From contig JAPLOZ010000059.1 of assembly GCA_026400435.1 (NCBI GenBank), positions 1 through 64,000 of the forward strand: DNA of 64,000 nt. Direction: 5' to 3'. The notes beneath the pieces were generated by a model, which was not told the origin of the DNA, made no database searches, and saw only the letters and a list, made by a program, of their open reading frames with translations. The stretch is from Hyphomicrobiales bacterium (GTDB lineage: Bacteria; Pseudomonadota; Alphaproteobacteria; Rhizobiales; Rhizobiaceae). Shown here piece after piece: positions 1-64,000 of this stretch. The position numbers were made by a program, and so were the translations under genes. Within the stretch, counting starts at the first letter, position 1; each line of letters opens with the position of its first letter.

Positions 1-1
1 C

Positions 2-142
2 GTCAAGGACACGCCCTGGGCGCACCTCGACATCGCCGGCACGGCGATGGGCTCGCCGTCGAGCGAGATCAACCAGTCCTGGGGCTCCGGCTTCGGCGTG
101 CGCCTGCTCGACCGGCTGGTGCGGGACCACTACGAGGCGTGA
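2..142 (+). CDS. pepA: leucyl aminopeptidase, C-terminal end (truncated by window start)
   Basis: Frame 2 reads [46 protein letters not shown], typical of the PepA C-terminus; holC lies downstream. Confidence 0.85.
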
Positions 143-149
143 GTTCTTA

Positions 150-220
150 CCTCGCCCCTTGCGGGAGAGGTCGGATTGCCCCGAGCGCGCAGCGCGAGGT
201 TGGCAATCCGGGTGAGGGGT
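150..220. repeat. intergenic palindromic repeat of the 'ctcgcccc-ttgcggg...cgggtgagggg' type
   Basis: Outer arms cctcgcccc / gggtgaggggt with inner cggattgcc / ggcaatccg and gcgcgc-agcgcg arms; nested inverted repeat common between rhizobial genes. Confidence 0.6.
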
Positions 221-252
221 TCGAGCACGCCACTAACTATATTAGGAACAAG

Positions 253-567
253 ATGGCCCAAGCATATTTCAAGGATTTCTGGATAGTCACCAACAAGGGT
301 GAGAAGCTTTATCCAGCTCGGATCAAAAGCAGAGAAACCGGCGTAGCGACCTACCGAATTCTGGCCGACGGTAGCAACCGTCAGGAAGATGGAAAGGAAA
401 TAGCTGACGCCGTCGAGGCAATCCGCCTGTTTCTGGCCTATAGCAGCCTACGATTTGGCAACGAAAAAACCAAATCCGACAACCGCTTCAAGCGAGGCAG
501 TAATTTCGTTGTCAATGTAGACGCGACATCTGCTTTCAAAGCCGCGCATCCCACACTGCGCTGGTAG
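253..567 (+). CDS. hypothetical protein (MAQAYFKDFWIVTNKGEKLYPARI...)
   Basis: Open frame; likely ATG at 253, because the upstream part of the 139-567 ORF runs through the palindromic repeat. Confidence 0.5.
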   Translation: MAQAYFKDFWIVTNKGEKLYPARIKSRETGVATYRILADGSNRQEDGKEIADAVEAIRLFLAYSSLRFGNEKTKSDNRFKRGSNFVVNVDATSAFKAAHPTLRW

Positions 568-604
568 CGTCCACGCGTATCCTTATACTGCCCTCCGCCT
601 CCGC

Positions 605-793
605 TCAGGCGTTTTCGGTGTCGCGCCCGTCCGGTTCCTTCGCCACGCCCTTGAACGGCCCGTCGCCCTGCTTGCGCTCCATGAACTGGCCGCTGCGTTC
701 GTCGCGCTTTTGCCAGTCGCCGTTCTCGTGCTGGAACTGCGTCCGCCCGGTCACCGCGCCCTTGCGATAATCATTGCCTGTGTTTCTGGCCAT
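605..793 (-). CDS. small conserved hypothetical protein (62 aa, hydrophilic)
   Basis: ATG start, composition and length typical of small rhizobial hypotheticals. Confidence 0.6.
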   Translation of the reverse strand: MARNTGNDYRKGAVTGRTQFQHENGDWQKRDERSGQFMERKQGDGPFKGVAKEPDGRDTENA

Positions 794-881
794 TTGGCAT
801 TCCTTTCGCCATGATCTGCGAATCGGGTTGCGAAGACCAAATCGTTCACGATACGTTCCGTTGCGTCAAGAGAGGGCAGCT

Positions 882-1118
882 TTGACCAACAGGCTTTATT
901 ACGGCGACAATCTTGCCATCCCGCGCGAGCACATCGCGGACGAGAGCGTTGATCTCGTCTATCTCGACCCCCCATTCAATTCCAACGCCACCTACAACGT
1001 CCTGTTCAAGGCGCCGGACGTCGTGTTCGACTACGATGCGCAAGGCCGCATCGTCGGCATCGAACTGCTCGACGCAACATCACAACTGCCCTCGGACGCG
1101 CTGACCAAGGCGGCTTAG
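882..1118 (+). pseudogene. chimeric ORF: N-terminus of a site-specific DNA methyltransferase (motif DPPF) joined to a DUF2283-like C-terminus
   Basis: TTG start: LTNRLYYGDNLAIPREHIADESVDLVYLDPPFNSNATYNVLFKAP followed by DVVFDYDAQGRIVGIELLDATSQLPSDALTKAA. Confidence 0.65.
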
Positions 1119-1198
1119 CCACCCGGTCGGTCGGAGATTCCTCCTACGCCGTCTTGGGAGGGCTTCATGTCCCTCCAAAACCAGCCTAAACAACTGAC

Positions 1199-1648
1199 AT
1201 GACCGAGGTACTGTTCTACCACCTGACCGAGTCGACCCTGCAGGACGCGCTGCCGGGCCTCCTGGAGCGCAGCCTGTCGCGCGGCTGGCGGGCGGTCGTG
1301 CAGGCAGGCACCGAGGAGCGGCGCGACGCGCTCGATGCGCATCTGTGGAGCTTTCGCGACGATTCCTTTCTTGCGCACGGCCTCGACCACGAGCCGCATG
1401 CCGCCGACCAGCCGGTGCTGCTGACGACAACAGCCGGCAATCCGAATGCCGCGCAGATCCGGTTCCTTGTCGACGGCGCGGCGCCGCCCGACCTGTCGTC
1501 CTATGAGCGCGCCGTGTTTCTCTTCGACGGCCACGATGCGGTGCAGGTGGACGCCGCGCGCGAGCACTGGAAGGTCATGAAATCAGGCGGCCACGATGTG
1601 ACCTACTGGCAGCAGACATCCGACAAGCGCTGGGAGCGCAAGGCGTGA
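1199..1648 (+). CDS. holC: DNA polymerase III subunit chi
   Basis: MTEVLFYHLTESTLQDALPGLLERSLSRGWRAVV...; pepA-holC neighbourhood. Confidence 0.93.
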   Translation: MTEVLFYHLTESTLQDALPGLLERSLSRGWRAVVQAGTEERRDALDAHLWSFRDDSFLAHGLDHEPHAADQPVLLTTTAGNPNAAQIRFLVDGAAPPDLSSYERAVFLFDGHDAVQVDAAREHWKVMKSGGHDVTYWQQTSDKRWERKA

Positions 1649-1685
1649 GCGATCGCTGCGCAGACATTTGCGGGAGGGCCTGACC

Positions 1686-2306
1686 GTGCGCGCATTCTTC
1701 CTGCTGCTTGTCATCGGCGGCATCGGCGCAAGCTTCGTCTATCCGTGGGCGATCACCAGTTTTTCGGGCCATGAGATCGGCACGTGGCGCGTCTATGAGA
1801 GCGGCGGGGCATTTTCCCCGGTCGTGACAAAGCTCGCCGCCGCCGATGCGCCGGTGCGCGTGCTCGTCGACATGATCGCCGTCGCCCCGCCGGAATTCGC
1901 GCAGTCGAGCACCGTGCTGACGGTCACCGCCGCGACCGGCGGCCGCACCGTGCTTGCCGAGCCGGTCTCCTTCTTTGAGGCCAAGCCGCAGGAGAAAAGC
2001 CCGCAACTGCGCGAAAAGGCCTATCGCGACGAGGCCGGGGTCATTTCCGAGATTGCTGACGGCGACTACAGCTTTGTGGTCGGACAGGGCGACGCCGAAG
2101 ACATCCGCATCAAGTCCGTCGATCTCGTCCTGCGCGGCGGGGCCGCGACGGTCGATGCCAGGGCGCAACCGCTCGGCTATGCGGCAACAGCCATCGGCTT
2201 CATCGGGCTGGTGCTGGCGATGCGGCGCGGCCGGCGCGAACGCAATCCGAATTCCCAGCCGCCACCGCCGCGCTGGGGCAGGGGCGGCGACCAGCCTCCC
2301 GCATGA
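1686..2306 (+). CDS. hypothetical membrane-anchored protein
   Basis: ORF with N- and C-terminal hydrophobic segments; GTG 1686 is the more likely start. Confidence 0.65.
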   Translation: MRAFFLLLVIGGIGASFVYPWAITSFSGHEIGTWRVYESGGAFSPVVTKLAAADAPVRVLVDMIAVAPPEFAQSSTVLTVTAATGGRTVLAEPVSFFEAKPQEKSPQLREKAYRDEAGVISEIADGDYSFVVGQGDAEDIRIKSVDLVLRGGAATVDARAQPLGYAATAIGFIGLVLAMRRGRRERNPNSQPPPPRWGRGGDQPPA

Positions 2307-3178
2307 ACTACCGCCATATCTATCATGCCGGCAATTTCGCGGACGTCGTCAAACACGTCGCATTGTCGAGGCTGGTCGAATATCTGAAGCTCAAGGACAA
2401 GGCGTTCCGCGTCATCGACACCCACGCGGGCCTCGGCCTCTATGACCTGTCCTCGCCGGAGGCGCAGAAAACGGGCGAATGGCGTGACGGCATCGGCAGG
2501 CTGCTGGCGGGCAAACTTCCCGCCGCCGCGCAAAGTCTGCTGCAACCCTATCTCGACGCTGTCGGGTCGGCCAATCCGCAAGGTGGTCTCGAACGCTACC
2601 CGGGCTCGCCGCTGATCGTGCGGCATTTGCTGCGCCAGCGGGACCGGCTGACCGCGATCGAGCTTCATCCACAGGATTTTCTCAGGCTCAAGGCGCGGTT
2701 TGCCGGCGACTTCCAGGTTCGCGTCATCGACATCGACGGCTGGCTGGCGCTCGGCGCGCACCTGCCGCCCAAGGAGAAGCGCGGGCTTGTGCTGGTTGAT
2801 CCGCCGTTCGAGCAGGCCGGCGAATTCGAGCGGCTGGTCGAAGGGCTGCAGCGCGCCCACCGGCGCTGGCCCGGCGGCATCTTTGCGCTCTGGTATCCCA
2901 TCAAGGACCGCGCGGCGGTCGCCCGTTTCCGCGACGGCTTGCGGGCGGCCGGCATTCCAAAAATCCTCGATATCGCGTTCGAGGTTCGCCAGCCCTCGTC
3001 GGACGAGCGTTTCGACGGCAGCGGGCTGGTCGTCGTCAACCCGCCGTTCGTCTTCGAGGGCGAGATGCGGGCGCTGCTGCCGGAGTTGAAGAGAGCGCTT
3101 GCGCAGGACCGGACGGCGCGCTGGTCGCTCGAATGGCTGGCGGGGGAAGATGCGCCGCTTGACCGCGACCACGCTTGA
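2303..3178 (+). CDS. rlmJ: 23S rRNA (adenine(2030)-N(6))-methyltransferase
   Basis: MNYRHIYHAGNFADVVKHVALSRLVEYLKLKDKAFRVIDTHAGLGLYDL; DPPFEQ motif. Confidence 0.93.
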   Translation: MNYRHIYHAGNFADVVKHVALSRLVEYLKLKDKAFRVIDTHAGLGLYDLSSPEAQKTGEWRDGIGRLLAGKLPAAAQSLLQPYLDAVGSANPQGGLERYPGSPLIVRHLLRQRDRLTAIELHPQDFLRLKARFAGDFQVRVIDIDGWLALGAHLPPKEKRGLVLVDPPFEQAGEFERLVEGLQRAHRRWPGGIFALWYPIKDRAAVARFRDGLRAAGIPKILDIAFEVRQPSSDERFDGSGLVVVNPPFVFEGEMRALLPELKRALAQDRTARWSLEWLAGEDAPLDRDHA

Positions 3179-3236
3179 AAGGATTATGGGGGTGGCCGCG
3201 TATCTCTCTTCGCCGCCCGCTCCAGAAAGGCCTGCG

Positions 3237-3677
3237 ATGTTTCGCTTCACCCGTCCCGTTCTCGCCGCGCTGCTCGGCCTCGCGTCCGCATTCGGAGCGA
3301 CGCCTTCGGTGCGCGCCGCCGATCTCGGCGCCTATTCCGACGATTCGGGCGTTTGCAGCGAACGCTGGGTGCTGAACCGTATCACCAGCCGCTTCAGCTA
3401 TCAGGTCCAGCACGTGCCGAACCTGCCGATGGTTGCGATCGTCGACTTCAGCAACATCCATGAACACCGCTACCTTCCCGCGCAAGGTGAGGAGCGCCCG
3501 ATCGGCCGGCGCTATTGCGGCGCCACCGTGGCGCTGTCGGACGGCGACAGCCGCGACATCTGGTATCTGATCGAGGAAGGGCAGGGTTTCGCCTCGATCG
3601 GCGACAATGTCGAGTTCTGCGTCTCCGGTTTCGACCGCTGGTATGTTTACAACGGTCGCTGCCGGGTCCTGCGCTGA
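3237..3677 (+). CDS. secreted hypothetical protein
   Basis: Signal peptide MFRFTRPVLAALLGLASAFGATPSVRAAD; start shifted from ORF call. Confidence 0.75.
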   Translation: MFRFTRPVLAALLGLASAFGATPSVRAADLGAYSDDSGVCSERWVLNRITSRFSYQVQHVPNLPMVAIVDFSNIHEHRYLPAQGEERPIGRRYCGATVALSDGDSRDIWYLIEEGQGFASIGDNVEFCVSGFDRWYVYNGRCRVLR

Positions 3678-3685
3678 TCCTTCCC

Positions 3686-4405
3686 ATGCGACGCCTGGCA
3701 TGGCTTGCAGCCGCGCTGGTTGCTGCGGGCTGCAGCCAGGAAAACTCCGCGCAGCAGGCCGCCGGCGCCCCCAACACGCCTATAGTCCAGACTACGCCCG
3801 CCGCGCCCTCTCGCTCCACGGTGCCGGCAGGCAAGGGCTTCGATTTCTACGTGCTGTCGCTGTCGTGGTCGCCGAGCTATTGCGAGGCGGAAGGCGAGGA
3901 TGCCAACCGCCAGCAGTGCGGCGCCGCGCGGCCATACGCATTCGTGGTGCATGGCCTCTGGCCGCAATTCGAGCGGGGCTTTCCCCAGGATTGCCCGACC
4001 GACCAGCCGGACGTCTCCAGCGACACCTTGCGCCAGCTCTATGACCTGATGCCGTCGGCCGGCCTGATCCGCCACGAATGGCGCACGCACGGCTCATGCT
4101 CGGGTCTGAGCCAGCGCGACTATTTCGAAGTGCTGCGCGCGGCGCGCGAGACGGTCAGCATCCCCCAGGAATTCCGCCGTCTGGACAGCTACCGCACGCT
4201 CGACCCGGACGATGCGGAACGGGCTTTCGTCAAGGCCAATCCGTCGCTGCCGGAAAACGCCGTGGCGGTAACCTGCGACAAGCGCTATCTGCGCGAGGTG
4301 CGGGTCTGCATGACCGCGGATCTCAAATTCCGGTCCTGCCCGGAGATCGATCGCCGAGACTGCCGTCTGGGCAAGGTCGTCATGCCGCCGGTCAGGGGCG
4401 GCTAG
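3686..4405 (+). CDS. ribonuclease T2 family protein (lipoprotein signal)
   Basis: CAS motifs FVVHGLWPQ and RHEWRTHGSCSG; lipobox-like LVAAGCS. Confidence 0.92.
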   Translation: MRRLAWLAAALVAAGCSQENSAQQAAGAPNTPIVQTTPAAPSRSTVPAGKGFDFYVLSLSWSPSYCEAEGEDANRQQCGAARPYAFVVHGLWPQFERGFPQDCPTDQPDVSSDTLRQLYDLMPSAGLIRHEWRTHGSCSGLSQRDYFEVLRAARETVSIPQEFRRLDSYRTLDPDDAERAFVKANPSLPENAVAVTCDKRYLREVRVCMTADLKFRSCPEIDRRDCRLGKVVMPPVRGG

Positions 4406-4418
4406 GAGGATAGAGAAA

Positions 4419-5015
4419 ATGCCGAAAGTCTATTGTTCCCCAGCCTCGCCCTACAGCGTCAAGGTTCGCATGGCCGGCGTCTATGCCGGCATCCCGCTGG
4501 AGGCAGTCACGGTCGAGACGTCGAACCCGACCGGGGAGTTCCTGAGGGCCAACCCGCTCGGCAAGATCCCAGTTCTGGTTACCGACGACGGCGACACGGT
4601 TTTCGACAGCCGGGTCATCGTGCAGTTTCTGAACCGGCAGTCCGGCAACAAGCTGTTTCCGCGCAATCCGGCCAAGCGCACCGACGCCGAGCGGCTGGAG
4701 GCGCTGGCCGACGGCATCTGTGATTGCGCGCTGGCGCATGTTTACGAACGGCGTTCGCGGCCGGAGGAACTGGTTCACCAGCCCTGGCTTGACAAGCAGT
4801 GGGCAAAGATCGCGCGTGCGCTCGACGTGCTCAATGAAAGTCCGCCCAAGCTCGGCCGCAAGATCCACGCCGGCCATCTCGCGCTCAGGGCCGCGCTCGG
4901 CTACCTGGAGCTGCGCTTCGCGGGCAAGTGGGAAAAGGGCCGCGGCAAGCTGCGTCGCTGGGCGGCGCGTTTCGACGAAAAGTTTCCCGAGTTGAAGGTG
5001 CTCTTGCCCAACTGA
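4419..5015 (+). CDS. glutathione S-transferase family protein
   Basis: MPKVYCSPASPYSVKVRMAGVYAGIPLEAVTVET...; NPLGKIPVL and DSRVIVQFL motifs. Confidence 0.9.
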   Translation: MPKVYCSPASPYSVKVRMAGVYAGIPLEAVTVETSNPTGEFLRANPLGKIPVLVTDDGDTVFDSRVIVQFLNRQSGNKLFPRNPAKRTDAERLEALADGICDCALAHVYERRSRPEELVHQPWLDKQWAKIARALDVLNESPPKLGRKIHAGHLALRAALGYLELRFAGKWEKGRGKLRRWAARFDEKFPELKVLLPN

Positions 5016-5027
5016 ACCCATCACAAA

Positions 5028-5056
5028 AAAACCGGGCGCCAATGACGCCCGGTTCT
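5028..5056. terminator. bidirectional Rho-independent terminator
   Basis: aaaaaaaccgggcg ccaatga cgcccggttctt between convergent genes. Confidence 0.8.
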
Positions 5057-5078
5057 TCAATTGCGCTGATAGCGGCGA

Positions 5079-5741
5079 TCAGAACTTCATGCCGACGCCG
5101 AAGGTGATGCGATTGTCCGTGTCGCTCACCTCGGTGGGGCCGCCGACGGTATTGAACGTGTCGCTGCCGAAATCGGTGTAGCGATATTCGACGCGGCCAA
5201 AGACTTTGTCGGTGAACATCATGTCGGCGCCCGCACCGGCGGTCCAGCCAAACATGGTGTTGCTGTCGCTCACGCCGCCGCCGGACACTTCGAGGTCCTT
5301 GGCCGCGCCACCTGCCGTCGCGTAGAGCAGGATCGTCGGCGAGATCACGTAGCCGATGCGCGCGCGCAGCGATCCTTCGAGGCCGGAGTCGGAGCTGAAG
5401 CCGGCGTTGGAGCCGTCTTCCCAGCTGTAGCCGATGTCGGCTTCCGCGCCGGCGACGATGTTGCCCACCTGGTAGTTGTAGCCACCGAACGCGCCGATGG
5501 CGAAGCCGTCAGTGCCGATTTCGTTGCCGAAGGTGTCGAGGTCGGTATTGCCCGAAAAGCCGTAACCGACCGTCACACCGGCATAGGGGCCGGACCAGGT
5601 GTTGAGCGGGGGCACTTCCATCGGAGCTGCCGGCGGCTCTTCCATGACGGCGTCGGCTGCATAGGCGGGGATGGTGCCGAGCAGGGCCAGCAGTCCAAGT
5701 GCTGCCGCGGTCGGGCGAGCAAATTCGCGGATGTTCTTCAT
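5079..5741 (-). CDS. outer membrane beta-barrel protein (Omp25/Omp31-like porin family)
   Basis: Signal peptide, WSGPYAGVTVGYGF, C-terminal ...NRITFGVGMKF; start at MKNIREFARP. Confidence 0.9.
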   Translation of the reverse strand: MKNIREFARPTAAALGLLALLGTIPAYAADAVMEEPPAAPMEVPPLNTWSGPYAGVTVGYGFSGNTDLDTFGNEIGTDGFAIGAFGGYNYQVGNIVAGAEADIGYSWEDGSNAGFSSDSGLEGSLRARIGYVISPTILLYATAGGAAKDLEVSGGGVSDSNTMFGWTAGAGADMMFTDKVFGRVEYRYTDFGSDTFNTVGGPTEVSDTDNRITFGVGMKF

Positions 5742-6152
5742 TCTTGTTACTCCATGACCACGAGACGCGTGGTTTGTTACGTCGAGTTCGATCAGGCATC
5801 TGGCCCTTGGCGGGAGGAACGGTCCGGCTGCCTTACAGTTCCGGAATCTGGTGGGAAAATGTGGCCCGAACGAACCTGAAATTGGGTCATTGGCCGGCGC
5901 GAATGAGGCTGAACCTTGGCGTTGCACTTGCGCAACAGCTGGTGTCAGGAGTGTTCGAGCTGCGGGCAGCAACTGCGCTTGGTACAAGGCGTTGCGCACT
6001 CTATATGTGGCGTCGCAGGGCGCTCGCGGTGACGGGCGCGGCGGCTCTTTGATGCTGTTTGGCCACAAAGCCGTCAAATGAAATAACGGATTTTAATAAA
6101 ACGGTTGCCGCATGCCCCGACGGCGCTCTCATTTGGCCAACAGCAAGGATTG

Positions 6153-6920
6153 ATGATGTCTATGGCCGCAAGGACCGCACTGGTGACGGGCGGGTCGAGA
6201 CGCATCGGCAGGGCGATCGTCGAAGACCTTGCGGCGCATGGCTTTGCGGTCGCCATTCATTGCAACGGGTCGCGCGACGATGCCGATTCGCTGGCAGCCT
6301 CGTTGCGCCGCAACGGTGCCACGATCGAGGTCGTGCAGGCCGACCTCACCGACGGTGTGCAGGCCGATACGCTCGTCGCGGCGACCGTCGCAAGGCTCGG
6401 TCCGCTCGGCCTGCTCGTCAACAACGCCTCGATCTTCGCCGACGACACGGTGGAGACGTTCGATCCCGCGGTATCGGCGCGCCACTTCGCCATCCACGTC
6501 ACCGCCCCTGTCTTGCTGACCAGGCGTTTCGCGCAGGCGCTGCCTGCCGAAGACGAGGGCCTCGTGGTCAATATCGTCGACCAGCGGGTCTGGCGGCTGA
6601 CGCCGCGCTACTTTTCCTACACGCTCTCCAAATCCGCCTTGTGGACCGCCACGCAGACCATGGCGCAGGCGCTGGCGCCGCGCATCAGGGTCAACGCCAT
6701 CGGTCCGGGTCCCACGCTGGCAAATGCGCGGCAGCAACCGCAGGATTTCGTGGCGCAGGTCGATGGCCTGCTCATGCGGCGCGGCCCGGATTTGTCGGAG
6801 TTCGGCGCCACGATCCGCTACCTCTGGGAAGCGCGCTCGGTAACCGGCCAGATGATCGCGCTCGACGGCGCCCAGCACCTTGCGTGGCAGACGCCGGATG
6901 TGACAGGCATAGCCGAATGA
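6153..6920 (+). CDS. SDR family oxidoreductase
   Basis: [39 protein letters not shown]. Confidence 0.92.
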
Positions 6921-8983
6921 GCCCGAACGGAAAGCCCGGGCAGGGCGAGGAAACAGAAGCCGCCGACGACATCGCAGGCTTCATCGCCGGTGACGAGGCC
7001 GACGATGACGACGTATCGCTCGACGAGGCGGATGTGGCGCCGGCGCCAGGCATCGACCTGCCGTTCACGGCGATCGACTGGGCGGCGCACGCCGGCGATT
7101 CCGACGGCATGGTCGGCGCGGAGGTCATCCAGACGCTGGTGAAGCGCCTGCCCAATGCGCCCGGCGTCTATCGCATGATGAACGCCGCCGGCGACGTGCT
7201 CTACGTCGGCAAGGCCCGCAACCTGAAGAAGCGCGTCACCAACTACGCGCAGGGTCGTTTCCACACCCATCGCATCGGCAAAATGGTCCGCGAAACTGCG
7301 ACGATGGAATTCGTCGTCACCCGCACCGAGATCGAGGCGCTTCTGCTCGAAGCCAATCTCATCAAGCGCCTGCGGCCGCGCTTCAACGTCCTGATGCGCG
7401 ACGACAAGTCGTTCCCCTATATCGTCCTGACCGGCAACCACTCGTCGCCCGGCATCTTCAAGCATCGCGGCGCGCGGTCGCGCAAGGGTGACTACTTCGG
7501 ACCGTTCGCCTCGGCGGGCGCGGTCGGGCGCACCATCAATTCGCTGCAGCGCGCCTTCCTGCTTCGGACCTGCACGGATTCGGTGTTCGAGGCCCGCACG
7601 CGCCCCTGCTTGCTCTACCAGATCAAGCGCTGCTCGGGCCCCTGCACCGGCGAGATCTCCGCGCCGGACTACGCCGAACTCGTCGACGAGGCGAAGGACT
7701 TCCTGTCGGGTCGCAGCCAGACCGTGAAGACCGAGATTTCGCGCCAGATGCAACATGCCGCCGAGGATCTCGATTTCGAACGCGCGGCGGTCTATCGCGA
7801 CCGGCTGGCGGCGCTGTCGCACGTCCAGAGCCACCAGGGCATCAACCCCCAGGGCGTCGAGGAGGCGGATGTCTTCGCCATCCATCAGCATGGCGGGCAG
7901 GTCGGCATCCAGGTTTTCTTCTTCCGCACCGGGCAGAACTGGGGAAACCGCGCGTACTTCCCGAAGGCCGATCCGGCGCTGGAGGCCTCGGAGGTGCTGT
8001 CGTCGTTCCTGGCGCAGTTCTACGACGACAAGCCCTGTCCGCGTGCCATCTTGCTGTCGCACAAGGTCGACGAGCAGGAATTGCTGGAGCAGGCGCTCGC
8101 CACGAAGGCCGGGCACAAGGTTTCGATTTCGGTGCCGCAGCGTGGCGAGAAGAAGGACCTCGTCGACCACGCGGTGCAGAACGCCCGCGAAGCGCTCGGC
8201 CGCAGGCTCGCCGAAACCTCCACGCAGGCCCGCCTGCTCGTCGGGTTCGCCGAGACGTTCGGCCTCGACAAGCCGCCTGGACGCATCGAGGTTTACGACA
8301 ATTCGCACATCATGGGCACCAACGCAGTGGGCGCCATGATCGTGGCCGGGCCGGAAGGCTTCGTGAAGAACCAGTACCGCAAGTTCAACATCCGCTCGGC
8401 CGACATTACCCCAGGCGACGATTTCGGCATGATGCGCGAGGTCATGCAGCGCCGCTTCTCGCGGCTGATCAAGGACCACGGCGACCGGCAGCCGGATGCC
8501 GAGGCCGACACCGAAACCGCGGCGTTTCCCGTCTGGCCCGACGTGATCCTGATCGACGGCGGGCAGGGCCAGATGACGGCGGTGCGCGCAATCCTGGCGG
8601 ACCTGGGCATCGAGGACCAGGTCGTTGCGATCGGCGTTGCCAAGGGGCAGGACCGCGAGGCCGGCCGCGAACGGTTCTTCACCCGAAACAAGGGAGCCTT
8701 CACCCTGCCGGTGCGCGATCCGGTGCTCTACTTCGTGCAGCGGCTGCGTGACGAGGCGCATCGTTTCGCGATCGGTTCGCACCGGGCGCGCCGCAAGAAG
8801 GAAATGGTGCGCAATCCGCTGGACGAGATCGCCGGAATCGGTCCGACCCGCAAACGCGCGCTGCTGCTGCATTTTGGAACCGCCAAGGCTGTCAGCAACG
8901 CGGCCATGGACGACCTGATGGCCGTTGATGGCATCTCGGAATCGGTCGCGCGCCTCGTCTATGGCCATTTCCACGAGAATTGA
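6917..8983 (+). CDS. uvrC: excinuclease ABC subunit UvrC
   Basis: [33 protein letters not shown] (GIY-YIG), C-terminal HhH; start moved to 6917 from ORF call 6059. Confidence 0.97.
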
Positions 8984-9083
8984 TGGTATTCTCGGAAGAA
9001 TTGCGTGGCTTCATCGAATTCCGGCGGTTGACCCCCGACATGGGCTTCTGATTTCAGTAGGGCTGGAGAAAATCTCAAGCACC

Positions 9084-9674
9084 ATGGCCAAGCGCGCGTT
9101 CAACCTGCCCAATATTCTGACCTACGGACGGATCGTGGCCGTGCCGCTGGTCGTCTTGTGCTTCTTTCTGGAGGGGAGGCTCCAATCGAGCGACTTCGCG
9201 CGCTGGTCGGCCGTGGCCATCTTCATTGCCGCAAGCATAACGGACTATTTCGACGGCTATTTGGCGCGGGCCTGGCAGCAAACCTCGAACATCGGCAGGA
9301 TGCTCGACCCGATCGCCGACAAGCTGCTGGTTTCGACCTGTCTGCTGCTGCTTGCCGCCGACACGGACCGCACCATCGCCGGCTGGACGCTTTGGGCGGC
9401 CATCATCATCCTGTGCCGCGAAATCCTCGTTTCGGGGCTGCGCGAGTATCTCGCCGCGCTGAAGGTCAGCGTGCCTGTGACGCAACTCGCGAAGTGGAAA
9501 ACGGCGATCCAGATGATCGCCATCGGGGTGCTGCTGGCTGGGCCGGCGCTCGACAAGATCATTTCCTACGCAACGCAGACCGGCATTGTCCTCCTGTGGA
9601 TCGCCGCTATGGTGACGCTCTACACCGGCTATGACTATTTCCGCGCCGGCGCCAAGCACATCATGGACGAATGA
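9084..9674 (+). CDS. pgsA: CDP-diacylglycerol--glycerol-3-phosphate 3-phosphatidyltransferase
   Basis: FNLPNILTYGRIVAVPLVV, DYFDGYLAR CDP-alcohol motif; uvrC-pgsA-moaDE order. Confidence 0.95.
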   Translation: MAKRAFNLPNILTYGRIVAVPLVVLCFFLEGRLQSSDFARWSAVAIFIAASITDYFDGYLARAWQQTSNIGRMLDPIADKLLVSTCLLLLAADTDRTIAGWTLWAAIIILCREILVSGLREYLAALKVSVPVTQLAKWKTAIQMIAIGVLLAGPALDKIISYATQTGIVLLWIAAMVTLYTGYDYFRAGAKHIMDE

Positions 9675-9675
9675 T

Positions 9676-9930
9676 GTGACCAAGCTCGTCTATTTCGCCT
9701 GGGTCCGCGAGCGCATCGGCAAGTCCGAGGAAGATGTAGCGCTGCCGCCCGCCGTGGCGACAGTCGAGGATCTGCTCCTCTGGCTGAAGGCGCGTGGCGA
9801 CGGATATGCCCATGCGCTGCGCCATCCGGAGGTCATCCGCGTGGCGATCAACCACGAGCACGTCGACCACGCGGTCAAGATCGCCGGCGCCCAGGAGATC
9901 GCCCTGTTCCCGCCGATGACGGGCGGTTGA
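9676..9930 (+). CDS. moaD: molybdopterin converting factor subunit 1
   Basis: GTG start: VTKLVYFAWVRERIG...ending EIALFPPMTGG. Confidence 0.93.
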   Translation: MTKLVYFAWVRERIGKSEEDVALPPAVATVEDLLLWLKARGDGYAHALRHPEVIRVAINHEHVDHAVKIAGAQEIALFPPMTGG

Positions 9931-10406
9931 CAGGCATGCCAGCGGCGATCGCACCGGTCGTGCGGATACAGGCCGCCGACTTCGACGTCGCCGCCGAAAT
10001 CGACACCCTGCGCGCCGGCAGTTCAGACATCGGCGCCGTGGTGACGTTCTCGGGCATCTGCCGCGATGAGGCCGGCACGCTTGCCGCACTCGAACTCGAA
10101 CATTATCCGGGCATGGCCGAAGCCGAGATCGCGCGCATCGCGGCGCAGGCGGCCGCGCGCTGGCCGCTCGCCGGGCTTGTTGCGATCCATCGCCACGGAC
10201 GGGTGCGGCCCGGAGAAAACATCGTGCTCGTCGTCGCCGCGTCGAAGCACCGCCGCGCCGCTTTCGAGGCGGCCGAATTCATGATGGACTATCTGAAATC
10301 CAGCGCGCCGTTCTGGAAACGCGAGCATCGCCTTGATGGCGCCGAAGGCGACTGGGTGGACGCCACCCGGAGCGACGACGCCGCTGCCGCACGCTGGCGA
10401 AAATAG
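9927..10406 (+). CDS. moaE: molybdenum cofactor biosynthesis protein MoaE
   Basis: GAVVTFSGICRDEAG...LEHYPGMAE...IHRHGRVRPGENIVLVV. Confidence 0.95.
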   Translation: MTGMPAAIAPVVRIQAADFDVAAEIDTLRAGSSDIGAVVTFSGICRDEAGTLAALELEHYPGMAEAEIARIAAQAAARWPLAGLVAIHRHGRVRPGENIVLVVAASKHRRAAFEAAEFMMDYLKSSAPFWKREHRLDGAEGDWVDATRSDDAAAARWRK

Positions 10407-10503
10407 CGGCCTCACGGAAATTTTAGTTTCTTCCTCCGCGGCGAGGCCACGGAACCGACTCATTCGCTGCCGACGGTGGCGCCCGCTGTCAGGAGGCCGC
10501 CGC

Positions 10504-11265
10504 ATGCTCGGAAAATTTGCTGAACTGATCCTGTTCGGGCTTGCGCCCATGATGTTCGGAGCCCTTCTGATGCCGGTCCCGGTCTCGGCAGAGGAGATTG
10601 TCATTTCCGGCGAGGTCGCCTACCGCGAACGCATTGCCCTGCCGCCAAACGCCGTCGTGACGGTGCGGCTGACCGACGTATCGCTGGCCGATGCACCGGG
10701 CGCTGTGGTCGCCGAACAGACGATCCAGCCGGCCGGGCAGGTGCCCGTAAAATTCGAGCTGAGATACGATCCGGCCGTCGTGCAGCCCAAGATGAACTAC
10801 GCGCTGCAGGCGCGCATCACGGTCGACGACAAGCTGTGGTTCACGACCGACCAGCGCTACGCCGTCGACCCGTTGAAGCCCGAGCCGGCGATGCTGCTGC
10901 TGAAGATGGTCAGGCAGGAGTCCGGCGCCACCTCGCTGTTCGGCACGACGTGGGTCGCCGAGGACATCGCGGGGAAAGGCGTCATCGACAATGCGCAGTC
11001 GACTTTCAGCGTTACGGCGGACGGCAAGGTCGCTGGAAGCGGCGGCTGCAACCGATTTTTCGCGCAGGCCGAGATCAAGGGAGACAGGATCAAGATTGCC
11101 AATGCCGGCGCGACCATGATGGCGTGCCCCGAGGCGCTCATGGACCAGGAGCGCAAGTTGTTCGACGCATTCGGCAAGGCAAGCGCCTATCGGATAGACA
11201 ACAGCGGCAAGCTATTCCTCGTCGACGCCGACGGGATCGACCTGGTGCGCTTTGCGGCCCAATGA
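10504..11265 (+). CDS. YbaY-like lipoprotein domain plus META/HslJ domain protein
   Basis: YRERIALPPNAVVTVRLTDVSLADAP (YbaY) and GTTWVAEDI...GSGGCNRFFA (META domain). Confidence 0.85.
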   Translation: MLGKFAELILFGLAPMMFGALLMPVPVSAEEIVISGEVAYRERIALPPNAVVTVRLTDVSLADAPGAVVAEQTIQPAGQVPVKFELRYDPAVVQPKMNYALQARITVDDKLWFTTDQRYAVDPLKPEPAMLLLKMVRQESGATSLFGTTWVAEDIAGKGVIDNAQSTFSVTADGKVAGSGGCNRFFAQAEIKGDRIKIANAGATMMACPEALMDQERKLFDAFGKASAYRIDNSGKLFLVDADGIDLVRFAAQ

Positions 11266-11286
11266 TCTTCGCACGCCGCGTCCAAC

Positions 11287-11319
11287 CAAAAAAGCCGGCG
11301 CTGGACGCCGGCTTTTTCT
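11287..11319. terminator. bidirectional Rho-independent terminator
   Basis: aaaaaagccggcg ctgga cgccggctttttc. Confidence 0.85.
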
Positions 11320-11362
11320 CGTTTCGGATCAGCCGCTTGGCGCGGCTGCCCGACTGAGTTCG

Positions 11363-11785
11363 TCAGCCGACGATCTCGGTGTCGGAGAACCAGTACTTGA
11401 TCTCCTGGGCGGCGGTCTCGGGTGCGTCCGAGCCGTGCACGGAGTTCTCGCCGATGGACAGCGCATGCACCTTGCGGATGGTCCCTGCATCGGCGTTAGC
11501 CGGGTTGGTTGCGCCCATCGTTTCGCGGTTCTTCAGTATGGCGTTCTCGCCTTCGAGGACCTGCACCACGGTCGGGCCGGACGTCATCGTTTCGACCAGT
11601 TCGCCGAAGAAAGGGCGGTCCTTGTGGACGGCGTAGAAGCCTTCGGCCTCGCGGCGGCTCATCCAGACGCGCCGCGACGCCACGACCCTGAGACCGGCCT
11701 CTTCCAGCATCTTCGTGATCGCGCCGGTCAGGTTGCGCCGAGTCGCGTCCGGCTTGATCATCGAGAAGGTGCGTTCAATCGCCAT
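11363..11785 (-). CDS. ndk: nucleoside-diphosphate kinase
   Basis: [42 protein letters not shown]. Confidence 0.97.
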
Positions 11786-11852
11786 GGTCGGTTCCTGTAT
11801 GGTTGGAAAGTTGGCGGCTCTATACAGGCCGCCGCCAGCCTTGCCAAGCCGT

Positions 11853-12542
11853 TCAGGCGGCTGCGAGGCTGCGCCCCAGGCCGTCGTGCAGGTCGAGCAG
11901 GCGGCCGAACCACGCCGACACCGCATCGTTGTCATCCAGCACCTTGAAGGGCGACATGATACGCACCCACTGGAACGCCCCGAACACCACATAATCAGGA
12001 TAGAGCGGCGTCTTGCCGCCGATGAAGGGCTGGTAGGTCAGCATGTTGCGAAGCGGCTCGAGCGAGGCGCGGAACGCGGCCAGTCCTTCCTCGCGCGGCG
12101 CCGAGACATGTTCGAGCGGCTTGCCGTAGCGCTTCTCCCGGCTGTCGCGGAAGTAGGCCTGGTCGGGCGGGGCGAGGCGGGCGTGGATGTCGGTCAGCGC
12201 GGCCGCCCCGAGGTAGGGATGGATTGTCAGCTGCGACCAGCGCTCGATGAAGCGCGCCATCGCCTTGCCGCCTTCGCCGCCAAACAGCGTTGGCAGATCC
12301 GGGTACGCGTCATCGAGATAAAGCGCGATCTCGAAGGAATCGGCCACCACCTTGTCGCCGTCGCGGATCACCGGCACCGTCTTTGAAGCGCCGCCTTCGA
12401 CCGAGGGCACCGACGTGAACGGCGTCGGCACGCGCCGGTAGTCGAGGCCCTTGTGCGCCAGGCACATCATCGTCTTCCAGCAATGCGGGCTGAATGGACG
12501 CGCAGCGTCCGCGCCGACGAGGTCGTAGAGCAGGATTGTCAT
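11853..12542 (-). CDS. glutathione S-transferase family protein
   Basis: [45 protein letters not shown]. Confidence 0.9.
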
Positions 12543-12610
12543 TGGCGGTATGCTCCATAGCGTCTATCAAGGCCGCTATTATCGGGGCCGGGGCCTTGGA
12601 GGGAAAGTCC

Positions 12611-13123
12611 TTGAAGCAACATTTCGAGATGTTCGCCGCTTATAACGCTTGGGCCAACGCGCGGGTCTATGAGGTGGCGGCGGGCCTGACCAAGGAAGAA
12701 TTCGCGCGCGACGTCGGGGCGTTCTTCAAGTCAATGCGGGGCACGCTGAACCACCTTCTCGCCACTGACAGGATCTGGCTGAAGCGCTTCACCGGCGAGG
12801 GCGATGCGCCCGCCACGCTAGACACGATCCTCTACATCGACTTCCACAAGCTACGCGCAGCACGCGAGGCTGAGGACAAAAGGATACTCGACTGGATCGG
12901 CGCGCAGGGCGAAAAGGCGCTCTCCGGGCGTTTCACCTACATGACCGTCACCGACATGCGCACCATTTCGCAGCGTCTGGCGCCGGCGCTAGCGCATCTC
13001 TTCAACCACCAGACGCATCACCGCGGCCAGGCGCACACGATCCTGACGGTGCTCGGCAGGGACGCCCCTTCGCTCGACCTCATTTATTTCCAGCGCACGG
13101 AGGAAGGGCGCGCCTTCGCCTGA
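12611..13123 (+). CDS. DinB family protein
   Basis: FEMFAAYNAWANARVYEVAAGL; TLNHLLATDRIWLKRF; HLFNHQTHHRGQAHTIL. Confidence 0.9.
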   Translation: MKQHFEMFAAYNAWANARVYEVAAGLTKEEFARDVGAFFKSMRGTLNHLLATDRIWLKRFTGEGDAPATLDTILYIDFHKLRAAREAEDKRILDWIGAQGEKALSGRFTYMTVTDMRTISQRLAPALAHLFNHQTHHRGQAHTILTVLGRDAPSLDLIYFQRTEEGRAFA

Positions 13124-13186
13124 GACTGCATGCCTGCATGCGGAGGGCTTGCGATTGGCGCTCCCGCAGTGCAAAAGCCCCCGGCC

Positions 13187-15064
13187 ATGCTTATCATAAA
13201 CGACCTTTCACTCCGCATCGCCGGACGCCTTCTGCTCGACCATGCGTCGCTTACGCTGCCTACCGGCACGAAGGCCGGTCTCGTCGGTCGCAACGGCACC
13301 GGCAAGACGACGCTGTTTCGCGCCATCACCGGCGAGTTTTCATCAGAAAGCGGCTCGATCAGCCTGCCCAAGAATACGCGCATCGGCCAGGTCGCCCAGG
13401 AGGCGCCGGGCACCGAGGAGCCGCTGATCGACATTGTGCTCAAGGCCGATGTCGAACGCACTGCATTGCTTGCGGAGGAGCAGGCGACCACGGACCCAAA
13501 CCGCATTGGCGAGATCCACATGCGGCTTGCCGACATCGACGCCCACTCCGCGGAGTCCCGCGCCGCTACCATCCTGGCAGGTCTCGGTTTCGACGATGAA
13601 GCGCAGCGGCGTCCTGCGTCCTCGTTCTCGGGCGGCTGGCGCATGCGCGTGGCGCTCGCCGCCGTGCTTTTCTCCGAGCCCGATCTTCTGCTGCTCGACG
13701 AACCGACCAACTATCTCGACCTTGAAGGCACGCTGTGGCTTGAGAACTATGTCGGCAAGTACCCGCACACTGTGCTGCTGATTTCACACGACCGCGATCT
13801 TCTCAACCGCGCGGTGAACTCAATTGTCCATCTCGACAAGCAGAAGCTCACCTTCTGGCGCGGCGGCTACGACCAGTTCGAGCGCCAGCTCGCCGAGCAG
13901 CGCGAACTGCAAGAGAAGGGTCGCGTCAAGCAGGAACACGCGCGCAAGCATCTGCAGTCCTTCGTAGACCGCTTCCGCGCCAAGGCATCCAAGGCGCGCC
14001 AGGCGCAGTCGCGCATCAAGGCGCTGGAGAAGATGAAGCCGATCGCCGCACTGGTGGATGACACCGTGCGGCCTTTCAGTTTCCCCGAGCCGATCAAGAC
14101 GGTGGCGTCGCCGATCGTCGCGCTGTCGGGCGTCGATGTCGGCTATGCCCCGGGCAAGCCGATCCTCAGGAAGATGACGCTCAGGATCGACGCCGACGAC
14201 CGTATCGCGCTGCTCGGCGCCAACGGCAACGGCAAGTCGACCTTTGCCAAGCTGCTCGCCGGCAGGCTGAAGCAGGAGACCGGCACCATGACGGTGGCGC
14301 CGGGCCTCAAGGTCGCGATCTTCGCGCAGCATCAGCTCGACGACCTCAGGCCCGAGGAGAACGCCTACGAGCACGTCCGCCGGCTTATGCCCGAGGCTCC
14401 GGAATCGAAGGTCAGGGCGCGCGTCGCCCAGTTCGGCCTCGCCACCGCCAAGATGAACACCGCCGCCAAGGACCTTTCGGGCGGCGAGAAGGCGCGTCTC
14501 TTGATGGGGCTCGCCGCCTTCGACGGCCCCAACCTCTTCATCCTCGACGAGCCGACCAACCATCTCGACATCGATTCGCGCGAATCGCTTATCCACGCGC
14601 TCAACGATTTTCCCGGTGCGGTCATCCTGATCTCGCACGACCGCCACCTGCTGGAGGCGACCGCCGACCGTCTTTGGCTCGTCAAGGAGGGCACGGTCAG
14701 TCCCTATGACGGCGATCTCGAGGACTACAAGACGCTTGTCACAGGCGTGTCGGGCGACCGCAAGGAACGGCGCGAGGCCGAGAAGGCGTCCAAGGCCGAC
14801 CGCCGCCGCGAGGCCGCCGCCCGCCGCGCCTCCGCCGAGCCGCTCGCCAAGGAGATCCGCGCCACCGAGGCGCTGATGGACCGGCTGCGCAAGCGCATCG
14901 ACCAGATCGAGGACCAGCTCGCCAACCCGAAGCTCTACGAGCGCGATCCGTCAGGCGCCACGCAGCTTGCCAAGGAGCGCTCGGAAATCGGCGCGCAGCT
15001 CGCCCGCCACGAGGAGAAGTGGCTGGAGATGTCGGCGCAGTACGAGACGGCGACGGCCGAGTAG
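13187..15064 (+). CDS. ABC-F family ATP-binding cassette protein
   Basis: Two Walker A (GRNGTGKTTL, GANGNGKSTF), two LLLDEPTN/ILDEPTN motifs, no TM region. Confidence 0.95.
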   Translation: MLIINDLSLRIAGRLLLDHASLTLPTGTKAGLVGRNGTGKTTLFRAITGEFSSESGSISLPKNTRIGQVAQEAPGTEEPLIDIVLKADVERTALLAEEQATTDPNRIGEIHMRLADIDAHSAESRAATILAGLGFDDEAQRRPASSFSGGWRMRVALAAVLFSEPDLLLLDEPTNYLDLEGTLWLENYVGKYPHTVLLISHDRDLLNRAVNSIVHLDKQKLTFWRGGYDQFERQLAEQRELQEKGRVKQEHARKHLQSFVDRFRAKASKARQAQSRIKALEKMKPIAALVDDTVRPFSFPEPIKTVASPIVALSGVDVGYAPGKPILRKMTLRIDADDRIALLGANGNGKSTFAKLLAGRLKQETGTMTVAPGLKVAIFAQHQLDDLRPEENAYEHVRRLMPEAPESKVRARVAQFGLATAKMNTAAKDLSGGEKARLLMGLAAFDGPNLFILDEPTNHLDIDSRESLIHALNDFPGAVILISHDRHLLEATADRLWLVKEGTVSPYDGDLEDYKTLVTGVSGDRKERREAEKASKADRRREAAARRASAEPLAKEIRATEALMDRLRKRIDQIEDQLANPKLYERDPSGATQLAKERSEIGAQLARHEEKWLEMSAQYETATAE

Positions 15065-15088
15065 CCTTCTCGATTGTCGCCGCGCGGC

Positions 15089-15505
15089 CTATCGCGCCGG
15101 CGGCATCCGGGCAAAGGCCGGCAGCGTCGGGTCGAGCCTGTCCCAGCCCTGCGCGGCGTCGGTCCAGATCACCATCTGCGGCCGGTAGCGCTCCGGTTCG
15201 TCGAGCGTGCCTGCCCTGACCACGAAGAGATCGGGCATGACCGGAAACGTCATGAAGACCGGCGTGCCGCAGGTCGGGCAGAACGCGCGGCGCTTCACCG
15301 TGCCGAGGTCGCCGGTCAGATCGAAAGTCCTGGCCTCGCCCTCGACGCTCACCGCGCCCATCGGGAAGGTGAGGTACGAGCCGTGCCCGGCGCCGCTGTC
15401 CTTCTGGCACTGCCGGCACTGGCAGTCGTTGCTCATGATCGGCTCGGCCGCGGCCGAATAGCGGATTGCGCCGCACGCGCAACCGCCGGAATAGGGTTTT
15501 GTCAT
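15089..15505 (-). CDS. GFA family protein (CENP-V/GFA domain)
   Basis: GGCACGAIRY, CQCRQCQKDSG, FCPTCGTPVF. Confidence 0.92.
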   Translation of the reverse strand: MTKPYSGGCACGAIRYSAAAEPIMSNDCQCRQCQKDSGAGHGSYLTFPMGAVSVEGEARTFDLTGDLGTVKRRAFCPTCGTPVFMTFPVMPDLFVVRAGTLDEPERYRPQMVIWTDAAQGWDRLDPTLPAFARMPPAR

Positions 15506-15545
15506 GTCTCGATCTCCTGTACGCAGAAGCAATTAGTTTATGCTA

Positions 15546-15576
15546 ATTGATAAGTCAATGCTAATGGCTTATCAAT
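15546..15576. promoter_or_regulatory. inverted repeat ATTGATAAG-N13-CTTATCAAT upstream of the GFA-family gene
   Basis: Perfect 9-bp arms in an AT-rich patch; direct repeat atgctaat nearby. Confidence 0.45.
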
Positions 15577-15598
15577 CCGCTTTTTGTCGACCGCAGCC

Positions 15599-15735
15599 CG
15601 CGACGCTGCTGATCTCCCCCCAAGAGGGGGGTGAGCAGCCGGTTCGCCGCAAGCCAGAGGAGGGCGCAGACCGCGACGCTGCTGATCTCCCCCCACGTGG
15701 GGGAGATGCCCGGCAGGGCAGAGGGGGGCGCTGTC
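15599..15735. repeat. mosaic intergenic repeat block
   Basis: cgcgacgctgctgatctcccccca occurs twice (about 15599 and 15672); palindromes ctccccccaagaggggggtgag and ctccccccacgtgggggag. Confidence 0.65.
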
Positions 15736-15857
15736 CCGCTGCCGTCTCCGAACTTGGGTTCCTCGCAGGGCAGAGGCGGTGAGGGGCTTTGGTTGCGTTG
15801 TCAGCGGAGAGAGCACCCCACCTTCCACCTCATCGCCCGCTCCGCTACCATCCCCCC

Positions 15858-16157
15858 ATGCAGCGCGATCTCGAAACCTTCAAAGCCTCCCTCGCCAACC
15901 CCGAGCCGCCACCCGGGCTTTCGCTCGCCCTGCAAGCCCTGTGGTGGGACGCCAAGGGCGACTGGGACAAGGCGCACGAGCGCGCGCAGGAGCGCGACGA
16001 CGCTGCCGGCGCGCATGTCCATGCCTACCTGCACCGCAAGGAAGGCGACCAGTCCAACGCCGAATACTGGTACCGCCGCGCCCGCGCCACCCCATCGACC
16101 CTGACGCTCAACGCGGAATGGGAAGACCTGGTGCGGAAGTTTTTGGCGGAGGGGTGA
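15858..16157 (+). CDS. conserved hypothetical protein (about 99 aa)
   Basis: MQRDLETFKASLANPEPPPGLSLALQALWWDAKGDWDKAHERAQ... Confidence 0.8.
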   Translation: MQRDLETFKASLANPEPPPGLSLALQALWWDAKGDWDKAHERAQERDDAAGAHVHAYLHRKEGDQSNAEYWYRRARATPSTLTLNAEWEDLVRKFLAEG

Positions 16158-16168
16158 GCGAGGTGCCT

Positions 16169-17617
16169 CTACGAGGCCTTTTCAATGCCGGGCGGCTGCC
16201 ACGTCCCTGCGCCGGCCGGCAGGATCGACGGAGTTTCGGTCTTGGGCCAATAGAGGCGCATCACCAGATAGATGGTGTCGTTGGGCGCGGGCAGCCAGTT
16301 GGCCTCCTTGTCGGCGCCCGGGCTGTCCTTCTGGATGTAGAGGGTCAGCGACCCATCCTCGTTCTTCTTCATCCCCGGCAGCATCGGGGAGTTGATGAGG
16401 TAGCGGTTGATCGGGTTCTTGATCAGGAACTGGCTCTTGCCGTCATACATCGTCACCGACCAGAACGCGTTGACCGGCGGCTCGCCGCCAGCGGGGAACG
16501 TCAAGGTATAGTTGTGCTTGCTGCCGTCCAGCGTCTCGCCGTCCGCATCCACCCGCGTATAGGGGTACATCGCTTCGACGGCGTCATTGCCATACAGGCC
16601 GCCCTTGGCTGCTCCGGCCCGCATCAGCCAGTCGCCGTTGAAGAAGGCCTCGTCGCCGAAGATCGAGCCGACATTCCAGCCGTTGATGATCTTGTTTCCG
16701 CTGGCCAGCCACTTGGTGACCTTGTCGTCGCCCTGCTTCATTCCGACCAGGATTTCGGCCTTGTGCTCGAGCGACAGCTCCTTGAAATCAAAGGTCCTGC
16801 CGGGACCGATGCCGATCCTGGCAAGCTTGGCGCGCGCGTCCTTGTCCCGTGCCGTCTCGGGCACGAATTGCAGGGCCGCGTCGAGATACTCGAAGAAGTT
16901 GTCCTTGATCCCGGCCGTGGTGGCGGGAACGAAATCGATCGCCGGCGCGGCGGGCGGCGCCGGTTGCTTGAGGAAGGCCGACAGCGGCTGCGCCTTGTAG
17001 CCGGCCTGGAACTTCTCGACGTTGGGCATGTCTTCGGGGTTGAAGAGCTGCGTGCGCAGAAGCGCGAACACGAAAGGCGTGGTCGAGACGAAGATTTCCT
17101 TGATGCCGGCGGGCTTCTCGCCGGTCCAGTCTGGGCCGACCACGAGGTAGTCGCCGGGCTCCGACCCCGTGGTGCGCGTGCCGATATAGCCGAAATTGTA
17201 GGTGTTGCCGTCGATCAGCTGGACCGAGTAGTAGCGCCCCTTTTCGATCGCCGGCACCGAGATGACGACCGGCTCGGCCCGCAGGTCCAGCCAGCTCATC
17301 GAGTAGGGCGTATCGCTGTTGGGCGTGATGACCGCCGTGTCCTCGGGCGTGGCGACGTGGGTCATGTTGTTGATTTCGTTGAACGGCGCCTTGAACTGCC
17401 CTGAGTTCTTGTCGACGGCGAATTCCTGCATGACCGCGTAGTTCATCACCAGCGGCAGGCCGTAGATGAAGCCTTGCTCGGCGATGTCCTTGGCCTCCAC
17501 CAGGCTCGGCCAGTTGAGGTTGTCCTCGGCGAATGCCGGGAAGGACGTCGCGGTGGCGGCAAGGAGTGCGGCAATGGCCGCGGAACGAAGCAGATCGCGT
17601 TTGGTCACCATTGGCAT
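16169..17617 (-). CDS. DUF1254/DUF1214 domain-containing protein
   Basis: GFIYGLPLVMNYAVMQEFAVDKNSGQFKAPFNEI; C-terminal ...PPVNAFWSVTMYDGKSQFLIKNPINRY. Confidence 0.9.
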   Translation of the reverse strand: MPMVTKRDLLRSAAIAALLAATATSFPAFAEDNLNWPSLVEAKDIAEQGFIYGLPLVMNYAVMQEFAVDKNSGQFKAPFNEINNMTHVATPEDTAVITPNSDTPYSMSWLDLRAEPVVISVPAIEKGRYYSVQLIDGNTYNFGYIGTRTTGSEPGDYLVVGPDWTGEKPAGIKEIFVSTTPFVFALLRTQLFNPEDMPNVEKFQAGYKAQPLSAFLKQPAPPAAPAIDFVPATTAGIKDNFFEYLDAALQFVPETARDKDARAKLARIGIGPGRTFDFKELSLEHKAEILVGMKQGDDKVTKWLASGNKIINGWNVGSIFGDEAFFNGDWLMRAGAAKGGLYGNDAVEAMYPYTRVDADGETLDGSKHNYTLTFPAGGEPPVNAFWSVTMYDGKSQFLIKNPINRYLINSPMLPGMKKNEDGSLTLYIQKDSPGADKEANWLPAPNDTIYLVMRLYWPKTETPSILPAGAGTWQPPGIEKAS

Positions 17618-17777
17618 TTCCCCCGGGTTCGCGCCCTGCGCTCGAGCGCGGACGGCTGGCAGAGGCTATGCCACCTCTGCGACGGTTTTCGTGACGGATG
17701 CACTATTGAACCGCGACGACGTTGCGTCACCACTCATTTTGCGCCAAGTCTGAAGAAATGCTGCGCGGGCGGAGACA

Positions 17778-18821
17778 ATGTCCACGACCCCGGTCATCTC
17801 GAACCTGACACTCCATGGCCTGCCGCAGCTTATCCGGCGCGAGCTTGGCGAGCGGGCGCTCGCCCGCGCCGTCCGGGCCGCCGGCGTCGATCTCGAGGCA
17901 ATCGAAGGCGACAGCTGCTTCATTCCCCACGCCGCGGCGTTGACGCTGATCGAGACGGCTGCGCGCGCCGCGGGCGAGGCCAATTTCGGCCTGCTGATGG
18001 CCCCTCAGATGGATGTCGCCAACTACGGCACATACGGTCAGTACATTTACGCCGCCGATACGCTCGGCGCCGCCATCGGCCGGGCTGTCGAAGCGCTGGT
18101 GTACCACTCCCATGGCGACACCATGGGCCTCGCCACCCAGGGCGACGAGGCCCGGTTCAGCTATGGTTTCGCGCTTGCGGGCCACTCCGGCTACGGCCAC
18201 GTCGCCAACGTCGCGGCGGGCGCGCTTTCCAGCGTCTGTCGGCATTTCCTGTCCGACCGGTGGCGGCCGCTGCGCATCGAGCTCGACATCCCCCGGCCGC
18301 GCCGCGTCGCGCCGTTCGAGGACATGTTCCAGTGCCCCGTGGTCTTCAACGCACCGACGACGACCGTTGTGTTCGACCGCGCCGGCCTCGACGCGCGCGG
18401 TCCGGCGCGCGCGGGGCGGCCCATCATCACCATCGCCGACGTTGCGCGCGACAGGCGCGGTGCTGCGCCCAGCGACACGCTGGGCGTGGTCGCGGAGCAT
18501 ATCCGCCTGCAGGTCCGCGGCGGCTCGATCTCCATCGACAGCACCGCACGCGCCCTGGACACCAGCATCCGCTCGCTGCAGCGGGAGCTGCGCCGCGAGG
18601 GGACGGACTTCCGCAGCCTGGCGAACGCTGCCCGCGCCGAGCGCGCCGACGAGTTGCTCCGCCACGCCGACATCTCGATCACCCGCATCGCCGCCGAACT
18701 TGGCTACTCCACCCCGGCCAATTTCAGCCGCGCCTTCCGCAACGCCACCGGCGTGAACCCCAGCGCGCTGAGGGCGCCTGGGTCACCCGGCCACCCGGAC
18801 GCATTTGCCTTGATCCCCTGA
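17778..18821 (+). CDS. AraC family transcriptional regulator (AraC-binding-like N-domain)
   Basis: C-terminal HTH: SITRIAAELGYSTPANFSRAFRNATGVNPSALR. Confidence 0.92.
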   Translation: MSTTPVISNLTLHGLPQLIRRELGERALARAVRAAGVDLEAIEGDSCFIPHAAALTLIETAARAAGEANFGLLMAPQMDVANYGTYGQYIYAADTLGAAIGRAVEALVYHSHGDTMGLATQGDEARFSYGFALAGHSGYGHVANVAAGALSSVCRHFLSDRWRPLRIELDIPRPRRVAPFEDMFQCPVVFNAPTTTVVFDRAGLDARGPARAGRPIITIADVARDRRGAAPSDTLGVVAEHIRLQVRGGSISIDSTARALDTSIRSLQRELRREGTDFRSLANAARAERADELLRHADISITRIAAELGYSTPANFSRAFRNATGVNPSALRAPGSPGHPDAFALIP

Positions 18822-18964
18822 GCCGATAGAACAGTGGAAAGAATGACAAGTCGTGCTTTGCATATCGCAGACAATTTGTAGCATTTTCAACAACTGGCGC
18901 GATCAACGCGATTTCTCCCCGCCCCGACGCGCTGGAGCGTTGCGATACATCGTGATGCGCCGCC

Positions 18965-19170
18965 AATCCTCCCCCGTGAAACGGGGGGTGAGCAGCCGGT
19001 TTGCCGACGGCAAATCCGTCGTGCCGGTGGCACGACGGAAGGCCGGCGAACGCCGGGACGCTGCGCAGCAGCGGGGACCCGGCCGGCAGGGACCATGCGC
19101 AGCATGGTGGAGGGGGCGCCCCCTCCGTCCCTTCGGGCCACCTCCCCCGCTTCGCAGGGGAGGATAAAGG
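18965..19170. repeat. mosaic intergenic repeat block with nested hairpins
   Basis: ctcccccgtgaaacggggggtgagcagccggtttgccgacggcaaa...cctcccccgcttcgcaggggagg; shares ggggggtgagcagccggtt with block at about 15619. Confidence 0.65.
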
Positions 19171-19220
19171 GTGCATGTCTGGCCCTACACGCGCGCCCCA
19201 TTTCCCGCTAAACATCCCCC

Positions 19221-21359
19221 ATGAACCAGCACGCCACCCTCCAGCCAGCCAAGCTCAGGATCGGCCATTCGGCCTGTCCGCACGATTGCCCGTCGACCTG
19301 TGCGCTCGACGTCGAGCTGTTGTCCGACACCCGCATCGGCCGCGTGCATGGCGACAAGGCCAACAGCTATACGGCGGGCGTCATCTGCGCCAAGGTAGCG
19401 CGCTATGCCGACCGCGTCCACCATCCCGACCGCCTGCTGAAGCCGCTGGTGCGCTCCGGCGCGAAGGGCGAGGGCGGCTGGAAGGAGGCGAGTTGGGAGG
19501 CAGCGCTGGATCTGGTGGCCGAAAAGTTCATCGCGGCGGAGGCAAAGCTCGGCAGCGAGACGGTGTGGCCGTATTATTATGCCGGCACGATGGGGCTGGT
19601 GCAGCGCGACGGCATCGAGCGGCTGCGCCACGCGAAAAAATACTCCGGCTTCTTCGGCTCCATCTGCACCAACCTCGCCTGGACCGGCTGGGTGATGGGC
19701 GCTGGCGCGCTGCACGGCTCCGACCCCCGCGAGATGGCGAAGTCGGACTGCGTCGTCATCTGGGGCACCAACGCGGTCGCCACGCAGGTCAATGTGATGA
19801 CGCACGCCATTCGCGCCCGCAAGGAACGCGGCGCCAAAATCGTCGTCATCGACATCTACGACAACGCGACCATGCGGCAGGCCGACATGGGCCTGATCCT
19901 GAAACCCGGCACCGACGGCGCGCTCGCCTGCGCGGTCATGCACGTGCTGTTCCGGGATGGCATGGCCGACCGCGCCTATCTCGAAAAATACACCGACGAT
20001 CCCCGCGGCCTCGAAGCGCATCTCAACGACCGGACGCCGCAATGGGCGTCCGCCATCACCGGGCTGTCGATGGCCGAGATCGAGGCCTTCGCGCATCTGG
20101 TCGGCACCACGAAGCGCACCTTCTTCCGGCTCGGCTACGGCTTCGCCAGGCAGCGCAACGGCTCGGTCAACATGCACGCCGCCCTGTCGGTCGCGGCCGT
20201 CACCGGCTGCTGGCAGCATGAGGGCGGCGGCGCGTTCCATTCCAACTCCGGCATCTTCAAGTTCGACAAGGGGCTGCTTGAGGGCACGCGGCTGCGCGAC
20301 CCCGGCATTCGCTATCTCGACCATTCGCGCATCGGGCCGGTGCTGATGGGCCACGAGGATGCGCTTTACGGTGGCCCGCCGGTCACCGCGATGCTGATCC
20401 AGAACACCAACCCGGTGAACGTCGCGCCCGAGCAGCGCCTTGTGAAGCAGGGTTTTCTGCGCGACGACCTGTTCACCTGCGTCCACGAACAGTTCATGAC
20501 CGATACGGCGAAACTCGCCGATGTCGTGCTGCCCGCCACCATGTTCCTCGAGCATGACGACATCTATCGCGGCGGCGGCAACCAGCACATCAATCTCGGC
20601 CCCAAGCTGATCGACCCGCCCGAGGGTCCGCGCACCAACCATTTCGTCATCGAGGAACTGGGCAAACGCCTTGGCGTCGCCGACATGCCGGGCTTCGGCA
20701 TGACCGAGCGCCAGCATATCGACCACATGCTGGGCAAGCGTGGTCATGGCGATTTCGAGTCGCTGAAGGAAGCCAAGTGGCTCGACGTGCAGCCGGATTT
20801 CGAGACCGCGCATTTTGTGAAAGGCTTCGGCCATCCCGACGGAAAGTTTCGCTTCCGGCCGCAATGGGTGGGCGGCGTCGCGCCAAACAAGCCGCCGAAA
20901 AACATGGGCGTTGCCTTCGGTCCCTACGGCCGGCTGCCGGAGTTTCCCGACCATGTCGAGCTGATCGAGACGGCCGACGAGGAGCATCCGTTCCGGCTCG
21001 CGACGTCGCCGGCGCGTAGCTTCCTCAATTCCACTTTCGCCGAGACGCGCGCCTCAAGGGACAAGGAAGGCGGCCGGCCGGAACTGCTCGTTCATCCTGA
21101 GGATGCGCTGAAACTCGGTCTGACCGGCGGAGATCGCGTCGAAATCGGCAACCGGCGCGGCGAAATCGTGCTGCATGCAAAACTTTTCGACGGGCTGAAG
21201 CCGGGCGTCGTCATCGCCGAGGGGCTGTGGCCCAACGACGCGCATGAGCGCGGCGAGGGCATCAACGTCTTGACCGGCGCCGACGCTCCCGCGCCCTATG
21301 GCGGCGCGGCCTTCCACGACAACAAGGTATGGGTGAGGAGGGCTACTCCGCCGCGCTGA
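19221..21359 (+). CDS. molybdopterin-dependent oxidoreductase (DMSOR superfamily, N-terminal 4Fe-4S motif)
   Basis: [15 protein letters not shown]...[20 protein letters not shown]-terminal molydopterin dinucleotide-binding domain. Confidence 0.92.
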
Positions 21360-24150
21360 CGTATTCGCTGAGCGGCGGGCACGAGCAGACGAGGTTACGG
21401 TCGCCCGCCACATTGTCGATGCGCGAGACCGGCGGCCAGTATTTCGCGATGTTCGGGTCGCCGCCCGGGTAGGCCGCCTCCAGCCGCGAATAGGGGTGCG
21501 TCCACTCGCCGGCCAGCGTCTCGGCCGCCGTGTGCGGCGCGTTGACCAGAGGGTTGTCCTCGCGCGGCCAGTCGCCCTTCTCGACCTTCGCGGCCTCCCG
21601 CGCGATGGCGATCATCGCCTCGCAGAAACGGTCGAGCTCGGCCTTCGGCTCGCTCTCGGTCGGCTCGACCATCAGCGTGCCCGCCACGGGCCACGACATG
21701 GTCGGCGCGTGGAAGCCGTAATCGATCAGCCGCTTGGCGATGTCCTCGACGCCGACGCCCGCGCCGTCCTTCACCACCCGCGTGTCGAGGATGCACTCGT
21801 GGGCGACGCGCCCGTTCCTGCCTTTGAACAGCACGGGGAAATGCTGGCCGAGCCTGGCCGCGATGTAGTTCGCATTGAGGATAGCCATCTCTGTCGCCTG
21901 CTTCAGACCCGCCGCGCCCATCATGCGTATATACATCCAGCTGATCGGCAGGATGGACGCGCTGCCGAAGGGAGCCGCGGCGACGGCATGGGTGCCGCCT
22001 TCCGCGACATAGCCTGGAAGGTAGGGCTTGAGGTGCGCCTTGACGCCGATAGGCCCGACGCCCGGTCCGCCGCCGCCATGCGGGATGCAGAACGTCTTGT
22101 GCAGGTTCATGTGGCAGACGTCGGCGCCGATGTCGCCGGGCCGCGCCAGCCCGACCAGCGCGTTGAGGTTGGCGCCGTCGAGATAGACCTGCCCGCCGTG
22201 TTCGTGGACGATCGCGCAGATGTCCTTGGCGGCTTCCTCGAACACGCCGTGCGTCGACGGGTAGGTGAACATCAGGGCTGCCAATCGGGCCGAATGTTCC
22301 TCGGCCTTGGCCTTCAGGTCGGCGAGGTCGATGTCGCCGTCGTCGAGGCAGCGAACCACGACGACCTGCATGCCGGCCATCGTCGCGCTGGCCGGGTTGG
22401 TGCCGTGCGCGGAGGAGGGGATCAGGCAGACGGTGCGGTTCGCGTCCCCGCGCGACTGGTGGTAGCGGCGGATCGCCAGCAGGCCGGCATATTCGCCCTG
22501 GCTGCCGGCATTGGGCTGCAGCGAGACCGCGTCGAAGCCGGTGATCTCCGACAGCCACACGTCGAGGTCGGCGAACATCGCGCGATAGCCGGCCGAATGC
22601 TTCTTGGGGGCAAGCGGATGCAAATTGGCGACCGCCGCCCAGCTTACCGGCATCATCTCGGCGGCGGCGTTGAGCTTCATCGTGCAGGAGCCGAGCGGGA
22701 TCATCGTGCGGTCTAGCGCCAGATCCTTGTCGGCAAGGCGTCGAAGCAGCCGCATCATCTCGGTCTCGGAGCGGTTCTCGTGGAACACCGGCTGGGTGAG
22801 GAAAGCCTTGCCGCGCGGCTTGCCGGGCAACATCGTCTCCGCCTTGCCGGACACGGCGGTCCCGAACAGCTCTGCGATGGCTTGGAGGTCGGCCTCGCTG
22901 GAGGTCTCGTCGAAGCTCACGCCGACATGGTCGGCATCGACAACGCGCAGCAACCGTCCCTCCGCCTCGGCCGCAGCGGCGATTTGCGCGGCCCTGGCCT
23001 TGGCCTCGACCGTCACAGTGTCGAAACGGCGCTCGCCAGCAACGTTCAGGCCAGCTCCGTTCAATGCAGCAGCCAGCCGGCTCGCCATGCCGTGCACGCG
23101 GCCCGCGATCTCCTGCAGGCCTTCGGGACCGTGCCAGATGGCGTAGGCGGCAGCCATGTTGGCGAGCAGCGCCTGGGCGGTGCAGATGTTGGAGGTCGCC
23201 TTGTCGCGGCGGATATGCTGCTCGCGCGTCTGCAGCGCGAGGCGGTAGCCGGGTCGGCCGTGGGAATCGACCGACTGCCCGACGAGGCGGCCGGGCATCA
23301 GCCGCGTCAGCCTGTCGGACACCGCGCAATAGGCGGCGTGTGGACCGCCAAATCCCATAGGCACCCCGAAGCGCTGCATGGAGCCGACCGCGATGTCGGC
23401 GCCAAGTGCTGCGACCGGCTCGGTCAACGTCAGCGCCAGCGGGTCGGCGACGAAGACGACAACCGCGCCGGCGGCCTTGGCCTTCTCGATGATCGCGCCA
23501 TGGTCGGCGTAGACGCCCAGCGTGTCGGGCCACGGCACCAGCAGCGCGCAGGTCTGGTCGTCGACCGCATCGCCGTCGATCTCGATGCCCAGCGGCTCGG
23601 CGCGGGTACGGACGACGTCGAGGACCTGTGGATGCAGCGGCCCGGCGAGCGCAACCTTCGGCCGCTTCGCGTAGTGAAAGCGCCAAGCAATGCCGACGGC
23701 TTCCGCGACAGCCGTCGCTTCGTCAAGCAGCGATGCCGAGGCGACCGGCAGGCCGGTCAGTTCGGTGACCAGGGTCTGGAAGTTGAACAGCATTTCCAGC
23801 CGGCCCTGGCTGATCTCGGCCTGATAGGGCGTGTAGGCAGTGTACCAGGCCGGGTTCTCGAACAGGTTTCGCTGGATGACCGGCGGCACGATCGTGCCGT
23901 GATAGCCCGCGCCGATGAAGCTCTTCAGGACGACGTTGGCGTCCATCTTGGCGGCGAGTTCGGCCAGCGCTCCGGCTTCGGTCGCGGGCTCGGGCAGGGC
24001 GAGCGGACGATCGAGTCGGATCGACTTCGGCACCGCCTGGCTGATCAGCGTTTCGACCGAAGGCACGCCGATGACTGCGAGCATGGCGCGCGTGTCGGCA
24101 AGGTTCGGGCCAATATGCCTTGTGGCGAAGCTGTAGGTGGACGCGGTCAT
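21343..24150 (-). CDS. gcvP: glycine dehydrogenase (aminomethyl-transferring), single-chain
   Basis: [12 protein letters not shown]...[44 protein letters not shown]. Confidence 0.97.
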
Positions 24151-24168
24151 CTGCGTGGTCCTCAAAGG

Positions 24169-24537
24169 TCAGGCGATATGGGCTTTGTAGCCGGCTTCGT
24201 CGAGCAGGCCGGACAACTGGCTTTCGTCTGCCAGCTTCATCTTCCAGAGCCAGCCGTCGCCGGTCGCCGCCGAATTGACCAGAGCGGGATCGGCCGAGAG
24301 CGCCGCGTTGGCCTCGACTATTTCTCCGTCGGCGGGCGCGTAGACGTCGGACGCCGCCTTGACGGACTCGACGACGACGGCGACATCGCCCTTCTTCATC
24401 GCGCGGCCGGCTTGCGGCAATTCGACGAAGACGAGATCGCCAAGCTGTTCCTGCGCATAGTCGGTGATACCGACGGTCGCCACCCCGCCCTCGACGCGGA
24501 TCCACTCATGGTCTTCGGTGAAATAGGTCGTTGCCAT
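24169..24537 (-). CDS. gcvH: glycine cleavage system H protein
   Basis: [17 protein letters not shown]...[13 protein letters not shown]. Confidence 0.97.
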
Positions 24538-24543
24538 AAAACT

Positions 24544-25659
24544 CTATCCTTTGCGGTAGCGATGCGGTGTGAAGGGAAGCGGCGACACGTCCAGAGGGAT
24601 TTTCGTCCCGCGAATGTCGGCGAAGAAGCGCGAGCCGGGCCTGGCCAGTGCGGCCGGTACGTAGCCCATGGCGACCGGCGCGCCGGCCGAGGGGCCGAAG
24701 CCGCCGGACGTGACTATCCCGGCGGGGTTTCCACTGGCGTCGACCAGCGCCGTGCCGGAGCGCACCGGCTGGCGGCCCTCCGGCCTCAGGCCAACGCGCT
24801 TTTTCGAGGGGCCCTCGGTAACGATCCTGCGCAAAGCCTCTGCGCCGATGAATTCGTCGTTTGCGCGGATATCCTTGGGGATCGCCCACATCAGCCCGGC
24901 GGAGGCGGGGTCGATGTCGCCTGTGATGTCCTGGCCATGCAGGCAGAGCCCGGCCTCGAGCCGCAGGCTGTCGCGCGCCGCAAGGCCGATCCACATGACG
25001 CGGTCATCCGCCGTCAGCTCGGCGACCAGGCCCGGCGCATCGGCGGCGGGCAGGGCGATCTCGAAACCGTCCTCGCCGGTATAGCCCGAGCGGCTCATGA
25101 ACCAGTCGTGCCTGAGTTCGATGCCGTGCATGAAGGTGAGCGCGTCCGTCTCGATGCCTATGCCGAGCATGACCGACGCGGCCGCCGGCCCCTGCAGCGC
25201 GAGGAAGACGCAGTCGAGCGGCGTCACCGTGACATCGACATCGCGCGCCAGGCTTTTGAGATGCGCCTCGTCGGTCGCGGCGTTGCCGGCGTTGGCGACC
25301 ACCATGAAGCGATCCGCGCCAAGCCGCGTCACGATCAGGTCGTCGATGATGCCCGCCTGCTCGGTCAGGAAGAAGGTATATTTGGATTGCGACAGTTCCA
25401 TCGCTGCCGAATTGAGCGGACAGGCGCGATCGAGCAGCGCCGTCGCACCCGGTCCGGCGACCTCGAACAGCTTCATGTGCGAGATGTCGAACAGCCCGGC
25501 GTGCTCGCGGGTGTGCAGGTGCTCCTTCATCACGCCGGCCGGATAGGTCAACGGCATCGACCAGCCGGCAAAGCCGCCGAAGCGCGCGCCGGCTGCCTTG
25601 TGCAGATCTTCAAGTGGGAGCGATTTGAGTTGCCCGCCCGCGGCTCGTTCGTCCGTCAT
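24544..25659 (-). CDS. gcvT: glycine cleavage system aminomethyltransferase T
   Basis: LKSLPLEDLHKAAGARFGGFAGWSMPLTYPAGVMKEHLHTREHAGLFDISHM. Confidence 0.97.
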   Translation of the reverse strand: MTDERAAGGQLKSLPLEDLHKAAGARFGGFAGWSMPLTYPAGVMKEHLHTREHAGLFDISHMKLFEVAGPGATALLDRACPLNSAAMELSQSKYTFFLTEQAGIIDDLIVTRLGADRFMVVANAGNAATDEAHLKSLARDVDVTVTPLDCVFLALQGPAAASVMLGIGIETDALTFMHGIELRHDWFMSRSGYTGEDGFEIALPAADAPGLVAELTADDRVMWIGLAARDSLRLEAGLCLHGQDITGDIDPASAGLMWAIPKDIRANDEFIGAEALRRIVTEGPSKKRVGLRPEGRQPVRSGTALVDASGNPAGIVTSGGFGPSAGAPVAMGYVPAALARPGSRFFADIRGTKIPLDVSPLPFTPHRYRKG

Positions 25660-25707
25660 GACTTCTCCAGAACAACACGCCACCGGCCGCTTGCGCGACC
25701 GCTTCGT

Positions 25708-25886
25708 GCCCCTCTGTCTGAAGCCTGAGAGACTTGCACAACCGGAACCCTGTCGGCTGTGCTTACACCTTCGGCGCGGGGAGAACCCCGACTTTCCAGA
25801 GCGTCCGTCCGTCTACGGTTCTTTGTGCCTGAGAGATTTCGGGCGATTTCCCCTTCGGCGGCAGCTTTCGCTGCTCTCTCCCGCAA
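25708..25886 (-). promoter_or_regulatory. tandem glycine riboswitch upstream of gcvTHP
   Basis: Minus strand: GGGAGAGAGC...CGCCGAAGGGGAAA...AATCTCTCAGGCACAAAGAACCGTAGACGG then second aptamer GCGCCGAAGGTGTAAGCA...AAGTCTCTCAGGCTTCAGACAGAGGGG. Confidence 0.92.
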
Positions 25887-26080
25887 ACATGTGAGTCCCT
25901 TGCGGGACTCTGGACGGGCAGACGCTAGCCCATCCGGGCCGGCTTGTCACGCGGGACCAACAGAAGGGGGAAGAGTCCGGGTTGCCGCGATCACGCGGCA
26001 TGCTGTCTGCGCTTGGCGCACGGTCGCTGGCCGTCGAGTTGGCCTTGCGTTCGCAGCATCGGTGCGGCTTCCAAGATTCG

Positions 26081-26773
26081 TCACCAGGGAAGCGTTTCCC
26101 CATATCGATCAATGAAGCTGCCGCTTTGCCCGGGCGTCAGCCGGCTCAAGGTTTGCAGTATTGTCGATGCTGCTTCGGCAGGGGTTTGCAGCGGCAAGCC
26201 GATCCTGGCAAATGGTTTCGAGAGCGCCGTATCCACGGTTCCCGGATGAACAGCAACGCACACGGCCAGCGGATTGGTCCGTGCGAGTTCGATCGATGCG
26301 GTTCGTACAAACTGGTTTAGCGCAGCCTTGGACGCGCGGTAGCCGTACCAACCACCGAGAGCGTTGTCTCCGATGCTGCCTACTTTCGCCGAAAGTGTCG
26401 CAAACACGGCGCGACGGTTTTTCGAGAGCAGCGGCAGGAAATGCTTCATGAGGAGCGCCGGGCCAACGGCATTCACCGCAAAGAGGCGGGCCAAGGTTTC
26501 TGCGTTCAGGCTGCGCAAGCTTTTCTCGGGTTGGAGACCGTCCGAATGCAAAAGGCCAATGGCGTTGATCAGCAAGGCAGGGACACCGCGATTGGCGACT
26601 TTTTCGGCAGCATCCTTGATCGTCGCTTCGTTCTCGACGTTGAAACGGGGTTCCTTCAGGCGCGAAAACCCAACGACCTCACGGAATTGCCCTGACTGCC
26701 GCAGGGCCTCCGTCAAGGCCGAGCCGATGCCACCGGTTGCCCCGAACACGACAGCGATATCTCTCTGATCCAT
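26081..26773 (-). CDS. SDR family oxidoreductase (C-factor-like)
   Basis: IAVVFGATGGIGSALTEAL; YRASKAALNQFV. Confidence 0.88.
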   Translation of the reverse strand: MDQRDIAVVFGATGGIGSALTEALRQSGQFREVVGFSRLKEPRFNVENEATIKDAAEKVANRGVPALLINAIGLLHSDGLQPEKSLRSLNAETLARLFAVNAVGPALLMKHFLPLLSKNRRAVFATLSAKVGSIGDNALGGWYGYRASKAALNQFVRTASIELARTNPLAVCVAVHPGTVDTALSKPFARIGLPLQTPAEAASTILQTLSRLTPGQSGSFIDRYGETLPW

Positions 26774-26881
26774 TGCTCCAAATCAATTCTCGGCGGCTCG
26801 CTGTCGAGATCCCAGCAATTTTCCGCCACGACGTGCACCACGCCCCGAGCAAGTAGAATGGCCCTCACCGGCCGAGGCCAA

Positions 26882-27406
26882 TCACCTGGCTGGAGGAAAC
26901 TCCAGCTTGCCGACGTCATAGCCGAGAGTTTGAGCTTTCCGAACCATGATCGAGAGTGCTTTTCTTGACGGCACCGTCCGCGAATAAATCCAGAGATGTT
27001 TCAGTTTTGGGTCGGCGCTGATGAACCAGCTCTTGTCGGGCGATGTGTACAACACCCAATAGTCGAACGTAATCAGGAAGGGATAACGAACACGAAGCTT
27101 GGCGCGGGTGGTGGTGGCGTCCGACAGTCGACCCTTGCCGTTCACCGTCTTGAGTTTGCCTGACGGTACACCCTCGTAGCAGCCGTCAACGACGGATACC
27201 TCATCGCTGCGCTTGCCTGCTCGATAAGTGGTGAACCCCGCTACGCAGCCGTCCGTGATAAACATTGGCGTGCGGGCAATTTCCAGCCATGTGCCCGTGT
27301 AGTGGCTTCTCCCAACCTGCGCGACCTTCGGCTCCGCGGTCGCCAGCGATGGAAAGCCAATCAGCACCAAGCACCAAAGGAAAAGCCCTGCTTTGCGAAT
27401 ATCCAT
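26882..27406 (-). CDS. lipocalin family protein, secreted
   Basis: Signal peptide; HYTGTWLEIARTPMF, FDYWVLYTSPDKSWFISADPKLKHLWIYSRT. Confidence 0.85.
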   Translation of the reverse strand: MDIRKAGLFLWCLVLIGFPSLATAEPKVAQVGRSHYTGTWLEIARTPMFITDGCVAGFTTYRAGKRSDEVSVVDGCYEGVPSGKLKTVNGKGRLSDATTTRAKLRVRYPFLITFDYWVLYTSPDKSWFISADPKLKHLWIYSRTVPSRKALSIMVRKAQTLGYDVGKLEFPPAR

Positions 27407-27663
27407 GGCAGCCTTCCTGCGTTTACAAACAGAGTCTACGCCGCAGCCTCGGGTTTGGATCTTGGAAATCGACGTGCGTGCCAAAATTTCCATCGGCTGC
27501 GACACCGCAATCCATCCAAAGCCGCATTCAAACCGGGACCCGTCCCCCGCGCCTTAGAAGCATTTCGCTAACCAAGCCCCTTTGCTCTTCCTCAAATCTG
27601 TTCTGCTAGCGTGTCTCCAGTCTGAACCGCCGCAGCGAAGTCGGCGGAGGCCAAAAGGGGGCT

Positions 27664-28671
27664 TTGGGCATGGACAGGGACAAGGAATTCAAGCGCATCG
27701 TGGAGATTGAATCCGCCAAGCGGATCACGCCGCTGGACGTACTGGAACTGAGGCAGTTGATTTTCCGTGACGGGGTCGTCTCGTGCGAGGAAGCAGCGGC
27801 GCTGTTCGCATTGCACGCGACCTGCTTTGAAAAATGCGCCGAGTGGCGCGCATTCTTCGTCGAGGCGATCACCGACCACGTCGTCTACCAGACGAAACCG
27901 GCCGGCTACGTGTCGGCCAAGAACGCCGAATGGCTGATCGAGGCCATCTCGCACGACGGCAAGGTCGATACGACCTGTGAACTCGAATTGCTGGTCAACG
28001 TGCTGGAAAAGGCTAAGTTCTCGACCGAACGGCTGGTCGCCTTCGCGCTGCAGCAGGTCAAGCTTGCCGTCGTGGACGGCACCGGCCCGCTGATGAAGGG
28101 TGGCGAGCTTACCGCCGGCGTCATCGAAAAGCCCGAGGTCGACCTGCTGCGCCGCATCCTTTACGCCTTCGGCGGCGACGGCAACATCGCCATCACGCGC
28201 TCCGAAGCCGAGGTGCTGTTCGAGATCAACGACGCGGTCGCCGACGCGCGCAACGATCCCTCGTGGAACGACCTTTTCGTCAAGGCGGTCGCGAATTTCG
28301 TGATGTGCTCATCGGGCTATCAGGCGCCGACCCGCGAGGTGGCATTGCGCCAGGAAAACTTCCTCGACCGGGCCGACGCCGACATCGGGGGGTTCATGGC
28401 GCGCATGGCTTCAACCGGCGGGCGCGAACTGCTGGCGGCCTACCGGCATTCGGTCGACATCGACGCCGATTGGGAAGCGCGCAACCAGTGGCACGACGCC
28501 TGCTCGCGCCGGGCCGAGCGTATCGACAATGTCGAGGCGCGCTGGCTGGCGGAGCGCATCGGCAAGGATGGGCGGCTTCAGCAGAACGAACTGGCGCTGG
28601 TCCGCTTCATCAAGGAGACGTCGCCCTCGATCCATCCCGATCTGCAGATGCTGCTCGAAAAGGTAGCCTGA
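27664..28671 (+). CDS. conserved hypothetical protein with internal duplication
   Basis: Halves align: EEAAALF...EWRAFFVEAITDHVV / SEAEVLF...SWNDLFVKAVANFVM and AEWLIEAISHDGKVDTTCELELL / ARWLAERIGKDGRLQQNELAL. Confidence 0.8.
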   Translation: MGMDRDKEFKRIVEIESAKRITPLDVLELRQLIFRDGVVSCEEAAALFALHATCFEKCAEWRAFFVEAITDHVVYQTKPAGYVSAKNAEWLIEAISHDGKVDTTCELELLVNVLEKAKFSTERLVAFALQQVKLAVVDGTGPLMKGGELTAGVIEKPEVDLLRRILYAFGGDGNIAITRSEAEVLFEINDAVADARNDPSWNDLFVKAVANFVMCSSGYQAPTREVALRQENFLDRADADIGGFMARMASTGGRELLAAYRHSVDIDADWEARNQWHDACSRRAERIDNVEARWLAERIGKDGRLQQNELALVRFIKETSPSIHPDLQMLLEKVA

Positions 28672-28707
28672 AGGCGGAGCAAGGGCGACCGAAGCGCGAC
28701 GGCCGCT

Positions 28708-29358
28708 TCATCCGGCCGCCAGCGACACCGCGACGTTGACGGCGGCGGCGACGAGCACCGTGTTGAAAAAGAACGACACCACCGCATGCGCCAGCGTCAG
28801 CTTGCGCATGCGGGTTTTGGTGATGGCCACGTCGGCGGTCTGCGCCGTCATGCCGATGACCAGCGCATAATAGAGGAAGTCGTAGCCGCCGGGCTCGTCG
28901 TCGCCCGGGAAGTCGAGACCCTGCAGGGTCGCGTCGCCGGCCTTGCCCCTGGCGCCCGACGGCCGCCAGTAAAGGTGCGCATAGTGGAGGGCGGTCATGG
29001 TGTGGATGCTGATCCAGCCAAGCGCGACCGATGTGAGCGCCAGCACGAGGTCGAGCGCATTGGGCTCGCTGCCTTCATTGATCAACACGAAGAGCGAACC
29101 GACCGCGACCATAACGGCGAGGAACGTGACAATGACGATGACCCAGGCGGGTTCGTCCGTGCTTGCGACGTGCTTCTTGAGGAATTCGGGCGTCAGCGTG
29201 CGGAATTTCTGCAACTCAAGGAACAGGTAGACGACGAAGAAGACGTTTGCGGGTGCTTGTACGGACAACTCGGGCCGCAGCCAGAGGGTCAGCGCCAGCG
29301 TCAAAACCGCCGCGGTGACCGCCCAATAGAACGACGCGTAGCGGCGAAGAGACTTCAT
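28708..29358 (-). CDS. DUF1345 domain-containing membrane protein
   Basis: MKSLRRYASFYWAVTAAVLTLALTLWL; ...YDFLYYALVIGMTAQTADVAITKTRMRKLTLAHAVVSFFFNTVLVAAAVNV. Confidence 0.88.
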   Translation of the reverse strand: MKSLRRYASFYWAVTAAVLTLALTLWLRPELSVQAPANVFFVVYLFLELQKFRTLTPEFLKKHVASTDEPAWVIVIVTFLAVMVAVGSLFVLINEGSEPNALDLVLALTSVALGWISIHTMTALHYAHLYWRPSGARGKAGDATLQGLDFPGDDEPGGYDFLYYALVIGMTAQTADVAITKTRMRKLTLAHAVVSFFFNTVLVAAAVNVAVSLAAG

Positions 29359-29831
29359 GCCGCGCTCCTCAGGGCCCGTCGCACGGCCTGGTCGAGAGCG
29401 CTCAGGAAAGCCGAACGGTCGCGCGGCGAAAAGCTCGCATTGTAGCCCTTGCTTTCGCCGGTCTCGCGCAGATGCTGTCTGAGGTCGCGCATCGCAACCG
29501 CCATGCCGATGGTCTCAGGCGTGAAGGGTTTGCCCGTCATGCCCAGCACATGCGCGCCGAGCGCCACCGTGCGGGCGGCAAGCGGGATGTCGGCGGTGAC
29601 CACGATGTCGTTGGCCTTCGCATTCTCGACGATCCAGTCGTCGGCGGCGTCGGCGCCTTTCGATACCACCACGTTGCGGATCATCGGGTCGCGCGAGGGC
29701 CGCAGGCCGCCGTTCGAAACGAAGGTGACGACCAGGCCGTGGCGCTCGGCGACCTTCACCACCTCGTCCTTCACCGGGCAGGCATCGGCGTCGACGTAGA
29801 TCGAGGGCGGGGCAGGGGGGGCACTCATCAA
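29355..29831 (-). CDS. YaiI/YqxD (DUF188) family protein
   Basis: IYVDADACPVKDEVVKVAERHGL; VVTADIPLAARTVALGAHVL. Confidence 0.93.
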   Translation of the reverse strand: MMSAPPAPPSIYVDADACPVKDEVVKVAERHGLVVTFVSNGGLRPSRDPMIRNVVVSKGADAADDWIVENAKANDIVVTADIPLAARTVALGAHVLGMTGKPFTPETIGMAVAMRDLRQHLRETGESKGYNASFSPRDRSAFLSALDQAVRRALRSAA

Positions 29832-29850
29832 AGATCAATCCAGCGAGAGG

Positions 29851-29880
29851 CTGCATCCCGCCTTCCGGAGGGATGCAGCT
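29851..29880 (-). terminator. stem-loop downstream of gfa, possible terminator
   Basis: ctgcatccc gccttccgga gggatgcag; no strong U-tract. Confidence 0.45.
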
Positions 29881-29894
29881 TTGGCGGGATACAA

Positions 29895-30464
29895 TCAAGC
29901 CGGCAGAGCGCCGGATTTCTTGGCCGCGAAGGTGGCCAGCGCGTCCATCAGCGGCGGGTTGAGGCAATCGTAGGGTTCGAGCCCCGCCGATTTGAGCTGC
30001 GAACGGATGCCGGCCATGCGGCCCGGATCGACGCCGGACTCGATGACGGACGACACGAACGCCGCGAAGCCCGGAGGCGACCAGCCGTCTTCCTGGAAAC
30101 GCTCGGGATGGATGAAGTCCAGTCCCTTGAAGGCATGGTCGCGTTCCACCGGCCCGTACATGTGCACGCCGCACCCGGTGCAGGCATGCCGCTGGATCAG
30201 CGCGGATGGGTCGACGACCTTGAGCTTGTCGCCATTCTCGGTCACGGTAACGTTGCTGTGCGGGGTGACCGCAACCACCGAGAAGATGGCGCCTGCGGGC
30301 TTCCAGCACTTCGTGCAGCCGCAGGCGTGGTTGTGGGCGATCTGGCCCTTGACCTTCACCTTCACAGGCTTGCTGGTGCAGGCGCAAACCAGCGTGCCGC
30401 CTGAAAAGCTAGCGCTCTCTTTGGGCAGTCCGTGGTCGATCCTTGGATGAAGTTTCTCAGGCAT
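29895..30464 (-). CDS. gfa: S-(hydroxymethyl)glutathione synthase
   Basis: [47 protein letters not shown]. Confidence 0.93.
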
Positions 30465-30542
30465 GCGTAGTCCTCCCTTGTTGAACCGCTGCAACTTCAG
30501 TCGCTGGCCCGTTCGGTCGGCGGCCGTCCTATGCGAAATATT

Positions 30543-31670
<1,128 letters not shown>

Positions 31671-31767
31671 GGGACGGTCCTCCTCAAATCCTGCGGAGTG
31701 CAAGGTTTCAGGATTTCCCGTCGAGTTCAATACGAGACGAGTTTATTCGTTGTCGCAGCGTCGCCGC

Positions 31768-32238
31768 TCAGACCGCCTGAACAACTTTCCAAACCGCCTT
31801 CGCACCCTCGCGCCGCTTCAAGTCCCGCGCGATTTCCGAGGGGCTCGGTTTGCAGAGATGCCATTGGAAATGCGGTGTGTCGGGCTTCTTCCAGTCGCCA
31901 CCCCAACTACACGCATGCTGTTTGAAGATGTCGGCGACCTTTTTGAACCACTTTTCGCCCTCGACAGGTTCCCAGAATTTCGTCTGGTGAACGACGTCGA
32001 CCGCCAGGCCGTAGCCATGCCAGCTATAGTCAGCCGTGGGAGCGTTGGTGACGGTCGATTTGGGCGGGATGATCGTGCGACCCTGTCGGTAGAGGAATCT
32101 TTGCCGTTCATCGCTCCGGAACGCCTCGAACACCATTGCCTCCAGGCCCGCCTTCCTGGCTGCATCAAGGCCCTCCTGGACAGCCTGCGCGAATTTGGGA
32201 GCCAGTTCCTTCAGGTCTTTGCTTACCGCCGTCGACAT
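31768..32238 (-). CDS. M15 family (L-Ala-D-Glu / VanY-like) peptidase, endolysin-like
   Basis: EAFRSDERQRFLYRQGR...SWHGYGLAVDVVHQT...WGGDWKKPDTPHFQW Zn-ligand pattern; no signal peptide. Confidence 0.85.
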   Translation of the reverse strand: MSTAVSKDLKELAPKFAQAVQEGLDAARKAGLEAMVFEAFRSDERQRFLYRQGRTIIPPKSTVTNAPTADYSWHGYGLAVDVVHQTKFWEPVEGEKWFKKVADIFKQHACSWGGDWKKPDTPHFQWHLCKPSPSEIARDLKRREGAKAVWKVVQAV

Positions 32239-32251
32239 TTTTGGTTCTCCC

Positions 32252-33454
32252 TCACGCCACGCCTTCCTGCGGATGCCCGTGCGCCCACTCCATGGGGACG
32301 AAGGACGCCTCGGCCATCGCCAGCCATTGCGGGTCGGCGCCTTGCTCTGCCGTTCCTGCGGCTTCCGGAGCGACCGCAGACGGCGCCCCTGCAGCAGCGG
32401 CAGCCACGAGTGCTGCCTGTGCCTGGGCAGACTTCGCTGGGAGGACGCTGTCCTGAGACGGTTCGTCAGGGCTCTTTTCGGACGGCTTCACGGTTGCGCG
32501 GACGACCATGAGCCTGTTGAGCACATCGAACCAGAACGGTGCGCCCAGCATGATCGCGAGGGCCGTGATGAACCAGCCGGGAACCGCGGACGCGACCGCT
32601 GACAGCCAACTGCGGCAGGATCGCGCCGTGTCTTGACCGGCGTCTGTTCCGGAGGAGTTTTGCGCCGGTGTGCAAGCCTGAGGGCCGGGATAAGGAATGT
32701 ACGATCCTTCATTGGATGCCCAGCCGGCCGGGTAGCCGATCGCCGCAAATTCGCCCTTGAGCTCAGCAATCGACTTTTTCGTCGCGGCGTCCCCGGTATT
32801 GATCGCTTTTTCGGCCTCCGCCACGACGGCGGCGCGCAGCGCCTTGTCGGTGACAAGGTGCCGGGCAATGGTCAGCGCGTCGACGTTCAGCGAAACGGCG
32901 GCGAACAGGCCGAGACCGGCTAGAACGAAGCTGTTGCGTCTCTTGTACCATCCCGACACCCGATCCATTGTCCCATCGAACCAGCCTTCGAGCCTGCGCC
33001 GCAGTGCGGCGAGATCGCTGCCGGTGGATTCGATCATCGCAAGGACGACCTGTTTGACTGGATTGGCGGCCTCGATCGTATCGAGCGAAGCGCGCAGCGA
33101 TTCCAGCGACAGGGGCGACGGGGTGTGCTCCGGGCGCAAGATGTCGAGAATGGCCAGGGAGAAGCTTTCGCGGGGTATGTAGGATGGCAGCGAGCGACTG
33201 CCCGAAACGTAAGACCCGTCGTACAGCGCCGAGATGACCGGATGCTCGTAGAAGCGCCTCACGAGATCGGCATTGTCCTTTCCGAGAAGTTCCTTGATGC
33301 CCTTCTCGAGGTATTTGGCCCGTGTCTTCACGACGGTTTCGACCGCCTCGCAAAACGCCGTTGCGATCAGGCTCATGAAAAAGAAGAGGAGTGCGATGCC
33401 AATCCCGACTTCAATAACCTCGGAGCCAAACATAAGACCATCCAAAGGTTGCAT
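32252..33454 (-). CDS. hypothetical membrane protein paired with M15 peptidase
   Basis: N-terminal TM segment GIGIALLFFFMSLIATAFCEAVETVVKTRAKYLEKGIKELLG, central and C-terminal TM segments, Ala-rich tail. Confidence 0.75.
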   Translation of the reverse strand: MQPLDGLMFGSEVIEVGIGIALLFFFMSLIATAFCEAVETVVKTRAKYLEKGIKELLGKDNADLVRRFYEHPVISALYDGSYVSGSRSLPSYIPRESFSLAILDILRPEHTPSPLSLESLRASLDTIEAANPVKQVVLAMIESTGSDLAALRRRLEGWFDGTMDRVSGWYKRRNSFVLAGLGLFAAVSLNVDALTIARHLVTDKALRAAVVAEAEKAINTGDAATKKSIAELKGEFAAIGYPAGWASNEGSYIPYPGPQACTPAQNSSGTDAGQDTARSCRSWLSAVASAVPGWFITALAIMLGAPFWFDVLNRLMVVRATVKPSEKSPDEPSQDSVLPAKSAQAQAALVAAAAAGAPSAVAPEAAGTAEQGADPQWLAMAEASFVPMEWAHGHPQEGVA

Positions 33455-33582
33455 AAGAGAGATTCAATACAACTTAAAGTAAATCATCCGTTCGTCAAGC
33501 TCCCCGGAACACCCATTCGCCGCCTTGAGCGGAGTCAGGCATCGAAGTAAGACGAACCTTTGCCGACACAGGTCTCCCAGGA

Positions 33583-35584
<2,002 letters not shown>

Positions 35585-35585
<1 letters not shown>

Positions 35586-36322
35586 TGAAGGAACCGCCGG
35601 CGTCCATACTCTTCGATCTCGACGGCACGCTGACAGATCCGTTCACCGGCATTACCAGGTCGCTGCAGCATGCATTGCGCGCAATGGGCCTGGAACCGCC
35701 GGCTCCAGAGGAACTGCGCCGCTACATCGGTCCGCCGCTGCAAGCCACGTTTCTGGACATACTCGGCGACGACGGCCAAGCGGCTGATGCACTTGGACAC
35801 TACCGGCAGCGCTACGGGGAGGTCGGCAAGTTCGAGAACGAACTGATCCCCGGCGTGGTCGACGCGCTCGAGGCGCTGAGCGAGGAAGGGTATGCGATGT
35901 TTGTCGCGACGTCGAAGCTCGAGACCTATTCGCTGGATATCATCGACCATTTCGGCCTCGCCCGCTTCTTCCGCACGGTGCATGGTTCGGCGCTCGACGG
36001 GTCGCGGGCCGACAAGGGTGAACTCATCCGGCATATCCTCGATGCCGAAGGGCTCGATGCAACGCGCACGGTGATGATCGGCGACCGCCTGCACGACGCC
36101 CACGGCGCCGCGAAGAATGACGTCCCGGCGATCGGCGTGCTGTGGGGCTTCGGCGACAGGAGCGAACTGGAAGGCGCCGGCGTGGCCCACATCGCCGCGA
36201 GCCCCGCCGAGCTGCCTGATCTGGTCGGCAGCATGCTGGGCCGGCGACGGCCCTCAGTCCCTGAGCGGTTGCCCCAGCCTTCCGGCGAGATCCTGCGTGA
36301 ACTGCCAGGCGACGCGGCCTGA
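35585..36322 (+). CDS. HAD family hydrolase (phosphoglycolate phosphatase-like)
   Basis: ILFDLDGTLTDPFTGI; MIGDRLHDAHGAAKNDV. Confidence 0.92.
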
Positions 36323-37129
36323 CCGGCTGCCGCGCGTGGTTGACCACTCCAGCGCTTCGGCGCGCAGCGTCTCGGGATCGACCGCGAGCCCGTGATAGCG
36401 GGCGTATCCGGCGACCATGTCCAGATAATCTTCCTGCGAACATTTGTGGAAGCCGAGCCACAGCCCGAAACGGTCCGACAGCGAGACTTTCTCCTCGACG
36501 GCTTCGCCGGGATTGATCGCGGTCGAACGCTCGTTGTCGATCATGTCGCGCGGCAACAGATGCCGGCGGTTCGACGTCGCATAGAAGATGACGTTGGCAG
36601 GCCGCCCCTCGACGCCGCCCTCCAGCGCTGCCTTGAGTGACTTGTAGGACGTATCGCCATGGTCGAAGGACAGGTCGTCGCAAAACAGGATGAAGCGATA
36701 AGGCGCGGCCTTGAGCTGTCCCATTAGCCTGGGCAGCGTATCGATGTCCTCGCGGTGGATTTCGACGAGCTTGAGCGGTTCGGCACCCTTGCGCGCGGCG
36801 TTGACAGCGGCGTGCGCGGCCTTGACGAGCGACGACTTGCCCATGCCGCGTGCGCCCCACAGAAGCACGTTGTTGGCCGGCAGGCCCGCGGCGAAACGCT
36901 CGGTGTTGTCGATGAGGATGTCGCGCACGCGGTCGACGCCGCGGATCAGCCCGATGTCGACGCGGTTGACCCGGATAACCGGTTCGAGATTGCCCTGTTC
37001 GGCCGACCAGACGAAGCAGTCCGCCGCCGCCAGATCTGACGCGACTGGCGCCGCCGGCGCGAGACGGCCGATGACCTCGATCAGCCGGTCGAGCTTTTCC
37101 GCGAGCGTTTCCAATGTCTTGTCGGTCAT
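36254..37129 (-). CDS. DUF815 domain-containing AAA-type ATP-binding protein
   Basis: NNVLLWGARGMGKSSLVKA; FCDDLSFDHGDTSYKSLKAALEGG; NVIFYATSNRRHL. Confidence 0.92.
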   Translation of the reverse strand: MTDKTLETLAEKLDRLIEVIGRLAPAAPVASDLAAADCFVWSAEQGNLEPVIRVNRVDIGLIRGVDRVRDILIDNTERFAAGLPANNVLLWGARGMGKSSLVKAAHAAVNAARKGAEPLKLVEIHREDIDTLPRLMGQLKAAPYRFILFCDDLSFDHGDTSYKSLKAALEGGVEGRPANVIFYATSNRRHLLPRDMIDNERSTAINPGEAVEEKVSLSDRFGLWLGFHKCSQEDYLDMVAGYARYHGLAVDPETLRAEALEWSTTRGSRSGRVAWQFTQDLAGRLGQPLRD

Positions 37130-37277
37130 TGCGCGGTGTTCCGGGGACATGCGAGCCGTGGCGCTGTAACACAGGGCGGTGAGGCGCGAAAGCCGGGATA
37201 TCCGGTTGCAAACACAGCTTTTGGCTCTATATTCCGGCCACTTTCCGGCCGGCTTGGGCCGCTATCAGGAGTTCTAG

Positions 37278-37613
37278 ATGTTTGTCACACCCGCATACGC
37301 GCAGAGTGCCGGCGCCAGCCCGGACATGCTGATCAGCATTTTGCCGTTTGTCCTGATTTTCGTGATCATGTATTTCCTGATCATTCGCCCGCAGCGCGCG
37401 CAGGTCAAGAAGCGCGGCGAGATGCTGGCGGCCGTCCGGCGCGGCGATACGGTCGTCACCGGCGGCGGACTGATCGGCAAGGTCACCAAGGCCTCCGACA
37501 ACGAGCTCGAACTCGATCTCGGCGGCGGCACCAAGGTCACGGCGCTTCGTTCAACGATCATGGAAGTTCGGGTCAAAGGCGAGCCTGTCGCCAACCAGAA
37601 CGCCCAGAAATAG
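37278..37613 (+). CDS. yajC: preprotein translocase subunit YajC
   Basis: FVIMYFLIIRPQRAQVKKRGEML; followed by secDF. Confidence 0.95.
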   Translation: MFVTPAYAQSAGASPDMLISILPFVLIFVIMYFLIIRPQRAQVKKRGEMLAAVRRGDTVVTGGGLIGKVTKASDNELELDLGGGTKVTALRSTIMEVRVKGEPVANQNAQK

Positions 37614-37699
37614 TCGCTTTCAGCGCGCTGAAGCGACCAAACACAGGGGCGAGACGGGAATTGCCGGTCGCCTGTTGCGTCTGACACGGAAGACCGACC

Positions 37700-40252
37700 A
37701 TGCTCTATTTCTCGCGCTGGAAGACTATATCTATCTGGGCGGTCGTCCTTCTCGGCGTCATCTTCTCGCTGCCCAACGTCTATCCGCAATCCTGGCATTC
37801 GGCGTTGCCGTCCTGGGTGCCCGACCGGCCGATGACGCTGGGCCTCGACCTGCAGGGCGGCTCGCACATCCTTTTGCAGATCGAGCGCCAGGACCTCGCC
37901 GACGAACGGCTTCAAGTCACGCGCGACGACATACGCACGCTGCTGCGCGACGCCAAGATCGGCTACACCGGGCTGACCGGCAGCGGCAACTCCGTGCAGG
38001 TGCGCATCCGCGACGTCGCCGAACTCGACGCCGCCAAGACCGCGCTGGCGTCCCTGCTGGAGCCGGTGGCGTCGAGCCTGTTTGGCGCCGGCAGCATCAC
38101 CGAGCGCTCGCTCGAAGAGCCCGAGCCCGGCGTGCTGCGCTACACGCTCACAGAGGAAGGCCTGAACTACCGCCTGGGCAGCGCGCTGACGCAGTCGATC
38201 GAAGTCGTGGGCCGCCGCGTCAACGAACTTGGCACAACCGAGCCGATCATCCAGCGCCAGGGCAGCGACCGCATCCTGGTCCAGGTGCCGGGCCTGCAGG
38301 ATCCGCAGCGGCTGAAGGACATTCTGGGCCAGACCGCCAAGCTGAGCTTCCAGATGGTCGATCAGACCATGCCGGTGCAGGAGGCGATCGAGGGCCGCCC
38401 GCCGGCGGGTTCCACGGTCATGTATTCGGCCGACGATCCGCCTGTGCCGTATCTGATCGAGAACCGCATCATCGTGTCGGGCGAGAACCTGGTCGACGCG
38501 CAGGCGTCGTTCGACCAGCGCACAAGCGAGCCGGTCGTCTCGTTCCGCTTCGATTCCAAGGGGGCGCAGCGGTTCGGCCAGGCCACGCAGCAAAATGTTG
38601 GCAAGCTGTTTGCGATCATCCTCGACAACCAGGTGATTTCAGCGCCGCAGATCCGCGAGCCGATCCTCGGCGGCACCGGCCAGATATCCGGCAATTTCAG
38701 CGTCGAGGGCGCAAACGATCTCGCGGTCCTGCTGCGCGCCGGCGCCTTGCCGGCAAACCTGACGATTGTCGAGGAGCGCACCGTTGGACCGGGCCTGGGC
38801 CAGGATTCCATCGACGCCGGCAAGATCGCGAGCGTCATCGGCGCGATCCTCGTCGTGGTGTTCATGGTCGTGGCCTATGGCACGCTCGGCGTCATCGCCA
38901 ACATCGCGCTGGTGGCCAACGTGGCGATGATCGTCGCCATCCTGTCCATTCTCGGGGCGACACTGACACTGCCCGGCATCGCGGGCATCGTGCTGACCAT
39001 CGGCATGGCGGTGGATTCCAACGTGCTGATCTACGAGCGCATACGCGAAGAGCGGCGCAACGGGCGATCGGTGATCCAGTCGATCGATACGGGCTTCTCC
39101 AAGGCGCTGGCCACGATTGTCGATGCCAACGTCACCACGCTGATTGCAGCGGCCGTGCTGTTCTATCTGGGAACCGGCCCGGTGAAGGGCTTCGCCGTCA
39201 CGCTGGCGATCGGCATTGTGACAACAGTGTTCACCGCCTTCACCTTCACCCGCTGGCTCGTCGCCGAGTGGGTCCGCCGCAGCAAGCCGAAGGAACTGCC
39301 GAAGGGCATCCTGACGCTGGTCCCGCCGGGCACCAAGATCCCGTTCATGGGCATAAGGCGCTACACGTTCGCGCTGTCGTCGGCGCTGTCGATATTGTCC
39401 ATCGTGCTGTTCATGACGATGGGCATGAACTACGGCGTCGATTTCAAGGGCGGATCGCTGATCGAGGTCCAGTCGAAGAGTGGCGCAGCCGACCTGGCCG
39501 ATCTTCGCGCGCGGCTTTCGGAGCTCAACATCGGCGACGTCCAGGTGCAGCAGTTCGGCGACCCGACGGACGTCCTGATCCGCGTCGGCGCGCAGGACGG
39601 CGGAGACAACGCGGAACAGACCGTCGTCACCAAGGTGCGCGGCGAGCTTGAGGAAACCTACGACTTCCGGCGCATCGAGACAGTTGGCCCGACCGTTTCG
39701 AGCGAGCTTGCCGCGCAGGGCACGATCGGCGTGATCGTCGCGCTGGGTCTCGTGCTGGTTTACGTCTGGTTCCGGTTCGAGTGGCAGTTCGCCATGGGCG
39801 CCATCATTGCGACGATCCACGATATCGTGATGACCATCGGCTTCTTCGTCATCAGCGGGGTCGAGTTCAACCAGTCGTCGATAGCGGCCATCCTGACGAT
39901 CGTCGGCTACTCCCTGAACGATACGGTCGTAGTGTATGACCGCATCCGTGAAGAGCTTCGAAAATACAAGAAGATGCCGCTCGGCCAGTTGCTCAACACG
40001 GCGATCAACGAAACGCTGTCTCGCACGACGATGACGTCGCTGACGACGGTTCTGGCGCTGCTGGCGCTGTTCATATTCGGCGGCGAAGTCATCCGGTCGT
40101 TCACGGCCGCCATGCTGTTCGGCGTCGTATTCGGGACCTACTCGTCGATCTTCATCGCCGCGCCCCTGCTCATCCTGTTCAAGCTGCGCCCGGGTTCGGC
40201 AGATGCTCCTGAAAAGGACGCCGCGGCCGAAGGCAAAGCGGTCGCGACCTGA
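37700..40252 (+). CDS. secD: protein translocase subunit SecDF (fused SecD-SecF)
   Basis: GLDLQGGSHILLQIE; single ORF continues to SecF GMNYGVDFKGGSLIEV...GYSLNDTVVVYDRIREELRK. Confidence 0.96.
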   Translation: MLYFSRWKTISIWAVVLLGVIFSLPNVYPQSWHSALPSWVPDRPMTLGLDLQGGSHILLQIERQDLADERLQVTRDDIRTLLRDAKIGYTGLTGSGNSVQVRIRDVAELDAAKTALASLLEPVASSLFGAGSITERSLEEPEPGVLRYTLTEEGLNYRLGSALTQSIEVVGRRVNELGTTEPIIQRQGSDRILVQVPGLQDPQRLKDILGQTAKLSFQMVDQTMPVQEAIEGRPPAGSTVMYSADDPPVPYLIENRIIVSGENLVDAQASFDQRTSEPVVSFRFDSKGAQRFGQATQQNVGKLFAIILDNQVISAPQIREPILGGTGQISGNFSVEGANDLAVLLRAGALPANLTIVEERTVGPGLGQDSIDAGKIASVIGAILVVVFMVVAYGTLGVIANIALVANVAMIVAILSILGATLTLPGIAGIVLTIGMAVDSNVLIYERIREERRNGRSVIQSIDTGFSKALATIVDANVTTLIAAAVLFYLGTGPVKGFAVTLAIGIVTTVFTAFTFTRWLVAEWVRRSKPKELPKGILTLVPPGTKIPFMGIRRYTFALSSALSILSIVLFMTMGMNYGVDFKGGSLIEVQSKSGAADLADLRARLSELNIGDVQVQQFGDPTDVLIRVGAQDGGDNAEQTVVTKVRGELEETYDFRRIETVGPTVSSELAAQGTIGVIVALGLVLVYVWFRFEWQFAMGAIIATIHDIVMTIGFFVISGVEFNQSSIAAILTIVGYSLNDTVVVYDRIREELRKYKKMPLGQLLNTAINETLSRTTMTSLTTVLALLALFIFGGEVIRSFTAAMLFGVVFGTYSSIFIAAPLLILFKLRPGSADAPEKDAAAEGKAVAT

Positions 40253-40257
40253 GGCCA

Positions 40258-40647
40258 ATGAACCAGGGGATCATCATCCGCGAGGCGCATTTCCCCGGTC
40301 GTGCGCCGGTGGATGCCTACGGCAACGGTGGTTTCCGGTTCGCGGACATGTCGCATCGCGGGTCGATCCTGTGTCTCCCCTCCGGCATCCATGGCTGGGA
40401 GCCGGGCGATCCTGCAGCACTCGTCCAAGGCGATTTCGAGCGCGTGTTCCAGCAGTCCGGACGGATCGAGATATTGCTGGTCGGCACGGGAAGCGCGTTG
40501 AAGCCGCTGCCGCCTCGACTGCGCCAGGCATTCCGTGACGCCGGTATCTCCGCCGACCCGATGTCGACCGGCGCCGCCGTGCGCACCTACAACGTCCTGC
40601 TGGCCGAGGACCGCGCCGTGGCGGCCGCCTTTGTCGCCGTCGACTGA
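40258..40647 (+). CDS. Mth938-like domain-containing protein (DUF498)
   Basis: LLVGTGSALKPLPPRLRQAFRDAGISADPMSTGAAVRTYNVLLAEDR. Confidence 0.9.
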   Translation: MNQGIIIREAHFPGRAPVDAYGNGGFRFADMSHRGSILCLPSGIHGWEPGDPAALVQGDFERVFQQSGRIEILLVGTGSALKPLPPRLRQAFRDAGISADPMSTGAAVRTYNVLLAEDRAVAAAFVAVD

Positions 40648-41479
40648 AAGCCAGCCGCTGCTGGACCTGGTGCGGGCGGCAGACCGCGACCGCTACGTCT
40701 CCGTGCTGTACGCCCCGCAGGACAGGCGCGCCGACCTCCTGGCGCTCGATGCCTTCGACGCCGAAATCAGCGCAATACGCGACCGCGTCAGCGAGGCGCT
40801 GCCGGGCGAGATAAGGTTGCAGTGGTGGCGCGACGTGATCGCCGCGAACGAGGCCGGCGCTGGCGCCGGACATCCCGTGGCGGAAGCGTTGCTTGACGCC
40901 ATCCGGCGCAACAACCTGCCGCGCGAGACCTTCCAGAACTATCTCGACGCCAGGATTTTCGATCTCTACGACGATCCGATGCCGACGCGCGGCGACCTTG
41001 AGGGATATTGCGGCGAGACGTCGGCGGCGATCGTCCAGCTTTCGGCGATCGTGCTCGACCCCAAGGCCGCGGCGCGGACCGCCGGCATGGCAGGCCACGC
41101 TGGCTGCGCGCTGGGTATCGTTCGCCTGCTCGGAAAGCTGGGGCAGCATCGCCGTCGCGGGCAGTGCTTCGTTCCCAAGGATATTCTTTCCGCTGCCGGC
41201 ACGACGCCGCAGGAATTCGTCGCCGGCGGCGGCCCGAACGCGGCGCGCGCGGTGGCGGCCATGATCGCGCTGGCCCGCGAACATCTTTCCGCATTCGAGC
41301 AGAGCGCTGCCGGCCTGCCTGCAACCGCGCGCGCCGCGTTCCTGCCTGTCGCAACGACGGGCGCAATCCTGTCGAAGATGGCTGGCCGCGAGGAGGAACT
41401 CTTGACGGCAAGCCTGGACATTGCGGCATGGCGCAAGCACTGGCTGATCTTCAGGAGAGCGGCCAAAGGGTGGCCGTGA
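40631..41479 (+). CDS. phytoene/squalene synthase family protein
   Basis: TTG start overlapping previous gene; DRDRYVSVLYAPQDRRADLLALDAF; LQWWRDVI; YCGETSAA. Confidence 0.88.
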   Translation: MSPSTESQPLLDLVRAADRDRYVSVLYAPQDRRADLLALDAFDAEISAIRDRVSEALPGEIRLQWWRDVIAANEAGAGAGHPVAEALLDAIRRNNLPRETFQNYLDARIFDLYDDPMPTRGDLEGYCGETSAAIVQLSAIVLDPKAAARTAGMAGHAGCALGIVRLLGKLGQHRRRGQCFVPKDILSAAGTTPQEFVAGGGPNAARAVAAMIALAREHLSAFEQSAAGLPATARAAFLPVATTGAILSKMAGREEELLTASLDIAAWRKHWLIFRRAAKGWP

Positions 41480-41494
41480 CGCAGGATAGACGGA

Positions 41495-42919
41495 CTACTC
41501 CGCCGCCTCGGCCCTTGCCAACAGGCCGAGCCACTCGCGGCAGTCGGCAACAGCGCGGGAAGTGACCGCGCGCCGCCTGGCGGCCGTTTTATCCTTGCCC
41601 CGGAATCGACCCTCGAAACCCTCAGGCCGCAGGTTCGTGCCGGGCTCCAGCGGTGGAAACAGGCCGAAATTGATGTTCATGGGCTGGAACGACCGCTTGC
41701 CCGGTTCGTCGTCCGAGACGAGGTGACCGCCGGTGATGTGGCCAAGCAATGAGCCCAGAGCGGTTGTGGGCGGAGGCAGGCGGACAGGCATGCCGTTCCG
41801 CTCGCCCGCTGCGAAACGGCCTGCGAGAAGTCCGATCGCTGCGCTTTCCACGTAGCCCTCGCAGCCTGTGATCTGGCCGGCGAAGCGCAGGCCCGTGCGG
41901 CTCTTCAACTGGAGCGACCCGTCGAGCAGGGTGGGCGAGTTGATGTAGGTGTTTCGGTGCAGCCCGCCCAGCCGCGCGAACTCCGCGTTCTCCAAGCCCG
42001 GGATGGCGCGGAACACGCGCACCTGTTCGCCATGCTTGAGCTTCGTCTGGAAGCCGACCATGTTGTAGAGCGTTCCGAGCGCGTTGTCCTGACGAAGCTG
42101 GACGACCGCGTAGGCCTTGACCGCGGGGTTGTGCGCGTTGGTCAGCCCCATCGGTTTCATGGGTCCGTGCCGCAGCGTTTCGGCGCCGCGCTCGGCCATC
42201 ACCTCGATGGGCAGGCAGCCGTCGAAATAGGGCGTGCCTTCCCACTGCTTGAATTCGGTCTTGCCGCCGTCCAGCAGCGCCTGGACAAAGGCCTCGTACT
42301 GGGTCTTGTCCATCGGGCAGTTGATATAGTCCTTGCCGGTGCCGCCGGGACCAATCTTGTCGTAGCGCGACTGAAACCAGCAGACATCCATGTCGATCGT
42401 GTCGAAATGCACGATCGGCGCGATGGCGTCGAAGAAGGCGAGTGCGTCGGCGCCGGTTTCCTTGGCGATCGCATCGGCGAGCGACGGCGCGGTCAGCGGC
42501 CCGGTGGCGATGATGGCCTGATCCCAGTCGGCCGGCGGCAGGCCGCAAACCTCCTCGCGCACGATCTCGATCATCGGGTGCGCTTCAAGCCTTGCGGTAA
42601 CGGCCGACGAGAAACCGTCGCGGTCGACGGCAAGGGCGCCGCCGGCGGGCACCTGGTTGGCGTCGCCGCAGGCCATGATCAGTGAGCCGGCAAGCCGCAT
42701 TTCGGCGTGCAGGAGCCCAACCGCGTTGTTCTCGGCGTCGTCCGAGCGAAACGAATTGGAGCAGACGAGTTCGGCCAGTCCGTCGCTCTTGTGGGCGTCG
42801 GTGACGCGCACCGGACGCATTTCATGCAGGATAACCGGGACGCCTGCCTCGGCCGCCTGCCAGGCGGCTTCAGAGCCGGCGAGGCCGCCGCCAACGATAT
42901 GGATGGGCTTCTTGTTCAT
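41495..42919 (-). CDS. trmFO: methylenetetrahydrofolate--tRNA-(uracil(54)-C(5))-methyltransferase (FADH2)
   Basis: [43 protein letters not shown]. Confidence 0.97.
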
Positions 42920-42966
42920 AGCGCGTCGCAATAATGCCTTGACCCGTCCAATGCAAATGCAGACGA

Positions 42967-43611
42967 ATGCGCGTTATGAAGTTGACTAAGAATCGGCCGG
43001 CCCCAGGTACCAGTCGGCGGGCGGCAAAACTCCCGGCGCTCCTGGTGGCTTTCGCCGCCGCATTCAATGGTTCCCTCGCCGAGGCGGCAGTCGCGGCCGG
43101 CACGCCCAAGACGATCCAGGTCTGTCATGGTTACGGCTGCAAGTTTCACTCGAGCCTGGTGCTGACGGCGTCGGACGGCGCGCGGTTCCGTTCGATCATG
43201 TCGGCCGGAGCGGGCTCGCCGGAGGCAGAACGGGCCGCACTCTCACGCGCGGTTCGCTACTACGAGGAAAGAACCTTCGCTGCCACCGGTTTCCGCGACC
43301 TTCCCAAGACGCAGATCGGCAAGCCTGAGCGCGGCCAGATGGACTGTATCGACGAGTCCACCAACACCCGCGCGCTTCTGCTCTATCTCGCCGAGCGTGG
43401 TCTGCTCAGGCATCACAAGGTCGAGCACAACGTCAGCCGGGGCTTTTTCCTCGACAAGCGCTACCCTCACTTCACGGCGGTGATCAGCGATCCCGCGGGC
43501 GTCGAATGGGTGGTGGACTCCTGGTACAAGCCGATGGGCGGCGCGCCGGACATCATGCCCCTGGGGCAATGGAAGCTTCGGGGCCAGTACGACAGCGAGC
43601 CGCTGAACTAG
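42967..43611 (+). CDS. hypothetical secreted protein
   Basis: Signal-like N-terminus; [55 protein letters not shown]. Confidence 0.75.
43595..43609 (+). repeat. 15-bp direct repeat copy 1 (gcgagccgctgaact)
   Basis: Identical copy at 44345-44359 flanking the methyltransferase-family gene. Confidence 0.7.
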
Positions 43612-43656
43612 CGCGATCTAGCTTGAACGCTTTAGCTGGCGGCTATCGGCGCAGTC

Positions 43657-44382
43657 TCAGAACAGCCAGAAAAGAATGGGAATTGTGCCGGACTCGTGGC
43701 CCTCCTCGATGACCTCTAGCAATGGAATCGCGGCCAGGAAGACAAGGCCGTCGACAAACGCGACGCGAAGCTTTCCGGTCTGGAACGTTACTTCCAAGTC
43801 GTCGCGGTAGAGCGACGGATTGGGCAAAAAGCGCGGAACCCGCTGCAGATAGGAAAGATACTCTCCGCCCAGCGTGGCGGACAGGAATCGTTCCTCGCGG
43901 CGAGCCACGAGGTGAAAGGCTGCCGCACACATCAGCATGGACAAGCAGGCGACAACGTAGCTGCCCGTCTGAGCCCCCACGCCGGCCGCCGCAATCGAGG
44001 AAAAGAGATAGAGCGGGTTGCGGGTGATGGAGTAGGGTCCTGTCGACACGACCTCGGCCGACTTGCGCCCGCCGATGTAAAGCGTCGCCCAGAGCCGCCC
44101 GCCGATCCCGACAAGGATAAGCACAAGACCAAGCGTCTCGATGTATTCATGCGTCAACTCATCATGAATCGATCCTACGAAGACCAACGCCGCGAAGGCG
44201 ATCACGATGATGATTGCAAGAATGGCGCGGCGGCCCGCCTGATATCGAGCCAAGGCGTCTGCGTCTCCGGAATTCACCAGCCCCTCCACGGCATCGTCCG
44301 AGTTATTGCGGACGACGCTGTTGAGCAACCTAGGCAATTCTAGGGCGAGCCGCTGAACTGGACTTTCACAGCCAGTTCCCAA
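43657..44382 (-). CDS. methyltransferase family protein (isoprenylcysteine carboxyl methyltransferase-like membrane protein)
   Basis: GLVLILVGIGGRLWATLYIGGRKSAEVVSTGPYSITRNPLYLFSSIAAAG; ARREERFLSATLGGEYLSYLQRVPRFLPN; true start may be internal. Confidence 0.82.
   Translation of the reverse strand: MGTGCESPVQRLALELPRLLNSVVRNNSDDAVEGLVNSGDADALARYQAGRRAILAIIIVIAFAALVFVGSIHDELTHEYIETLGLVLILVGIGGRLWATLYIGGRKSAEVVSTGPYSITRNPLYLFSSIAAAGVGAQTGSYVVACLSMLMCAAAFHLVARREERFLSATLGGEYLSYLQRVPRFLPNPSLYRDDLEVTFQTGKLRVAFVDGLVFLAAIPLLEVIEEGHESGTIPILFWLF
44345..44359 (+). repeat. 15-bp direct repeat copy 2 (gcgagccgctgaact)
   Basis: Identical to 43595-43609. Confidence 0.7.
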
Positions 44383-44653
44383 AAAGACAACACCCGCCGG
44401 GGGAGGAGATCCGGCGGGTGTCGTTTTTGTGGACGGTTCCCCGGGAGGAGGTGAGGAACCGGCCTATCCGTCATTGCCGGGGAGGAGGTCGGCTTTGACG
44501 AAATTCCTTTCGCCATTTTGAACAGGGGCGAAACCTTGGTTTGACAGCGCCCGCCGGGGGAGGAGGTCCGGCGGGCGCCGTTTTTGTGGACGATCCTCGG
44601 GAGGAGGTGAAGATCGGCCGTATCCCACAGGGTCTGGGAGGAGGTAGACCCTG
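44381..44653 (-). ncRNA. CcsR/'cuckoo'-type sRNA array: six stem-loops with (A/C)CUCCUCCC loops, downstream of DUF1127 gene
   Basis: Minus strand loops: 44628-44653, 44591-44616, 44547-44578, 44476-44492, 44435-44460, 44389-44422. Five contain CCTCCTCCC exactly, the last TCTCCTCCC. Last stem is followed by U-rich TTGTCTTTTT. Confidence 0.85.
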
Positions 44654-44663
44654 GCGGAATTCC

Positions 44664-44804
44664 TTAGATGGCCTTGCGAGCCACTTCGCGGATGTCGCGA
44701 CGGGCAATGCCAAGGTCTTGAAGTTCGCGGTTCGTCAAACCGTTCAGCTCGGACACGGTGTCCCGGTACAAGCGCCAGTTGCGATAATTGCGGATCAGGT
44801 TCAT
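44664..44804 (-). CDS. DUF1127 domain-containing small protein (46 aa, CcaF1-like)
   Basis: MNLIRNYRNWRLYRDTVSELNGLTNRELQDLGIARRDIREVARKAI. Confidence 0.93.
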   Translation of the reverse strand: MNLIRNYRNWRLYRDTVSELNGLTNRELQDLGIARRDIREVARKAI

Positions 44805-45036
44805 CGTCTTCTCAATTCGTCTTTGGTTCGTTCTCTTCGGTACACGCAGAAGGTATGTCCGGTTGGGGGGTTTTAAAACCGCTTTTGGTGCATGGCAGCA
44901 TTGCAAATTGTGCAATGCAGCATGAAACGATTGTAGAGGTCGGCCATAAATCGGGCGAAATCGTCCGAAAGGGTAGCGTTTGCAACGGCTTGGGGCCGTT
45001 TGTCGGCTACTGAATCATCGGCCGCTGGGGGGAGCC

Positions 45037-46152
45037 ATGGCCAGCTATTCGTCACGTGTGCGCGCCGACGCTGCCCGCTGGGTGGCGCTGGGTCTGGTCG
45101 AACCGAAAGTCGCCGAAGCCATCGTGGCCGATGTCGACGCGCGTGACCGCCGCTCGCTGAGCTTCGGGTCGATACTCGCCATCATGGCCGCGCTTCTCTT
45201 CGGGGCCGCCATCCTGCTGTTCGTTGCCTCGAACTGGGAAGCGATCCCGCGCCTCGCCAGGGTCGGCGCGCTGTTTTCCGTCATCTTCGCCGGATATGTC
45301 GGCGGCGCCGCGCTGAAACTGGTCGACCATGGCGCACTGGCCGAGGCTCTCTGGCTGATCGCCGCAGCCGCATTCGGCGGATCCATCGCGCTGATCGGGC
45401 AGATGTACCATCTGTCAGGCGACGAGACGCAGGCGATCCTTGTGTGGTGCGCCGGCACGACAATCGCCGCGGCGGCGCTTCGCTCGGGTCCGCTGACGAT
45501 GGCCGCGGCAGCGCTCGGCGCCGCCTGGCTTTTCTTCGTGGGCGTAAGTTTCTGGCGCAGCGCGCCGTTCCCGCACGCCTACATCGCCCTTGCCGCTGTC
45601 ATCTGGCTCGTCTCCTACTGGACGCGAAGTGCCGCCGCGCGCCACCTCCTGCTGCTGTCGCTGGTTTTTTACGGCACGCTGCTGGCCGCCGATACGCAGA
45701 TCACCCGCGTCGCGCCGGTGCTCGCTGCGGTGTCCGCTTTGCTGTTCGGGCTTGCCGTCGCGATGCCGGCGGCCGTCGACAGGATCGCGCGGATCGACGG
45801 CCTGCTGCCCGTGCATGCGCTGATCGGTTTCCTGACCGGCATCATGATGACGCAGATCGATATCGGCGACAGTGCGGATACAGGCTTCGCGGTGGCGGCG
45901 GCGATCGCGCTTGCCGGAATAGTTGCCGCCGTGGTGCTGGCGGGCCGCGAGAGCCGGGGTCTGCGGTGGATCGCCTACACCGGGTTCGCGATCGAACTGT
46001 GCCTGATCTATGCGGTGATGGTCCAGGACATGCTCGGGACCGCCGGCTTCTTCCTTGCAGCGGGCGTCATCCTCGGCCTGCTCGCATTTGCCATCATCCG
46101 CATCGAAAAAAGGATGAAAGCCCCACGCCTTCCCCAGGGAGCAACCGCATGA
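45037..46152 (+). CDS. DUF2157 domain-containing membrane protein
   Basis: RWVALGLVEPKVAEAIVADVDARDRRSLSFGSILAIMAALLFGAAILLFVASNWEAIPRLARV. Confidence 0.92.
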   Translation: MASYSSRVRADAARWVALGLVEPKVAEAIVADVDARDRRSLSFGSILAIMAALLFGAAILLFVASNWEAIPRLARVGALFSVIFAGYVGGAALKLVDHGALAEALWLIAAAAFGGSIALIGQMYHLSGDETQAILVWCAGTTIAAAALRSGPLTMAAAALGAAWLFFVGVSFWRSAPFPHAYIALAAVIWLVSYWTRSAAARHLLLLSLVFYGTLLAADTQITRVAPVLAAVSALLFGLAVAMPAAVDRIARIDGLLPVHALIGFLTGIMMTQIDIGDSADTGFAVAAAIALAGIVAAVVLAGRESRGLRWIAYTGFAIELCLIYAVMVQDMLGTAGFFLAAGVILGLLAFAIIRIEKRMKAPRLPQGATA

Positions 46153-46727
46153 ACGGCAAGAAGCTCGTCATGGTGGCTGTCGTTCTCGCCGCGGCCCAGA
46201 TCGCATTCCTGTCCTGGATGATCGCCGGCCGCGCCGCGATCCTGCGCGACGGACGCGACGTGCTGCTCAAGGTCGAGCCGATCGACCCCCGCGATCTGCT
46301 GCGCGGCGACTATGTCCAGCTGAACTACGAGATCAGGAACATTCCGGTGAAGATCGTCGCCGACGCGCCGGCCGGGGAATTCGTCACCGCGGACGGGCCG
46401 ATCTTCGTTCGCCTAGGCAAGGATGCCGACGGATACTGGCGCCCGCGGTCGGCATCGTTCGGCCAGCCGGGCGAGGGGCCGGCAAGCGGCGAAGTCGACA
46501 TTCGCGGCACCGTGTCGGGCGGCTGGACGCTTGGCCCGGACGCTTCCCTCAGCGTCGACTACGACATTGATCGGTACTACGTGCCGGAAGGCGAGGGTCG
46601 AGACATCGAGGGCGACATGCGCGAGCGGCCATTCGGCATCCTGGCTGCCGTGGGCGCCGATGGCGTGCCGCAGATCAAGGCGTTGATGGATGGCGACAGG
46701 AAGCTCTATGAAGAGCCGCTCTATTGA
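46149..46727 (+). CDS. GDYXXLXY domain-containing protein
   Basis: DPRDLLRGDYVQLNYEI; overlaps the DUF2157 gene by 4 bp. Confidence 0.92.
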   Translation: MNGKKLVMVAVVLAAAQIAFLSWMIAGRAAILRDGRDVLLKVEPIDPRDLLRGDYVQLNYEIRNIPVKIVADAPAGEFVTADGPIFVRLGKDADGYWRPRSASFGQPGEGPASGEVDIRGTVSGGWTLGPDASLSVDYDIDRYYVPEGEGRDIEGDMRERPFGILAAVGADGVPQIKALMDGDRKLYEEPLY

Positions 46728-46830
46728 GGGAAACGGTGACACATGTGACGCCGCCGCAAACGGCGATGGCCGGGACTCCATCGCGCGCCCTGCCTGTGCT
46801 ATTGTCCGGCTAAACGTGGGAGACCTGAAA

Positions 46831-47013
46831 ATGCGATTCTTGCCTGTTGTCACTCTGCTGCCGCTCGTGTTGCTGGCAGCCTGCCAGAACACCGGACAGA
46901 CGGGCGCATCTCCCACAGCGGTTTCACGTCAATGCCCGCCCAGGATGCGCGATGCCGGACAGTGCAACTCCGGGACGATCTACTCGTTCCCCGAACTGTC
47001 CAACATCCGGTAA
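46831..47013 (+). CDS. small lipoprotein, 60 aa
   Basis: MRFLPVVTLLPLVLLAACQNTGQTG lipobox. Confidence 0.65.
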   Translation: MRFLPVVTLLPLVLLAACQNTGQTGASPTAVSRQCPPRMRDAGQCNSGTIYSFPELSNIR

Positions 47014-47025
47014 CCGCGGCGCGCC

Positions 47026-47613
47026 TCAGGGAGGCGTCAGCGTTTCAAGCTTGAGATGCTGGATCAGCATGATCGTCTTGGCGTCGACGATGCGACCGTC
47101 GCCGATCGCGGCAAAGGCCTGGTCCAGCGTCATTTCCAGCACCTCGATGTCTTCCCCTTCCTCGACCGCGCCGCCGCCCAATGAGATACGGTCGGCGGGC
47201 GTGTAGTCGGCAAGGAAGAATGTCAGCCGCTCGGTGACGCTGCCCGGGCTCATATAGGGCGCGTAGAGACGCCGGACGGCGCGCAGCCGGTAGCCGAGTT
47301 CCTCTTCGGCCTCCTTGCGGATCGCGGTCTCTGGGTCATTTTCGTCAAGGAGACCGGCGCAGGCCTCGATCAGCGGCTCATGATGGCCGGTTACATAGGC
47401 CGGATAGCGGAACTGCCTGACCAGAAGCACCGTCGCGCGCTGCCGGTCGAAAGGCAGAATTGCCGCGCCGTCGCCGCGATCGTACGTCTGGCGTATCTGG
47501 GTCTCCCAGGTGCCGTCGTTGCGCCGATAGTCAAAGGTCGTCTTGGTCACCCTTGCCCAGTCATCGGACAGGATTTCCACTGACTTGATACGGATTCGAT
47601 CCTGCACGCGCAT
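47026..47613 (-). CDS. NUDIX hydrolase (ADP-ribose pyrophosphatase-like)
   Basis: GLLDENDPETAIRKEAEEELGYRL Nudix box. Confidence 0.92.
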   Translation of the reverse strand: MRVQDRIRIKSVEILSDDWARVTKTTFDYRRNDGTWETQIRQTYDRGDGAAILPFDRQRATVLLVRQFRYPAYVTGHHEPLIEACAGLLDENDPETAIRKEAEEELGYRLRAVRRLYAPYMSPGSVTERLTFFLADYTPADRISLGGGAVEEGEDIEVLEMTLDQAFAAIGDGRIVDAKTIMLIQHLKLETLTPP

Positions 47614-47783
47614 TCTCCGTTTGAGGCCGGCGCATAGCGGCGAACGTCGCCCCGTGCAAGGAAGTTCGCGACGGCTGCGCGGGCGATCGGCGGCACCTTG
47701 CGCCTTGCGGGGGTTGAACCCGCGGCGATCCGGTGCCAAATCTGACCGGAAACATCGGTTTTGCGCGTAAGGGCGTTGGCTTC

Positions 47784-48611
47784 ATGATCACCTATCTCGA
47801 CGCTGCAGTGGCGCCACTTCGCAACACGGGCCAGATCCGGCTCTATGGGCCGGACGCATTCGAGGGCATGCGCAAGGCCTGCGCGATAACGTCTGCGTGC
47901 CTTGACGAACTGGCCGCGCAAGTCGAGCCGGGACTGACGACCGAGGCGATCGACCGCTTCGTGTTCGAATTCGGCATGGACCATGGCGCGATGCCAGCGA
48001 CGCTCAACTACCGCGGCTATACCAAGTCTTCGTGCACCTCGATCAACCACGTCGTTTGCCACGGCATTCCCGACGACAAGCCGCTGCGGGAAGGCGACAT
48101 CGTCAACATCGACGTGACCTACATCCTCGACGGCTGGCATGGCGATTCCAGCCGCATGTACCCCGTCGGCCAGATCAAGCGGGCGGCCGAACGGTTGCTC
48201 GAGGTGACCCATGAATGCCTGATGCGGGGCGTCGCTGCTGTCCGGCCGGGCGTCCGGACCGGCGCGATCGGTGCGGCAATCCAGGCCTATGCCGAGGCCG
48301 AGCGCTGCTCGGTCGTGCGCGACTTCTGCGGCCACGGCGTCGGCCAGCTCTTTCACGACGCGCCCAACATCCTGCACTACGGCAACGCGGGCGAGGGCGT
48401 CGAGATGCGTGAAGGCATGATCTTCACCATTGAGCCGATGATCAATCTGGGACGTCCGCACGTGAAGGTTCTCTCGGACGGCTGGACCGCCGTGACGCGC
48501 GACCGCTCCCTTTCGGCGCAGTACGAACACACCGTCGGCGTGACCGCCACAGGCTGCGAAATCTTCACACTGTCGCCGAAAGGGCTCGACCGGCCCGGCC
48601 TGCCTTCGTAA
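47784..48611 (+). CDS. map: type I methionyl aminopeptidase
   Basis: [61 protein letters not shown]. Confidence 0.96.
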
Positions 48612-48669
48612 TACTTGCCGGAACGGCGGAATTATTTGCGCCGTACTTTGGTCGGGGCGTAGGCTGGTC

Positions 48670-49203
48670 ATGGCTGCAGACGAGGGGGACGAGCGCGGGT
48701 TTTTTGGCGAACAGACATTGCCGCGCCCGGCCAAAACACAACCGGCCAAGACGCAACTGACCAAAACACAACCGGCCAAGACGCAACCGGGCAAGACACC
48801 ATCCGCGAAGCCGGCGCCCCACTATGTAGGCCATCGCGACAGGCTGCGCGAGCGTTTCTCCGCAGCCGGACCGGACGACGCCCTGGCGGACTACGAATTG
48901 CTTGAGCTTCTGCTTTTCAGGCTCATTCCCCGCGCGGACACCAAGCCGGTCGCCAAGGCGCTGCTGGCGCGGTTCGGCTCGCTGTCGGAGGTTCTGGGCG
49001 CGGCGGTACCCCGCCTGATGGAGGTGAAAGGCATCGGCGCGTCGGTAGCGTTCGACCTGAAGGTCATCGCCGCGGCGGCCCGCCGGATGACGCGCGGCGC
49101 GATCAAGGGCAGGGAACTGCTTTCGTCCTGGGAGCAGGTACTGGAATACTGCCGCGCCACTATGGCCTTCGAGGAACGCGAGCAGTTCCGCGGCCTTAGG
49201 TAG
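48670..49203 (+). pseudogene. radC: RadC (DNA repair/JAMM-like) N-terminal part, disrupted by mobile element at 49192
   Basis: [55 protein letters not shown]...EREQFR; continues at 52506. Confidence 0.93.
48727..48801 (+). repeat. in-frame 15-bp tandem repeat in radC N-terminal extension (PAKTQ)n
   Basis: [25 protein letters not shown], five units. Confidence 0.85.
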
Positions 49204-49215
49204 CAAACGCACCAA
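49192..49215 (+). repeat. left terminal inverted repeat
   Basis: ggccttaggtagcaaacgcaccaa. Confidence 0.93.
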
Positions 49216-49273
49216 GGTCGCGGGAGGTTTTCCGTGACTCCACAACGATCAAAATTCCGGGCATGTTGCCCCT

Positions 49274-49936
49274 ATGGGGCGGTTTCTGCGCGAGGTCTTG
49301 ATAACGGGAGGGTGGTTACTCCTCCTATTTCTCGTGCGCACAATCTTTGGCGTCGAAATCGAAGAATACTGGAATGGGACTATCCAGCCCGCTCTAGAGG
49401 CGAACGCGTGGTCGTGGGTGGCGACCATGCTTAGTTTTGTTCCGACATTTTGGGGCGGCATTGTCTTTACAATGGCGACCCTACTTATCGTCCACACCGT
49501 ATTGTCGTGGGTCGCCTGGCCGGCTCCCAAGACGGGCGCACTGGGGCTCCCGGTCGCCGGAAATCCGGACGTTGAAAACGCTTACAAAAACCTCACTAGC
49601 CTAGCAGCGCACATAGCAACTGTGCGGGCGTTCCAGTTCACCAGAGAGGCGGATGAAGCGTCGGGGCGGCTGGATTGGGCGAAACAGCAGATCATGCCAT
49701 TTATCGCGCTTTTTGGAGGTAGCGACTTAGAGGAATTGCTGCGCTGGATCCGCAATCCGGATGAATACGTAATGGACATTCAACGGTATGGACAGACAGG
49801 TCGCCGCGAAGCTTTGATTGTCGTCTGTGATACCGCACTTCGCAGCCTTCAGGACGTGATGAAAACAATGAAGGCTACAGGTGAACTACGGATACCTCCA
49901 AAGCAGCTAGGCACTGAAATAGGAACGCGGCGGTAA
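49274..49936 (+). CDS. hypothetical membrane protein, element passenger
   Basis: Two N-terminal TM segments (LITGGWLLLLFLVRTIFGV; FWGGIVFTMATLLIVHTVLSWV), soluble C-terminus. Confidence 0.7.
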   Translation: MGRFLREVLITGGWLLLLFLVRTIFGVEIEEYWNGTIQPALEANAWSWVATMLSFVPTFWGGIVFTMATLLIVHTVLSWVAWPAPKTGALGLPVAGNPDVENAYKNLTSLAAHIATVRAFQFTREADEASGRLDWAKQQIMPFIALFGGSDLEELLRWIRNPDEYVMDIQRYGQTGRREALIVVCDTALRSLQDVMKTMKATGELRIPPKQLGTEIGTRR

Positions 49937-50096
49937 ATTTTCCCCGCGACAGCTTGTTGCGGATGTTCACTTCCTTTTCATCGACTCCTATTGCGGCCAG
50001 CTTATCCACTAGCTGAGCATAGGTGACGCCCTTCCGCTTCAACTCGGCCTTCAGGAGATTTGCCGCTAGGGCTTCATAGTCTGTCTTATCGGGCAT
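49875..50096 (-). CDS. DUF6471-like small protein, HTH-like, element passenger
   Basis: MPDKTDYEALAANLLKAELKRKGVTYAQLVDKLAAIGVDEKEVNIRNKLSRGKFTAAFLFQCLAALEV. Confidence 0.78.
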   Translation of the reverse strand: MPDKTDYEALAANLLKAELKRKGVTYAQLVDKLAAIGVDEKEVNIRNKLSRGKFTAAFLFQCLAALEVSVVHL

Positions 50097-50202
50097 CCGT
50101 ATCGCTCACGATTAAAAAGGTATCGTAAACGTTACATATGCCCTTGCCTTCGATACGTCAACGTACTATATCCGATACATACGTAACGGATTTGATACGT
50201 CG

Positions 50203-51156
50203 ATGGCCCAACACTTCCTCCTTTCCGCCGAAAGCCGCACCCTCTCCTTGAAGGCGATCTACAAGGGCGGCGAGGAACAGGCATACGAGACGTTCAAGCG
50301 CCTGCGCTGGTCGCAGACGAACGGTTCCCCCGTTTGCCCTAAGTGCGGCTGCCTGGACTTCTACAGCATCCCCACGCGCCGCAAGTTCAAGTGCGCTGCC
50401 TGCGCTCACCAATTCTCGGTTACGTCCGGCACCATGTTCGCTTCGCGCAAGATGGCTTTTGTCGATCTGCTCGCCGCGATCTGCCTGTTCGTGAATGGCT
50501 CCAAGGGCATGTCGTCGGTCCAGTTCTCCCGCGATCTGGACTGCCAGTATAAGACCGCGTGGGTACTCGCTCACAAGCTTCGCGAGGCTCTGGCAGCCGA
50601 GACGGCGAACGAAATCCTTGATGGCGAGGTCGAAATTGACGGGGCGCACTTTGCCCAAAACGGTCGCCCGGCGAACCGCATTGCAGATCGTGTTGACCGT
50701 CGCTTGAAGGCCAATCAGGGCAGCAAGCGTGTCGTAATCGCCTTGCGCCAACGCGGCGGTCGCAGCCTGACGTTCGTTCGGCGCCGTGAGGCGGAAGGCG
50801 TACTGATCGCGCGCCAGCGCCTCGCAGACGGCACCAAGCTGTTCGCGGACGAAGCCGCACATTGGGATGCGCTCGAATTGCAGTTCTCGACCGGCCGCAT
50901 CAACCATAGCGTCAGCTACAGCGACGGTCACGGCAAGCACACCAACATGGTCGAAAGCTTCTTCTCCCGCCTTCGCCGCATGGTCGCCGGACAGCACCAC
51001 TTTGTGAGCCACAAGTACCTGTACCAGTACGCCAACCACGCCGCGTGGCTGGAAGACCATCGCCGCCGCTCAAACGGCGCAAACGCCTTCGCCATTCTTG
51101 GCGGTGCGCTCAATCATCCGGTTTCGAGAATTTGGGCGGGCTATTGGCAGCGCTAA
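50203..51156 (+). CDS. IS1595 family transposase
   Basis: Zn ribbon CPKCGCLDFYSIPTRRKFKCAACAHQFSVTSGTMF; catalytic-region EIDGAHF, FADEAAHWDAL, NMVESFFSRLRRMV. Confidence 0.94.
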   Translation: MAQHFLLSAESRTLSLKAIYKGGEEQAYETFKRLRWSQTNGSPVCPKCGCLDFYSIPTRRKFKCAACAHQFSVTSGTMFASRKMAFVDLLAAICLFVNGSKGMSSVQFSRDLDCQYKTAWVLAHKLREALAAETANEILDGEVEIDGAHFAQNGRPANRIADRVDRRLKANQGSKRVVIALRQRGGRSLTFVRRREAEGVLIARQRLADGTKLFADEAAHWDALELQFSTGRINHSVSYSDGHGKHTNMVESFFSRLRRMVAGQHHFVSHKYLYQYANHAAWLEDHRRRSNGANAFAILGGALNHPVSRIWAGYWQR

Positions 51157-51279
51157 CTACGCTGCCTTCTTGGCGCGGGGTTTTTCGAAGCGACGCGGAC
51201 GCTTGGCGATAGCCTTGGTGGCTTCGTCATGCATTTCGAGAGTTACGCGCTCCCAATATTTTTTTTCTGAGGTCGACAT
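51157..51279 (-). CDS. small basic ORF (40 aa), element passenger
   Basis: MSTSEKKYWERVTLEMHDEATKAIAKRPRRFEKPRAKKAA; overlaps the 3' end of the PRTase-like gene. Confidence 0.4.
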   Translation of the reverse strand: MSTSEKKYWERVTLEMHDEATKAIAKRPRRFEKPRAKKAA

Positions 51280-51946
51280 AACCGTAACATCCGCCGATTC
51301 TGCGGCCCTCGGCTTCGGTGAGGCAAACATGTCGATAGCCCAAGATGGCATCAACCTTGCCGATATCGTCGCGATAGAGGCCCCGAATGCGTTTGAGAGT
51401 ATCATCGCCTAGCTTTATCCGCTCGTTGTCGCCACTTGGGGATGCGATTGCGCTTGCAGCTATAACTCGGCCACCTTTACGCAGGATGAACGACCGAAGG
51501 TCGGCAATCGTTCCGCCCAAGGTCATTACATCATCCACTATGACATAAGCCGCCCCAGTGTCAATTTCACCATAAAAGGCACATGGGTGCGCAATCCGGG
51601 GCCACGCACCCTTCAAGTCCCTGCTGAATGACTTTCTATGGAACACTCGGGTTTCGACCGGCCAGTCAAATTCTCGGCCCAGCCAACGGGCATACGAGAT
51701 CGCCAAAGCGTTATTGGAATCAGCGGGTTGCGCTGCTGGAGCAATAAGAACCGGGCGGAGGCCAAAGTCTTCGACCGCATCGAAAAGAGCGTAGTAGACC
51801 CTCTCAGAAACTATATCGTCCAAAAGCTCAGCCGCTGCGTCAAAATCACGCTGACCTTTGGCCGCAGAGTATAGCGCATGGGACGCCAACGGCTCCAAGC
51901 CCTCGCGTCTTCCCTTCCATAGGGTATGGACATGAACGTCCGTCAT
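51227..51946 (-). CDS. phosphoribosyltransferase-like protein, element passenger
   Basis: PRPP-loop-like motif AYVIVDDVMTLGGTIADLRSFI. Confidence 0.72.
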   Translation of the reverse strand: MTDVHVHTLWKGRREGLEPLASHALYSAAKGQRDFDAAAELLDDIVSERVYYALFDAVEDFGLRPVLIAPAAQPADSNNALAISYARWLGREFDWPVETRVFHRKSFSRDLKGAWPRIAHPCAFYGEIDTGAAYVIVDDVMTLGGTIADLRSFILRKGGRVIAASAIASPSGDNERIKLGDDTLKRIRGLYRDDIGKVDAILGYRHVCLTEAEGRRIGGCYGYVDLRKKILGARNSRNA

Positions 51947-52035
51947 GTCTTGGTCCCAAGATTCACGAGACATCGGTGCGCAACAAAGAATCACTCGAAA
52001 CAAACGTCTTCGCGTATACCACTGCGGCGCTTACT

Positions 52036-52428
52036 TCAAATGCCGTCTGGTTTCTTCCGCCGCCAGCCCTTTGCCGTCTTCACGCAATCTGCAATCGGCT
52101 TGACCAGCGCGGCATCCCATCCCCGGTCCTGCACGATGCGCGTGGCCGTTTCCTTGTTCGACGCGCTGCCTTCCGCCTCGTGCTTCAATATCAGACTATA
52201 CAGTTCGCCCCTGCGAAAGCGGTTCGGCTTCTGGCGTAGCGGCACGATCTGCGACGGGTCGCCCCTGTAGCCAAGGATCAGCAGCACGGCGTCGATGTGC
52301 TGTAGCTGGCCCGCCAGGTCCGCACCCTTGAACTTGATCAGACCGGATATCTCGGCACGCTTGGCGACCAGCGCATTGATCGCGTGTTCGTAGCGGGTGG
52401 AGCGGACAATGGGGGCAACTCTCGGCAT
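52036..52428 (-). CDS. conserved hypothetical protein, element passenger
   Basis: [54 protein letters not shown]... Confidence 0.7.
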
Positions 52429-52471
52429 CCCTTTATTCTAGGGGAATCCGGGTCTATGGTCCTGCGGAGAG

Positions 52472-52495
52472 TTGGTGCGTTTGCTACCTAAGGCC
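52472..52495 (-). repeat. right terminal inverted repeat
   Basis: ttggtgcgtttgctacctaaggcc = reverse complement of left TIR. Confidence 0.93.
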
Positions 52496-52496
52496 G

Positions 52497-52802
52497 CAGT
52501 TCCGCATTCTCTTCCTCGACAAGAAGAATGCCCTGATCGCCGACGAGATACAGCAGACCGGAACGGTCGATCATACGCCGGTCTATCCGCGCGAGGTGAT
52601 CAGGCGGGCGCTGGAACTGTCCTCGACCGCGATCATCCTGGTGCACAACCACCCTTCCGGCGACCCGACGCCTTCGCGCGCCGACATCGAGATGACCAAG
52701 ACGATCATGGAATCCGGCCGGCCGCTGGGGATAGCCGTGCACGATCACATCATCGTGGGGAAGAAGGGATTTGCCAGCATGAAGGGCCTGCAACTGATCT
52801 GA
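52497..52802 (+). pseudogene. radC: RadC C-terminal part (catalytic JAMM motif) severed by the element
   Basis: [68 protein letters not shown]... Confidence 0.93.
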
Positions 52803-52807
52803 AACGC

Positions 52808-52843
52808 GAAGGGCCGCGCGAGACCAGGTCCGCGCGGCCCTTG
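52808..52843. terminator. stem-loop between convergent radC and tig
   Basis: aagggccgcgcg agaccaggtc cgcgcggccctt. Confidence 0.7.
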
Positions 52844-52863
52844 ATACAGATACAGACCGGATA

Positions 52864-54342
52864 TTATTCGGTGTCGGCGGCCTTCTTCTTGGCGGGCGCC
52901 TTTTTCTTGGGTGCTTCGCCAGCAGTCTCGCCGGCGGCTGCTTCGTCGGCCTTCTTGGCCTTCTTCGGCGCGGCCTTCCTGGCGGGAGCAGCCTCGGTTT
53001 CAGCCTCGTCGTCGGCCATCAGCTCTTCCTTCGACACCTTGCTGTCGGTGACGGAAACCTGGCCGAGCAGGTGATCGATGACCTTCTCCTCGAAGATCGG
53101 CGCGCGCACCGAATTGATGGCGTTGGGGTTGTTGCGGTAGAATTCGAAGGCTTCCTGCTGCTGGTTGGCGGGGAAGCGGCGCACCGTGTCGAACAGTGCG
53201 CGCTGCACTTCCTCGTCCGACACCTGCACGGCGGCCTTGTCGCCAATCTCGGCAAGCACGAGGCCAAGCCGTACGCGGCGCTCCGCAAGCCGCGTGTATT
53301 CGGCGCGCGCCTCTTCCTCGGTCGTCTCCTCGTCGGCAAAGGTCCGGCCGGCGAGTTCGAGATCGCGGTTGACCTGGTTCCAGATGTTGGTGAACTCGGC
53401 TTCGACAAGCTTGGAAGGCGCTTCGAACTTGTAGGCGCCGTCGAGCTGGTCGAGCAATTGGCGCTTGACCTTCTGGCGCGTCATCGAGCCGAACTGGTTC
53501 TCAAGCTGGCCGCGAACGATCTCGCGCAGCTTGTCGAGCGACTCAAGGCCGAGCGATTTGGCGGTTTCGTCGTTGATCTCGAGCGGGCCCGGCTTCGCCA
53601 CTTCGCCGACCGTAACGTCGAAGGTGGCTTCCTTGCCCGCCAGATGCCGCGCGCTGTAGTTGTCCGGGAAGGTGACGGTGATCTGTTTCTGGTCGCCGGC
53701 CTTGACGCCGACAAGCTGATCTTCGAAGCCGGGGATGAACTCCTTCGAGCCAAGCACCAGCGGCTGGCCATTGCCGGCGCCGCCATCGAAGGCGACGCCA
53801 TCGATCTTGCCGAGATAGTCGATTGTGACGCGGTCGCCCTGCTCGGCCTTGCCGTCCTTCGCCTCGTAGCTGCGGGTCGACTCCGCAACCCGCTTCACCT
53901 GATCCTCGATCTCGCTGTCCGGGACGTCGTAAACCGGGCGGTTGACCGCGATGCCCGAAAAAGCCTGGATCTCGAAGCTCGGGATGACCTCGTAGGCGAG
54001 CTGGAACTCGAAGTCGGCGTTGCCGGCGAGGATCTTCTCGGCTTCCTTCTCGTCCTCGGTCATCGTGACCTCGGGCTGCATGGCGGCCTTCTCGCCGCGA
54101 TCGGCGATGATGTGGCGGGCCTGGTTGGACAGGAGATCGTTCACCACCTCGGCCATGAAGGACTTGCCATAGACCTTGCGCAGGTGCTGGAGCGGCACCT
54201 TGCCGGGCCGGAAGCCGTTGATGCGGGCCTTGTCCTTGATGTCGTGCAGCCGCGCCAGAAGCTTGGCTTCCATGTCGCCGGCAGGCACTGTGACCTTTAT
54301 CTCGCGCTTGAGGCCGGAATTCAGCGTTTCGGTAACCTGCAT
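52864..54342 (-). CDS. tig: trigger factor
   Basis: [47 protein letters not shown]. Confidence 0.97.
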
Positions 54343-54695
54343 CGTCAAGGACCTTCGTTTCCAGAATCCGTGCAACCTGTACGGCCTCGCCGTTCAGCCT
54401 GCCGGTGTATTCGTGCCGGAGTGGCTAATGAATGTGCGGGCTGAGCGTGCAGTCCTGCCGGCCGCTGCCGGCTCGGATTCCTTGCGCTCGACACGCGCTG
54501 TGGTCAGTAAGTCATTGTTTTTTCAGCGCCTTACCAAACCCGCCAGCTGCGGATCGTTCTCTCCCGTCACAATTGCCACGCCTTTTGTCACACACGTCGC
54601 CTATTTTCAACACTTCTTCGCGCCCGGTCGCCTCGAACCACCTCTCCGCCGCGACATTGACAGAATGATGGCTGCCATGTGATTGGCGCTGTCGC

Positions 54696-54780
54696 GCGGA
54701 TGTGGCGGAATTGGTAGACGCCCTGGATTTAGGTTCCAGTGCCGAAAGGCGTGGGGGTTCGAGTCCCTTCATCCGCACCA
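54696..54780 (+). tRNA. tRNA-Leu (anticodon TAG)
   Basis: gcggatg...ctgga tttaggt tccag...ggttcgagtcc...catccgc acca; class II variable arm. Confidence 0.95.
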
Positions 54781-54895
54781 GCGTCCTGCCTGTGCCGGTT
54801 TGCCCTGCGACACCGCGCGGCTGGCATTTGGGGCTTTTTCCCGGTACTTTTCGCCGACTTGCCGCGCATCAACCACGTCGGCGGAGGTATCTGCC

Positions 54896-55339
54896 ATGGT
54901 CATCGAGGAAATGCCCGAACAGGACTGCCTGGCGGTTCTCAAGGCCGCGCGGATGGCTCATCTTGCCTGTGCGAAGGACGGCCGCCCCTACATCGTGCCG
55001 ATCACCATCGCCGTTGCGGAACACAGCATCTACAGCTTCTCGCTGCCCGGCCAGAAGATCGAATGGATGCGGGCCAACCCGCACGTCTGCCTCCAGGTCG
55101 ACGATTTCGGGAAGGGCGGCGGGTGGAAGAGCGTGGTCGTCAACGGGGCATTCGTCGAATTGCCCGACCGCATCGGCTCCAAGTTGGAGCGCGAACACGC
55201 CTGGTCGCTGCTGAGCGCGCACGCCAACTGGTGGGAGCCCGGCGCGCTGAAGCCGGTGACATCAGCCATTCCCCCGCAGCACCTCTTCTACAAGATAACG
55301 ATCGACACGATGACCGGCCGCCACGCGGTGCCGCAGTAA
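54896..55339 (+). CDS. pyridoxamine 5'-phosphate oxidase family protein
   Basis: LKAARMAHLACAKDGRPYIVPITIAV; HVCLQVDDF; start moved to 54896. Confidence 0.9.
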   Translation: MVIEEMPEQDCLAVLKAARMAHLACAKDGRPYIVPITIAVAEHSIYSFSLPGQKIEWMRANPHVCLQVDDFGKGGGWKSVVVNGAFVELPDRIGSKLEREHAWSLLSAHANWWEPGALKPVTSAIPPQHLFYKITIDTMTGRHAVPQ

Positions 55340-55459
55340 GTCCGCTTCGGCGGCTGCCGGCGTGGGTAACCCTGTTTCACACCACGCTCTGGCCTAAGCG
55401 GCCAAACCGCCCTATCTTCCGTTTTGGATGCGCTGCAAGTCCCTGTTAGGAGTTGGACG

Positions 55460-56065
55460 ATGATACAGCCCCGGTCTGCCATTCGCGCCATGGTTCTCGC
55501 CACGGGCGTGGCTCTGGCGTTGACCTTCCCGCTTTCGGCGGCGCCGCGTTTGGCAGTCGATACCCCCGCCGCCCGATCCGACGTGGTCAAGGTTCAGGAC
55601 AGCGCGAAGATCATTCGGCGCGACAAGCCGCATGACGGTGCGTGGAACCGCCCGGACCATCGCGGCGAAGTGCATCGCGAAGGCCGCCGCGAAGCGCGCG
55701 ACGGGCAAGGACGCAACAACATCTATCGGCCCCGCGCCACGCCGAAATATGCCTACGACGCCCAAGGCAATTTCCGGGTCTACGACGGCAATCGCCCAAG
55801 GCGCGACGGCCGCTGGCACGAACGGCGCGACGACTGGCGCTGGTCGAAAGACTGGCGCGGGTGGGACGATCGCGGCGATTGGGCGGATGGCCAGTGGGAC
55901 AACGGGGGCCATTGGGACAACGGGGGCCATTGGGACGATCATGGTCACTGGGACGACGGGCATCGGCGCCCTCGCTACAAGATGAACAGTTTCGGCTACC
56001 AGCAGCCTTCGCCTGGGCTGAATCAGGTGCTGACCGCCGCTCCCAAGCAAACCGAGGCGCAGTAG
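55460..56065 (+). CDS. secreted hypothetical protein with W/D/G/H tandem repeats
   Basis: Signal peptide; WDNGGHWDNGGHWDDHGHWDDGH. Confidence 0.75.
   Translation: MIQPRSAIRAMVLATGVALALTFPLSAAPRLAVDTPAARSDVVKVQDSAKIIRRDKPHDGAWNRPDHRGEVHREGRREARDGQGRNNIYRPRATPKYAYDAQGNFRVYDGNRPRRDGRWHERRDDWRWSKDWRGWDDRGDWADGQWDNGGHWDNGGHWDDHGHWDDGHRRPRYKMNSFGYQQPSPGLNQVLTAAPKQTEAQ
55895..55966 (+). repeat. 18-bp tandem repeat (tgggacaacgggggccat), about 4 units
   Basis: Two perfect copies followed by two degenerate copies, in frame. Confidence 0.85.
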
Positions 56066-56128
56066 CCGCCTGTTCGAGCGAAGCCGTTGCCCTTGTCCGG
56101 CGAGGCGCGTGAGCCTCGCCACCCCTGC

Positions 56129-56329
56129 CTAATACCGCCGCCTGGGCGCTAGCGCCGCAAAAGCCAGCGCCACCAACAGCGTGGTCACGCCGACCGTCAC
56201 GATGCCCGCCGGCGTGATCCGCGCGCTCGCCTGGATCGAAATGCTCTTGCCGATCCTGACGGCGTAGTTGGCCTTCATCTCCTCCGGATGGGTCGGGATG
56301 TCGGTGTCGAGAGGCGGAACGTCTGCCAT
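56129..56329 (-). CDS. small hypothetical membrane protein (66 aa)
   Basis: MADVPPLDTDIPTHPEEMKANYAVRIGKSISIQASARITPAGIVTVGVTTLLVALAFAAL. Confidence 0.6.
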   Translation of the reverse strand: MADVPPLDTDIPTHPEEMKANYAVRIGKSISIQASARITPAGIVTVGVTTLLVALAFAALAPRRRY

Positions 56330-56508
56330 GCGTAATCTCCCGGCGGCGTGGTGTGGATAGTGCCCATGTCCCTCCGCGTCGCGGGGACCTGATGCGTGTA
56401 AGAAATCGGTGCGATGAATCATTTGCCGTTAGTTTGCATCCACTGACCGATACTAGGGGGGATATTATACGTATCGGCAGAGGAGAAAGGCAGAATGTCT
56501 AGTAGAAT

Positions 56509-56583
56509 TGGTACGCCCAGCCGGAATCGAACCGGCCTTACCGCCGTGAAAGGGCGGTGTCCTAACCGATAGACGATGGGCGC
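56509..56583 (-). tRNA. tRNA-Glu (anticodon TTC)
   Basis: Minus: GCGCCCATCGTCTATCGGTTAGGACACCGCCCTTTCACGGCGGTAAGGCCGGTTCGATTCCGGCTGGGCGTACCA. Confidence 0.96.
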
Positions 56584-56747
56584 TTCCAGGACGAAGCGGC
56601 TTATAGATGCGTTGCAGGCACGCGGCAACCCGTCAAACGCCTGCCGGGCCAATCTTTTTTGACGCGAATGCGGGAGGGGCGGCGCTCCCGCGAAAGGGTG
56701 CGGCTCGAGGCCGACGGGCGCGGGATAAAGGGCAGTCGGCGGCGCGA

Positions 56748-57875
56748 TCAGGTCTTGCGGCCGCCGCACTTCCAGTTCCAGTCGCGCTCTGGCCCGATGT
56801 CGATGTGGACAGACGCATGGCAATAGGTGCCGACGCCGCCGCGGTCGGGCATGGCGCGGGCATATTTGGCGAGTTCCCACTTGCTGACGCCCGGAAGCTG
56901 CACGTCCACCGCCGCGCAGAACATGTGCTGCGACCGTTCCGCGCCGCGCACCTTCTTGTTGTAGGACGGGCTGCGGTAGCCGGAGGTGACCACCAGCCGC
57001 TTGCCGAAATGGCTTTCGATCTGCTTGAGCATGCGCACCAGCTTCGGCTTGAGGCAGGCGGTGTCGACGGATTCGCGCTGCTTCAAGAGGCCGTTGGGCG
57101 CCAGCCGCGCCATGCCGCCGGCCGACGCCATCTGCACGCCGCCCATCTCGTCCTCGTAGACGTCGATGTCGCTGTCGTCGTCGATGCCGGACTTGCGCTT
57201 GATCTCGAACAGATTGGTCTTGCGCACGCCGGGCAGCGAGAAATCTCCGGCGCCGTCGTCAACGCCATTGTCCTCGGCGCCGAGTGCTGCAAAACGCACC
57301 GAAGCCTGCTCCTTGCGCTTCTCCTCGTTCGGATCGGGAAGCGCGATGACCGGCTTGGCCTTGGCCTCGCGCGCGGCGGCCGGCTGGGTTGCACCGGCAT
57401 CCGAAGGCGTCGATCCGAAGAACGATGACAGGAAGCTTTTCTTCTTGGGTTCGATGGGCGCGGTGGGCATGGTGCCAGCCGTCAGGATCGGTCCGCCGTT
57501 CTCGAGCACCTGCCCGGTCGGCGATGGCTCAAGCTCCACGATCTTCCTGGCGGGCGCGGCGGCAGGCTCGGCCGCCGCGGCAGGTTCGCCCCCGGCTGCG
57601 GCGAGCGCAAGTTCGGCGGACTGTTGTTCGGAAGGCTTGGCTTCGGCAGCCGCGGCTTCGGCCGGCGTTTTGGCGCCAGCCTTGCCTTTGGGCTGCTCCG
57701 CATCCGGGGTGGCGGCGGCGGCTTCGCCTGCGAGCGCAAGGTCGGCCGAGGGCGCCCCGGCTTCGGTCGACTGCGCGAGTTCCATCGTCGGTTCGGTCGT
57801 CGACGAGCAGGAAGCCAGCAACACGGCAAGGATCGCCGCCACGGCAGCGCTGCGTCCTCCACGCGTCGGGCGCAT
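56748..57875 (-). CDS. M15A-like D-Ala-D-Ala carboxypeptidase family lipoprotein
   Basis: Lipobox AVLLASCSS; VVTSGYRSPSYNKKVRGAERSQHMFCAAVDVQLPGVSKWELAKYARAMPDRGGVGTY. Confidence 0.88.
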   Translation of the reverse strand: MRPTRGGRSAAVAAILAVLLASCSSTTEPTMELAQSTEAGAPSADLALAGEAAAATPDAEQPKGKAGAKTPAEAAAAEAKPSEQQSAELALAAAGGEPAAAAEPAAAPARKIVELEPSPTGQVLENGGPILTAGTMPTAPIEPKKKSFLSSFFGSTPSDAGATQPAAAREAKAKPVIALPDPNEEKRKEQASVRFAALGAEDNGVDDGAGDFSLPGVRKTNLFEIKRKSGIDDDSDIDVYEDEMGGVQMASAGGMARLAPNGLLKQRESVDTACLKPKLVRMLKQIESHFGKRLVVTSGYRSPSYNKKVRGAERSQHMFCAAVDVQLPGVSKWELAKYARAMPDRGGVGTYCHASVHIDIGPERDWNWKCGGRKT

Positions 57876-58089
57876 TCCTGAAACCAAACGTTTCCCCTGC
57901 TCTGCCGCGGTTGCGGGCTCCACCCGCCCTTACGCCGCTCTCACACGAGCTCAGACATCTTGCCGAACCGCATACTCAAGGTCGGCGCTAGGCACCAATT
58001 GAGTCCGGATCATGTCTTGCGGACACCTTTTCGCCCGCTTTGACCCGCCAGGTCAATCCACAGCGCTTGCGGCGGGCCGACGGGCAACG

Positions 58090-59922
58090 CTACACGCGGA
58101 CCTTCACATAGGTGCCTGGGGCATCGCCCAGAACCTTCGCGCCCTTGCCCGGTTTGCGCGCCCTGGTGCGCCTGTCGTCCTGCCTGACGATCCAGTCCTG
58201 CCAGTGCGGCCACCATGAGCCGGCGGTCTCTGTTGCCCCGGCAAGCCAGTCCTCCAGGCTGCCGGTCGGCTTTCCGCCGGTCCAGAACTGGTATTTCCCG
58301 GCGTGCGGAGGGTTGACCACGCCGGCGATGTGCCCCGAGCCGGTCAGCACGAACTCGACGTCGCCGCCAAAGAACCTGCTGCCCAGGAATACCGAGCGCG
58401 CCGGCGCGATGTGGTCCTCCTTCGTGGCGAGGTTGTAGACCGGGATGGTGACGTCCGACAGCGACAGCGTGCGCCCCGCCAGTTCCATCCTGCCCTGCGA
58501 CAGCGTGTTCTCGAGATAGCAGTTGCGCAGGTAGTAGGAGTGGTTGGCCGACGCCATGCGCGTCGAATCGGCGTTCCAGTAGAGCAGGTCGAAGGGCAGG
58601 GGATCCTTGCCGCGCATGTAGTTGTTCACGACGTAGGGCCAGATCAAGTCGCCCGAGCGCAGCATGTTGAAGGCGGTCGCCATCCTTGTGCCTTCGAGAT
58701 AGCCCTTGTCGGTCATCGAGCGCTCGACAGCCGCCACCTGGTCCTCGTCGACGAAAACCTTGAGGTCGCCGGCATAGGTGAAGTCGACCTGCGTGGCGAA
58801 GAAGGTGACCGACCTGATGCGGTCGTCGCCCTCCTGCGCCATCAGGGCGAGCGCCGCTGCGAGCAGCGTGCCGCCGACGCAATAGCCGGCCGCGTTGACC
58901 TCCCGCTCGCCGGTCGTCTTTTCGATCGTATCGAGTGCGTATTGCAGACCTTCGCGGATGTAGGCTTCCCAGTTCTTGGCGCCGTGGCGCTCGTCCGGAT
59001 TGACCCAGGAGATCACGAACACGGTGTGGCCCTGCGCGACAGCCCAGCGGATGAAGGATTTTTCCGGATTGAGATCGAGTATGTAGAACTTGTTGATCCA
59101 GGGCGGGCAGATCAGCAGCGGCCGCTTCAGGACCGTGTCGGTCGCCGGATCGTACTGGATGATCTCGGCGACGTCGCTGCGCCCGACGACCTTGCCGGGG
59201 GTCGTGGCGACATTGCGTCCGATCTCGAAGCTCGACGGGTCGGCCTGCCTGAGCTTGAGGTCGCCATGTCCCGCCGCGATGTCCTCGGCCAGCATCTTCA
59301 TGCCGCGCACCAGGTTGGCGCCGTTGGAGGCGACCGTTTCGCGGAACAGCTCGGGATTGGTGAGGATGAAGTTCGACGGCGAGATCGCGTTGGAAATCTG
59401 CTTCACGTAGAAGCTCGCCTTTTGGCGCGTGTGTTCGTCCAGCCCGTCGGCTCGGTCGACCAGGTCGCCCGCCCAGCGGGAGGTGACGAGGTAGGCCTGC
59501 TTGAGGAAATCGAAGAATGCGTTCTTGCCCCATTCGGGGTCCTGGAACCGCTTGTCGCCGCGATCGGGCTCGACCGCGTCCTGCGGCGGAACGCCTGTCC
59601 TGACGTGGCTGATCGCGTTGCTCCAGACGGTCAGGTAGCCGGCGAACAGCCGGGTCTGCGCCTCAAGCGCCCGCGCGGGGTCCGATAGCCAGTATTCGGT
59701 GACTTTCGAGAAGGTCTTCACCATGTCGGTCATCGGCTCGGCGACCGTGTCGCGGCGCTCGCCCGTCTCGCGCGGCTCCACCCATGCCGAGGCGGCCTTG
59801 CCGGCCTGCTCGATCATGCGGGCGACATTGAGCGCGAACTGCTCGGGGTCCTTGACCAGGTATTGCTCGACGTCCGGAGCTTCACCGGCGTCGGCCTTGC
59901 CCGGCTCCGCGGCCTTGGACAT
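58090..59922 (-). CDS. phaC: class I poly(R)-hydroxyalkanoic acid synthase
   Basis: Lipase-box-like GYCVGGTLL; CPPWINKFYILDLNPEKSFIRW; GSGHIAGVVNPP. Confidence 0.96.
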   Translation of the reverse strand: MSKAAEPGKADAGEAPDVEQYLVKDPEQFALNVARMIEQAGKAASAWVEPRETGERRDTVAEPMTDMVKTFSKVTEYWLSDPARALEAQTRLFAGYLTVWSNAISHVRTGVPPQDAVEPDRGDKRFQDPEWGKNAFFDFLKQAYLVTSRWAGDLVDRADGLDEHTRQKASFYVKQISNAISPSNFILTNPELFRETVASNGANLVRGMKMLAEDIAAGHGDLKLRQADPSSFEIGRNVATTPGKVVGRSDVAEIIQYDPATDTVLKRPLLICPPWINKFYILDLNPEKSFIRWAVAQGHTVFVISWVNPDERHGAKNWEAYIREGLQYALDTIEKTTGEREVNAAGYCVGGTLLAAALALMAQEGDDRIRSVTFFATQVDFTYAGDLKVFVDEDQVAAVERSMTDKGYLEGTRMATAFNMLRSGDLIWPYVVNNYMRGKDPLPFDLLYWNADSTRMASANHSYYLRNCYLENTLSQGRMELAGRTLSLSDVTIPVYNLATKEDHIAPARSVFLGSRFFGGDVEFVLTGSGHIAGVVNPPHAGKYQFWTGGKPTGSLEDWLAGATETAGSWWPHWQDWIVRQDDRRTRARKPGKGAKVLGDAPGTYVKVRV

Positions 59923-60166
59923 TTGAAAGGGTTCCTCCTCAGGCGTTTTCTTGACATATTATCATGGGACGTCCAATGCGTTCTATTGCCGATGTCCCGA
60001 ATACGAAATCCCGGCTTGATATATGCCGGCGCAACACGGATTTCGAATTCGACAGGACACCAGCAAGATATGATCTTTGTGTGGTTTTGGATTTTGAAGT
60101 TCGTCCCTGAGTTGCTGCTACCGACAGCGAACTTCCAATCCACCACACTATGCGGCGGGCGAAGAT

Positions 60167-60526
60167 ATGGCATATGGTAAAGGCGGATGGCTTTTTTCCA
60201 ACGTGAGCTTCTCCATGCTCGCCGCAGCCGTTCTCGCCGCAGGCTGCACCACCGCCCCGGTGGAGGAGGTCGCGATGGCGCCGGGCCGCAGCGGAACGCC
60301 GACCGACACGGGGACCTTCCCCAACCTGAACATTCCCCAGCAGGCGGCGACGACGCAATTCACCGAGGATGAGAAGAAGGCGAAGCTCTCGCGCCTCACC
60401 GCATTGCAGCCGAAGCAGAATCCCGGCGACCCGGACGCCAATGCCGCCGCCGAGGCGCAGCGCAAACGCCTCAAGGTCTCCGCGGACAACCAGGACGAGA
60501 CGCTGAAGGTCATCGAGGGCGAGTAG
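60167..60526 (+). CDS. small lipoprotein
   Basis: LAAAVLAAGCTTAP lipobox; basic/charged C-terminus. Confidence 0.72.
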   Translation: MAYGKGGWLFSNVSFSMLAAAVLAAGCTTAPVEEVAMAPGRSGTPTDTGTFPNLNIPQQAATTQFTEDEKKAKLSRLTALQPKQNPGDPDANAAAEAQRKRLKVSADNQDETLKVIEGE

Positions 60527-60594
60527 CCTCGACCAAGACGTCAAATCGGTATATACGCGCCGCGAGCAAGCCCCCAGCGCCCGGATTTCTCGAT

Positions 60595-61812
60595 ATGGAA
60601 GATTTTCACAAGGTCCGCCGCCTTCCGCCCTACGTTTTCGAGCAGGTTAACCGGCTCAAGGGAAGTGCGCGCGCCGCCGGCGCCGACATCATCGATCTGG
60701 GCATGGGCAACCCCGATCTGCCGACGCCGAAGGCGATCGTGGACAAGCTGGTGGAAGTCGTGCGCGACCCGCGCACCCACCGCTATTCTTCCTCGCGTGG
60801 CATACCGGGGCTGCGTCGCGCGCAGGCCGGCTATTACGCCCGCCGGTTCGGCGTGAAGCTGAATCCCGACACGCAGGTGGTGGCGACGCTGGGCTCCAAG
60901 GAAGGCTTCGCCAACATGGCGCAGGCGATCACCGCGCCTGGCGACGTGATCCTGTGCCCGAACCCGACCTATCCGATCCACGCTTTCGGCTTCATCATGT
61001 CCGGCGGCGTGATCCGCTCGCTGCAGGTCGAGCCCAATGACGGTTTCATCCCGGCGCTGGAGCGCGGCATCCGCCATTCGATCCCCAAGCCGCTGGCACT
61101 GATCCTCAACTATCCGTCGAACCCGACGGCGCTCGTGGCAAGCCTCGATTTTTACAAGGATGTCGTCGCCTTCGCCAAGAAGAACGACCTCATCATCCTT
61201 TCGGACCTTGCCTATTCGGAGATCTATTTCGACGGCAATCCGCCGCCTTCGGTGCTCCAGGTTCCGGGCGCGGTCGATGTGACGGTCGAGTTCACGTCGA
61301 TGTCGAAGACCTTCTCCATGCCCGGCTGGCGCATGGGCTTCGCGGTCGGCAACGAGCGACTGATATCGGCGCTGACGCGGGTAAAGTCCTACCTTGACTA
61401 CGGCGCTTTCACGCCGATCCAGGTGGCCGCGACCGCCGCGCTCAACGGCGACGGCTCCGACATCGCGGAGGTTCGCGAGGTCTATCACAAGCGCCGCGAC
61501 GTGATGGTCGATTCCTTCGGCCGCGCCGGCTGGGACATTCCGCCGCCGGCCGCATCGATGTTTGCCTGGGCGCCGATCCCGCCTGCCTTCAAGCACCTCG
61601 GCTCGCTCGAATTCTCCAAGCTTTTGATCGAGCATGCGGACGTGGCGGTGGCGCCCGGCATCGGCTTTGGCGAGCACGGCGACGACTATGTGCGCCTGGC
61701 CTTCGTCGAGAACGAGCACCGCATCCGCCAGGCCGCGCGCAACATCAAGCGGTTCCTCACCTCCTCGGCGAAACAACCCAACAACGTGGTGTCGCTCGCC
61801 ACCCGGCGCTGA
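60595..61812 (+). CDS. class I/II pyridoxal phosphate-dependent aminotransferase
   Basis: IIDLGMGNPDLPTPKAIVDKL; NYPSNPTA; SMSKTFSMPGWRMGF. Confidence 0.94.
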   Translation: MEDFHKVRRLPPYVFEQVNRLKGSARAAGADIIDLGMGNPDLPTPKAIVDKLVEVVRDPRTHRYSSSRGIPGLRRAQAGYYARRFGVKLNPDTQVVATLGSKEGFANMAQAITAPGDVILCPNPTYPIHAFGFIMSGGVIRSLQVEPNDGFIPALERGIRHSIPKPLALILNYPSNPTALVASLDFYKDVVAFAKKNDLIILSDLAYSEIYFDGNPPPSVLQVPGAVDVTVEFTSMSKTFSMPGWRMGFAVGNERLISALTRVKSYLDYGAFTPIQVAATAALNGDGSDIAEVREVYHKRRDVMVDSFGRAGWDIPPPAASMFAWAPIPPAFKHLGSLEFSKLLIEHADVAVAPGIGFGEHGDDYVRLAFVENEHRIRQAARNIKRFLTSSAKQPNNVVSLATRR

Positions 61813-61853
61813 CCCCGACGGCATCAAAGACGGATTGAGGGGCATCTCGGCAC

Positions 61854-63161
61854 ATGGCTGAAGCATTGCGTGTTGGAATTGCGGGCCTTGGCACGGTCGG
61901 CGCGTCGGTCGCCCGCGTGCTCATCGAGAAGACCGCCGAACTCACGCGCCAGTGCGGGCGGCCGATTACCGTTACGGCAGTCTCGGCGCGCAGCAAGCGC
62001 AAGAACCGCGGCGTCGACCTTGGCGGAGCGAAATGGTTTGACGATCCCGTCAAGCTCGCGGGGGAGGCCGACATCGACGTGTTCGTCGAACTGATGGGCG
62101 GCGAGGAAGGACCGGCGCGCGCCGCGGTGAAAGCAGCGCTCGAAGCGGGCCGGCATGTGGTCACCGCCAACAAGGCGCTCCTCGCCAAGCACGGCGTGGC
62201 GCTAGCCGAGATTGCCGAGAAGAAGGGCGTCCTCCTCAACTACGAGGCAGCGGTCGCAGGCGGCATCCCCGTTATCAAGACCATGCGCGAGGCGCTGGCA
62301 GGTAACTCGGTCAGCCGTGTCTTCGGAATATTGAACGGCACCTGCAACTACATCCTTACCCGCATGGAAGCCGAGGGGATCTCCTTCGACGAATGCCTGA
62401 AGGACGCGCAGCGGCTGGGCTATGCCGAGGCCGATCCGACCTTCGACATCGAGGGGCAGGATACCGCGCACAAGCTGTCCATTCTGACAGCCCTTGCTTT
62501 CGGCACCAGGATTTCGGCGGGCGATATCTACAGGGAAGGCATTTCCAATATCAGCCAGGCCGATATCCGCGCAGCAGCGGAGCTCGGCTACCGCATCAAG
62601 CTGCTCGGCGTGGCGCAGCGGACCGAAAGCGGTATCGAGCAGCGCGTGCATCCGACCATGGTGCCGACCGCCTCTGTCATCGCGCAGGTGCACGGCGTGA
62701 CAAACGCAGTCGCGATCGAGACGGACATTCTTGGCGAACTGTTGCTTTCCGGTCCCGGAGCCGGCGGCAACGCCACGGCGTCGGCGGTGGTCGGCGACAT
62801 TGCCGACATTGCCAAGAGCCGGCCGGGTTTCCAGCATGGTCCGGTGTTCGGCTGGCCCGCCAAACAGCTCAAGCCATACAAGAAGGCGCAGATGCGCAGC
62901 CACGCCGGCGGCTATTTCATCCGCCTGACGGTGTCTGACCGCACCGGGGTGTTCGCCGCGATTGCCAAGCGCATGGCCGACAACGACATTTCGCTGGAAT
63001 CGATCGTCCAGCGCTCGGCGGATTCCGTGACCCACAAGACGGTCATCCTCGTCACCCACGAGACCACCGAGGCGGCCGTGCGCAAGGCGACCGACGGGAT
63101 GAAGAAGGACGGTCACCTGATTGACAAGCCGCAGGTCATCCGCATCGAGCGGGCCGGCTGA
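61854..63161 (+). CDS. hom: homoserine dehydrogenase
   Basis: VGIAGLGTVGASVARVL; NGTCNYILTRM; YFIRLTVSDRTGVFAAIAKRMADN (ACT). Confidence 0.96.
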   Translation: MAEALRVGIAGLGTVGASVARVLIEKTAELTRQCGRPITVTAVSARSKRKNRGVDLGGAKWFDDPVKLAGEADIDVFVELMGGEEGPARAAVKAALEAGRHVVTANKALLAKHGVALAEIAEKKGVLLNYEAAVAGGIPVIKTMREALAGNSVSRVFGILNGTCNYILTRMEAEGISFDECLKDAQRLGYAEADPTFDIEGQDTAHKLSILTALAFGTRISAGDIYREGISNISQADIRAAAELGYRIKLLGVAQRTESGIEQRVHPTMVPTASVIAQVHGVTNAVAIETDILGELLLSGPGAGGNATASAVVGDIADIAKSRPGFQHGPVFGWPAKQLKPYKKAQMRSHAGGYFIRLTVSDRTGVFAAIAKRMADNDISLESIVQRSADSVTHKTVILVTHETTEAAVRKATDGMKKDGHLIDKPQVIRIERAG

Positions 63162-63221
63162 GATTCCGGTTTCGGCCAATGTGATCGTCGCCTATCGTCG
63201 CGCCATGACTGGCGGGCACTG

Positions 63222-64000
63222 ATGGCGGGCAAACGCATCTTCCTTGGCGTGAAGCGATCGGCGACGGGGCTCCGCTGGGAGCACCGGCTGAACGAGCGCC
63301 AGGAGATGGCGGCGCTGACCATCGCGCAGTCGCACGGCATTCCCGACATCGTGGCGCGAGTGCTTGCCGGGCGAGGCGTGACGGCCGAGGGCACAGAGCG
63401 CTTCCTCGACCCGACCGTAAGAGACCTGCTGCCCGACCCCGCCTCGCTGACCGACATGGAGCGCGCGGCGGCGCGTCTTGCGGCTGCCATCCGCAACCGC
63501 GAGAAGGTCGCCATATTCGGCGACTACGACGTGGACGGCGCGGCATCCTCGGCGCTGCTGAAACGGTTCCTTGCCTTCTATGGGATCGAAGCCGAAATCT
63601 ACATTCCCGACCGCATTTTCGAGGGCTATGGGCCGAACCCCGAAGCGATGCGCGAACTGGCCAACCGTGGGGCCACGCTGATCGTCACCGTCGACTGCGG
63701 GACCAACAGCGGGCCCTCGATAGACGCCGCGCTGCTGGCCGGTGCGGATGTGGTCGTGCTGGACCATCACCAGGTCGGCGGGCCGCTGCCGGTCGCCGTC
63801 GTGGTGGTCAATCCCAACCGCGAGGACGACCTGTCGGGACAGGGGCATCTGTGCGCGGCCGGCGTGGTCTTCCTCGCCCTCGTGCAGACGGCGCGGCTGC
63901 TGCGCATCGAGCGCCCTCACGCTGAGCAGCCCGATCTGCTGTCGATGCTCGATCTGGTCGCACTGGCCACCGTCTGCGACGTGGTGCCGCTCACCGGAGT
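63222..64000 (+). CDS. recJ: single-stranded-DNA-specific exonuclease RecJ, N-terminal part (truncated by window end)
   Basis: VAIFGDYDVDGAASSALL; VDCGTNS; VVVLDHHQ. Confidence 0.95.
   Translation, partial: MAGKRIFLGVKRSATGLRWEHRLNERQEMAALTIAQSHGIPDIVARVLAGRGVTAEGTERFLDPTVRDLLPDPASLTDMERAAARLAAAIRNREKVAIFGDYDVDGAASSALLKRFLAFYGIEAEIYIPDRIFEGYGPNPEAMRELANRGATLIVTVDCGTNSGPSIDAALLAGADVVVLDHHQVGGPLPVAVVVVNPNREDDLSGQGHLCAAGVVFLALVQTARLLRIERPHAEQPDLLSMLDLVALATVCDVVPLTG

Follow-up and report, generated by a model that had tools for sequence, protein, structure and literature searches.

Tandem alpha-r14 RNA copies behind a DUF1127 gene and a putative LsrB/VtlR-type operator in a Hyphomicrobiales bacterium

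The window, the 64-kb stretch of DNA from a Mesorhizobium-like Hyphomicrobiales bacterium analyzed here, carries on its minus strand (44381–44804) a gene for a 46-residue DUF1127 small protein followed by six hairpins with CU-rich loops. The gene occupies positions 44664–44804 (minus) and matches PF06568 with an E-value of 2.8e-12. The motif CCTCCTCCC occurs in five exact copies on the minus strand, at 44636–44644, 44599–44607, 44558–44566, 44480–44488, and 44443–44451, and nowhere else on either strand of the window. Shuffled windows contain it 0.62 times on average, and none of 100 shuffles reaches five. A sixth copy at 44401–44409 (minus) reads TCTCCTCCC and is followed by TGTTGTCTTTTT. Folding places all six copies in hairpin loops. 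An earlier interpretation made from the letters alone (the sequence-only reading) had described this succession of six motif hairpins behind the DUF1127 gene correctly, but had them starting about 11 nt past the stop codon; the first stem starts about 4 nt past it.

An Rfam search of the minus strand bears out the cuckoo-type identity proposed by that reading. It returns two tandem, full-length matches to RF02344 (ar14, equivalent to alpha-r14 and NfeR1/“cuckoo”), both spanning model positions 1–123 with scores of 95.4 and 88.6 bits against a curated cut-off of 58.8 bits. The first copy (44542–44663, minus; E = 3.3e-16) is composed of three hairpins, each displaying the loop CCUCCUCCC. Hairpin 1 (44622–44660, loop at 44636–44644) and hairpin 2 (44588–44619, loop at 44599–44607) are supported by the fold and by two-sided changes in 5 pairs and in 8 of 11 pairs, respectively. 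Hairpin 3 (44544–44581, loop at 44558–44566), supported by fold and covariation, is followed by UGUCAAACC without a U-run.

The second copy (44385–44506, minus; E = 1e-14) repeats this layout. Hairpin 4 (44467–44502) is supported by fold and covariation and hairpin 5 (44431–44464) by the fold and two-sided changes in 6 pairs; both display the loop CCUCCUCCC, at 44480–44488 and 44443–44451. Hairpin 6 (44387–44424) displays UCUCCUCCC at 44401–44409 and has 100% of its alignment cells paired. Its stem is followed by TTGTCTTTTT, and the U-rich tail TGTCTTTTT (44380–44388, minus) is presumed to be an intrinsic terminator. The third hairpin of each copy also resembles a terminator on the plus strand (44547–44578 and 44390–44421), with T5 after the stem, because of the CAAAAACG linker. 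These hairpins may stop transcription in both directions.

The evidence identifies the minus strand as the RNA. Compared with shuffles, the fold of 44375–44668 has a z-score of −7.2 on the minus strand and −3.3 on the plus strand. When 17 related loci with two copies are aligned, a seven-helix structure has standard pairs in 94.9% of cells, a percentage favored by the fact that the structure was drawn from the same 17 sequences. The stronger evidence comes from two-sided changes, which affect 29 pairs versus 12.4 in shuffles, with none of 500 shuffles as high. Sliding the partners along the alignment destroys the pairing signal. The minus strand contains 98 G·U cells and only 12 A·C cells, which together with the covariation establishes it as the RNA, as the sequence-only reading held, and rules out a plus-strand RNA. 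Invariant columns make up 44 of 48 in the motifs versus 65 of 160 in the stems.

A seventh hairpin, UUUCGCC...GGCGAAA, lies between the two copies (44508–44533, minus) and is devoid of the CCUCC motif. This spacer hairpin, the fourth helix of the alignment, has 90% of its cells paired and two pairs with two-sided changes, UA to CG in five sequences and UA to GC in one. The six motif hairpins had all been recognized from sequence and this one had been missed; conserved, covarying, and motif-less, it is added here to the description of the locus.

RF02344 is present in all four genomes of the genus, as a tandem pair in each. A search of named genomes for close DUF1127 relatives, with an alignment as query, yielded 80 loci, mostly from Mesorhizobium. 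Arrays were counted by motif clusters; a stem-based hairpin count misses units with interior loops. Every one of the 80 loci carries an array of at least two motifs downstream of the DUF1127 gene, confirming the association first proposed from sequence. The antisense strand of these loci, examined as a control, contains no motif cluster, which together with the shuffles rules out chance clustering of the motif. Among 76 untruncated Mesorhizobium-type loci, the most frequent array has exactly six motifs in two copies (52 loci), nine motifs in three copies are found in 9, for example in M. composti, M. erdmanii, and M. jarvisii, and the remainder hold two to seven motifs. Arrays of eight or nine motifs stand behind DUF1127 genes in other Hyphomicrobiales families. 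The six-motif precursor is thus of ordinary size, not “unusually long” as originally described.

Variations on this layout were also observed. Loci from other families of the order (L069–L076 and L087) have nine close-set CCTCCTCCC motifs behind a 49-residue DUF1127 gene. Some Mesorhizobium-type loci have two DUF1127 genes before the array. In L053, L054, L057, and L077–L081 the two genes adjoin, with the operator ahead of the first. In an A-T-rich relative (L066, 1002–1910), the order is DUF1127, RNA array, DUF1127, RNA array, which is a duplication of the whole cassette.

In a tree of 135 units, the first copy of the window groups with other first copies (99/96 for the set) and the second with second copies of its genus. 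Fine branching is unsure in a tree built on only 126 columns. Position labels require 14 changes on this tree, versus 62 in shuffles. Since copies group by position across species, the duplication is old and the two copies are old positional orthologues; a recent duplication of the pair is ruled out. The array is well formed and ancient; its RNAs belong to a known family and its layout to a known type of locus.

The distribution of T-runs bears on how the transcript ends. Across the multi-copy loci, four or more consecutive T come after 51 of 71 last copies but after only 4 of 81 internal ones. This fits a single precursor ending past the last copy, and is consistent with the one terminator at the transcript end proposed from sequence. 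Termination or different processing at internal hairpins could also take place. A precursor of this kind has been described for ccaF1-CcsR1-4 of Rhodobacter, where CcaF1 and RNase E mature the CcsR RNAs (PMC10253847). The 46-residue protein, 65–87% identical among the relatives, is by sequence related to CcaF1 and to the DUF1127 proteins that VtlR regulates in Brucella. DUF1127 proteins of Agrobacterium act by contact with PhoR, that is, through protein–protein and not RNA interactions (PMC12501420). That 74 of 80 leaders match AAG only might suggest that the DUF1127 gene escapes its own anti-Shine-Dalgarno RNAs by lacking a Shine-Dalgarno sequence, but random 17-mers and control open reading frames whose starts were guessed often give the same score.

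Within the leader region of the relatives, conservation is strongest in a putative composite LsrB/VtlR-type operator, TGCACAATTTGCAATGCTGCCATGCA, identified at 44889–44914 (minus) by motif match and conservation. It is built from two overlapping elements. The first matches 7 of the 8 fixed bases of the LsrB site in the nfeR1 promoter, TGCA-N6-GCAT (PMC10746234), the window having TGCA-N6-GCAA with one mismatch. The second matches 14 of 15 positions of the VtlR motif CAATGCAGCCATGCA (PMC12595884), which at no more than one mismatch occurs only twice in the genome. The operator lies about 85–110 nt ahead of the DUF1127 start codon, with almost constant spacing within each group of loci. It precedes DUF1127 in 77 of the 80 related loci and occurs in 0 of 312 control tiles taken from these loci. 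A simple scan found no sigma-70-like promoter. In addition, the genome encodes a LysR protein that matches the Agrobacterium LsrB structure (PDB 9HH1) over all 298 residues with an E-value of 3e-141. Its gene adjoins the abcR-type sRNA gene ar15, and the protein is, judging from this match, the LsrB orthologue. The ar15/abcR promoters of the genus show no clear match to the operator patterns tried. VtlR is the known activator of Brucella DUF1127 genes and of Agrobacterium atu1667 (PMC12595884, PMC7486931), and LsrB is the activator of nfeR1 (PMC10746234). The frequency of the operator and the presence of LsrB make LsrB/VtlR control of the operon likely, in place of the RpoHI/II control seen in Rhodobacter.

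The same operon could instead be driven by stress sigma factors of the RpoHI/RpoHII type, with the LsrB-like element incidental or secondary. The ccaF1-CcsR1-4 locus of Rhodobacter sets a precedent (PMC10253847), and SmelA075 of S. meliloti, from the same RNA family, is described as stress-induced and as occurring in processed forms (PMC3927594). We regard this alternative as unlikely, however, since the most conserved leader block is of the LsrB/VtlR type, LsrB is encoded in the genome, and in related genera DUF1127 genes are under VtlR and nfeR1 is under LsrB.

The locus is probably one LsrB-activated minus-strand unit comprising DUF1127 and two alpha-r14 RNAs that are processed and block Shine-Dalgarno sequences. 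In this model, a LysR-type activator of the LsrB/VtlR family would bind the composite TGCA-rich operator and switch on a transcript that contains the DUF1127 cistron and then the two alpha-r14 RNAs, and that would end at the U-run past hairpin 6. The precursor would then be cleaved to release the alpha-r14 sRNAs. The enzyme is probably RNase E, acting in the A-rich, unpaired linkers or near the spacer hairpin, and the DUF1127 protein possibly helps, in the way CcaF1 helps in Rhodobacter. Freely varying stems would keep the identical CCUCCUCC(C) loops open, and these loops would pair with the purine-rich Shine-Dalgarno regions of several mRNAs, transporter genes foremost, and stop ribosome loading. 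The tandem copies would supply a higher dose of the same seed.

NfeR1 uses its three anti-Shine-Dalgarno loops redundantly to pair with translation initiation regions, most of them in transporter mRNAs (PMC7143759, PMC10746234). The same loops predict an NfeR1-like action here, with six seeds per transcript, and the earlier proposal that the array may “sequester or mimic” 16S sequences is better phrased as pairing with mRNA Shine-Dalgarno regions. The genome contains only four GGGAGGAGG-N(3-10)-ATG sites, and none for the reversed pattern. Two of the four sites start ABC-transporter ATPase genes, on contigs C44 (L097) and C111 (L099). These genes are candidate loop targets, which from a list of four sites is suggestive only.

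The array might also act as a decoy for Shine-Dalgarno sequences in general, lowering global translation initiation under stress instead of controlling particular mRNAs. The loops have CACCUCCU in common with the 16S 3′ end, a region not found in these draft genomes, and up to nine identical CCUCC loops are present per transcript. This reading is nevertheless very unlikely, as the loops reach beyond the 16S core (CCUCCUCCC) and relatives of the RNA pair with defined mRNAs (PMC10746234).

About as improbable is a function mainly in cis, in which the hairpins form a 3′-UTR that stabilizes or regulates the DUF1127 mRNA and the anti-Shine-Dalgarno loops have no targets in trans. Strong hairpins protect mRNAs in general, and the array lies directly behind the DUF1127 gene on the same strand. 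Near-invariant loops on stems that drift with compensation are more than a simple stabilizer needs, however; this genome has further alpha-r14 copies that do not adjoin DUF1127, and alpha-r14 relatives act in trans (PMC10746234). Finally, an artefact of chance or of repeats is refuted as the sole explanation, and so is an element of the plus strand such as bidirectional terminators: two stems do have T5 after them on the plus strand, but covariation, the direction of G·U pairs, the Rfam scores, and conservation show that the main feature is neither a chance product nor a plus-strand RNA.

Further structured RNAs were observed in the genome. An alpha-r14 copy on contig C52 (L003, 1501–1613) is located directly behind a phasin gene (Phasin_2) on the same strand, thus also in a 3′-UTR position, near a tRNA-like stretch. 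A sequence on contig C73 (L004, 1501–1623) matches alpha-r14 with 51.7 bits, below the Rfam cut-off, and has two clear CCTCCTCCC hairpins and a T-run; it is apparently free-standing. The window also contains a tandem glycine riboswitch (25704–25893, minus) with two RF00504 matches of 64.3 and 44.6 bits.

For the Mesorhizobium lineage as a whole, we see even chances that one LsrB/VtlR operator co-activates a DUF1127 protein together with an alpha-r14 precursor of several modular copies, with six or nine Shine-Dalgarno-blocking loops, whose spacer hairpins mark processing sites. If true, a redox-sensing regulator would use one promoter to set both a small protein and an RNA that silences translation with an amplified dose. 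A single operon with one testable promoter would then join the VtlR/LsrB–DUF1127 link, the LsrB–NfeR1 link, and the adjacency of DUF1127 and cuckoo RNA. Array length emerges as an evolving, positionally conserved trait, and arrays with three, six, or nine loops offer a natural series for asking why cells repeat one antisense seed. The spacer hairpin is a candidate processing signal. No paper joining LsrB/VtlR control to a DUF1127–alpha-r14 operon was found in a literature search that key papers on the family lay outside, and the link is therefore not claimed as a first.

The locus shares features with several known systems. Like alpha-r14/NfeR1 (RF02344), it has three hairpins per unit, CCUCCUCCC loops except for the sixth (UCUCCUCCC), variable stems with compensatory changes, and an LsrB-type site upstream. 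The nfeR1 gene, however, is free-standing with its own promoter, whereas here two tandem units and a conserved spacer hairpin lie behind DUF1127, and the operator precedes the DUF1127 gene instead of lying directly upstream of the sRNA.

The arrangement of DUF1127 and cuckoo RNA has been published as “CIN1”. As in the CIN1/ccaF1-CcsR1-4 locus of Rhodobacter sphaeroides, a DUF1127 gene is followed by a run of sRNAs with CU-rich loops and an end terminator, here a presumed one, and the short gene is adjacent on the same strand, an organization kept in all 80 named loci. The DUF1127 protein has 46 residues here and 71 in Rhodobacter. CcsR-type units consist of two hairpins (PMC3927594), but both units here have three. 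The ccaF1 promoter has been shown to be of the RpoHI/RpoHII type (PMC10253847), in contrast to the LsrB/VtlR-type operator known here from sequence. Thus, of the initial CcsR/cuckoo label, cuckoo is retained and close kinship with CcsR is not.

With the VtlR/LsrB regulon of Brucella and Agrobacterium (bab1_0914, its orthologue atu1667, and abcR), the locus shares a gene for a DUF1127 small protein, here matching the VtlR motif at 14 of 15 positions, and the genome shares an LsrB gene beside an abcR-type sRNA. The descriptions of that regulon consulted here mention no alpha-r14 copies on the DUF1127 transcript, whereas two follow the gene in the window. AbcR1/AbcR2 (alpha-r15) resemble the array in being tandem sRNAs with anti-Shine-Dalgarno motifs and, if the model holds, in the LsrB/VtlR control known for abcR and in ABC-transporter targets, but they belong to another RNA family, adopt another structure, and reside at a separate locus.
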